A stretch of 49,075 nt of DNA, taken from an uncultured Pelagibacteraceae bacterium (GTDB lineage: Bacteria > Pseudomonadota > Alphaproteobacteria > Pelagibacterales > Pelagibacteraceae). Position numbers and translations under genes: made by a program. Positions 1-49,075 of the stretch are shown here, piece after piece; position 1 is the stretch's first letter, and each line of letters starts with the position of its first letter. A model generated the notes under the pieces. It searched no databases. It saw only the letters and a program-made list of their open reading frames with translations, and was not told the origin of the DNA. Location of the stretch: assembly GCA_902583585.1 (NCBI GenBank), contig CACHWN010000008.1:1-49075 (forward strand). Direction: 5' to 3'.

Positions 1-1748
1 AAGTATTGAGAAAACATCAAAATGATAATATTTCCTTAGTTTTTGGTTGCGGCGGAGACCGAGATTATAAAAAAAGACCGTTGATGGCTAAAATCGCAAG
101 TGATTATTGTAAAAAGATTTACGTAACAGATGACAACCCGAGAAATGAAAAACCTGAAAAAATTAGAAATGAAATTTTAGAGAAAATAAGTAATAAAAAT
201 TGTTTTAATATTGGTAACAGAGCCAAAGCTATTAAAACTGCAATACAAAACGCCGATCCAAATGAAATAATTCTAGTAGCTGGTAAAGGCCACGAAACTG
301 AGCAAATTTATAAAAATAAGACTTTTAAAATATCCGACAAAAAAATAATCAATAATTCTAAAATAAAAAAAATTTCAAATAAAAGTAAAAATTTCGATCA
401 AAATAAAAATATTTTCAAAGAAATACATAGTAATATAGGAGTCAAAAATTTTCATGGTCTCGCGATTGACTCCAGAGTTGTTAAGAAAGATAATTTATTT
501 TTAACTATTCGAGGTAAAAATAATGATGGAGCAAGTTTTATTTCTCAAGCACTTAAGAGAGGTGCAAAAAGCATTCTTTCTTCAAAAAAAATTAAAAGAA
601 ATAAAAATAAAATAATAAAAGTAAATAATGAAATAAAATTTCTAAACAATTTTGCATCTAAAAAGCGAGATAATACTAATGCAAAAATAATTGCTATCAC
701 CGGGAGTGCTGGTAAAACATCACTTAAAAATCTTTTGAAATATTTACTAAAAAGTTTTGGAAAAACTTTTAGTTCACCGAAATCTTACAACAACCATTTT
801 GGTGTCCCCTTGAGCTTATCTAATTTAAGCATTGACCATGAGTATGGAGTTTTCGAAGTAGGTATGAGTAAAGCTGGAGAAATAAATAAACTTTCTAAGC
901 TTATACGACCTCATATTGCCATAATTACAAATATTGGTGAAGCACATATTGAAAATTTTAAAAATTTAAAGGGTATAGCTGATGCAAAAAGTGAAATTAT
1001 GAATAATATTGAAAAAGGTGGTGTAATAATTTTAAACCGTGATGATAAGTTTTTCAAATATTTAGAAAAAAAAGCAAAAGTAAAAAAAATTAAGATAGTC
1101 TCTTTTGGCTTAAGTAAAAAAGCTGATATTCATCCAATTCGCAACAATACAATAAATAAAAAAAATTTATTAATTAGAATTAATCATGAAATCTTAAAAA
1201 TTAATTTTAAATATGCAAATATTTACAATGTTTTATCCTCAATTGCCTTACTGAAAGTGCTTAAACTTAATACAAAAAAGATTATTAAATTTTTCAAAAA
1301 TTTTGAACCATCTGATGGCAGGGGAAGAGTACACAAAATTAAAAGATATAATAGACACTTCAAACTTATAGATGAGAGTTATAATGCTAATCCACTGTCT
1401 GTCAAAACTGCTATAAATAATTTTAAATCAATTAAAAAAATAAATCTAAAAAAATACCTTCTTCTAGGAGATATGCTTGAATTAGGAAAAAAATCTGAAA
1501 AGTTACACTATGATCTTTCAAAAGTTATTAACAATTCAGATATAGATAAGGTTTTTATTAAGGGCAATAAAACCCTACTTACATATAAAAATTTGAATAA
1601 AGAAAAACGCGGCAATATTTTCCAACACGAAGAAGATGTAGATTTTACTTTAAATAACATTATAGCTAATAATGATTATTTAATGATTAAAGGATCTAAT
1701 GCAACAGGGCTAAATAATTTTAGTAAAAAATTAATAAAAGGAAGTTAA
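1..1748 (+). CDS. murE/murF: MurE-MurF fusion (partial at 5' end): C-terminal part of MurE joined to full MurF
   Basis: The first ~115 residues are the C-terminal domain of MurE (UDP-MurNAc-tripeptide synthetase): VFGCGGDRD, KRPLM, the meso-diaminopimelate-recognition motif DDNPR and AGKGHE are all visible. After a Lys/Asn-rich linker (~115-140) the same frame continues as MurF, which adds D-Ala-D-Ala to the tripeptide. MurF signs are a substrate domain with DSRVV, an ATP P-loop ITGSAGKTS at ~231-239, and the SYNANP region of the C-terminal domain. The frame is open to the first base, so the MurE ATPase half lies outside the window; the TTG at position 6 is internal, not the start. The stop abuts mraY directly, as expected for one cytoplasmic peptidoglycan precursor operon. 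The P-loop has Ala where the family usually has Asn (GSNGKT). Family assignment is firm, and the fusion is read directly as an uninterrupted frame. Confidence 0.93.
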   Translation, partial: VLRKHQNDNISLVFGCGGDRDYKKRPLMAKIASDYCKKIYVTDDNPRNEKPEKIRNEILEKISNKNCFNIGNRAKAIKTAIQNADPNEIILVAGKGHETEQIYKNKTFKISDKKIINNSKIKKISNKSKNFDQNKNIFKEIHSNIGVKNFHGLAIDSRVVKKDNLFLTIRGKNNDGASFISQALKRGAKSILSSKKIKRNKNKIIKVNNEIKFLNNFASKKRDNTNAKIIAITGSAGKTSLKNLLKYLLKSFGKTFSSPKSYNNHFGVPLSLSNLSIDHEYGVFEVGMSKAGEINKLSKLIRPHIAIITNIGEAHIENFKNLKGIADAKSEIMNNIEKGGVIILNRDDKFFKYLEKKAKVKKIKIVSFGLSKKADIHPIRNNTINKKNLLIRINHEILKINFKYANIYNVLSSIALLKVLKLNTKKIIKFFKNFEPSDGRGRVHKIKRYNRHFKLIDESYNANPLSVKTAINNFKSIKKINLKKYLLLGDMLELGKKSEKLHYDLSKVINNSDIDKVFIKGNKTLLTYKNLNKEKRGNIFQHEEDVDFTLNNIIANNDYLMIKGSNATGLNNFSKKLIKGS

Positions 1749-2834
1749 ATGTTGTTTCATCTCTTTACATCTCTTGTCGATCAATTTTCTTTTTTTAATG
1801 TTTTTAAATATTTAACTTTTAGAACTGGTTTGTCCGTAATGACATCCTTAATAATTGTTTTTCTTATTGGAGCTCCTCTTATAAAAATTTTTTCAGAAAA
1901 AATGATCACTGGGCCAATAAGACAGGATGGTCCAATTGATCACATTGTAAAAAAATCGGGTACACCAACCATGGGTGGTGTAATAATTATTATTGGGATA
2001 ATTTCAAGTACTTTGCTTTGGGCTGATTTAACTAATATTTACGTCTGGACTTTAATTTTTATTTCTTTGAGTTTAGGGGCTTTAGGATTGATAGATGATA
2101 TGTTAAAAATAAAATTAAAGAATTCAAGCGGATTAAAATCAAAATATAAATTTACAGGTCAATTAATAATTGGAGCAATGGCTTTATTTATATTGATTAA
2201 ATATTCTAATCACGAGTATCTTTTAAATCTTTACTTTCCTTTTTTTAAAAATTTAGTGTTACATTTAGGACTTTTTTTTATACCATTTGGATTATTTGTA
2301 ATTATAGGAGCATCTAATGCTGTGAACTTGACTGATGGATTAGACGGTTTAGCAACTGTTCCAGTAATGTTAGTAGCTTTATCATTTACATTAATATCAT
2401 ATGTAGTTGGCAACACAATTTTTTCAGATTATCTGCAAATTCAATACATACCTGATGTAGGTGAGCTCTCAATATTTTGCGGTTCAATTGTAGGATCCTG
2501 TTTAGGATTTCTTTGGTACAATGCACCTCCAGCAAAAATTTTTATGGGTGATACTGGTTCGCTTTCTCTTGGCGGATCACTAGCTGCTATAGCGATAATT
2601 GTAAAACATGAAATAGTTTTAGCAATAATAGGAGGTTTGTTTGTTTTAGAAACTGTGTCAGTAATTATACAAGTTATATCATTTAAACTCACGGGTAAGA
2701 GAATATTTAAAATGGCACCAATTCACCATCATTTTGAAAAAAAAGGTTGGGCGGAGTCTACAATAGTTATACGTTTTTGGATAATAGCTATTATTCTAGC
2801 CCTAGTAGGATTAGCAACATTAAAATTAAGGTAA
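1749..2834 (+). CDS. mraY: Phospho-N-acetylmuramoyl-pentapeptide transferase
   Basis: Transfers phospho-MurNAc-pentapeptide from UDP to undecaprenyl phosphate, giving lipid I at the inner membrane. At 361 aa it has the family length. It is hydrophobic with about ten membrane segments and shows the signature blocks SGTPTMGG, the Asp-rich IDD motif, NLTDGLDGLA, FMGDTGSLSLGG and the late APIHHHFE motif with the conserved His residues. The ATG follows the MurF stop with no gap, and murD starts 3 bp after its stop, so translation is probably coupled along the cluster. Confidence 0.97.
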   Translation: MLFHLFTSLVDQFSFFNVFKYLTFRTGLSVMTSLIIVFLIGAPLIKIFSEKMITGPIRQDGPIDHIVKKSGTPTMGGVIIIIGIISSTLLWADLTNIYVWTLIFISLSLGALGLIDDMLKIKLKNSSGLKSKYKFTGQLIIGAMALFILIKYSNHEYLLNLYFPFFKNLVLHLGLFFIPFGLFVIIGASNAVNLTDGLDGLATVPVMLVALSFTLISYVVGNTIFSDYLQIQYIPDVGELSIFCGSIVGSCLGFLWYNAPPAKIFMGDTGSLSLGGSLAAIAIIVKHEIVLAIIGGLFVLETVSVIIQVISFKLTGKRIFKMAPIHHHFEKKGWAESTIVIRFWIIAIILALVGLATLKLR

Positions 2835-2837
2835 TAG

Positions 2838-4124
2838 ATGGCACCTAAGATTGATTTAACTGAGCTATCTTTTTTAGTTTATGGACTAGGTTCAACAGGT
2901 AAATCAGTAGTAAATTTTTTTAAAAAGAACAATGTAAAAAATTATCATGTTTGTGATGATAAAAATAAGAATCTATTTAGAATAAAAAGATCTTTAAGTT
3001 TAAATAAAACTTTGAAAAAGGTAGATTATATAGTTCTTAGTCCAGGAATAAGCTTGAAAAAAGCTAAAAATAAAAAACAATTAATTAAATATAAAAAAAA
3101 GATTATAACTGACATAGATTTACTTTACCTGTCACAAAAGTTCAAAAAAAGCATTGTAGTTACTGGTACAAATGGAAAATCAACAACTTGCAAAGTTTTA
3201 CACCATATTCTTCGACAAAAAAAATACAAACCTTTATTAGGTGGAAATATAGGCACTCCAATTCTAGATCTTGAAATAAAAAAAGATAATTTTTTAATTA
3301 TAGAAGCCTCCTCTTTTCAGCTTGAATATTCAAAATTTATCTGTCCTGACTTTAGTTTATTATTAAATATAACAAATGATCATTTAGATTGGCATGGAAG
3401 TATGAAAAATTATATAAACTCCAAACTTAAAATATTTCAAAATCAAAAAAAAAATCAATATTCTCTTGTAAACAATAAATTTAAAAAGAAATTTAAACAA
3501 AGAAAATATAAAGGAAAATTAATTGTTCCAAGTCTTAACAATTATCTTAATTTAAAGCCCAAGATTAAAAATAGATATTTAAAATTAGATATTAATGACG
3601 AAAACATGGCATTCGTTTTTTTAGTTTCTAAATTACTAAAGATAAGAAAGAAAGAGTTTCTAAATTCATTAAAAACTTTTAAAGGATTGCCTCATAGATA
3701 TGAAATTTTTCTAAAAAAGAAAAACTGTATTTTCATAAATGACTCTAAAGCAACAACATTTCAAGCTACAAAATATGCTCTTAAAAACACAAAAAATATT
3801 TATTGGATAGTTGGCGGACAACCAAAAAAAAATGAAAAAATTCTCCTAAAAAGTCTTAAAAAAAATATCATAAAATCTTATTTAATTGGAAAAAACATTA
3901 ATTTTTTTAAAAAGCAAATAAAATTTAATGTAGAGTATTTCATTGCAGGAAACTTGAAGAATTCAATTGTTCAAATTATGAGAGATATACGTACTCAAAA
4001 TAAAAAAAATAACTCGATACTACTAAGTCCTGCTTCAGCCTCATATGATCAATTCTTAAATTTTGAAGAAAGAGGAAATAAATTTAAAAAATTAAGCATT
4101 AAATATGCAAGAAAATATATTTAA
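2838..4124 (+). CDS. murD: UDP-N-acetylmuramoylalanine--D-glutamate ligase
   Basis: Cytoplasmic ATP-dependent ligase adding D-glutamate to UDP-MurNAc-L-Ala. A Rossmann-like start (VYGLGSTGKS, ~14-23) is followed by the Mur ligase P-loop VTGTNGKST (~108-116), the LNITNDHLDWHGS block and, in the C-terminal domain, LPHRYE and FINDSKATT. Its 428 aa are typical. The 3' end overlaps the proposed ftsW start by 20 bp. Many Lys codons replace Arg, as elsewhere in this AT-rich sequence. Confidence 0.95.
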   Translation: MAPKIDLTELSFLVYGLGSTGKSVVNFFKKNNVKNYHVCDDKNKNLFRIKRSLSLNKTLKKVDYIVLSPGISLKKAKNKKQLIKYKKKIITDIDLLYLSQKFKKSIVVTGTNGKSTTCKVLHHILRQKKYKPLLGGNIGTPILDLEIKKDNFLIIEASSFQLEYSKFICPDFSLLLNITNDHLDWHGSMKNYINSKLKIFQNQKKNQYSLVNNKFKKKFKQRKYKGKLIVPSLNNYLNLKPKIKNRYLKLDINDENMAFVFLVSKLLKIRKKEFLNSLKTFKGLPHRYEIFLKKKNCIFINDSKATTFQATKYALKNTKNIYWIVGGQPKKNEKILLKSLKKNIIKSYLIGKNINFFKKQIKFNVEYFIAGNLKNSIVQIMRDIRTQNKKNNSILLSPASASYDQFLNFEERGNKFKKLSIKYARKYI

Positions 4125-5232
4125 ATTCAAATTTGTCAATTATTGGCGAAATGTTGATAAAGAGATTTTCTTTTGCTTCATAATCTTATTTTTTCTCGGT
4201 TTATTTTTTTCATTTTCTTCTACATCATCATTAGCTGGAGAACGTTTGAATAAGGATTACTACTTTTTTTTTTCTAAGCATTTGATTTTTACATTAATAG
4301 CTTTATTTATAATGATTTTTATTTCACTATTAGAGACCAATATTTTTAAAAAAATTATTATTCCTTCATTCATTTTATCTTTTGTTTTTTTGGCTTTAGT
4401 TCCTATTGTTGGTATTGAAGTAAAGGGTGCAAAAAGATGGTTAGATTTTTATTTTTTTAGACTTCAGCCAATTGAGTTGATGAAACCCTTTTTTATTTTA
4501 ACAACTGTTAAAATATTAACTTTAGAAAAATTACAAAACTCTCAAGTAAAATACCTATTTAGTTTCCTTTTGTTAGTTTCAATAATTATTCTTTTAATTG
4601 ATCAACCGGATCTTGGACAATCTATTTTATTAGTAGGAAGTTGGGTGGCAACGGTCTTTATTTCTGGTGTGAGCATCATGTATATAATCTTTTTTTTTTC
4701 AATTTTTTTAATTTCAATTAGCTCGTTGCTTTTAATCATGCCAGAAAAATTTGGCTATATTATTAACCGGCTTGTCTCTTTTGTAGACCCGACTAAAGGT
4801 GACAGATTTCAATCATCTTCCGCGCTAGACGCAATAAAACTTGGAGGATTAAAAGGACAAGGAATGGGGGAAGGGATATTGAAGGAGAGTGTACCTGAAG
4901 CTCACACAGATTATATTATAGCGATAATTTCAGAAGAGTACGGGTCAGTTATTTCAATCTTTATAATTCTAATATTTTTATATATTTCTTTTAGAATTAT
5001 AAAAAACTGTTTAAATCATGACGACCAGATGATTAAAATTTCTCTTTGTGGTCTTTCTGCACTTTTGATATTTCAGACATTTATTCATGTAGGTGTTAAC
5101 ACAAGCTTAATACCTACAACAGGCATGACATTGCCTTTTTTAAGCTATGGAGGATCCTCACTAATAGGTAGCGCTATACTTGCAGGAGTTATTTTAAATT
5201 ATACGAAAAACAGATCTTTTATAAATGAGTGA
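4105..5232 (+). CDS. ftsW: SEDS-family lipid II polymerase FtsW
   Basis: Polytopic membrane protein of the SEDS family (FtsW/RodA/SpoVE), the division-specific peptidoglycan glycosyltransferase. The 375-aa product has about ten hydrophobic segments and family blocks KGAKRWL, QPIELMK, LIDQPDLGQS, the loop region with GGLKGQGMGEG and PEAHTDYI, and near the end TGMTLPFLSYGGSS. It is called FtsW rather than RodA because it lies between murD and murG. The ATG at 4105 overlaps murD by 20 bp; the stop overlaps murG by 8 bp. Confidence 0.93.
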   Translation: MQENIFKFKFVNYWRNVDKEIFFCFIILFFLGLFFSFSSTSSLAGERLNKDYYFFFSKHLIFTLIALFIMIFISLLETNIFKKIIIPSFILSFVFLALVPIVGIEVKGAKRWLDFYFFRLQPIELMKPFFILTTVKILTLEKLQNSQVKYLFSFLLLVSIIILLIDQPDLGQSILLVGSWVATVFISGVSIMYIIFFFSIFLISISSLLLIMPEKFGYIINRLVSFVDPTKGDRFQSSSALDAIKLGGLKGQGMGEGILKESVPEAHTDYIIAIISEEYGSVISIFIILIFLYISFRIIKNCLNHDDQMIKISLCGLSALLIFQTFIHVGVNTSLIPTTGMTLPFLSYGGSSLIGSAILAGVILNYTKNRSFINE

Positions 5233-6310
5233 TAAATCAAAAGTTATTATTGCTATAGGTGGAACTGGAGGTCATGTATTTCCAGGCTGTAGTTTAGCAA
5301 GTCATTTAGCAGAGAAAAACTTTTATGTAAGAATTATAACTGATAAAAGAGGATATAAATATTTAGAAAAGTTTAAGCATTTTGAAATTTCTATTTTACC
5401 TTCATATTCTATATTTAAAAAAAATATTTTTTTAAGCATAATTTCTTTAATTTTTTTATTTACTTCTATCTTAAGATCATTAATTTTTTTGATATTAAAC
5501 AGACCATCAATAATTTTTGGAATGGGAGGCTATGCATCTTTTCCAATATGTATTGCAGCTAGTATCCTAAGGATTAAATTCATTATTTATGAAAACAATC
5601 TTGTAATTGGTAAAGCTAATAAGTATTTACTTCCGTTTGCGGAAAAAATATTTGTATCTTGTAAAGAACTTGAGGGAATTTCAAAAAAATACCAGTATAA
5701 AATTGTTGAAATAGGTAATATTATTAAAAAGAGTATAATCAATTTTTCTTCAAATTCTACAATTAAAGGCAAAAATAGAAAAATTAACATTCTTATACTG
5801 GGCGGGAGTCAGGCTGCAAAAGTATTCGCTGAGAAACTTCCAAAGATATTTTTAAAGTGTATAAATCAGAATATTAGTCTAAAAATTATTCAACAATGTA
5901 TGCCTGCTCAGAACGAAAGTCTAAATTCCTTCTATAAAAATAATAATATAGATTTTGAAATATTTAACTTTAGTGATGATTTAATAAAATATTTTTTACA
6001 CACAGATTTAGCAATTACCAGGTCTGGGTCTTCAATGTTAGCAGAACTTACAAATGCAAATATTCCTTTCATATCAGTGCCTCTTCCGTCTTCAGCTGAT
6101 AATCATCAACTAAAAAATGCATTATTTTATAACAAAAAAAAACTTTCTTATTTGATAGAGGAAAAAGATTTGAATGAGAGTTTATTTAACCAAATTAAAG
6201 AAATTTACGAAAATAAATCATTATTGGTTAATATAAGGCAAAATCAAAAACAATTTTCTGACAAAAATGTCTATGACAATATAGATAGAGAAATTAAAAA
6301 TTACTTATGA
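5225..6310 (+). CDS. murG: UDP-GlcNAc--lipid I GlcNAc transferase
   Basis: Peripheral membrane glycosyltransferase (GT-B fold) that converts lipid I to lipid II. It has the N-terminal glycine loop GGTGGH (12-17), a hydrophobic patch at about 65-90 that would contact the membrane, GMGGYAS, YENN, the mid-protein loop LGGSQAA opening the donor-binding domain, and TRSGSSMLAE / PFISVPLP. It is 361 aa, normal for the family. It overlaps ftsW (8 bp) and murC (4 bp). Confidence 0.95.
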   Translation: MSDKSKVIIAIGGTGGHVFPGCSLASHLAEKNFYVRIITDKRGYKYLEKFKHFEISILPSYSIFKKNIFLSIISLIFLFTSILRSLIFLILNRPSIIFGMGGYASFPICIAASILRIKFIIYENNLVIGKANKYLLPFAEKIFVSCKELEGISKKYQYKIVEIGNIIKKSIINFSSNSTIKGKNRKINILILGGSQAAKVFAEKLPKIFLKCINQNISLKIIQQCMPAQNESLNSFYKNNNIDFEIFNFSDDLIKYFLHTDLAITRSGSSMLAELTNANIPFISVPLPSSADNHQLKNALFYNKKKLSYLIEEKDLNESLFNQIKEIYENKSLLVNIRQNQKQFSDKNVYDNIDREIKNYL

Positions 6311-7704
6311 AAAAAATTAATTTAGGTCAAAAGGATATAATACATTTTATTGGAATAGGCGGCATAGGTATGAGTGGCCTTGCTCAAATAATGAAAAATA
6401 TGGGTTTTAGAATACAAGGAAGTGATCAAATTAAAAATAAAAATACATTAAGTTGCTCAAAAGTAGGTATTAAAATATTTATCGGACATTCAAAAAAGAA
6501 TATTCAAAATGCGACGATACTAGTGAAATCTTCAGCTATTAAAGATAGCAATATTGAGATCAAACACGCTAGAAAAAAAAAAGTTCCAATTTATACTAGA
6601 GCAGATGTTTTGGCAGATGTAGTTTCACTTAAAAAAAATATAATAGTTACAGGATCTCATGGTAAAACAACTACTACATCATTAATTTCCAAAATTTTAT
6701 CTGATCAAAAGCTAGACCCAACTATTATAAATGGAGGAGTTATAAACTCATTAAAAAGTAATGCAAAGTTTGGAAGAGGAGAATGGGCGATTTTAGAGGC
6801 TGACGAATCTGACGGTAGTTTCCTTAAGCTCCCAATCAATTATTCAATTGTAACGAACCTAGATTACGAACACATTGACTACTATAAAAATTTTAAAAAT
6901 TTAGAAAAATCATTCATAAAGTTTATTGAAAAAACTCCCCCAACCGGTAAATCTATTATTTGTATAGATGATAAAAAAATAAAAAAAATATACAAAAGAA
7001 TTTTAAATAAAAATATTTTGACTTACGGCGAGAGTAAAAATGCTAGTTATAAAATATCAAATATTAGATATAAAATCGACCACACAATTTTTAACATTAG
7101 CTATAAAGATATCAAAAAGAGGAATAAAAAAATTAAAAATATCCAGCTCAAGCTACTTGGCAAACATAATGTTTTTAACGCTACTGCATCAATAGCTGTA
7201 TGCTTGAACCTGGGGGTGGATCAAAATATAATAAAAAAATCTTTAAAAAAATTTTCTGGTGTTCAAAGAAGAATGACAAAGATATTTTTTAAGGGAAAAA
7301 ATGATTTTTATGATGATTATGCCCATCACCCGACGGAAATTAAATCAATACTTGATGGAGTCAAAAATGTTAATAAAAATAGAAAAATAATCTCAGTATT
7401 TGAGCCTCATCGTTATTCAAGAGTCTTATCTCTAAAGAGAGAATTTGCACTTTCATTTAGTAAATCAAATATAGTTTTAGTTTGCCCAATATATTCTGCT
7501 GGTGAGAAAAAAAATTCAAAATTTGACATCGTCAAATTTGGTAATTTAATTTCCAAGCTTTCGAATACTGAAGTAATATTGATTAAAAATCATAAAGAAC
7601 TTGTAAAGTTTTTCAGAAAAAATTTAATTAAGGATGAAATTATTATTGGTATGGGAGCTGGGCTTATATCAAAATGGATGGGAGATCTCAAAAACATATT
7701 ATGA
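6307..7704 (+). CDS. murC: UDP-N-acetylmuramate--L-alanine ligase
   Basis: First Mur ligase, adding L-Ala to UDP-MurNAc in the cytoplasm. The Rossmann glycine motif GIGGIGMSGLA (~16-26), the P-loop VTGSHGKTTTT (~114-124), the EADESDGSF and TNLDYEHIDYY blocks, RRMTK, DDYAHHPTEI and FEPHRYSR are all present. Its length of 465 aa is normal. ATGA-type overlaps at both ends fit coupled translation with murG and murB. Confidence 0.96.
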   Translation: MKKINLGQKDIIHFIGIGGIGMSGLAQIMKNMGFRIQGSDQIKNKNTLSCSKVGIKIFIGHSKKNIQNATILVKSSAIKDSNIEIKHARKKKVPIYTRADVLADVVSLKKNIIVTGSHGKTTTTSLISKILSDQKLDPTIINGGVINSLKSNAKFGRGEWAILEADESDGSFLKLPINYSIVTNLDYEHIDYYKNFKNLEKSFIKFIEKTPPTGKSIICIDDKKIKKIYKRILNKNILTYGESKNASYKISNIRYKIDHTIFNISYKDIKKRNKKIKNIQLKLLGKHNVFNATASIAVCLNLGVDQNIIKKSLKKFSGVQRRMTKIFFKGKNDFYDDYAHHPTEIKSILDGVKNVNKNRKIISVFEPHRYSRVLSLKREFALSFSKSNIVLVCPIYSAGEKKNSKFDIVKFGNLISKLSNTEVILIKNHKELVKFFRKNLIKDEIIIGMGAGLISKWMGDLKNIL

Positions 7705-8606
7705 AACTAAAATTAGACTTGATAGAAAAGTTTGGTAAAAACATATCCAAAAACATTAATTTATCAAATTACAGTTGGTTTAATCTTGGTGGACCTGCTG
7801 AATATTTATTTAAACCTGAAAATACTTCGCAATTATTAGAGTTTTTAAAATATAACAAAAAAACTAACTTTAATTTAACTGTTATTGGCGCTGGTTCGAA
7901 CACTCTTATTAGAGACAAAGGAATTAAAGGTGTAGTTATCAAACTTGGGTCAAATTTTTCAAAAATTGAATTACTTAAAAATGACTTGATTGAAGTTGGC
8001 GCTGGCGCACTTGATCGTAAAATCGCTGATTTTGCAAAAATAAACGGAATTGGCGGGCTAGAGTTTTTATCTTGTATTCCTGGATCTATTGGGGGGTCCG
8101 TAAAAATGAATAGTGGTTGTTACGAGAGAGATATTTCTAAAGTAATTGTATCCATTAAAGCAATCGATCCAAAAGAATGTAAAGAAAAAGAGATTGATAA
8201 GAAAAATATAAAATTTTTTTATAGAGGAACAAATCTTCCCAATGAACTAATTATTACTTCAATCAAATTAAACGGTAAAAAGATGCCAAGAGAAGCTATT
8301 GAAAAGCACCAAACGGAATTAATTCAAAAAAAAAAGATGACTCAACCAAGTCAAATAAAGACATGTGGGAGTACTTTCAAAAATTTAGATGATAATAAAA
8401 AAGCTTGGCAAATAATTAAAGAGACTGGTTGCGATAAGCTAAAAGAGGGCGGTGCTTCAATATCAGAAAAACATTGCAACTTTTTCGTGAATAATGGAAG
8501 TGCTAAATCCGCAGATATAGAAAAATTAATAAACAAAGTAAAACAAAAAGTTAATGAGAAAACTGGTATAGATCTTGAATTGGAGATCAAAATAATTGGT
8601 GATTAA
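7701..8606 (+). CDS. murB: UDP-N-acetylenolpyruvoylglucosamine reductase
   Basis: FAD-dependent, NADPH-using reductase giving UDP-MurNAc. The FAD-binding part contains SWFNLGGPAEY, IGAGSNTLI, LEFLSCIPGSIGGSVKMNSG and FFYRGTNLP. The C-terminal substrate domain has GSTFKN, GASISEKHCNFFVN (the Ser is the probable general acid) and the closing E-x-E-x-I strand. I prefer the ATG at 7701, which makes an ATGA overlap with the murC stop (301 aa), over an in-frame ATG at 7674 that would add nine residues without family support. Confidence 0.95.
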   Translation: MKLKLDLIEKFGKNISKNINLSNYSWFNLGGPAEYLFKPENTSQLLEFLKYNKKTNFNLTVIGAGSNTLIRDKGIKGVVIKLGSNFSKIELLKNDLIEVGAGALDRKIADFAKINGIGGLEFLSCIPGSIGGSVKMNSGCYERDISKVIVSIKAIDPKECKEKEIDKKNIKFFYRGTNLPNELIITSIKLNGKKMPREAIEKHQTELIQKKKMTQPSQIKTCGSTFKNLDDNKKAWQIIKETGCDKLKEGGASISEKHCNFFVNNGSAKSADIEKLINKVKQKVNEKTGIDLELEIKIIGD

Positions 8607-9537
8607 AAAAAAATTTAGAAATGTTCTAGTGGTGCTTGGGGGTAATTCTGGTGAAAGATCTGTGAGCCTTGAAAGTGGTAGAGCATGTGTGAAAGCATTA
8701 AAAAAAAAAAATTACAAAGTTTACACTTTTGATCCAAAATTTAAGAATTATAATTTAATTAATAAAAATAGGTTTGATGTAATTTTTAATGCTTTACATG
8801 GCAAAGAGGGTGAAGATGGTATAGCACAAAGTTATTTTGAATATCTTAGAATTCCTTACACTCACTCAGGAGTTATAAGCTCTTACAACGCAATGAATAA
8901 AGTTATTTCAAAAAAAATCTTTATTAAAAATAAGATTCTTACTCCAAAATATTTTTATGTTAACAAAGAAGAATATAGAAGTTCAATATTAAAAAAAATT
9001 TTAATTAAAAAAAAATTAAAATTTCCTATAGTAATAAAACCAACTAATGAGGGATCTAGCTTAGGAGTTAAAATTGTAAAAACTTTTTTTGATTTAAAAA
9101 AATCTATTAATTTTCTTTTAGAGCAATATCAACAATTAATTTGCGAACAATACGTAGGAGGGCAAGAAATACAAGCATCAGTTATTAATAACAAATCTTT
9201 AGGTGCGATTGAATTAATCCCTAAAAGATCTTTTTACGATTACAAAGCTAAATACACCAAGTCAGCGAAAACAAAACACATTATGCCTGCAAGATTAAGT
9301 AAAATTAAATATTTAGAAGTTTTAAATTTAGCGAAGCGTGCTCATAGAGCCTTAGGTTGCAGAGGTGTTACAAGATCTGACTTTAAATTTTACAAAAATA
9401 AATTTTTTCTTTTAGAGACCAATACTCAACCAGGAATGACAAACTTATCCCTAGTTCCCGAAATAGCAAGTTATTATAATATAAATTTTAATGACTTAGT
9501 TGAAACAATTTTATTAGACGCAAGCCTTAATAGATGA
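8599..9537 (+). CDS. ddl: D-alanine--D-alanine ligase
   Basis: ATP-grasp ligase making the D-Ala-D-Ala dipeptide used by MurF. It shows GGNSGERSVSLESG at the N-terminus, FNALHGKEGEDG, KPTNEGSSLGV, CEQYVGGQEIQ, the catalytic RSDFKF and LETNTQPGMT with the metal-binding Glu/Asn pair. I place the start at the GTG at 8599, inside the murB stop region; TTG at 8596 is equally in frame. About 312 aa, as expected. It ends 4 bp into ftsQ. Confidence 0.95.
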   Translation: MIKKKFRNVLVVLGGNSGERSVSLESGRACVKALKKKNYKVYTFDPKFKNYNLINKNRFDVIFNALHGKEGEDGIAQSYFEYLRIPYTHSGVISSYNAMNKVISKKIFIKNKILTPKYFYVNKEEYRSSILKKILIKKKLKFPIVIKPTNEGSSLGVKIVKTFFDLKKSINFLLEQYQQLICEQYVGGQEIQASVINNKSLGAIELIPKRSFYDYKAKYTKSAKTKHIMPARLSKIKYLEVLNLAKRAHRALGCRGVTRSDFKFYKNKFFLLETNTQPGMTNLSLVPEIASYYNINFNDLVETILLDASLNR

Positions 9538-10193
9538 AAAAAAGACTTTTGATCTCAATAATGTTTATTTTGGTTTTAAGTACTTATAGCATTAAGGATG
9601 ATTTTAAATTAAGTGCAAAAATAAATATTAAGGAGTTAGTTATAGAAAATAATGTTCATGTCCAAGAGGAAAAAATTAGAGAAAAATTATCTTTTTTATT
9701 TGAAACAAATCTTTTTTTTTTAAAAAGGAAAGATTTGGAAAAAAAATTGAACGAAATTGATATTATTGAGAGTTTTGAGATAAAAAAAGTATATCCAAAA
9801 AAAATTAAAATTAAGATATATGAAAAAAAACCTATAGCTATTTTAATATACAAAAGAAACAAAAATTATTTTACAAAAAAAGGAGACCTCATAAATTTTT
9901 TTGAGACAGAAAAGTATGAGGACTTACCAGTAATTTTTGGTGATCAAGAAAACTTTGGAATTTTTTATGAAGAGTTGTTAAGTATTAATTTTCCAATAAA
10001 TGAAATAGAAAAGTTTTATTTTTTTGAGTCTAAAAGATGGGACATAGTGACAAAAAACAAACAAATAATTAAACTTCCTATTGATAATTATGAACAAAGT
10101 TTAAAAAATTTTATTAAAGTGAGACATTTAGATAATTTCAAAAATTTTAAAACTTTTGATTATAGAATTAATAAACAGCTCATCTTAAAGTAA
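9534..10193 (+). CDS. ftsQ: Cell division protein FtsQ
   Basis: Bitopic divisome protein. A single membrane segment (about residues 4-20) is followed by a POTRA domain recognisable from IKELVIENN, the regularly spaced charged residues, and YPKKIKIKIYEKKPIAI, then the beta domain. At 219 aa it is on the short side for alphaproteobacterial FtsQ, because it has almost no cytoplasmic N-terminal tail. The assignment also rests on its place between ddl and ftsA. Confidence 0.88.
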   Translation: MKKRLLISIMFILVLSTYSIKDDFKLSAKINIKELVIENNVHVQEEKIREKLSFLFETNLFFLKRKDLEKKLNEIDIIESFEIKKVYPKKIKIKIYEKKPIAILIYKRNKNYFTKKGDLINFFETEKYEDLPVIFGDQENFGIFYEELLSINFPINEIEKFYFFESKRWDIVTKNKQIIKLPIDNYEQSLKNFIKVRHLDNFKNFKTFDYRINKQLILK

Positions 10194-10196
10194 GTT

Positions 10197-11396
10197 ATGC
10201 AAATAAATTCTCCGCTACTTTTAATAGAGATAAACAATCTAGAATTTATCTTCTTTGTTGTTGATAAAATCACAGAGGAAAGATTTCAAATAATTCATAT
10301 AGAGTCAATTCCAATTAAGGGAAGTCTAAATGAAAAGATTTCTAATCAAGATACTATTTTTGCAAAAGTAAAGGAAAGGATTTATTTAGCAGAGAACAAA
10401 TTCAATTTAGTTTTTGAAGAAGTCATATTAATTATCGACGATTTCAATTGCTCTTTAATAAATTTATCAGGTTTTAAAAAATTGAATGGATCGCAATTAA
10501 ATAAAAATGATGTAACTTATATTTTAAATTTTTTAAAATCCGAAATAAATGAAATTGAAAATAAAAAAACTATTCTTCATATTTTCAATTCTAAATACAT
10601 TTTAGATAATACTATTTTAAATAATTTACCCATAGGACTTTTCGGAAATTTTTATTCCCAAGAATTATCTTTTTTCTTAATTAATAATAATGATTACAAA
10701 AACTTAGATAATTTTTTTATTAAATGTAATCTTAAAGTAAAAAAAATTATATCAAAAAGTTTTGTTGAAGGATCAATTATAGTCAACGATAACTTAGATT
10801 GTGAAACATTTGCAAAAGTTAAATTAGGTCAAGATTTGTCCAAAATTCTTTTTTTTGAAAACGCTGCATTAAAATATGTTGAAAATTTTGAATTTGGAAC
10901 AAACATTATTCTCAATGATATTTCTAAGATCATTGGACTTGATAAGACGGCAGTTATGAATATTTTAACTTCCCCAGATTTTTGCGATAAAAAAAAAAAA
11001 GATGACATTCTTGATCAAAAATTCTTTAAAAGTAAAAACTTTAGAAAAATTAAAAAAAAACTTATTTTTGATATAGCTAGTGCAAGAATAGAAGAGATGG
11101 TAGAGATTATATTTTCAAAAAATGTAAATTTTTCAAATTTCATTAATAAAACTAAAATACCAGTATTTATAAATATAAATGAAAAATTTAACGTCAGCTG
11201 TTTTGAAGAAGATTTTATTTCAAAATTTTCAAAAACCTCAGGGTCAATAGTAAAAGTAATAAAGAATAACGATTCAGAAAAATTTTGTGAGTCAGCACTC
11301 AAAATAGTTCAATATGGGTGGAAAAAAGAAGCTGTGCCTATTCTTCAAGAAAAAAAGTCAATTATCGGCAGAATTTTTCACAAGATCTTCAGTTAA
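10197..11396 (+). CDS. ftsA: Cell division protein FtsA
   Basis: Actin-like ATPase that anchors FtsZ to the membrane. Sequence divergence is high, but the order is right: N-terminal beta strands with SPLLLIEI, a central region of the SHS2/1C type, the later segment ASARIEEMVEIIF and a Lys-rich amphipathic tail ending in IFHKIFS that would be the membrane-targeting sequence. At 399 aa it is close to family length. The gene order ddl-ftsQ-ftsA supports it. The expected next gene, ftsZ, is not present; lpxC follows. Confidence 0.85.
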   Translation: MQINSPLLLIEINNLEFIFFVVDKITEERFQIIHIESIPIKGSLNEKISNQDTIFAKVKERIYLAENKFNLVFEEVILIIDDFNCSLINLSGFKKLNGSQLNKNDVTYILNFLKSEINEIENKKTILHIFNSKYILDNTILNNLPIGLFGNFYSQELSFFLINNNDYKNLDNFFIKCNLKVKKIISKSFVEGSIIVNDNLDCETFAKVKLGQDLSKILFFENAALKYVENFEFGTNIILNDISKIIGLDKTAVMNILTSPDFCDKKKKDDILDQKFFKSKNFRKIKKKLIFDIASARIEEMVEIIFSKNVNFSNFINKTKIPVFININEKFNVSCFEEDFISKFSKTSGSIVKVIKNNDSEKFCESALKIVQYGWKKEAVPILQEKKSIIGRIFHKIFS

Positions 11397-11421
11397 TAAT
11401 TGTTATTTTCAGAAACATTAG

Positions 11422-11451
11422 TTGTTTTAAGCACAGGCCTGGAATTATGTA
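11422..11451 (+). promoter_or_regulatory. Possible lpxC promoter
   Basis: TTGTTT at 11422-11427 and TATGTA at 11446-11451 are 18 bp apart, in the only non-coding gap (66 bp) of this part of the cluster. Predicted transcription would start 5-6 bases before the preferred lpxC ATG. This is pattern matching only. Confidence 0.35.
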
Positions 11452-11462
11452 TAAAGCATTGG

Positions 11463-12389
11463 ATGAATGAAGTTTACCAACAAACTCTAAGCGATCAATT
11501 AAACTTTTCAGGAAAAGGTTTACACACAGGTAAAATTTCTAACGTAAAAATTTTACCAGGTGTGGAGAACCAAGGCATAATTTTTAAAAGAGTTGACTTA
11601 GAAAATAATAACTTAATAAAGGCCAATTTTAGCAATGTTACTTCTGCAAAACTTTGTACAACATTACAAAATGAATTTGGAGTGCAAGTTTCTACAGTAG
11701 AACACTTGTTAGCATCACTTTATATTATAGGAATAGATAATGCAGTTATTGAAATTGACAACGTTGAAGTTCCAATAATGGACGGTTCAGCCAAAGATTT
11801 TTTAGAAATTCTCAAGAAAAAAGAAATCAAAAAGTTAAATGCAAAAAGGAAATACCTAAAAATTTTAGATAAGATTGAGTTAGTTGATGGAAAAAGAGAG
11901 ATTTCTATAGAGCCTAATGAAACTGCTTTGGAAGTTAATTTCCAATTAAACTATAAGAATAATGTAATTGGAAATCAAAAAAACTGTGTGAATTTTCAAT
12001 TCGATGATTTAACAGATATTTACCAGTCAAGAACATTCTGCCTTTTTGATGATATTGAAAAAATAAAAAAATTAGGTCTGGCTCAAGGAGGATCTTTAGA
12101 TAACGCTGTAGTTGTTAAAGATGATAAAGTTTTAAATGACGGAGGCCTAAGAAACAAAAAAGAATTTGTTAATCATAAAATTTTAGATTTGGTTGGTGAT
12201 TTTTTATTATCTGGATATAGAGTTCTGGGTAAAGTAAATTGTTATCAGGGTGGTCATGAACTAACTAACAACTTTTTAAGAAAAATTTTTAGCAAAAAAA
12301 AATCATACGAATTATTTCAACATAAAGATATAATTATTTCAAAAAAAATTAATCTAAACCAATCAACAAAAATAGCAGTCAACGCATAA
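11463..12389 (+). CDS. lpxC: UDP-3-O-acyl-N-acetylglucosamine deacetylase
   Basis: Zinc-dependent deacetylase committing to lipid A synthesis. It starts in the family style (YQQTL, then SGKGLHTG) and carries the metal ligands in STVEHLLAS (His), HKILDLVGDF (His and Asp) and the later catalytic His in GGHELTN; MDGSAKDF and QSRTFC are also family blocks. The ATG at 11463 matches the usual N-terminus. An upstream in-frame TTG at 11400 would add 21 residues that no family member should need. Its presence implies a lipopolysaccharide-bearing outer membrane. Confidence 0.95.
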   Translation: MNEVYQQTLSDQLNFSGKGLHTGKISNVKILPGVENQGIIFKRVDLENNNLIKANFSNVTSAKLCTTLQNEFGVQVSTVEHLLASLYIIGIDNAVIEIDNVEVPIMDGSAKDFLEILKKKEIKKLNAKRKYLKILDKIELVDGKREISIEPNETALEVNFQLNYKNNVIGNQKNCVNFQFDDLTDIYQSRTFCLFDDIEKIKKLGLAQGGSLDNAVVVKDDKVLNDGGLRNKKEFVNHKILDLVGDFLLSGYRVLGKVNCYQGGHELTNNFLRKIFSKKKSYELFQHKDIIISKKINLNQSTKIAVNA

Positions 12390-12437
12390 GTATTAATAAA
12401 CTCATACAATTATCAATTTTTGTGTTATTAATTATTA

Positions 12438-13265
12438 ATGGCCAGATTTCTATTAATAAGTTTAATTACTTTACTTATTTTTTCTTGTAATAAGAAAGAG
12501 TCTATCTACGAACCTTCAGCAAGAGTTGATCCTTATAAAATTTATGAAGAAGGACTCGTAGCATTTACAAATAATGATTATTTTATTGCCAGTAAGAAAT
12601 TTTCTGAAGCAGAGCTTAATTTTATCAATCCTGAGCTAGCTGCAAAGTCTTCTCTAATGGCTAGCTACTCTCTTTATGGCATTAATTTTTATAATGAGGC
12701 TATTGAAAATTTAGATAGATTCCTTAAAACTTACCCTGTAGATCAAAATATAATTTACGCACACTATCTTATAGCAATAATTTACTATGAACAAATCAAC
12801 GATGAAAAAAAAGATTTATTGCCTTTGATTCAAGCAGAGGAAAAAATCAATTTTTTTTTGAAAAAATATCCTGATTCAGAATATGCTATTGATCTCAAAT
12901 TTAAAAAAGATCTTACCCAAAACCAATTAGCAGCAAAAGAATTATATGTAGCGAAATATTATATAAGTGTTCAAAAGTGGATACCTGCGCTTAATAGATT
13001 GAAAAATATAATAGAAAAATTTGATAAAACTATTTTTGTCGAAGAAGCTTTGCATAGATTAGTTGAAATTAACTATTTTTTAGGATTAGAGGAGGAAGCA
13101 AAAAGATATGCAACTATTCTAGGCTATAATTATAATTCTAGTGAGTGGTTTAGCCAGTCTTATAAAATATTTAATAAAGACTATAAGCTACCAAAGAGTA
13201 AAAAGACCAAAATCAAAAAGGATAGTGTGCTTAAAAAGATTCTTAACAAAATTAAGTTAAATTAA
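12438..13265 (+). CDS. bamD: Outer-membrane assembly lipoprotein BamD (ComL)
   Basis: TPR-type lipoprotein of the BAM complex that inserts beta-barrel proteins. It has a lipoprotein signal (hydrophobic residues 4-14, lipobox LIFSC with Cys17) followed by repeated helical pairs with the YNEAIENLDRFLKTYP type of TPR consensus up to about residue 235, and a basic tail. At 275 aa it is normal for the family. Placement after lpxC and before ligA is the known alphaproteobacterial order, although recN, often found between bamD and ligA, is not here. Confidence 0.9.
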   Translation: MARFLLISLITLLIFSCNKKESIYEPSARVDPYKIYEEGLVAFTNNDYFIASKKFSEAELNFINPELAAKSSLMASYSLYGINFYNEAIENLDRFLKTYPVDQNIIYAHYLIAIIYYEQINDEKKDLLPLIQAEEKINFFLKKYPDSEYAIDLKFKKDLTQNQLAAKELYVAKYYISVQKWIPALNRLKNIIEKFDKTIFVEEALHRLVEINYFLGLEEEAKRYATILGYNYNSSEWFSQSYKIFNKDYKLPKSKKTKIKKDSVLKKILNKIKLN

Positions 13266-16999
<3,734 letters not shown>

Positions 17000-17012
<13 letters not shown>

Positions 17013-19045
17013 TTTAACATTTTATTTTTTCGGTATCTATCCCATCCAGGACTTCTATATTCACTTTCAAATTCAATAGAATTATCTTGATTGAACTCAA
17101 AATTATCTGCATCTGAAAAATTCATATCATTCTTTTCAACACTTTCTTCTGGTATTTCGTTAATAAATCTTGAGGGTAAAGTTTCAATCCAATCTCCATG
17201 AAATGCCCTTCTCATTGCGAAAGATAGATAAGCTTCTTTTTTAGCTCTTGTAATCCCGACGTAGGCTAATCTTCTCTCTTCCTCTAAGGCAAAATCTCCT
17301 TTTTCCTCTAATGACTTTTGGTGAGGAAATAGGCCTTCTTCCCATCCTGGCAAAAAAACAACTTCAAATTCTAATCCTTTAGCAGCATGCATAGTCATCA
17401 AATTTATTTTGGCGCCTTCCCACTCTTGATCAATGGATGTTGCAAGAGCTACATGTTCCAAAAAACTTTGAAGATTATCGTAATCTTGCATAGCTCTTAA
17501 TAACTCTTTTAAATTTTCTAGTCTATTTTCATTTTCCAAATCTTTTTTATTTTTAAGCATTGAGGAGTACCCGGACTCATCAAGAACCAATTTTAATAAA
17601 TCATAATGTTTCATTATTTGCGCATCTCCACGCCATTTTTTTATCATTTTAATTAATTGATTAAGAGAGACTTTAATTTTTGGTTTAAATTCGTTGCTTT
17701 CAGACAGTTTCAAAATAGAGTCTTCTAAACATAATTTATTTTTTTTAGCAAAAGTGTAAATTTTATTGAGTGTACTTTCACCAATCCCTCTTTTTGGAGA
17801 GCCTATTACCCTTTCAAGAGCCAAGTCATCTAATTTTTGATTGATAATTCTCAAGTAAGACACAGCGTCTTTTATTTCAGCCCTTTCATAAAACTTTATT
17901 CCGCCAAGCACTCTATACCCGATGCCTACCTGCAAAAATCTTTCCTCAAATTCTCTAGTTTGATAAATCGCTCTAACCAAAATAGAAACATCATTTAAAG
18001 AGAAATTTTTTTTAATTTTTTTTTCTATAATATCACTTATTCCTTGAGCTTCCTCTTTACCAGTTCTATAACAATTTAATTTTACAAGCTCTCCTTCACC
18101 TGCTGATGACCACAGTTTTTTACCTACTCTATTAGAATTATTTGAAATTAAATTAGAGGCTGTATCTAATATGTTTTTTGTAGATCTATAATTTTGTTCT
18201 AATTTGAATACTTTACAATTTTTATAAATTTGATCGAAAGTGAGAAAATTTTTTATCTCCGCTCCTCTCCAGCTGTATATAGATTGATCATCATCACCCA
18301 CACAGCAAATATTTTGTTTATTATTTACAAGTAGATTCAACCACTTGTTTTGAATAAAATTTGTATCTTGAAATTCATCTACTAAAATATACTTAAAATT
18401 ATTATGATATAAACTTTTAATATCTTCATGATCTTCAAAAAGCTTTACACAAAACAGAATTAAATCTCCAAAATCGAAAGCGTTTAGATCTTTTGTTTTA
18501 TTCTGGTATATTTCGTAAACTTTTAAAACTGATTTAATTATCGTGCCTGACTTTCCTAACTTTACATCTTTAGGTAAAAAACCTTTGTTTTTCCACTGAT
18601 CAATATGATACAAAATTAATTGCGGAGAAAACTTCTTTGCATCGAGATCTTCAGATTTTACAATATTTCTTATTAGTTTTTTTTGATCGTCAGTGTCTAA
18701 AATAGTAAAATTACTTTTATAGCCGAGTGCTTCAGCGTGTCTTCGTAAAAATTTTACACTAATTGAATGAAAAGTACCTAACCAGGGTATAGCATTAGAG
18801 CTGCCTTTTATATATTGCATCACTCTGCTCTGCATCTCTTTTGCTGCTTTATTTGTAAAAGTCACACATAAAATTTGATTTGCGAAAGCTTTTTTTTGAT
18901 TAATAATGTGAATTAATCTTGTAGTTAAAACTCTTGTTTTTCCCGATCCAGCTCCAGCAACTATCAAGTTAGGACCTTCAGTGCTAAGGACCGCATCTTT
19001 TTGCTCCTTGTTTAGATTTTCAATTAATTTATCAATATTATTCAT
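17000..19045 (-). CDS. uvrD: ATP-dependent DNA helicase UvrD/PcrA
   Basis: Superfamily 1 3'-5' helicase for excision and mismatch repair. The motifs are all present: GAGSGKT (31-37, Walker A), GTFHS, VDEFQDTN (Walker B), GDDDQSIYSWRGA, EQNYRS, MTMHAAKGLEFE and EERRLAYVGITRAK. The 681-aa length lacks the long C-terminal extension of some UvrD proteins, so PcrA-like naming is equally fair. It is transcribed away from the AsmA-like gene across a 44-bp gap. Confidence 0.94.
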
Positions 19046-19089
19046 AAGATAGAATTTTCATTTATATACTAGATATAAAAAGAAAAAAA

Positions 19090-20493
19090 ATGATAAATAG
19101 AATCTATAAAATAATTAACAGCAAATTTTCAAGATTTTTCAAATTTGTTTTTTTTATCCGATATTTGATTGCAATTTTTTTTGTCTCTGTAGTCCTTTTT
19201 TTAATTACCCCCTTTTTCTTTGATTATAAAAAAAAAGAGGAATTAATAAAATTAAACTTAATAAAAAGTTATAGTTTGAAAATCCAAAAAGTAGATCATA
19301 TCAAGTATAAATTTTTTCCACTTCCTCATCTTATATTAAGTAATGTAAATGGAAATCTTTATTCAGATGAAACGAAACTAAAAGCTCAAAGATTAATTTT
19401 ATACCCAAAATTATTAAGTATTTATAATTACAAAAATTTTGATTTACGAAAAATAAGATTTAATAGTAGCAAATTGGAAATAGAGTCCAGTAAATCAAGT
19501 ATGCTAATAAAAAATTTGATTAATTTGGACAAGAAGCTTTATTTTGAAGATTTAAATCTCCTAATTACTGACAAAAAAAATCAAGTCATTAATCTTAAAA
19601 AAATCAATCTATCAAATTATGGCTATAAAAAAAATAAAATACAGGGTGAGGTTTTTAATAAAAGATTTAAGATAAAGCTAAAAGACGATTTAAGTAATAT
19701 ACATTTTAAATTATTAAACACTGGTATTTCAGCAAATTTAAATTTATTTGATAAAAAGCAAGGTAATGAATTTATTGGTGAAATTAGAGGAAAGATATTA
19801 AACTCAAATATAAAATTTAATTTCATTTATGACTTAAAAAAAATTGAAATAAGTGATTTTTTTTTCAGAGGTAAAGATTTATCTTTTGATAGTGATGGAA
19901 AACTAGATTTAAAACCTTATTTTGCAATTAGTTTAAAATCTAAAATTAAAGATATTAATCCAAAAATATTTTTAGAAATAAATATTGAACAATTACTAGA
20001 TTATAAAGATTTTATAAAAAGATTAAATATAAAAAATGAAGCATTTTATATCTCAAAAAACTTTAATAGAAAGTTTATTGATGATGTTCACTTAAGTACA
20101 GATCTCTCATTTGGTAGATTAAATATTACAAAAAAATTTTCAGTCGCCCAAAGTATTATATACTGTAAAAGTGAAATAAATTTATTAGACACATTTCCAG
20201 TGCTTTATTTTAAGTGTAATATTAATTCTTCCGACAAAAAAAAATTACTTCAAAAAATAGGTATTGATTATAAAATCAAAAACGAGTCTCTTGACTTAAA
20301 TTTTATTGGTAATTTAAACATTTTAAATAATAAAATTAATTTTGACAGCATAATAATGAATAATAATTATAATGCTCCTGAGGAAGATCTAAAATATTTC
20401 AAAGATTTGTTTGAAACTACAGTGCTAGATAAAAATTTTCGAGATATATTTGAATTGCAAAGAATAAGAAGTTTTATAAAAGAAATTATTTAG
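19090..20493 (+). CDS. AsmA-like membrane-anchored protein
   Basis: Resembles the AsmA family of long periplasmic proteins linked to phospholipid transport and outer-membrane homeostasis. One N-terminal membrane segment (about 22-44) is followed by a beta-rich region. The first periplasmic stretch has the AsmA pattern: KYKFFPLPHLILSNV, then KLKAQRLILYPKLLSIYN. It is 467 aa, shorter than E. coli AsmA, and very rich in Lys, Asn and Ile. Placement is alone between uvrD (divergent) and fumC (convergent, 1-bp gap). The family call is moderate; the exact function cannot be read. Confidence 0.65.
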   Translation: MINRIYKIINSKFSRFFKFVFFIRYLIAIFFVSVVLFLITPFFFDYKKKEELIKLNLIKSYSLKIQKVDHIKYKFFPLPHLILSNVNGNLYSDETKLKAQRLILYPKLLSIYNYKNFDLRKIRFNSSKLEIESSKSSMLIKNLINLDKKLYFEDLNLLITDKKNQVINLKKINLSNYGYKKNKIQGEVFNKRFKIKLKDDLSNIHFKLLNTGISANLNLFDKKQGNEFIGEIRGKILNSNIKFNFIYDLKKIEISDFFFRGKDLSFDSDGKLDLKPYFAISLKSKIKDINPKIFLEINIEQLLDYKDFIKRLNIKNEAFYISKNFNRKFIDDVHLSTDLSFGRLNITKKFSVAQSIIYCKSEINLLDTFPVLYFKCNINSSDKKKLLQKIGIDYKIKNESLDLNFIGNLNILNNKINFDSIIMNNNYNAPEEDLKYFKDLFETTVLDKNFRDIFELQRIRSFIKEII

Positions 20494-20494
20494 T

Positions 20495-21883
20495 TTACTT
20501 CGGTTTAGTCATATGAAGTGGGTTCATAATTTTATCATACTCGTTTTCTTTAATTAATCCTGATTTAATTACTTCATGTTTTAATGTAGTTCCATTTTTG
20601 TGAGCTGATTTTGCTATATTAGCAGCTTTATCATAACCAATTTTAGGCGCAAGTGCGGTAACCAACATTAATGAATTATCTAAAAGACTCTTTATCCTTT
20701 TTTTGTTAGCTTTAATTCCTTTCACACAATAAAGTGCAAACGTTTTTGCTGAATCACTCATTATTTCTATGGATTGTAAAATATTGTGAATGATCAAAGG
20801 TTTAAAAACATTTAATTCAAAATGACCATGAGAACCTGCCATAGTAATTCCGTTATGGTTTCCAATAACTTTCACACAAACCATAGTGACGGCCTCTGAT
20901 TGTGTCGGGTTAATTTTACCAGGCATGATTGATGACCCAGGCTCGTTTGAAGGTAATATTAGTTCTCCGTAGCCAGCTCTAGGACCTGAACCTAAAAACC
21001 TAATATCATTGGCAATTTTCATTAAACAAACTGCTGTAGTATTTAAGGTACCAGAAAAATTTACAATTTCATCGTGTGCTGCTAGAGATGCAAATTTGTT
21101 TAATGATGGTTTAAAAGGAAGTTTTGTTATTCTACTAATTTCTTTGATAATTTTTTTATCAAAGTTTTTTCTAGTATTCAATCCTGTTCCTACGGCAGTT
21201 CCACCTTGTGCTAAAAAATAAATTTCTTTTAATGCAGCCTCAATTCTTAAAATACATTTATTTAATTGCGAATGATAACCAGAAAATTCTTGCCCTAATG
21301 TCAATGGAGTAGCATCTTGCAAATGTGTTCTTCCAACTTTAACAATTTTACTAAATTCTTTTGATTTTTTTTCTAATTCTTTGTTTAAAAGTTTAAGTGA
21401 TGGCAACAGTTTTTCTCTAGCTTTTAATGCAATTGCAATATGCATTGCGGTAGGAAATACGTCATTTGTTGATTGCGATTTATTTACATGGTCATTAGGA
21501 TGGATGGGTTTTTTTGAACCCATTTTCCCACCCATCATTTGTATAGCTCTGTTAGCAATAACCTCATTAACATTCATATTTGTTTGGGTTCCCGAACCTG
21601 TTTGCCATACTTTTAAAGGAAAATGTTTATCGTGCTTTCCTTTAATAACTTCTTCTGAAGCTTTAATTATATATTTACTTAATTTGGTGTCTAAATCTCT
21701 ATTTTTTGCATTAACAATTGCGGCCGCTTTTTTTATAATTGCGATTGAGTGGATAACTAATGGCCTAACTAAAAAATCACCAATATTAAAATACTTATTT
21801 GATCTTTCCGTTGATGCCCCCCAATACTTATCACCAGGAACCTTTATTTTTCCAATGCTGTCGATTTCTATTCTGTATTTCAT
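20495..21883 (-). CDS. fumC: Class II fumarate hydratase
   Basis: Converts fumarate and malate in the TCA cycle. The family blocks are clear: [59 protein letters not shown], and the signature [12 protein letters not shown] choose the ATG at 21883 (462 aa), since the protein then begins [16 protein letters not shown] as in homologues. The frame stays open to 21907 but the additional eight residues have no support. The gene is transcribed away from the pyrophosphohydrolase gene. Confidence 0.96.
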
Positions 21884-21943
21884 ATTTGATTCTTTGATAT
21901 AATACACTTTTATTAATCAATTATAAAACACAAAGGATAAAAA

Positions 21944-22315
21944 ATGACAAATTTTGAAAGTGTTAGAAAATTTATGGAAACTTTCGGCCAAGAAGTAAAG
22001 AAAAAACCAGGGTTTCCAAATGATAAAACTACCTCATTAAGATACAATTTGATAAATGAAGAACTTGAGGAATTGAAAGACGCAATTAGTAAAAAAGATA
22101 TCAAAGAAGTTGCAGATGCATTGACTGATATACTATACGTAACTTATGGGGCAGGACATGCTTTTGGAATTAATCTTGATAAATGTTTTGTAGAAGTCCA
22201 AAGTTCTAATATGAGTAAATTAGGTGAAGATGGAAAACCAATTTATAATGATAAAGGAAAAGTTATGAAAGGTCCTAACTATTTTAAACCAGATTTAAAT
22301 AAATTCGTTGCATAA
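21944..22315 (+). CDS. MazG-like nucleoside triphosphate pyrophosphohydrolase
   Basis: A 123-aa all-alpha NTP-pyrophosphatase-type protein. It contains the metal-binding helices typical of the superfamily: EELEELKDAI (E-x-x-E) and EVADALTDILYV (E-x-x-D). The C-terminal part KLGEDGKPIYNDKGKVMKGP matches the phosphohydrolase branch that resembles phosphoribosyl-ATP pyrophosphohydrolase. Likely role: cleaving non-canonical or surplus NTPs; the substrate cannot be told from sequence. A purine-rich AAAGGA lies 8 bp before the ATG. Confidence 0.8.
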   Translation: MTNFESVRKFMETFGQEVKKKPGFPNDKTTSLRYNLINEELEELKDAISKKDIKEVADALTDILYVTYGAGHAFGINLDKCFVEVQSSNMSKLGEDGKPIYNDKGKVMKGPNYFKPDLNKFVA

Positions 22316-22395
22316 TGAAAAAAAATTATCACTGGATACTTCTTGGGATCGCGTTAGGATTAGTAATTTATTTAGTAGATAAATACATTTTTTAA
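22315..22395 (+). CDS. Putative 26-aa single-pass membrane protein
   Basis: ATG overlaps the TAA of the pyrophosphohydrolase gene (TAATG). The product begins MKKNYHWILLGIALGLVIYL and ends DKYIF: two lysines, a hydrophobic helix of about 15 residues, then a charged end. It fills most of the gap between its neighbours. I know no family; the coupled start and membrane-protein composition are the only support. Confidence 0.4.
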   Translation: MKKNYHWILLGIALGLVIYLVDKYIF

Positions 22396-22412
22396 TTACA
22401 TTTTTATTTATA

Positions 22413-22748
22413 ATGAATATTATTAATAATTTGTTTGTCTATGGAACTCTCCAAAAAGGAAAACAACATGAAAGTATTTTAAAAAACCTGAAAGGCAGCT
22501 GGAAAAAAGGATATGTTAAAGGAAATCTTTTTAACATAAGTTCAGGTACAAATTACGGCTATCCAGCTATCAAGTTAAACAAAAAAGGATCAAAGATTTA
22601 TGGTATGATTTTCCATTCTAAAGAATTAAAAAAAAGTTTAAATAAGATTGATCAGTTTGAGGGCAGTAACTATAAAAGAGTTATTTCGAAAGTTTTTAAT
22701 GTAAATGACGGAACTAAAACTGAGTCATATATATATGTTGTAAAATAA
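22413..22748 (+). CDS. Gamma-glutamylcyclotransferase-like (AIG2/GGCT fold) protein
   Basis: Small enzyme of the GGCT/AIG2 family, which form pyroglutamate or handle gamma-glutamylamines. The start NLFVYGTLQKGKQHE is the substrate-loop signature (YGTLxxG), KIYGMIF is the second strand, and KIDQFEG contains the catalytic Glu position; it ends with SYIYVVK. At 111 aa it is complete. This is the last chromosomal gene before the left att repeat, 8 bp past its stop. The true substrate is unknown. Confidence 0.8.
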   Translation: MNIINNLFVYGTLQKGKQHESILKNLKGSWKKGYVKGNLFNISSGTNYGYPAIKLNKKGSKIYGMIFHSKELKKSLNKIDQFEGSNYKRVISKVFNVNDGTKTESYIYVVK

Positions 22749-22756
22749 ATTTAAGA

Positions 22757-22770
22757 AGGGGCGTTCTGTT
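22757..22770. repeat. att copy 1: left boundary of cassette array
   Basis: AGGGGCGTTCTGTT, identical to the last 14 bases (on this strand) of the tmRNA coding piece at 31513-31526. It sits 9 bp after the GGCT stop. To its right the tmRNA match stops (TCTCGTCCC instead of GCCAGGTGCC), so this copy carries only the shared core; the right side belongs to cassette 1. Confidence 0.8.
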
Positions 22771-22817
22771 TCTCGTCCCTTGATTAATAATATACAGAAT
22801 ATAACACTTTTTCAAAA

Positions 22818-22883
22818 ACTTCGTGTAAAACTTCGTGTAGTGTTTTGCTCATTTTGCAGATTTCTTGACTTTCAACTGCGTGT
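22818..22883 (+). repeat. Left terminal iterons of cassette 1
   Basis: ACTTCGTGT at 22818-22826 and 22830-22838 (12-bp period), with a diverged third copy ACTGCGTGT at 22875-22883. The same exact pair recurs at the other end of the cassette. Probable protein-binding (arm-type) sites. Confidence 0.7.
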
Positions 22884-22927
22884 AATTCTTTCTTAATTTA
22901 TTATGAAATGCTAATCTACGTGAAAAT

Positions 22928-25003
22928 ATGAAACTTACAGATAATGAAAAAAGAGATTTAATTAAGTTAATAGAAAATAATCAACTTATTCCTGAAAATT
23001 TTCGATTCAAATTATTTAAAAAAAAAGATGAAATTGAACTTTTATGGAATGGAAAATCTTACGATACCACAAATGTTTCTCTGCCCTTTCAAATAATTGA
23101 ACACGTTGACGAACCAAGAGAAGAAAAAAAAATTGAAATTCAAGGTGACCTTTTTGACGATAGAGGCAGACAATTAAAAGGTTGGACAAATAAACTTATT
23201 TGGGGGAATAATAGTCTTGTTATTTCAAGTCTTATTAATGGTCCTTTAAGAAAAGAAATTGAGGAACAGGGTGGTTTAAAACTTGTTTATATTGATCCAC
23301 CATTTGATGTTGGAGACGATTTTGAATTTGATATCCAAGTAGGAAATGAAAAGTTACTTAAAAAAAGAAATGCTCTAGAACAACTTGCGTTTAGTGATAC
23401 ATGGGGAAAACAAGAAGATAGTTTTTTATCAATGATTTATGAGAGACTTAAATTGATAAAACAACTTTTAGCAAAAAATGGCAGCATATTTGTACATTGT
23501 GATTGGAGGGTGAATTCTTATTTAAAAACAATTTTAAATGAAATTTTTGGAGTGGAAAATTTTAGAAGAGAACTTATTTGGTTCAGAGATAATCCATCGG
23601 GAGGAAAATCAACAGCAAATAATTTTATTCATTCACACGATACTATTCTTTATTATACCTCATCTGAAAATTTTACGTTTAACAAACAATACGAAGAATA
23701 TGCAGAAAAATATTTAGAAAGATTTGATAAAGACGATAAAGATGGAAAAGGTCTTTATAGACTACAAGGTTCAGGCGATAATCTTCGTAAACAATATTTA
23801 AAGGATTCAAAAGGCAAAATTATGCAGAGTGTAATTGAAATTCCAAATATAAACGTAATGGCGAAAGAGAGATTGTATTACCCAACACAAAAACCTGAAA
23901 AACTTATTGAGATTATTATAAATTCTGCATCTAATGAAAATGATTTAATAGCAGATTTTTTTTGTGGATCAGGCACAACCTTAGCAGTTGCTGAAAAATG
24001 TAACAGAAAATGGTTGGGATGTGATCTTGGCAAATTTGCAATTCACACATCAAGAAAAAGATTAATTGATGTTCAAAGAGATAAAAAAGATTTAGGTAAA
24101 AACTATCGCGCCTTCGAAATTTTAAATGTTGGAAAATATCAAAGAGAGTTTTTTTTTAAAGATTATCTTTTCAAAGAAAGAAATTTGAAAAATAAAGGAA
24201 GCGAAGACCACTATTATTCTATTGTCTTGTCAGCATACAAAGCAAAGTCTGTTGACAATTTGAATACCTTAAAAGGTGTAAAAAACAATAGATTTATTGC
24301 AATTGGTCCTTTTAATCTTCAAGTGACGAGAATGTTTGTTGAAAAAATTATTGAGGAATGTATTCAAAAAAAAATAACCAAAGTAGACGTATTAGGTTTC
24401 GAATTTGAGATGGGTCTATTTCCAAATATTCGTGATTACGCTAAAACCAAAAATGTAGATTTAAATTGTTTATATATTCCAAATGAAGTTTTTGATAAAA
24501 ATGCTGTTAAAAAAAATCAAATAATTTTTTATAACACTGCATACATCGATGCAGAAATTATAAAAAAGAAAAAAGAATTTTCTGTAAGACTTAAAGGATA
24601 TTCAATTTTTGACAGTGAAAATTTATTTGAAGAGACTTTAACCGGAATGAAAAATGGTGAAAAAAGAGAAATTTTATTGAACAGTTCAATTATAAAGGTT
24701 CAAAAAGATAAAAAAGGAAAAATATCCAAACAAGTCATCAAAATGAAATGGAAAAATTGGATTGATTATTGGTCAGTCGATTTTGACTTCGAAAATAAAC
24801 AAGAAATTATAAAAGATGAGAATAACAAAGAAAAATGGACTGGTGATTATATCTTTGAAAATGAATGGCAATCTTTCAAAACTAAAGATAAAAAAGAATT
24901 AGATTTTGAAACTCCTCCAAGACCGATTAAAGAAGGTAAAAAAATTGCGATAAAAGTAATTGATATATTTGGAAACGATACAATGAAAATACTAAAAATA
25001 TAA
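22928..25003 (+). CDS. mod: Type III-like restriction system DNA-methyltransferase (Mod)
   Basis: Beta-class adenine-N6-type DNA methyltransferase of 691 aa. Catalytic motif IV is DPPF (residues 123-126, in YIDPPFDVGDDFEF), followed by the target-recognition region (~200-320) and the SAM-binding motif I FFCGSGTT (344-351); motif IV before motif I is the beta order. After ~390 comes a long C-terminal region of unclear role. The following gene starts 1 bp after the stop, forming a mod-res operon. Host DNA is presumably methylated by Mod at the site that Res-Mod cuts when unmodified; the site cannot be predicted. The flanking att repeats mark the pair as cargo. Confidence 0.92.
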   Translation: MKLTDNEKRDLIKLIENNQLIPENFRFKLFKKKDEIELLWNGKSYDTTNVSLPFQIIEHVDEPREEKKIEIQGDLFDDRGRQLKGWTNKLIWGNNSLVISSLINGPLRKEIEEQGGLKLVYIDPPFDVGDDFEFDIQVGNEKLLKKRNALEQLAFSDTWGKQEDSFLSMIYERLKLIKQLLAKNGSIFVHCDWRVNSYLKTILNEIFGVENFRRELIWFRDNPSGGKSTANNFIHSHDTILYYTSSENFTFNKQYEEYAEKYLERFDKDDKDGKGLYRLQGSGDNLRKQYLKDSKGKIMQSVIEIPNINVMAKERLYYPTQKPEKLIEIIINSASNENDLIADFFCGSGTTLAVAEKCNRKWLGCDLGKFAIHTSRKRLIDVQRDKKDLGKNYRAFEILNVGKYQREFFFKDYLFKERNLKNKGSEDHYYSIVLSAYKAKSVDNLNTLKGVKNNRFIAIGPFNLQVTRMFVEKIIEECIQKKITKVDVLGFEFEMGLFPNIRDYAKTKNVDLNCLYIPNEVFDKNAVKKNQIIFYNTAYIDAEIIKKKKEFSVRLKGYSIFDSENLFEETLTGMKNGEKREILLNSSIIKVQKDKKGKISKQVIKMKWKNWIDYWSVDFDFENKQEIIKDENNKEKWTGDYIFENEWQSFKTKDKKELDFETPPRPIKEGKKIAIKVIDIFGNDTMKILKI

Positions 25004-25004
25004 T

Positions 25005-27668
25005 ATGCCTTTACCTATTTCACCTTACGAAGTTATTGATCCAAAAGATAGATGGGTTCCATCAAAAAAATTAAAACAAAAAGATCTACAAGAAGTTCTT
25101 CCGCCTTTAGTTAAAAAGATTAGAGAAGATGTCAGCGAATGGAGAAAAAAAGACTATCCAAATATTTCTAATACATCTAAAGCATTAATAAAATGGTGGT
25201 TTTTTGAAGAACATGAAAACTTCAAATATTATTTTGCACAAAGGGAGTCCGTTGAAACAATCATATATTTATACGAAGTTGCTGGTATTAGAAACAAGGA
25301 TGATTTATATGAAAAATTTAATTCATATTCTGAACTAACTTTAAAGCATTTTAATGAGCATTGGTTAAGATTTGTTATTAAAATGGCAACTGGAAGTGGA
25401 AAAACAAAAGTAATGTCCCTTCTTCTTTTATGGAGTTATTTTAATAAGATTTATGAGGAGAATAGTGAGTTTAGTAGTAATTTTCTTATTATTGCTCCAA
25501 ACATTATTGTATTGGATAGACTCAAATCGGATTTTGATAATTTAAATATTTTTAGAAACGACCCTTGCATACCTGAGGATGGTTATGAAAATCAAAATTG
25601 GAAAATAGATTTTTTTAGCAAAGCAGAGGTTCATATTCAAAAACAAGTTAATGTAAAAAAAAAAATAGGAAATATATTTCTTACAAACATTCAACAAATT
25701 TATGGAAGTAGAGAAAAAGAACCCTCTTTGGAGGACGACGATACTACGGAATATTTCTTTGGTAAATCTGTTAAAGGAAAACTTGAAACAGATATTGATT
25801 TATTAAAAATTATTAAACAAATTGACGATGTAATAATAATGAATGATGAGGCACATCATATTAACGATGAACAACAAGCGTGGTATAAAACAATTGAGGG
25901 TATTCACAACAACTTAGGTCAACGAAATCTTAAATTAATAATGCAATTAGATTACACAGCAACTCCAAAACACAAAGACTCATCTATTTTTGTTCAAACT
26001 GTTTGTGATTATCCTTTAACAGAAGCAATTCATCAAAATATTGTTAAGAATATTGAAGTACCAGACAAAAAATCTAGAGATAAATTACAAGACTACCCTT
26101 CAACAAAATTTTCAGAGAAATGGAGAGATTATATTGATTTAGGATATCAAGAATGGAGGAAAAGTTATGATTTTCATCAAAAAACAAAAAAAAAAGCAAC
26201 TTTTTTCATAATGACAGATGACACAAAAAATTGTGATGACGTTTCAAGATTTCTAGAAAATAATTATGATGATTTGAAGGGTCAAGTTTTAACAATCCAT
26301 ACCAAAAATAATGGAGATTTGTATGAAAAATCCTCTGACTTGAAATCGATGAAATCAAAAGAAAATCTTAAAAAATTAAGAGAAAACGCAAATGATGTTG
26401 ATAATTATGATAATCCTTACAAAGTAATTGTATCTGTCTTAATGTTAAAAGAAGGTTGGGATGTAAACAATGTAACCACAATTGTGGGACTAAGACCTTA
26501 TGAGAAACCCAAAATATTGCCTGAGCAAACTTTAGGCAGAGGTCTTCGTAAAATGTATAGAGACTCAAATCTAAAAGAAAGGTTGACGGTAGTAGGCACT
26601 CCTAACTTTATGGAATTTGCAAGTGAATTACAGAAAGAAGGTGTAACTATTAGAGAAATAGAGATGGGAGAAGATATTGATAATCCATTTTATATTACCT
26701 CTGAAATCAAAGAAAACGATAAAGAAGTAGATAAACTAGATATTGAATTTCCCAATCTTGTTGAAAAAATTTTTAAAAATGAAGAAAAAATTTCTGAAAT
26801 CGATCCAAGTAAATTTAAATTTAAAATTGTTGAATATAAAAATATACAAAAGATTAAAAAGGAAAAAATTATATGGGAATATTCAGTCAGTAAAGAAATT
26901 AGTAGGGAGTCCGAATTTGAAAAAACTTATACATTAGACTCATACAACATTCTATCAGCGCTAGTTAAAGAAATTATGTTTGTATTAAAAATTCAGAAAG
27001 GACTAGGATTTGAAGTAATCTGCGATAAAACAAAAACTTTTATTGAAAACTATTTATTTGGGCAAAAAGTAGAGTTTGATAATGAAATTACTAAAGCAAA
27101 TTTATGTTCTTTGGAAACAAGAAAAACTATAATTGAGACAATGACCAATGAAATTAAGAAAGTCATAATTGATGAGAGGAGTGAGACTATTATTTCAAAA
27201 ATATTTAAGTTTTCGGAGGATAAAAGTAAGAGAATTAAAAACTTTGAAAAAGCAATTTATTTTGAACCAAAAAAAAGCGTATATACAAAACACTTTTTTG
27301 ATAGCAAATTTGAAGAAGAGGTTAACATTTATATTGATGGAATGCCGGATATTATTTCTTGCATAAAAAATATGGGTTATATCACAATTCCTTATCTTGA
27401 TAACAATGGTATTTGGAGAAATTATATTCCTGATTTTTTTGTAAAAGTAACTGATAATGAATATTGTATAATTGAGACTAAGGGTGCTGAACTAATAAAT
27501 GATCCAATTAAAAAGAATGCACTTGAAAAAAAATTAGAGGATATTAATAAAGTTCAAAATAAAATCAAATTCTCATCTCTTTATGTTTTATATGATGATT
27601 TTAATAGACTAGAAAATAAACCTTCTACATTTAAGAAATTCTACGAAATTTTTAAGAAAACTATGTAA
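25005..27668 (+). CDS. res: Type III-like restriction endonuclease subunit (Res), helicase plus nuclease
   Basis: An 887-aa SF2 translocase fused to a PD-(D/E)XK nuclease. Walker A is MATGSGKT (127-134), the DEAD-type box NDEAHH (280-285) follows, then DYTATPK (motif III), VLMLKEGWDVNN and QTLGRGLRK (motif VI with arginine finger). The nuclease centre is P-D810...E824-T-K826 (PD, 13 residues, ExK) near the C-terminus. All catalytic residues are present and the frame is intact, so the enzyme should be active. It works with the adjacent Mod. Defence against phage is the known role of such systems. Confidence 0.92.
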   Translation: MPLPISPYEVIDPKDRWVPSKKLKQKDLQEVLPPLVKKIREDVSEWRKKDYPNISNTSKALIKWWFFEEHENFKYYFAQRESVETIIYLYEVAGIRNKDDLYEKFNSYSELTLKHFNEHWLRFVIKMATGSGKTKVMSLLLLWSYFNKIYEENSEFSSNFLIIAPNIIVLDRLKSDFDNLNIFRNDPCIPEDGYENQNWKIDFFSKAEVHIQKQVNVKKKIGNIFLTNIQQIYGSREKEPSLEDDDTTEYFFGKSVKGKLETDIDLLKIIKQIDDVIIMNDEAHHINDEQQAWYKTIEGIHNNLGQRNLKLIMQLDYTATPKHKDSSIFVQTVCDYPLTEAIHQNIVKNIEVPDKKSRDKLQDYPSTKFSEKWRDYIDLGYQEWRKSYDFHQKTKKKATFFIMTDDTKNCDDVSRFLENNYDDLKGQVLTIHTKNNGDLYEKSSDLKSMKSKENLKKLRENANDVDNYDNPYKVIVSVLMLKEGWDVNNVTTIVGLRPYEKPKILPEQTLGRGLRKMYRDSNLKERLTVVGTPNFMEFASELQKEGVTIREIEMGEDIDNPFYITSEIKENDKEVDKLDIEFPNLVEKIFKNEEKISEIDPSKFKFKIVEYKNIQKIKKEKIIWEYSVSKEISRESEFEKTYTLDSYNILSALVKEIMFVLKIQKGLGFEVICDKTKTFIENYLFGQKVEFDNEITKANLCSLETRKTIIETMTNEIKKVIIDERSETIISKIFKFSEDKSKRIKNFEKAIYFEPKKSVYTKHFFDSKFEEEVNIYIDGMPDIISCIKNMGYITIPYLDNNGIWRNYIPDFFVKVTDNEYCIIETKGAELINDPIKKNALEKKLEDINKVQNKIKFSSLYVLYDDFNRLENKPSTFKKFYEIFKKTM

Positions 27669-27709
27669 TTGTTTGAATTGAAACTATAATGGTTGTTTAA
27701 AGACTTCAA

Positions 27710-27730
27710 ACTTCGTGTAAAACTTCGTGT
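27710..27730 (+). repeat. Right terminal iterons of cassette 1
   Basis: ACTTCGTGT at 27710-27718 and 27722-27730, same orientation and same 12-bp period as at the left end. The last base lies 47 bp before att copy 2, close to the 45-bp interval seen in cassettes 2 and 3. Confidence 0.75.
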
Positions 27731-27777
27731 TGTTCCTAAATTGATATTTGAATTGGATTAACGGTTTCCGTTGGTTT

Positions 27778-27802
27778 AGGGGCGTTCTGTTGCCAGGTGC
27801 CC
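27778..27802. repeat. att copy 2
   Basis: 24 bp identical to the tmRNA 3' end at 31513-31536 (AGGGGCGTTCTGTT followed by GCCAGGTGCC) plus one more C. Beyond it the sequence (TTAACCTTTTAACGTTATA) matches the left end of cassette 3 closely and the tmRNA only weakly. Confidence 0.85.
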
Positions 27803-27863
27803 TTAACCTTTTAACGTTATACAACAATTCTAGATCATAAAAAACGGCTTTTTCTTTGCTGGG

Positions 27864-27893
27864 TGTGATCGTATTGTGATCCAAAGTGTGATC
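27864..27893 (+). repeat. Left terminal iterons of cassette 2
   Basis: TGTGATC at 27864-27870, 27875-27881 and 27887-27893, with 11- and 12-bp periods, so all copies lie on nearly one face of the helix. The array ends 15 bp before the first gene and covers its probable promoter. Confidence 0.78.
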
Positions 27894-27902
27894 CAATATA
27901 TT
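27874..27902 (+). promoter_or_regulatory. Possible cassette 2 promoter inside the iterons
   Basis: TTGTGA at 27874-27879 and TATATT at 27897-27902 are 17 bp apart. The -35 box is part of the second iteron and the third iteron lies in the spacer. Start of transcription would fall on or beside the ATG at 27909, implying a leaderless message. A protein bound to the iterons would block this promoter. Inference from motifs only. Confidence 0.4.
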
Positions 27903-27908
27903 CATTAA

Positions 27909-28652
27909 ATGAAGATAGTTTCATGGAATATTAACGGAAGAGATAAAACTTTAGATTTTATATTAAAAAATTCTTTAAATGCCGATCTCTATTTGCTTCA
28001 AGAAGTTAAAGCTTCGAATAATCTAAATGAAAAAAATATTCTTTTTGATCAAATTAATCAGATTGATGGAGAAAAAAGAAATTTCGGGAACTGCATTATT
28101 TCTTTCGGACCAGAAATTAATAGAACAGAAATTAATACTAAATATAAAGGGTCTTTAATAGTTTCAGAAATTATATCAGCAGACACAAAGATTGCTGTTA
28201 TCAATCTCTATGGTATTTTAACTACAATATCTAAGAACCAAAAAACAGTTGCGCCAAATATTCATAATATGCTCTCAGATCTTACACCTATCTTTTTAGG
28301 CTGGTCTGATGAAAAATTTAAAAGCTTTATTCTTGCAGGAGATTTTAATTTAGATAAACGCATGGATACTACTGAAGGCATGTATTGGAGAAAAGGTATG
28401 AGAACATCACAAATAATATTTGAAAGAATCGAGGACTTTTTATTAGAAGACTGTTTAATTAAAAAATACCCTAACTTTGTTCGAACATTTAGAAATAAAA
28501 GTGGTCGGGATAAAGTGCCTTGGCAGATTGATCATATGTTTGCTAGCAAAGATTTATATAATAAATTGCAAAAGATTGAAGTAGTAGAGAACGCAGAAAC
28601 TTCTGCTTTAAGTGATCACTACCCAATAATTGCAGAATTTGATATTAAATAA
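27909..28652 (+). CDS. Endonuclease/exonuclease/phosphatase (EEP) family nuclease
   Basis: 247-aa protein of the EEP superfamily (exonuclease III, DNase I and phosphatases). It begins KIVSWNINGRD with the conserved Asn, has metal-binding Glu32 in LLQEVK, the catalytic loop AGDFN (G144-N147), QIDHMF, and the terminal S-D236-H237 of LSDHYP. The full catalytic set argues for an active metal-dependent phosphodiesterase. It is the first gene of cassette 2; the next starts 2 bp after its stop, so they form an operon. In this setting I infer a DNA- or RNA-cutting defence partner rather than a repair enzyme, but the substrate is unknown. Confidence 0.82.
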   Translation: MKIVSWNINGRDKTLDFILKNSLNADLYLLQEVKASNNLNEKNILFDQINQIDGEKRNFGNCIISFGPEINRTEINTKYKGSLIVSEIISADTKIAVINLYGILTTISKNQKTVAPNIHNMLSDLTPIFLGWSDEKFKSFILAGDFNLDKRMDTTEGMYWRKGMRTSQIIFERIEDFLLEDCLIKKYPNFVRTFRNKSGRDKVPWQIDHMFASKDLYNKLQKIEVVENAETSALSDHYPIIAEFDIK

Positions 28653-28654
28653 AC

Positions 28655-29602
28655 ATGAAAAGATACTGGTGGGTTAATCAGAGAGGCCATTTCTTCTTTG
28701 AAGAAACAAAGTTAGGATGTATTTGGGCCCCAAAAAAAAATGCTAGAGGAAGAACCCCATTTCATTGGCAAACCCTAACCAAAGTTAGGCCAAACGATAT
28801 TATTTTTTCATATCATAAAAAGAAAATTGCAGCTGTGGGGATTGCTATCTCAAAAGCATACAACGCAGATCGACCCGATTCTTTTCCTTCAAAAAAATAT
28901 TTATCTCAAAGGAGAAAAAGAACTGGTGAAGGCTGGAACATGAAAGGACGAAAAGTTAATGTTAATTATAAATTCTTAGATAATCATGTTGATATTAAAA
29001 AAATATTTGAAAAAATAAAAAATCATTTAAACTATAAGCATAGCCCTTATAGCGTTAATTTTAAGAGAGGGAATTTAGGATATTTATTTTATTTAAATCC
29101 TTTAGCCGCAGAGATTATAAGGCAAGAAATTGATAGCAAGGATAGTATCACTGTTGATCAAAAAATATCTGACGCTGACTCAGAAATAAATATTTCATCC
29201 GGCAAGACTGATGCAATAAGAAAACAAAAAATGAGATTAAAACAAGGTGAATTTCGAATAAATGTTCTAAATCTTTGGAACAACAAATGTTGTGTTACCG
29301 ATTTAAAAGAAAAAAATCCTTCCTTGTTGGTAGCGGCTCATATTTGGCCTTATATGCATTGTGAAAACAATAAACAAAAAATTGATAGATACAATGGTCT
29401 TCCACTAGTACCGGGATACGATAAAGCATTCGATAAAGGTTATATTTCTTTTTCTGATAATGGAGAAATAATAAAATCTAATAAAATTGAGGAGGAAGAA
29501 CTGATAAAACTTGGAATTGATTTAGATAAAAAGATATCTGGACTTTCTTCAAAACATAAATTTTATTTAAAAAAACATAGAAAACTTCACGGATTTAATT
29601 AA
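28655..29602 (+). CDS. HNH endonuclease with N-terminal EVE/PUA-like domain (putative modification-dependent restriction enzyme)
   Basis: 315 aa in two parts. The C-terminal ~110 residues are an HNH nuclease of the type with CVTD, the catalytic His229 in LVAAHIWP, N247 in YNGLPLVPGYD and KAFDKGYISF. The N-terminal ~150 residues start RYWWVNQRGHFF and contain GCIWAP, HW, NDIIFSYHKKKIAAVGIA, a pattern like EVE or related PUA-like domains that bind modified bases. The EVE part is a pattern-based guess; the HNH part is solid. If right, the enzyme would cut DNA carrying modified bases, as many phages do. The paired EEP gene 2 bp upstream suggests joint action. Confidence 0.75.
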   Translation: MKRYWWVNQRGHFFFEETKLGCIWAPKKNARGRTPFHWQTLTKVRPNDIIFSYHKKKIAAVGIAISKAYNADRPDSFPSKKYLSQRRKRTGEGWNMKGRKVNVNYKFLDNHVDIKKIFEKIKNHLNYKHSPYSVNFKRGNLGYLFYLNPLAAEIIRQEIDSKDSITVDQKISDADSEINISSGKTDAIRKQKMRLKQGEFRINVLNLWNNKCCVTDLKEKNPSLLVAAHIWPYMHCENNKQKIDRYNGLPLVPGYDKAFDKGYISFSDNGEIIKSNKIEEEELIKLGIDLDKKISGLSSKHKFYLKKHRKLHGFN

Positions 29603-29607
29603 TTCAC

Positions 29608-29625
29608 TGTGATCCTATTGTGATC
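29608..29625 (+). repeat. Right terminal iterons of cassette 2
   Basis: TGTGATC at 29608-29614 and 29619-29625, an 11-bp period, in the same orientation as the left set. They end 45 bp before att copy 3. They align without gaps to the cassette 3 right iterons, where the central AT is CC. Confidence 0.78.
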
Positions 29626-29670
29626 TAATTAAAAAAAGTTGTGAATTAATAAGTGTTAACGCCATTACGC

Positions 29671-29694
29671 AGGGGCGTTCTGTTGCCAGGTGCC
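29671..29694. repeat. att copy 3
   Basis: Perfect 24-bp copy of the tmRNA 3' end (31513-31536). The 40 bp on its left also match those left of copy 4: 29631-29694 and 31473-31536 agree at 61 of 64 positions. Its right side (TTTAACCTTTAACGTTATA) resembles the right side of copy 2. Confidence 0.88.
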
Positions 29695-29755
29695 TTTAAC
29701 CTTTAACGTTATATAATAATTCTTGAGTTTAAAATACTCAAATTTCTTTGGCGGC

Positions 29756-29784
29756 TGTGTCCAAATTGGACCCTAATTGTGCCC
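29756..29784 (+). repeat. Left terminal iterons of cassette 3
   Basis: TGTGTCC at 29756-29762, TGGACCC at 29767-29773 and TGTGCCC at 29778-29784: three related heptamers at an exact 11-bp period. The distance from the att copy (61 bp) equals that in cassette 2 (62 bp). Confidence 0.7.
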
Positions 29785-29807
29785 AACTTAAAAGTTAAAA
29801 ATAATTA

Positions 29808-30137
29808 GTGATAAAAATACTTAAGTACTTTTTCTTCTCAATTTTTCTTTCATTTTTTATTGCAATTGTTTTAGCTTTAATTTTTGCACCTGAAGATCGT
29901 GAATGGGTTAAATGTTCGGATGAAAAAGATTTATATCGATATGTTTATGATGGATGGAAAATTGATAAAGTTTTAAAAAACGGAGATATCACTTATACGG
30001 ATTCAGGACAAAAACTTTTTTATAAAGGTGAATATCCTCAAATATACCTATCAAAAAACGACAGAATAAAAGCATTGAACTTTGGTTGGAGGTGTTATTA
30101 TCTTGAAGGCGCAGAGTTAAACTTTAAAAAAAAATGA
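29808..30137 (+). CDS. Hypothetical membrane-anchored protein (cassette 3, gene 1)
   Basis: 109 aa from a GTG start. One hydrophobic segment (about residues 5-26) is followed by a polar domain with EDREWVKCSDEKDLYRY, paired aromatic residues and GWRCYYLEGAEL near the end. The two cysteines (in VKCSDE and WRCYY) could form a disulfide if that domain is outside the membrane. No family recognised. Its stop overlaps the next ATG by 4 bp (ATGA), so the two are translationally coupled. Confidence 0.6.
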   Translation: MIKILKYFFFSIFLSFFIAIVLALIFAPEDREWVKCSDEKDLYRYVYDGWKIDKVLKNGDITYTDSGQKLFYKGEYPQIYLSKNDRIKALNFGWRCYYLEGAELNFKKK

Positions 30138-30397
30138 AAGATAATGATAAAATGATTTGGCCTCCTCCAATACCAAGAGTTTATAGGGATCACCGAAAAT
30201 TTATTTATCAACTAACTGTCTCTAAAACACTCACACACTCAAACAAAGACAAAGAAGGCAAGAAACATTGGTGCGTTGTACAATTTAGAAATATTTCTCC
30301 ACCTCAGCCGATGAATTCCTGGAACTTTGAAACCAAAGAAGAAGCAGAGGATTTTATGAAGAAAAATAATATGGTATCTTTAGAAAATCAAAATTAA
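30134..30397 (+). CDS. Hypothetical protein (cassette 3, gene 2)
   Basis: 87 aa, soluble, no family recognised. It is basic and aromatic at the start (MIWPPPIPRVYRDHRKFIYQ), has a central KHWCVVQF strand-like stretch, and ends in NFETKEEAEDFMKKNN, which looks like a helix capping a small alpha/beta fold. Start is fixed by the ATGA overlap with gene 1. Confidence 0.6.
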   Translation: MKDNDKMIWPPPIPRVYRDHRKFIYQLTVSKTLTHSNKDKEGKKHWCVVQFRNISPPQPMNSWNFETKEEAEDFMKKNNMVSLENQN

Positions 30398-30412
30398 AAA
30401 GGATAAGTATTA

Positions 30413-30799
30413 ATGTCTTTTGAACAAAGTATCTACGATAAAAGAAATGAATTCTACAAAAAATTTGCTAATGAATTCTTTCACAAAGATTTTTGGAAAA
30501 AAGTTAAAGAACAAGATTTGCAAGATTGTTGTTTTCTATGCCAATTTTATAAAGTTATAAAGTTTAGGTGTGATACAGATGATAACGAAACATCAAAAAT
30601 AGCATTTGATAGCATGAAAAAAAAATGTCTTGGAAGCTTGAAGTATGAAAAGTTTAAAGAGGAGTTAGATTTAAATTTAAGCAAACATACTGGTTTCAAA
30701 AGTCGTTTTGGTGAGAGAAGAGACTACATGAATTATTTTCATGCTCAATATCTAGACTGGGAGCTAAAAATGCTTAACGATGGATATATTAATGTATGA
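30413..30799 (+). CDS. Hypothetical Cys-containing protein (cassette 3, gene 3)
   Basis: 128 aa, helical and charged, with a cluster DCCFLCQFY (CC-x2-C) followed by FRCDTDD and KKCLGS. This could bind a metal but matches no motif I can name. A purine-rich AAAAAGGA lies about 10 bp upstream of the ATG. The stop overlaps the next gene. Confidence 0.6.
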   Translation: MSFEQSIYDKRNEFYKKFANEFFHKDFWKKVKEQDLQDCCFLCQFYKVIKFRCDTDDNETSKIAFDSMKKKCLGSLKYEKFKEELDLNLSKHTGFKSRFGERRDYMNYFHAQYLDWELKMLNDGYINV

Positions 30800-31172
30800 A
30801 TTGTTTGCAAATCTTTCATTAATTGCACATTTAATATTTATCTTATTTGTTATTTTTGGTGGATTGCTCTTCTTTATTTTTTCAAAAGTATTCTATATTC
30901 ATCTTCCTGCATTATTATGGGGAATTTATATAGAACTAACTAATTCTGTTTGCCCATTAACCTATTTAGAAAATTGGTTTTTGAATAAAGCCGAGTTAAC
31001 AACTTATTCTAATGGTTTTATCAACAACTATCTTTATCCAATAATTTATCCCGAGGGCTTAACTAATAACATTCAGATATATCTTGGCATAACATTGATA
31101 GTTATTAATATTTTAATATACGGATTTATTTTAAAAAATTTTCAAAGAAGAAAATTATTATTAAATAAATAG
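30780..31172 (+). CDS. DUF2784-like small membrane protein (cassette 3, gene 4)
   Basis: 130 aa with about four membrane segments. It resembles the DUF2784 family: LSLIAHLIFILFVIFGG at the start, HLPALLWGIYIELTNSVCPLTYLENWF in the middle and a late hydrophobic helix. Function of the family is unknown. The ATG at 30780 overlaps gene 3 by 20 bp; an in-frame ATG at 30792 (126 aa) gives an 8-bp overlap and is equally likely. Family call is from pattern recall. Confidence 0.68.
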   Translation: MDILMYELFANLSLIAHLIFILFVIFGGLLFFIFSKVFYIHLPALLWGIYIELTNSVCPLTYLENWFLNKAELTTYSNGFINNYLYPIIYPEGLTNNIQIYLGITLIVINILIYGFILKNFQRRKLLLNK

Positions 31173-31201
31173 TCGAATAATTAAGATAATTATGATATAA
31201 A

Positions 31202-31217
31202 AAATCAGTCCTGATTT
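31202..31217. repeat. Short perfect inverted repeat
   Basis: AAATCAG and CTGATTT separated by 2 bp, in the 93-bp gap before the last small gene of cassette 3. On the minus strand it is followed by a T-run. Could be an operator or a weak terminator for leftward transcription from the tmRNA; low GC in the stem argues against a strong terminator. Confidence 0.3.
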
Positions 31218-31265
31218 AGAACTAACTCTACTTGCTTGGACTTTAAACAAACGCTAAAGGAGAAA

Positions 31266-31439
31266 ATGAAACTAAAAATACAATCAATAAAAGACTATTT
31301 TAAATCAAAAAAAGACAAAGGTTTAAAACCAGTTTTTTTTAAAAAAATAGGTGATCAAAAAACATCTAGAGATGAGATGCTAAAAAATTTGATTAAAGTA
31401 TTAGAGTCTCAAGGTTTTAAGATTAAAAATAAAAAATAA
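31266..31439 (+). CDS. Hypothetical 57-aa basic protein (cassette 3, gene 5)
   Basis: Very Lys-rich (MKLKIQSIKDYFKSKKDKG...) with a C-terminal helix DEMLKNLIKVLESQGFKIK. The clear ribosome-binding site AAAGGAG directly before the ATG at 31266 decides the start against an in-frame TTG at 31236. No family recognised; composition would allow nucleic-acid binding, but nothing specific shows it. Confidence 0.5.
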   Translation: MKLKIQSIKDYFKSKKDKGLKPVFFKKIGDQKTSRDEMLKNLIKVLESQGFKIKNKK

Positions 31440-31449
31440 ACTTTTTCAC

Positions 31450-31467
31450 TGTGCCCTATGTGTGCCC
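31450..31467 (+). repeat. Right terminal iterons of cassette 3
   Basis: TGTGCCC at 31450-31456 and 31461-31467, an 11-bp period, ending 45 bp before att copy 4. They occupy the same place as the two TGTGATC copies at the right end of cassette 2, with flanking bases conserved. Confidence 0.75.
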
Positions 31468-31512
31468 AAAGTTAAAAAAGTTGTGAATTAATAAGTGTTA
31501 ATGCCAATACGC

Positions 31513-31536
31513 AGGGGCGTTCTGTTGCCAGGTGCC
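31513..31536. repeat. att copy 4: tmRNA 3' end, the presumed attachment site
   Basis: The 3'-terminal stem-loop of the tmRNA coding piece, read on the minus strand as GGGGCACCTGGCAACAGAAC then GCCCC. This is the copy still joined to the functional tmRNA gene. Each insertion would restore it, so the host keeps a working tmRNA. Confidence 0.85.
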
Positions 31537-31770
31537 CCAAACCCCGTAACTTAATTAACTAAGTTAATTAAGCTGCAAGTGCAAATTTTTGATTTGCATT
31601 TATAAATTAGCCCGTTACGTCGGAACCATCTCGTACGAAAGAACAGCCTTTAGACACCCGTCGATCCTAATTCACCCCCGTAAGTTGTAAATGGTGGAGG
31701 TGGTGGGTACTGCCCCCACGTCCGTGATGTTTATTACGAAATTCGTTTATCGTCATAGTTGGAAAACCAA
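31513..31770 (-). ncRNA. ssrA: Two-piece (circularly permuted) tmRNA
   Basis: Read on the minus strand. The acceptor piece comes first (~31770-31692), with a GTTGG/CCAAC hairpin, CGGACGTGGG, a T arm GTGGG-GGCAGTA-CCCAC and the 3' end CACCTCCACCA. After only 12 nt (31691-31680) the coding piece starts with GGGGGTGAATTAGGATCGAC; GGGGGTG pairs with CACCTCC, restoring the tRNA-like acceptor stem. The tag frame is at 31597-31568, GCA AAT CAA AAA TTT GCA CTT GCA GCT TAA, giving ANQKFALAA after the charged alanine. A 10-bp hairpin (CTTAATTAAC/GTTAATTAAG) and a final GGGGC/GCCCC stem close it. Permuted tmRNA is typical of Alphaproteobacteria. It rescues stalled ribosomes with SmpB. Exact 5' end inferred from the promoter. 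Confidence 0.92.
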
Positions 31771-31775
31771 CTCTA

Positions 31776-31805
31776 TTAATATAAAACTCTTTTGAAGAGA
31801 TTCAA
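31776..31805 (-). promoter_or_regulatory. Possible tmRNA promoter
   Basis: On the minus strand TTGAAT (31805-31800) and TATTAA (31781-31776) are 18 bp apart. Transcription would begin near 31770, at the base of the first acceptor-piece hairpin. It lies directly before the thyX start on the other strand. Confidence 0.45.
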
Positions 31806-31818
31806 TAATTAATTCAAT

Positions 31819-32766
31819 ATGAAACTAACAAAGGAACAACAGCAAGAAATTGCAGACCAGCAGGCTCAAAAAAATCAGACTAAAAGAGTTACTTCCCCCG
31901 AACTAGAAAAAATCCTTTACGAAGCTTTTCCAGTTTTAGACCATGGTTTTGTAAGAGTCGTAGATTATATGGGAGATGATAGCTCTATTGTTCAATCAGC
32001 AAGAGTTTCATACGGAAAAGGAACCAAAAAAGTTTCTACAGATGAAGGATTAATAAAATATTTAATGAGGCACTGGCATTCAACGCCATTTGAAATGTGT
32101 GAGATTAAATATCATGTAAAACTTCCAATTTTTATTGCTCGTCAGTGGATTAGACATAGAACAGCTAATGTTAATGAATATTCAGCAAGATATTCTATTT
32201 TAGATAAAGAATTTTATATTCCTGCGAAGGATCAATTGTCTGCGCAATCAACTTCTAATCGTCAAGGCAGAGGAGATTTAATAACTGGAGAACAAGCTGA
32301 TGAAGTTTTAAAAATTTTAAAAAATGATGCCACAAGAACTTATGACAATTACGAAAAAATGCTTAATGAAAGATACGATGGTTCTACAATAGATGAAAGC
32401 AAGGCGGGTTTAGCAAGAGAACTTGCGAGAATGAATTTAACTTTAAATTCCTATACACAGTGGTATTGGAAAACTGACTTACTAAATCTTCTTAACTTTT
32501 TATTTTTAAGAGCAGATAGTCATGCTCAATATGAGATTAGAGTCTATGCCGAAACAATGCTTGATACTGTAAAAAAATGGGTACCTATAACTCATGCTGC
32601 TTTTTTAGATTATAGAGTTGGTGCAGTTCACGTGTCTGCTAAAGGTAAAAAAGTTATTCAACTTATGGCTAAAGGTGAAAATGTAAATCACGAAAGTTCA
32701 GGTCTTTCCAAAAGAGAATGGAATGAATTAATGACATCTTTTGGTTTTAAAGAAAAGATTGTTTAA
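31819..32766 (+). CDS. thyX: FAD-dependent thymidylate synthase
   Basis: Makes dTMP from dUMP using FAD and methylene-THF, the alternative to ThyA. The ThyX motif is clear: [14 protein letters not shown], beginning at residue 112. [30 protein letters not shown] is the other conserved block, with [15 protein letters not shown]. At 315 aa it is a long form. It converges with mrp, overlapping it by 20 bp at the 3' ends. Its ATG lies about 50 bp from the tmRNA start on the other strand. Confidence 0.95.
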
Positions 32767-33541
32767 TTTTCTTAGCTATATTATAAAATATTTTAGAAAC
32801 CTCATGATCTGGCTTTGTAAAAGTCAGAGGTTCACCATTATCAGCTGAAGTTCTTAAATCTTGATTTAAAGGTATTTGACCCAAGAAATCTTTATTAAAT
32901 TCATTAGCAGTATTTTCAACACCACCTTCGCCAAAAATTTTATATTCTTGACCATCATTACCTTTAAAAACACTCATGTTATCTATTAGTCCTAATATTT
33001 TTACTCCAGTTTTTTCAAACATTTGAATTCCTCTTTTCACATCTAATAAAGCAAGATCTTGAGGCGTAGAAACTATTATTGCTCCATCAATTCTAACTTC
33101 TTGTACAAAAGTTAATTGTGTATCTCCAGTTCCAGGAGGCATATCAATTATAATTACATCTCTTTCCTTCCATAAAACTTTTTGCGTCATAGTTTTAATC
33201 GCACTTATCACCATTGGACCCCTCCACATCATTGGCGTTTGTTCATCAATCAATAAACCCATAGACATACATTGAGCTCCTAACTTTTCTAGCGGTAAAA
33301 TTGATTTATTATCAGGACTTTTAGGTTTTTCATTTAAATTTAAAAGTTTAGGCAGAGATGGTCCATAAACATCTGCATCAAGTATTCCAATTTTTAATCC
33401 CAATTTTTGCAATGCAAAAGCAAGATTGACTGCTATTGTAGATTTCCCTACGCCACCTTTTGCACTTGAAACAAGTATAGTTGTTTTAGTTCCCTTAATT
33501 GGGGTTTTAATGAATTGTTTTGGAGGTGGTTTTTGGCTCAT
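32747..33541 (-). CDS. mrp: Mrp/ApbC-family P-loop ATPase (Fe-S cluster carrier)
   Basis: ParA/MinD-like ATPase thought to carry iron-sulfur clusters. It has the deviant Walker A KGGVGKS (28-34), the block [20 protein letters not shown] and the LIDNMSVF region. At 264 aa it lacks the N-terminal DUF59 domain found in longer Mrp proteins, and the Cys-x-x-Cys usually seen after the NMS motif is absent (KGNDGQEY instead), so cluster binding by that pair is not possible here. Divergent from hflK. Confidence 0.88.
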
Positions 33542-33590
33542 GTTACAATTTTTTTAAATGTTTTTAGACATTATAGCGCCCCTTCTTATC

Positions 33591-33618
33591 TTGTTTTTAG
33601 GATAAAAGTCACTATATA
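33591..33618 (+). promoter_or_regulatory. Probable hflK promoter
   Basis: TTGTTT at 33591-33596 and TATATA at 33613-33618, a 16-bp spacer. The start of transcription would be at the A of the hflK ATG or one base before. CACT...AGTG flanks the -10 as a short inverted repeat and might be an operator. No Shine-Dalgarno sequence precedes the ATG. Confidence 0.45.
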
Positions 33619-33625
33619 AAGTGTC

Positions 33626-34744
33626 ATGAGTTTCAAAGATAAGATTTTAAACAATCAATCTCCATGGGGAGCACCTCCAGGTGGTGGAGACGGTGGAAGA
33701 GGATCACCCGGTGGTAATGGATCCGGATCTAGAAGAGAACCTCCAAATATTGACGATATAATAAAAAACTTTCAAAAAACTATTAATAAGTTTTCTGGTG
33801 GAAGCTCAGGTGGCTCCCGGCCTATAATTATAGGTTTAGTAATTGTGGCCCTACTTTATATTGCAAGTGGGCTATACAGAGTATTGCCAGATGAACAAGG
33901 AGTGGTATTAAGATTTGGTAAATACGTTCATACAACTCAACCAGGTTTACACTATCACTTTCCGACTCCCTTCGAGAGAGTTTTAACGCCTAAAGTTACA
34001 AAAGTTAATCGTGTTGATGTTGGTTTTAGACCAGCAAGTGATAGCGGAAGATCATCTGGAGTTGGAAATGTTCCTGAAGAGAGCTTAATGCTAACCGGCG
34101 ATGAAAATATTGTTGATATAAACTACTCAGTTTTTTGGGTAATTAAAGATGCTCAAAAGTTTTTATTTAACATTCAAAGTCCAGTCGAAACAGTTAAAGC
34201 AGCATCAGAAACTGCAATGAGAGAAGTGATTGCCAAAAATAAAATTCAAAACATTTTGACCGAAGGAAGATCTAAGATTGAAATAGAAGTGCAAGAAATC
34301 GCACAATTAATTTTAGATGAATATGGCTCAGGGATACAACTTACTCAGGTACAAACACAACAAGCTGACCCACCTGAACAGGTAATTGATGCCTTTCGAG
34401 ATGTACAGGCCGCAAGAGCAGATAGAGAAAGATCAAAGAATGAGGCAGAGGCATACGCGAACGATGTAATACCAAGAGCTAGAGGTGAAGCAGAACAAGT
34501 ATTGCAACAAGCAGAAGCTTACAAGAAAGAAGTTGTTGCAAAAGCAGAAGGTGAAGCTAGCAGATTTTTAGCAATTTACAACGAGTATAAGAACGCCAAA
34601 CAAGTTACTCAAGAGAGAATGTATCTTGAAACAATGGAAAAAGTTTTAGCTGATATAGATAAAGTAATAATCGACAAAGAGTCTGGTTCAGGAGTAGTTC
34701 CTTATTTACCACTACCAGAATTAAAAAAAGGAAGTAATAATTAA
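33626..34744 (+). CDS. hflK: HflK, FtsH-modulating membrane protein (band 7 family)
   Basis: SPFH/band 7 protein that with HflC forms a large cage around the FtsH protease. The order is typical: Gly/Pro-rich cytoplasmic N-terminus (APPGGGDGGRG), one membrane segment at ~66-84, SPFH domain starting LPDEQGVVLRFGKY, then a long Ala/Glu-rich coiled coil (ANDVIPRARGEAEQ). 372 aa. hflC starts at the next base after the stop. Confidence 0.94.
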   Translation: MSFKDKILNNQSPWGAPPGGGDGGRGSPGGNGSGSRREPPNIDDIIKNFQKTINKFSGGSSGGSRPIIIGLVIVALLYIASGLYRVLPDEQGVVLRFGKYVHTTQPGLHYHFPTPFERVLTPKVTKVNRVDVGFRPASDSGRSSGVGNVPEESLMLTGDENIVDINYSVFWVIKDAQKFLFNIQSPVETVKAASETAMREVIAKNKIQNILTEGRSKIEIEVQEIAQLILDEYGSGIQLTQVQTQQADPPEQVIDAFRDVQAARADRERSKNEAEAYANDVIPRARGEAEQVLQQAEAYKKEVVAKAEGEASRFLAIYNEYKNAKQVTQERMYLETMEKVLADIDKVIIDKESGSGVVPYLPLPELKKGSNN

Positions 34745-35620
34745 ATGAAAGCAGTAAAATTTATAATTCCTGCAATAATACTAATTGGAGTAGTTATCTT
34801 TCAATCTTTATTTGTTGTTCAAGAAATAAGCCAAGCTATTGTGCTTCAGTTTGGTGATCCAAAAAAGATAGTAACTAAGGCAGGCTTAAACTTTAAATTA
34901 CCTTTTATTCAAAACGTAGTCTATCTGGATAAAAGAATATTAAATTTAGACAATGATCCAGAAGAGGTAATTGCAGCTGATCAAAAAAGATTAATCGTTG
35001 ATGCCTTTGCAAGATTTAAAATTGTAGATCCACTTAAGTTCTACATATCAGTAGGAAACGAGAGGGTCGCAAGATCAAGATTATCTACAATAATTAATTC
35101 AAGAATAAGAGGAGTTTTAGGAACACAAGAGCTAGCAACTTTGTTATCTACCGATAGAGCTAGACAAATGCAGATCATACAATCTCAAGTAAATGAAGAG
35201 GCTAAGAATTTTGGAATTAACATTGTTGATGTTCGAATAAAGAGAGCAGATCTCCCTCCTGCCAATAGTGAGGCTATTTACAAAAGAATGCAAACTGAAA
35301 GGGAGAGAGAAGCAAAAGAATTCAGAGCTCAAGGTGCGGAGATAGCACAAAAAATCAGATCTACAGCTGATAAAGATGTAACTGTAATTTTAGCTCAAGC
35401 AAATAAGAAATCTGAAATAATGAAAGGTGAGGGAGATGGTGAAAGAAACAAAATTTTTGCTAATGCTTTTGGAAGAGATCCTCAATTCTTTGCTTTTTAT
35501 AGAGCTATGCAGGCTTATGAGAAAGCTTTAATCGGTGGAGAAACATCACTTGTGTTATCACCTGATAGTGATTTCTTTAAATTTTTTGGAAAATCGATTA
35601 AGCCAGCTGTTAAAAGGTAA
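34745..35620 (+). CDS. hflC: HflC, partner of HflK (band 7 family)
   Basis: 291 aa: N-terminal membrane segment (5-23), SPFH domain (SQAIVLQFGDPKK, RILNLDNDPEEV, SRIRGVLGTQEL), coiled coil with TEREREAKEFRAQG and the late FFKFFGK. Forms the HflKC complex in the inner membrane. Lies between hflK and the DUF2065 gene on one transcript. Confidence 0.94.
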   Translation: MKAVKFIIPAIILIGVVIFQSLFVVQEISQAIVLQFGDPKKIVTKAGLNFKLPFIQNVVYLDKRILNLDNDPEEVIAADQKRLIVDAFARFKIVDPLKFYISVGNERVARSRLSTIINSRIRGVLGTQELATLLSTDRARQMQIIQSQVNEEAKNFGINIVDVRIKRADLPPANSEAIYKRMQTEREREAKEFRAQGAEIAQKIRSTADKDVTVILAQANKKSEIMKGEGDGERNKIFANAFGRDPQFFAFYRAMQAYEKALIGGETSLVLSPDSDFFKFFGKSIKPAVKR

Positions 35621-35635
35621 TAATTAAAAGTACTT

Positions 35636-35821
35636 GTGAATGAGTTCATTATCGCGATCGGCCTAATTTTTTTTGTGGAAGGTCTGTTTTTAGCCATCTT
35701 CCCGTCAAGAATTAAAAGCATACTGGAATTAGTAAGAAATACACCTGAGAAAAAACTTAGATTTTTAGGATTAGTATTTTTGCTTATTGGTTTTTTTATA
35801 ATTTGGTATATTAAAAGTTAA
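35636..35821 (+). CDS. DUF2065-family small membrane protein
   Basis: 61 aa from a GTG start. Two membrane helices (3-21 and 42-59) enclose IKSILELVRNTPEKKLRFLG. DUF2065 genes commonly sit next to hflC in Proteobacteria. Function unknown; the position suggests a link to HflKC/FtsH or DegP quality control. degP begins on the base after its stop. Confidence 0.8.
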   Translation: MNEFIIAIGLIFFVEGLFLAIFPSRIKSILELVRNTPEKKLRFLGLVFLLIGFFIIWYIKS

Positions 35822-37225
35822 ATGAAATTACTTAATAAAATATTACTATTTTTAATTATTTTTAATTTCTCTTTTGCTTACTCAAAACCCGTACCAGAGT
35901 CATTTGCAGATTTAGCAGATAAATTAATGCCATCTGTTGTAAATATTTCAACAACTCAAACAATTAGAACAACTACCAATCAATTTCCTTTTCAATTCCC
36001 TCCAGGATCACCTTTTGGCGAAATGTTTAAAGATTTTGAGAGACCCACTGAGAGAAAAGCTTCCTCTTTAGGATCTGGATTTATAATTAATACAAAAGGT
36101 ACAGTAGTTACAAATAATCATGTAATAGCAGGAGCTGATGATATTTTAGTTAAAGTAGGGGATAAGGAATATAAGGCTAAAGTCATAGGGGCTGATCCTT
36201 ACATGGATATTGCAGTTTTAAAAATGCAGACTAAAGATCAATTTAAACCAGTCGGCTTTGGCGATTCTGATAAAGCTAGAGTTGGAGATTGGGCGGTGGC
36301 AATTGGAAATCCTTTTGGTTTAGGAGGAACTGTAACTGCAGGAATTATTTCAGCAAGGAATAGAGATATAAATCTTACGAGATACGACGATTTCATCCAA
36401 ACTGATGCCTCAATTAATCAGGGTAATTCTGGGGGACCTCTATTTAATTTAAAAGGAGAAGTGATTGGAATTAATACTGCAATTATTGCCCCGGGTCAGT
36501 CAGGTTCTATTGGAATTGGCTTTGCAATTCCAGCGAACGCAGCTTCAAATGTAATTGATCAATTAATTAAATTTGGTGAAACAAAAAGAGGATGGTTAGG
36601 AGTAAGAATTCAAGAAGTTACTAAAGAAATAGCTGAGGTAGAAAAATTAAAAAAACCTCAGGGTGCTTTGGTTGCAAGTGTTGGAGAAAATAGTCCTGCA
36701 GATAAAGCAGGTATTAAAGCAGGAGATATAATCTTAAATTTTGATGGTAAAAAGATCGATACGATGAGAACACTTCCAAAAGTTGTTGCGTCAACGGAGG
36801 TAGGCAAAAGTGTAGAACTTAAAATTTGGAGAAACAAAAAACAAATTTCAAAAAGATTGACACTTGGAAGGCTTGAGTCATCTGAAGAATTTAGAGAAAA
36901 GAAAACAAAAGTGATAAAAAAGGTTGAGGATATCGAAAAACTCAAAATTGCAGTCAGAGATATTACTGATGAAGATATTTCTAGGAGAAATTTGAACAAA
37001 AAAACTACTGGAGTTGTTGTTACTGAAATTTCTAGTCGAAGCCCATTAAATAATCTTATAAATATTAATGATATAATTATCGAAGTTCAGAAAACCCCAG
37101 TAAAGTCGATATTAGATTTAAAAAGATTAGTAGATAAAATTTTCAAAAAAGGTGAAAAAACATTACTACTAACAGTAATCAATCAAAATAATCAAAGACG
37201 TTATCTTGGCGTTAAAATTAACTAG
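35822..37225 (+). CDS. degP: Periplasmic serine protease DegP/HtrA
   Basis: Protease/chaperone for misfolded envelope proteins. Signal peptide about 1-21; catalytic triad H100 (NNHVIAG), D129 (YMDIAV), S203 (QGNSGGPL). A first PDZ domain begins near RGWLGVRIQEV with SPADKAGIKAGDI, and a second, more diverged one spans ~375-465 (TTGVVVTEISSRSPL). 467 aa, normal. Ends 2 bp before miaA. Confidence 0.95.
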   Translation: MKLLNKILLFLIIFNFSFAYSKPVPESFADLADKLMPSVVNISTTQTIRTTTNQFPFQFPPGSPFGEMFKDFERPTERKASSLGSGFIINTKGTVVTNNHVIAGADDILVKVGDKEYKAKVIGADPYMDIAVLKMQTKDQFKPVGFGDSDKARVGDWAVAIGNPFGLGGTVTAGIISARNRDINLTRYDDFIQTDASINQGNSGGPLFNLKGEVIGINTAIIAPGQSGSIGIGFAIPANAASNVIDQLIKFGETKRGWLGVRIQEVTKEIAEVEKLKKPQGALVASVGENSPADKAGIKAGDIILNFDGKKIDTMRTLPKVVASTEVGKSVELKIWRNKKQISKRLTLGRLESSEEFREKKTKVIKKVEDIEKLKIAVRDITDEDISRRNLNKKTTGVVVTEISSRSPLNNLININDIIIEVQKTPVKSILDLKRLVDKIFKKGEKTLLLTVINQNNQRRYLGVKIN

Positions 37226-37227
37226 TC

Positions 37228-38145
37228 TTGCCTAAAAAGATAATACTCTTAGCAGGTCCAACAGCTTCAGGAAAATCTATCTTAGCAATTAAATTAGCAA
37301 GAAAACTTAATGGTGAAATTATTAATGCAGATAGTATGCAAGTTTTTAAAGAATTTAACATTTTGTCTTCTCGCCCAAATTCAAAACAAACTAAAATAAT
37401 CAAACATCATCTTTATGGAATTATTTCAGTAAAAAAACATTTTTCAGCAGGTGATTGGCTCAAGGAAGTAAAAAAAAAAATTAATATTTGTTTAAAAAAG
37501 AATAAAGTTCCAATAATAGTTGGCGGCACTGGACTATATTTTAATACAATTACAAAAGGTATTAGCAAAATTCCAAACATTGATTTAAAAACAAGAAATT
37601 ACGTAAGAAATTTGTACAAAAAAATTGGTTCAAAAAATTTTTACAAGCAACTTCTCAAGCTTGACCCAAAAATTAAAGGTAAGATACTTCCGTCTGACTC
37701 TCAAAGAATACAAAGAGCATATGAGGTTAAGCTAAAAACAAAAAAATCATTATTTGATTGGTTTAATGATACAAAATCTGATTTTTTGGATTTTGAAATC
37801 AAAAAAATTTTTATTGATATTCCTAGAGAGGTATTACTAAAAAAAATTTCTTTAAGAACGGAACAAATGTTTAAGAATAATTGTATTAAGGAGGTGAGAA
37901 GATTTAATAAACTTAAAGTAAAAAAAATCTTATCTGCCAACAAATTAATAGGAGTTAAAGAAATTAATGATTTTTTAAACAATTCAATTACCCTGAAAGA
38001 TTGTAAGGAGCTAATTAATGTAAAGACTAGACAATACGCAAAAAGACAAAATACATGGTCTAGAGGCCATATGAAGAATTGGAGCAAGCTTTATTCGAAA
38101 AATTTCTCAAATCTTTTAAAAAAATCATTAAAAGTTGTAAGCTAA
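37228..38145 (+). CDS. miaA: tRNA dimethylallyltransferase
   Basis: Adds an isopentenyl group to A37 of tRNAs reading UNN codons. P-loop AGPTASGKS (9-17), NADSMQVFKEF, the SAGDW and VGGTGLYF blocks, and the C-terminal RQYAKRQNTWSR are conserved. 305 aa. The start is a TTG at 37228, 2 bp after degP; no ATG fits the family N-terminus, so the TTG is probably real and may limit expression. Confidence 0.93.
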   Translation: MPKKIILLAGPTASGKSILAIKLARKLNGEIINADSMQVFKEFNILSSRPNSKQTKIIKHHLYGIISVKKHFSAGDWLKEVKKKINICLKKNKVPIIVGGTGLYFNTITKGISKIPNIDLKTRNYVRNLYKKIGSKNFYKQLLKLDPKIKGKILPSDSQRIQRAYEVKLKTKKSLFDWFNDTKSDFLDFEIKKIFIDIPREVLLKKISLRTEQMFKNNCIKEVRRFNKLKVKKILSANKLIGVKEINDFLNNSITLKDCKELINVKTRQYAKRQNTWSRGHMKNWSKLYSKNFSNLLKKSLKVVS

Positions 38146-38148
38146 AAC

Positions 38149-38176
38149 TTGACGCAATTCATTTCTAGGCTAGATT
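38149..38176 (+). promoter_or_regulatory. Probable ilvB promoter
   Basis: TTGACG at 38149-38154 and TAGATT at 38171-38176, a 16-bp spacer, in the 37-bp gap after miaA. Expected transcription start falls at the ilvB ATG (38183), with no Shine-Dalgarno sequence, so the message is probably leaderless. Confidence 0.5.
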
Positions 38177-38182
38177 GTATAT

Positions 38183-39948
38183 ATGCCAAAATTATTGAGT
38201 GGAGCAGAAATCGTATTCAAAGCATTAGAAGACCAGAAAGTCGAATATATTTTTGGTTATCCTGGTGGCGCAGTTTTACCAATTTATGATGAGTTAAAAA
38301 ATCATAAATCAATCAAACATATTTTAGCAAGACACGAGCAAGGGGCAGGTCACTCTGCAGAGGGATATGCGAGGTCAAGTGGTAAAGCTGGAGTTTTATT
38401 GGTTACATCAGGACCTGGAGCTACCAACGCTGTTACAGCTCTTACCGACGCTTACATGGACTCAATACCTCTTGTTTGTATTTCTGGACAAGTGCCAACA
38501 CATTTAATTGGAACAGATGCATTTCAAGAATGTGATACAACTGGAATTACACGACCATGTACAAAACATAATTGGCTAGTTAAAGATGTAAATGACCTTT
38601 CGAGAGTTTTACATTTAGCTTTCGAGGTAGCGACGACAGGAAGACCTGGTCCAGTTTTAGTTGATATTCCAAAAGATATTCAATTTAAAAAAGGAAAATA
38701 TAAGTTTTTTAAAGGTACATTGAAAAAAAAACTTAATGGTAAAGCTACTCACAAAATATCTAATTCCGAATTAGATAAATTTATTGATCTTATAAAAAAA
38801 TCTTCTAAACCTATCTTTTATACTGGAGGAGGTGTAATTAACTCCGGACCTGAAGCGAGTAAACATTTAAGAGAATTAGTTTCTTTAACTGGTTTTCCTA
38901 TAACATCAACTTTACAAGGCCTTGGAGCATATCCCGGTGACGATCCACAATTTTTAGGTATGCTTGGAATGCACGGAACTTATGAAGCAAACAATGCAAT
39001 GCACGACTGTGACTTAATGATAAATATCGGCGCAAGGTTTGATGATAGAATTACTGGAAAGGTCGATGAGTTTTCACCTGGTTCAAAAAAAATTCACGTT
39101 GATATTGACCCATCCTCTATTGGAAAAAATATTAAGGTTGATTTAGCAATTGTAAGCGATGTAACTACTCTTTTAAAATCTTTAATTAAAAGATTCAAAG
39201 AAAAAAATAAAAACTTTGTTAATTCTAATAAGCAAAAAACTGCTAAATGGTGGGAACAAATTGGAAAATGGAGAGAAAAAAAGTCTTTAAACTTTATTAA
39301 TAGCGAAAAGATTATTAAACCCCAACATGCAGTTCAAAGATTATATGAATTAACAAAAAATCAAGATACATTTATTACTACCGAAGTGGGCCAACATCAA
39401 ATGTGGGCAGCTCAACATTATAAATTTAATAAACCAAATAGATGGATGACATCTGGAGGTCTTGGAACGATGGGATATGGGCTACCAGCAGCAATCGGAG
39501 TTCAAATTGCAAATCCTGGAAAATTAGTTGTTGATATTGCTGGAGAAGCATCTGTTTTGATGACAATGCAAGAAATGTCAACAGCGGTACAATATAGATT
39601 GCCTATAAAAATATTTATATTAAATAATGAATACATGGGGATGGTGAGACAGTGGCAAGAACTTTTACATGAAAAAAATTATTCTGAAAGCTATACAGCT
39701 GCATTACCAGATTTTGTTAAACTTGCAGAATCTTATGGATGTGTTGGTATTAGGGCTAAAACCCCAAATGAGCTTGACGAAAAAATAAAAGAAATGATTA
39801 GCATAGATAGACCAGTTATTTTTGATTGCGTAGTAGATAAAGCTGAAAATTGTTTTCCAATGATACCTTCAGGCAAGCCACATAATCAAATGATTTTAGG
39901 TCCTGAGGAAGAGGAAGAAATTTCAGACGAGGGGAAAATTTTAGTCTA

Positions 39949-39949
<1 letters not shown>
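38183..39949 (+). CDS. ilvB: Acetolactate synthase large subunit
   Basis: TPP-dependent first common step of branched-chain amino acid synthesis. E52 in ARHEQGAGH is the TPP-activating Glu. TSGPGATNAVTALTDAY, DAFQECDTTGITRPCTKHNW, the central FAD domain and GGLGTMGYGLPAAIG are conserved. In the cofactor-metal motif the usual G-D-(G/A) is G-E455-A (DIAGEAS), followed by the normal LNNEYMGMVRQWQ. 588 aa. Its last base is shared with the ilvN start codon (TAATG). Confidence 0.95.
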
Positions 39950-41519
<1,570 letters not shown>

Positions 41520-41561
41520 CCCAATCTGAGTCCAAATCACTAAATTGAACTAGATAAATAT

Positions 41562-41589
41562 TTGCAAATTCTAGCTTTGATTGTAATAT
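41562..41589 (+). promoter_or_regulatory. Probable leuA promoter
   Basis: TTGCAA at 41562-41567 and TAATAT at 41584-41589 with a 16-bp spacer, in the 102-bp gap before leuA. It leaves a leader of about 25 nt, too short for an attenuator; I see no leader peptide rich in Leu codons. Confidence 0.5.
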
Positions 41590-41621
41590 GAGATGCTTTA
41601 AATTTTTAAAATTATTAAGCT

Positions 41622-44229
<2,608 letters not shown>

Positions 44230-44246
44230 TTTATCTAGATGAATAA

Positions 44247-45092
44247 ATGTCAGTTAGTAGAGATGATTTTAGTATAGCTTTTCGTTCTGCTCTTCTACAA
44301 AGAGGAGGTGCTCAAAAATTTTCTGTTCTTTCTCTAATATTTTTGGCCTTAATTATATTTTTTTTAGATGTATACGGCACCAAATTTACTAAACCAGTTA
44401 GAAGTTTTCTAAATGACGTTGTTTATCGAGTGACTTTTTTAGCTTCTACTCCAACAAGATTTTTACCTCAAGCAGGCAAAAATATCTCAAGTTTTTTTAA
44501 TGTTAAAGAAGAAAATGAAAGGTTAAAGTTAGAATTAAAAAAATATAAGTCCCTTGAATTAAACGTTGAATTTTTAACAGATGAAAACAAAAACTTACAA
44601 AAGATTTTAGAAACTGAATATTTTAATAAAAATTTAAGTAATATTGTACTAGCAAAAGTTTTAGTCGATAAGAACAGTCCTTTTTTAAAATCTATAATTA
44701 TAAATAAAGGGACTCGGGCAGGTATTTTAAAAGGAATGCCGGTAACTAAAGATAATTATTTAGTAGGAAGAGTTGTTGAAACAAATTATTTATCTTCAAG
44801 AGTTTTGCTTTTAAATGATTTGAATAGTAGGATTCCTGTAACACTCGATGAGGGAGCACAAGCTATATTATCTGGTAGCGGGACAAATAATCCAATTTTA
44901 GAATATCTACCGGAGGATTATGAAACAGTTGAAGATATTAATGTTTTTGCATCAGGAAAAGATGGGATATTTACATCAGGAACACCTATTGGAATTACAA
45001 ATAATGATGGCACAGTTGATCTTTTCATTGATCCAAATCAGCTCTCTTTTGTAACGGTTAATTTAAATGTTCAATCCAAAGGAAAATTATAA
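44247..45092 (+). CDS. mreC: Rod-shape-determining protein MreC
   Basis: Bitopic periplasmic scaffold of the elongasome. Membrane segment about 25-45, coiled coil (KEENERLKLELKKYKSLE), then the two beta domains with IINKGTRAGILKGMPV, GRVVETNYLSSRVLLLND and ASGKDGIFTSGTPIG. 281 aa. Overlaps mreD by one base (TAATG). Confidence 0.92.
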   Translation: MSVSRDDFSIAFRSALLQRGGAQKFSVLSLIFLALIIFFLDVYGTKFTKPVRSFLNDVVYRVTFLASTPTRFLPQAGKNISSFFNVKEENERLKLELKKYKSLELNVEFLTDENKNLQKILETEYFNKNLSNIVLAKVLVDKNSPFLKSIIINKGTRAGILKGMPVTKDNYLVGRVVETNYLSSRVLLLNDLNSRIPVTLDEGAQAILSGSGTNNPILEYLPEDYETVEDINVFASGKDGIFTSGTPIGITNNDGTVDLFIDPNQLSFVTVNLNVQSKGKL

Positions 45093-45604
45093 TGGCTAAG
45101 TCTTCTTTTATTAACAAGATATTTAATGCTGGCCCGTTAATTCTTTTATATTATCTATGCATCAGTGAAGTTGATACAAATCTTGAAAAAATGTTTGAAA
45201 TTTTTTCTTTAAACTTCCAAATAATTCTAGTTTATTTTTGGGTAATAAAAAGACCAGATATTATGGCTAATGGGCACGTATTTTTGGCTGGATTAATTAA
45301 TGATGTAGTTATGGGATTTCCTTTAGGAATAAGCTCTTTATCATATTTAATTATAATTTTTGTCGGAACCTATGTAAGAAATAAAAGTGTTAACACCACA
45401 ATAGCCTCAGACTGGTTTACATTCTTTATGGCTATGATTTTTTCGAGTTTACTTTTCTTTTCATTATTAAATAATTTTTCTGATCTTTCTTTCACCTATT
45501 CAAAAATAGGATACAACATGTTTTTTACTCTCTTTATGTTCCCCATATTTTGGTTATTATTTAACATTTATCAAATGACTTTTATAGGTAACCGAGATGC
45601 TTAG
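45092..45604 (+). CDS. mreD: Rod-shape-determining protein MreD
   Basis: 170-aa membrane protein with about five helices. RPDIMANGHVFLAGLINDVVMGFPLG is the family-typical stretch. Called also from its place between mreC and mrdA. Its last 8 bp overlap the mrdA start. Confidence 0.88.
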   Translation: MAKSSFINKIFNAGPLILLYYLCISEVDTNLEKMFEIFSLNFQIILVYFWVIKRPDIMANGHVFLAGLINDVVMGFPLGISSLSYLIIIFVGTYVRNKSVNTTIASDWFTFFMAMIFSSLLFFSLLNNFSDLSFTYSKIGYNMFFTLFMFPIFWLLFNIYQMTFIGNRDA

Positions 45605-47144
45605 TCCAAGTTCTGGAAATACTGTTATCAAGTCAAAACTAATCAGTAGAAGAATGTTTTTACTTACTGCTGCAAAAGCAATAGTAACGTTTGGAATTAT
45701 AGGAAGATTGGTATCTTTGCAAATTAATGAAAGAACAAAATATAAAACTTTATCTGATAAAAATAGATTCAGAGAATGGAAATTAGCACCTGAGAGAGGC
45801 GTTATAAGAGATTTTTTTGACAAAGAATTAGCATCTAATCAGCAGGTTTATCAAGTTCATTTGATCCCAGAGAACTCAAAAGATATTGAAAAACTATTTG
45901 TTAGATTAAAAACAATTTTAAATATCACAGAAAAAAAATTATTTTATCTTAAAAGAGTTATTGCTAAGCAAAAACCATGGGAACCAATTATAGTTTCAGA
46001 CAATATAACATGGTCAGAATTTTCGAGATTAAATTTATTTTTACACGAGCTAGAGGGGGTAAAACCTATTGTATCAGTAGCAAGAATGTATCCTGATAAT
46101 TCGTCTGCTCATATTTTAGGTTATGTTTCTCAGGTAAGCGCTAAAGATCTTCAAACAAAGAAATACTTAAAAGATTTACATGTTCCAGGAATGAGCATTG
46201 GAAAAACTGGCCTTGAGAGAAAATTAGATGAGGAAATTATAGGTAAAATTGGTTTTCAAAGATATGAGGTAAACGCCTATGGAAAAAGAATCAAGCAAAT
46301 TTTAATTAATGAAGGCCAGGCAGGAAAAAGTTTCAAAACCACTTTAGATTTTGAAGTTCAAAAATTTACAAGTGAACTTCTCAAAGATAAAGCTGCCGCT
46401 GTTTGTGTTATGGATGTATATAATGGAGATATTGTATCTCTTGTTTCTTCTCCAACTTTTGAACCCAACGAGTTCGTTCACGGCTTGGATAAAACTTATT
46501 GGAACAGTTTATTAAAAAATGAAATGAAACCACTGACTAATAAAACTATTGCTGGTCTATATCCACCTGGATCAACAATAAAGACTCTTGTTGCTTTAAG
46601 TGCTTTAGAAAATGGAGTTATAAAACCACTAGACACTTTTAAATGTGAAGGAAAAATTGAACTCTATGGAGAAAAATTTCATTGTTGGGAAAAAGATGGC
46701 CATGGAATTGTTAATTTAAGAAAAGGCATTCAAAGATCTTGTGACGTATATTTTTATGAAGTTGCTAGAAAATTAGGAGTAGATAAACTATCTGAGACAG
46801 CTAAAAAATTTGGTCTTGGAAAAAAAGTTCTTAATGGTTTTACTGAGGAGAGGTCAGGTGTTGTACCTAACACTAAATGGAAGAAGAAATTTATAGGTCA
46901 AAATTGGTATTTAGGTGAAACACTACACTCCGGAATCGGTCAAGGATATTTTCAAAGCACCCCTCTACAACTCTGTTTAATGACAGCGCAAATTGCTAAT
47001 GGTGGATTTGAAATAAAACCAAGAATAATCTTTGATAAAAAAAGCAATAATTTAAGAGAGTACATTAAATATAAAAATGAAAATCCAAATGATCCTCTGC
47101 CAACGGATTTATTAGTATCTAATTTTGAACTTAAACCTCTTTAA
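45597..47144 (+). pseudogene. mrdA: Penicillin-binding protein 2, C-terminally truncated
   Basis: Elongasome transpeptidase partner of RodA. The N-terminal membrane helix (about 20-42), dimerisation domain (APERGVIRD) and most of the transpeptidase domain are present: S326-T-I-K329 (active-site SxxK), S381-C-D (SxN position), and SGIGQGYFQSTPLQL. The reading frame then stops at residue 515, before the third catalytic motif KTG(T), which every active family member has some tens of residues further on. As it stands the enzyme should not work. PBP2 is normally essential in rod-shaped cells, so either this is a deletion in this strain or an assembly error; see the fragment on the other strand at 47131-47184. 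Confidence 0.75.
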
Positions 47145-47184
47145 AAGCGCTTTGATAATCATCTATAACGGCAACTTTAATCAT
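47131..47184 (-). pseudogene. 5' fragment of a D-2-hydroxyacid dehydrogenase-like gene
   Basis: On the minus strand an ATG overlaps the TGA of the EamA transporter gene (ATGA). It encodes MIKVAVIDDYQSAFKEV and then hits a stop. The start KVAVIDDYQ is typical of D-isomer-specific 2-hydroxyacid dehydrogenases, which then run for ~300 residues. Only 17 codons are here before the sequence becomes the mrdA 3' end, so the rest of this gene is lost at the same place where mrdA loses its end. Family call from a short stretch, so moderate. Confidence 0.5.
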
Positions 47185-48071
47185 TGGGTTTTCCTATTTG
47201 ATAAATAAATACCAGATATAATAAAAGATGCTCCAATAAAATGAAATAATTGAAATTTTTCTTTGAAGATTATAATTGCCATTAATGCACTAAAAAGCGG
47301 CATTAGCTGAATAAACATCGACGATCTGTTAGGTCCTATTAGTTCTATAGCTTTTTGCCAACAATAATAAGCTGCGATAGCAGGAAAGATGACTACATAA
47401 ATTAAAATTAAAATAAAAGCTTTGTTAATTTTTGCTTCTAGTCCAATTGATTGTTCATATAAAAATTGCGGAACTAAAAATATTAAACCTACAGTTACCA
47501 TTATTTGTATCAAAGAAAATTGAGATAATTCAAATTTATTTTTTTTAAGTAAAGTTGAATATAACGACCAACTCAAAACACAAACTAACATCCATATATC
47601 TCCTTTATTAAAATTTAACGAAATTATTTTTTGAATATCTGCATTTGAAATAATTGTTGCAACTCCAAATATTGACAAAAGTAATCCAGATAATTGAAAA
47701 ATATTTGTTTTTTCAATTTTCATAATTGATGAAAAAATTATGATCATTGGTGGTATGGCAGCCAACATTAAGACTGCATTGATAACTTGAGTAAAATTTA
47801 AAGCAAAGTAAACTACAGAATTAAAAGTACTAATTGAAAGTATTCCCATTACACCAATTACAAAAATATTTTCTTTAATATAGTTTTTCTTTGATAAAAT
47901 TTCTTTTATTGTGAAAGGAATTAAAATAAACCATACCATTACCCATCTTAAAAAGTTAAGAGTTAGTGGCGGAACTTCATATAAAGTTGCGAATTTACCA
48001 ATTATAAAATTTCCTGACCAGAATAAAGCCGCTAATGTAAGAAAAGTATAAGCTATGTAATTTTTTGACAA
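47181..48071 (-). CDS. EamA/DMT-superfamily transporter
   Basis: 296 aa, about ten membrane helices in two repeated halves. The first repeat has LAALFWSGNFIIGKFA and the second WMLVCVLSWSLYSTLLKK, with PLFSALMAIIIFKEKFQLFHFIGASFIISGIYLSN at the end, as in EamA (RhaT/YdcZ) exporters of amino acids or metabolites. Starts 7 bp after the DadA-like gene, so probably one operon. Substrate unknown; the dehydrogenase neighbour points to amino acids. Confidence 0.85.
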   Translation of the reverse strand: MSKNYIAYTFLTLAALFWSGNFIIGKFATLYEVPPLTLNFLRWVMVWFILIPFTIKEILSKKNYIKENIFVIGVMGILSISTFNSVVYFALNFTQVINAVLMLAAIPPMIIIFSSIMKIEKTNIFQLSGLLLSIFGVATIISNADIQKIISLNFNKGDIWMLVCVLSWSLYSTLLKKNKFELSQFSLIQIMVTVGLIFLVPQFLYEQSIGLEAKINKAFILILIYVVIFPAIAAYYCWQKAIELIGPNRSSMFIQLMPLFSALMAIIIFKEKFQLFHFIGASFIISGIYLSNRKTQ

Positions 48072-48078
48072 AAAAATC

Positions 48079-49075
48079 CTAATTAAATCTTTTAGAGCTG
48101 TATGGGGTTAAATCTAAATTAGTTTTTTCTCCTGCTACTATACCGGAAATAATTTTTCCTGTTATAGCCCCTAAAGTCCAGCCTAAATGTTGATGACCAA
48201 ATGCGTAAATAATATTTTTGTTTTTTAACGATGGACCAAGGATTGGTAGAAAATCTGGTAAAGTTGGTCTAAAACCCAACCATTCATCGTCATGTTTGCC
48301 AAGTTGAGGAAGCAATTCTTTCGCGCAGTTAGAAATATATTCAATTCTTTTTTTTGAGGGGGGATTTTTTAGCCCTCCTAATTCAACTGTTCCAACAGCA
48401 CGCAATCCTTGATTCATTGGAGTCATTCCAAATCCACGATCCAAGAAAATTACAGGTCTTGAGATTAATTTATCTCTTCCCTTAAAATGCACATGATATC
48501 CTCTTTCAGTATCTAAAGGTATTTTTTCACCAAGTTGGTCCGTAAGTTTTTTTGAAAACGCTCCAGATGCAATAACTGACTTTTCAAAGCTATATGCTTC
48601 ACTTTCTGATTTTAAAATTGTTTGGTTAATTGTTTTTTGCTCAATGCTTTTAATATCGGTTTGAATAAACTTTCCTCCTTTTTTAAGAAATAACCTAAAA
48701 ATTTCTTTAAGAATTCCATGAGGATCTCTAGCGTGCATAGCATTTTCATATAATACCCCGGCATCAAATACCGGATTTAGGTTTGGTTCTAGTTCAAGTA
48801 TTTGGTCTTGAGTTAATAATTTTTGTTTTATACCTAAATCGTTTCGAACTTTAATTTCTAATTCTCTGCTTTTTAAATTTTTATTTGTCCACACATAAAT
48901 AATCCCTTTTTTTTCTACTAATCCATCAATGTTTATTTCCTCAAATATTTCTTCGTATGCATCGTTTGATAAGCTTAAAATTTGGTGCATATACTTTGCA
49001 GTATGTAGCATAGATTTTTTGTTACAATTTTTTAGATAATATAAAAACCAATTAAACATTTTTGGGATATAATTC
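48079..49075 (-). CDS. dadA: D-amino-acid dehydrogenase-like FAD oxidoreductase (partial, N-terminus outside window)
   Basis: FAD-dependent oxidoreductase of the DAO/DadA family that deaminates D-amino acids. ARDPHGILKEIFRLF, VIASGAFSKKL, DTERGYHVHF, RAVGTVELGGL, GFRPTLPDFLPILGPS and AFGHQHLGWTLGAITG are typical. The FAD-binding GxGxxG start is missing; the frame remains open from the ATG at 49059 to the last base of the window, so the true start lies beyond it. dadA itself is the best guess, but other family members are possible. Confidence 0.8.
   Translation of the reverse strand, partial: NYIPKMFNWFLYYLKNCNKKSMLHTAKYMHQILSLSNDAYEEIFEEINIDGLVEKKGIIYVWTNKNLKSRELEIKVRNDLGIKQKLLTQDQILELEPNLNPVFDAGVLYENAMHARDPHGILKEIFRLFLKKGGKFIQTDIKSIEQKTINQTILKSESEAYSFEKSVIASGAFSKKLTDQLGEKIPLDTERGYHVHFKGRDKLISRPVIFLDRGFGMTPMNQGLRAVGTVELGGLKNPPSKKRIEYISNCAKELLPQLGKHDDEWLGFRPTLPDFLPILGPSLKNKNIIYAFGHQHLGWTLGAITGKIISGIVAGEKTNLDLTPYSSKRFN

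Follow-up and report, generated by a model that had tools for sequence, protein, structure and literature searches.

Tandem repeats at the ends of integrase-less cassettes at ssrA in a SAR11 bacterium resemble arm-type sites of tyrosine integrases

The attP of lambda-type tyrosine integrases carries arm-type sites on either side of the core and inside the element; they are short direct repeats spaced by about one helical turn. Arm sites as such are already known. CIMEs, islands at ssrA and additive cassette islands have likewise been described, as far as the accessible text of the respective papers goes (PMC5704250, PMC3146451, PMC7771536, PMC10872708, PMC12595487). CIMEs, which belong to the theme of tandem accretion, are elements without integration genes located between tandem att copies, and Dehalococcoides possesses fifteen ssrA islands without an integration module (PMC5704250, PMC3146451). 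In the additive flexible genomic islands of marine bacteria, gene cassettes are added at tRNA genes (PMC7771536, PMC10872708, PMC4119200). The intY tmRNA islands, which are moved by jumbo phages, lie just downstream of the tmRNA gene and have direct repeats and defence genes (PMC12595487). Streamlined aquatic bacteria also swap small cassettes at tRNA-type genes, and the available portions of that work name no enzyme for those cassettes. According to the accessible part of one study, no integron attC sites were found in SAR11 hypervariable regions (PMC2217521). The literature searched, in which most subscription papers were not covered, yielded no description of SAR11 ssrA arrays, of SAR11 phage satellites, or of tags that sort integrase-less cassettes.

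The window analysed here, meaning the whole stretch of 49,075 nucleotides (49 kb), is contig 8 of a SAR11 genome (Pelagibacteraceae; 922 kb in 25 contigs). In it, copies of the ssrA 3′ end mark off three cassettes in tandem (Table 1), and a search of the genome allowing at most one mismatch in 13 nt revealed no further copies beyond those at 22758, 27779 and 29672. No integrase gene was found between attL and attR of the cassettes, which in this respect meet the criterion for CIMEs. Searches with Pfam, PADLOC and models of the two integrase classes described below matched no recombinase in the cassettes, and Pfam detected no replication (Rep) match. The criterion for phage satellites, an own integrase together with replication/packaging genes, is unmet by the cassettes, since no such matches were obtained with Pfam or PADLOC.

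Similar to a lambda-type attP, cassettes 2 and 3 possess two putative arm sites on one side and three on the other. Unlike it, many arm sequences are combined with one core in one SAR11 array, and nearly all elements lack a detectable integrase. The ssrA islands of Dehalococcoides use a serine recombinase, in contrast to the tyrosine type inferred for SAR11; compared with CIMEs, the SAR11 units often measure less than 1 kb, and those with arms have paired repeats (hereafter tags), whereas arm tags are not reported for CIMEs in the accessible text (PMC5704250, PMC3146451). Additive islands involve tRNA cassettes for which the available text reports neither arm sites nor cognate integrases, whereas the SAR11 target here is ssrA (PMC7771536, PMC10872708, PMC4119200). 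The intY tmRNA islands, as described in the accessible part of the source, encode their own integrase, unlike the window cassettes (PMC12595487). Phage satellites such as PICMIs (PMC10803314, seen in part) resemble the gene content of one SAR11 element described below (L391) and differ from the window cassettes, which gave no such matches. Unlike in an integron cassette array, the common site is the ssrA 3′ end, and the window genome (G000), which is 83% complete, has no match to PF00589 or to class A or class B integrases.

Table 1. Features of the ssrA cassette array in the window
Feature	Position	Strand	Evidence or remark
att copy 1, class B variant GGGGCGTTCTGTTTCTCGTCCC	22758..22779	+	marks the left limit of both the array and cassette 1; these 22 nt are also found at the head of the integrase-bearing element L439
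Cassette 1, left putative arm sites, ACTTCGTGT x2 (22818, 22830)	22818..22838	+	
Cassette 1, degenerate third left copy ACTGCGTGT (+117)	22875..22883	+	not listed in the original prediction
Cassette 1, type III restriction-modification methyltransferase (Mod)	22928..25003	+	PF01555 8.8e-45; PADLOC MTase_III 4e-105
Cassette 1, type III restriction enzyme (Res)	25005..27668	+	PF04851 1.5e-16; PADLOC REase_III 1e-15
Cassette 1, right putative arm sites, ACTTCGTGT x2 (27710, 27722)	27710..27730	+	
att copy 2 (ssrA 3′ end)	27779..27803	+	
Cassette 2, left putative arm sites, TGTGATC x3 (27864, 27875, 27887)	27864..27893	+	
Cassette 2, endonuclease/exonuclease/phosphatase family protein	27909..28652	+	PF03372 7.8e-9; PADLOC none
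Cassette 2, HNH endonuclease	28655..29602	+	PF13391 1.3e-7; PADLOC HNH 4e-24
Cassette 2, right putative arm sites, TGTGATC x2 (29608, 29619)	29608..29625	+	
att copy 3 (ssrA 3′ end)	29672..29696	+	
Cassette 3, left putative arm sites, TGTGTCC (29756), degenerate TGGACCC (29767), TGTGCCC (29778)	29756..29784	+	
Cassette 3, five ORFs (109, 87, 128, 130, 67 aa), one DUF2784	29808..31439	+	without recombinase match
Cassette 3, right putative arm sites, TGTGCCC x2 (31450, 31461)	31450..31467	+	
ssrA (permuted alpha tmRNA)	31510..31809	-	Rfam RF01849, 213.9 bits; ARAGORN
att copy 4 (ssrA 3′ end), presumed attB	31514-31538	+	within the ssrA gene

Each cassette carries its own repeat of 7-9 bp inside both ends, in copies 11-12 bp apart, and the repeat coordinates of the original prediction were found correct on recheck. 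Its statement that cassettes 2 and 3 have three copies on the left and two on the right also stands, except that in cassette 3 the second of the left copies is degenerate. Counted from GGGGCGTTCTG, the repeats lie at +60/+72/+117 on the left and -68/-56 on the right in cassette 1, at +85/+96/+108 and -64/-53 in cassette 2, and at 84/95/106 and -64/-53 in cassette 3. The place of the degenerate third copy of cassette 1 is occupied by ACTTCGTGT itself in four other cassettes (L194_7, L206_6, L209_5 and L050_3). All four copies of ACTTCGTGT in the window, where 0.10 would be expected, are at the ends of cassette 1. TGTGATC occurs seven times, five of them at the cassette 2 ends (3.4 expected; 10 of 100 shuffles reach seven), and TGTGYCC four times (2.7 expected). 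What is rare is the tandem pairing at both ends, not the heptamers by themselves.

Among 168 genomes, the ACTTCGTGT pair was found seven times, in three genomes and every time in an ssrA array, and the TGTGATC pair 29 times, in 20 genomes. In 102 same-genus genomes all 26 TGTGATC pairs adjoin cassette att sites. Twenty-three are associated with ssrA, at -74, -64, +85, +95 or +96 from an att copy, and the other three adjoin tRNA-Glu or lie within a unit flanked by tRNA-Glu fragments. The 29 pairs also include one beside tRNA-Ser (G243) and one without a tRNA in the stretch examined (G304); the pair of genome G290 was left out of the locus inspection. The tag marks cassette ends and is not bound to a single core, and the occurrence of TGTGATC pairs at both ssrA and tRNA-Glu means that one tag can serve two target genes. 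Motifs common throughout the chromosome would have spoken against the original prediction; they are not, and the ACTTCGTGT pairs, like the TGTGATC pairs in the 102 same-genus genomes, are confined to cassette ends.

Arrays at ssrA are widespread in the genus, with differing contents. At least two att copies are present in 99 of 168 same-genus genomes, many of which are incomplete, at least four in 43, ten in one and none in 29. From 160 loci, 197 distinct ssrA cassettes were cut, all of them from 77 of those loci, after units below 190 bp or above 12 kb and duplicates with the same ends had been dropped; two of the 160 loci belong to Rhodobiaceae and yielded no cassette. A tandem pair was detected in 69 of the 197 right-end windows versus 43 of 610 interior windows. 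Removal of 14 pairs scoring below 6 left the 55 best right-end pairs, and in 34 of these the right-end tag is found at two or more places (at most one mismatch) in the left end of the same cassette, compared with a mean of 11% for the left ends of other cassettes. The total of left-right matches was 93, while permutations gave a mean of 23.8 and a maximum of 41, and none of 300 reached 93. When each tag was represented by a single cassette, 11 of 15 matched (permuted mean 1.2; 0 of 1000 permutations reach 11). Tags observed to match between left and right include TGTGATC, TGTGCCA, TGAGTCC, TGCGTC, ATCCCGT and ATTCCGA, and further GGACGAG, TTACGTG, TTCCGCC, ACTTCGTGT, GTACATAG and TTCATAG. Twelve of the 55 armed cassettes lack a left match.

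The recognition sequence had been proposed to differ from cassette to cassette. This applies in so far as left and right ends tend to share a tag that varies between cassettes, but there is not strictly one tag per cassette. In the commonest end family, that of cassettes 2 and 3, TGTGATC, TGTGCCC and TGAGTCC are mixed and only 7 of 15 cassettes reach a match at two or more places, so one enzyme may read those heptamers. Right-end pairs are absent in 128 of the 197 cassettes, and small units without them recur across arrays, such as a 409-bp DUF2784 unit in ten loci. A recognisable pair is therefore not required for array membership, and either other routes exist or arms decay.

Two main geometries were observed. 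In geometry A the tags lie at +85/+96/+107 on the left and -64/-53 on the right, with variants near -77/-66, and in geometry B at +60/+72/+117 on the left and at -80/-69/-57, or part thereof, on the right. Left att copies of class A have at most two mismatches to 23 nt of ssrA in 43 of 45 cases, and all ten of class B have 6-7 mismatches (16-17 matches). The tag geometry thus goes with how far the att core extends, which is what two integrase families would call for.

Related cassettes in other arrays were compared at both ends. Among the type III restriction-modification cassettes homologous by blastn, window cassette 1 and L209_5 have ACTTCGTGT at their two ends, whereas the two ends of L205_2 carry TTCATAGTA. 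L196_4 and L202_1 contain a counterpart of the left part of cassette 2 with its first gene, and are armed at both ends with other, mixed tags. Loss of the motif at one end of orthologous cassettes had been named as a possible refutation. On this point the outcome was mixed: the four cassettes above are armed at both ends, but L080_3, which shows kinship with cassette 3 in the left part of the latter, possesses left arms without recognisable right arms.

Integrases of at least two kinds were identified in SAR11 elements. One same-genus genome (G048) harbours a 7.6-kb ssrA cassette (L197_5) encoding a 409-aa protein without a meaningful Pfam or PHROG match. This protein and its relatives (class B, about 410-430 aa) occur in six of 397 SAR11-family genomes, three times at ssrA (G048, G531 and a broken copy in G523), and the gene ends beside the left arms. 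Comparison of a four-member profile with the catalytic part of class A (hhalign 97.1%, E 6e-11) identifies class B, on the strength of profile similarity, as predicted tyrosine recombinases. The L197_5 integrase escaped an initial set of local integrase models; it was recognised from its ORF and is detected by the later A2 model, so absence according to PF00589-like models alone is not final. With models of both classes (A2, A3), the 5,012 ORFs from the window, the arrays and the viral loci yielded no recombinase other than this one, and the class A profile found no match among them. The att variant and GTACATA-type tag of L197_5 are shared with L222_1 and L053_1, neither of which has an integrase match.

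The integrase-bearing element of G531 (L439) and window cassette 1 have their att variant in common. The arms of L439 are ACTTCGTTG, the first copy being TCTTCGTTG, at +61/+73/+118 and -80/-69/-57; compared with window cassette 1, the left tags are one base farther from att and the right tags number three instead of two. L439 also encodes a sliding clamp of the gp45 type (T4/RB69-type; PHROG 1.5e-41; PDB 1b77, E 8e-13). A weak Rep_1 match (PF01446, E 0.0026, below the cut-off) was seen in the same element.

Class A comprises integrases of about 330 aa. Profile A1 found 12 full-length relatives in the 397 SAR11-family genomes, including the first four elements studied, three of which (L384, L387 and L391) are located at tRNA genes with tandem heptamers beside att; the fourth (L392) has no exact tandem pair there. 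In 8 of the 12, the interval from att to the start codon contains an exact pair spaced 11-12 bp, with eight different tags; the other four lack such a pair. At the distal end, inspected in eight elements, the tag recurs in at least two copies in five and does not in three. At the N-terminal side, the profile has about 53 positions ahead of the part that aligns with lambda Int 70-343, and the arm-binding domain PF14657 gave only a below-threshold match (E 0.2) in two of four integrase N-termini.

Two class A elements can be compared with units without an integrase. At L391 the observed order is tRNA-Met, integrase element, a 1.4-kb unit without integrase and a third att, with the same att and TGACACA at each end. 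Besides its integrase, the L391 element encodes a primase/helicase-like protein (AAA_25) together with a terminase small subunit; judged by its predicted genes it looks like a phage satellite, meeting the criterion of an own integrase plus replication/packaging genes. As a sign of mobilisation by another element, this tandem pair is suggestive only. The integrase element L425 (G488) is located at ssrA and carries TGACGCC at -75/-64; one of its ends is visible, the other lying beyond the contig. In a different genome, a 4.6-kb unit without integrase match (L145_1) bears TGACGCC at +98/+109 and in a single copy at -64, and two blocks of its right flank are also present in that of L425.

No comparable integrase-bearing parent was found for the window cassettes, and no integrase with exactly TGTGATC, TGTGCCC or ACTTCGTGT was found in the 397 SAR11-family genomes. 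Tag-bearing integrase elements do occur at ssrA (L425, L197_5 and L439), none with an exact window tag. Integrases of 408-587 aa at other places (L385, L386, L388-L390, L393-L395, L430 and L431) were rejected; no shared tag was established for them. An ssrA att is absent from these loci except for one match with three mismatches in L389, with L430 and L431 outside this check. L388 has a CTATGAA pair resembling the reverse complement of TTCATAG, and L389 has repeats containing ACTTC.

We consider it likely that tyrosine integrases bind the repeats as arm-type sites, and that the armed cassettes are non-autonomous attP units movable by matching integrases in trans. The identity of the repeats as arm sites is well supported from sequence, with binding itself inferred: repeats of the same kind flank the core on both sides, inside the element and at a fixed distance, and occur at the att of elements encoding tyrosine integrases, in both respects as expected of attP arm sites. 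The original prediction of arm-type sites of a tyrosine recombinase thereby gains support from the left-right match of tags, the tags at integrase att, the tagged integrase elements at ssrA, and the geometry that tracks the att core. Action in trans, current mobility and an origin of integrase-less cassettes by loss of the integrase are inferences, and neither an excised circular form nor integrase binding has been observed.

In the proposed mechanism, attP would combine a core of the same sequence as the ssrA 3′ end with right arms at -64/-53 or -68/-56 and left arms at +85/+96/+108 or +60/+72/+117. An integrase reading the tag would assemble on attP and recombine the core with ssrA. Recombination would restore the ssrA 3′ end, so that units accrete in tandem, and because the core is common to all cassettes, the arm tag would decide which integrase assembles on which cassette. 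A cassette that lost or never had an integrase would retain its tag and rely on an element with the matching enzyme. Such integrases would reside in rarer elements of at least two kinds, the class of about 330 aa and the divergent class of about 410-430 aa.

Tandem heptamers one helical turn apart can also be operators, and some of the repeats do lie upstream of ORFs. That they are bound by a cassette-encoded regulator instead of a recombinase is nevertheless very improbable, because they are found at both ends at a fixed distance from att despite different cargo, at ssrA as well as tRNA-Glu and beside integrases, and their class follows the extent of the att core. Plasmid iterons, too, are typically short direct repeats at helical spacing. 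Replication iterons of an excised circle would have no need for copies on each side of att at a fixed distance, and the window cassettes lack a Rep match; we give this explanation scarcely any credence, even with the weak Rep_1 match in the L439 element.

A harder question is whether former arm sites are seen on stranded remnants that no integrase moves, with arrays changing by homologous recombination between att copies or flanks. Integrases are indeed rare (12 of class A, and class B in six, of 397 genomes; a single recombinase in the ORFs of the arrays), units lacking a right-end pair have persisted and are found repeatedly, and cassettes with mixed left and right tags resemble recombined or fused units. 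Against this, many different cassettes retain intact tags, in pairs, at either end, homologous cargo is found with a different tag at both ends, and at least two att copies with differing contents occur in 99 of 168 same-genus genomes. We regard stranded remnants as possible but rather unlikely, and retain the reading of arm sites on units movable in trans.

Viral sequences were considered as a source of helpers. Candidates for the window cassettes were rejected, as the right-end flank of cassettes 2 and 3 had no match in the viral contigs. The two viral stretches with ACTTCGTGT pairs have no ssrA-like att nearby, and neither do the TGTGATC-pair loci in the 80 of at least 120 stretches examined. 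The class A profile has three viral relatives (24-37% identity), and no viral relative of the class B protein was found. Eight viral contigs contain the exact att sequence, inside their own tmRNA gene and in one copy per locus, without a PF00589 match. More speculatively, one ssrA core might serve many mutually exclusive integrases, with interchangeable arm tags as addresses that determine whose integrase moves a given cassette; integrase-less cassettes, some of them with restriction genes, might be hyperparasites of phage satellites; and, in view of the att inside viral tmRNA genes and the sliding clamp encoded by at least one helper, the G531 element, circles might also ride a phage by integrating into its genome. 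We consider this broader picture doubtful.

From sequence alone, paired tags would show which integrase can move a given integrase-less cassette. If this is true, many arm/integrase pairs would be available for specificity tests, a recombinase family would be revealed whose examined member escapes Pfam and PHROGs, and the tags would predict the mobile elements that drive gene exchange in SAR11.

Most of the listed SAR11 genomes of the same genus possess one match in a survey with PF00589, near E 1e-21 and mostly in a frame of about 325 aa where a frame was given. This single match is perhaps the chromosomal Xer recombinase. The survey did not find it in the window's genome, where its absence may be due to incompleteness. 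No PF00589 match was obtained in genome G048 either, the source of one member (locus L197) of the divergent class B family of tyrosine recombinases, of about 410-430 aa, with relatives in loci L439, L442, and L443. The L197 member was not detected by Pfam or PHROGs.

Units tagged with TGTGATC and flanked by tRNA-Glu fragments were present at tRNA-Glu of genomes G023 and G007 (locus L460 in the latter). The tags were found at both ends of one G023 unit, and at the single end observed in G007. The 638-aa protein encoded in the G023 unit shows a P-loop-like motif, recognised by eye, and has no PHROG match. At tRNA-Met, the satellite-like element encodes an integrase, an AAA_25 protein, and a terminase small subunit, and is followed by two tandem units bearing the same tags.

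A cassette of 408-411 bp, lacking the right-end pair of tags, recurs across different ssrA arrays (10 loci, including cassettes L193_2, L201_1, and L208_3). Its gene matches the DUF2784 gene of the window.

Coordinates of the features described
Feature	Location	Context
Class B recombinase	L197:4980-6209	G048
Sliding clamp, T4/RB69 gp45-type	L439:7636-8373	G531, ssrA element
Satellite-like element	L391:8742-15850	G218, tRNA-Met
TGTGATC-tagged unit	L459:2434-5620	G023, tRNA-Glu
DUF2784 gene	30780-31172	window, cassette 3

The sliding clamp adjoins the class B integrase and could indicate that the element is a satellite of T4-like phages. Eight viral contigs (L035-L042), selected by the presence of the att sequence, carry just one copy per locus, inside their own tmRNA gene. 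Therefore, an attB-like site is present in phage genomes.
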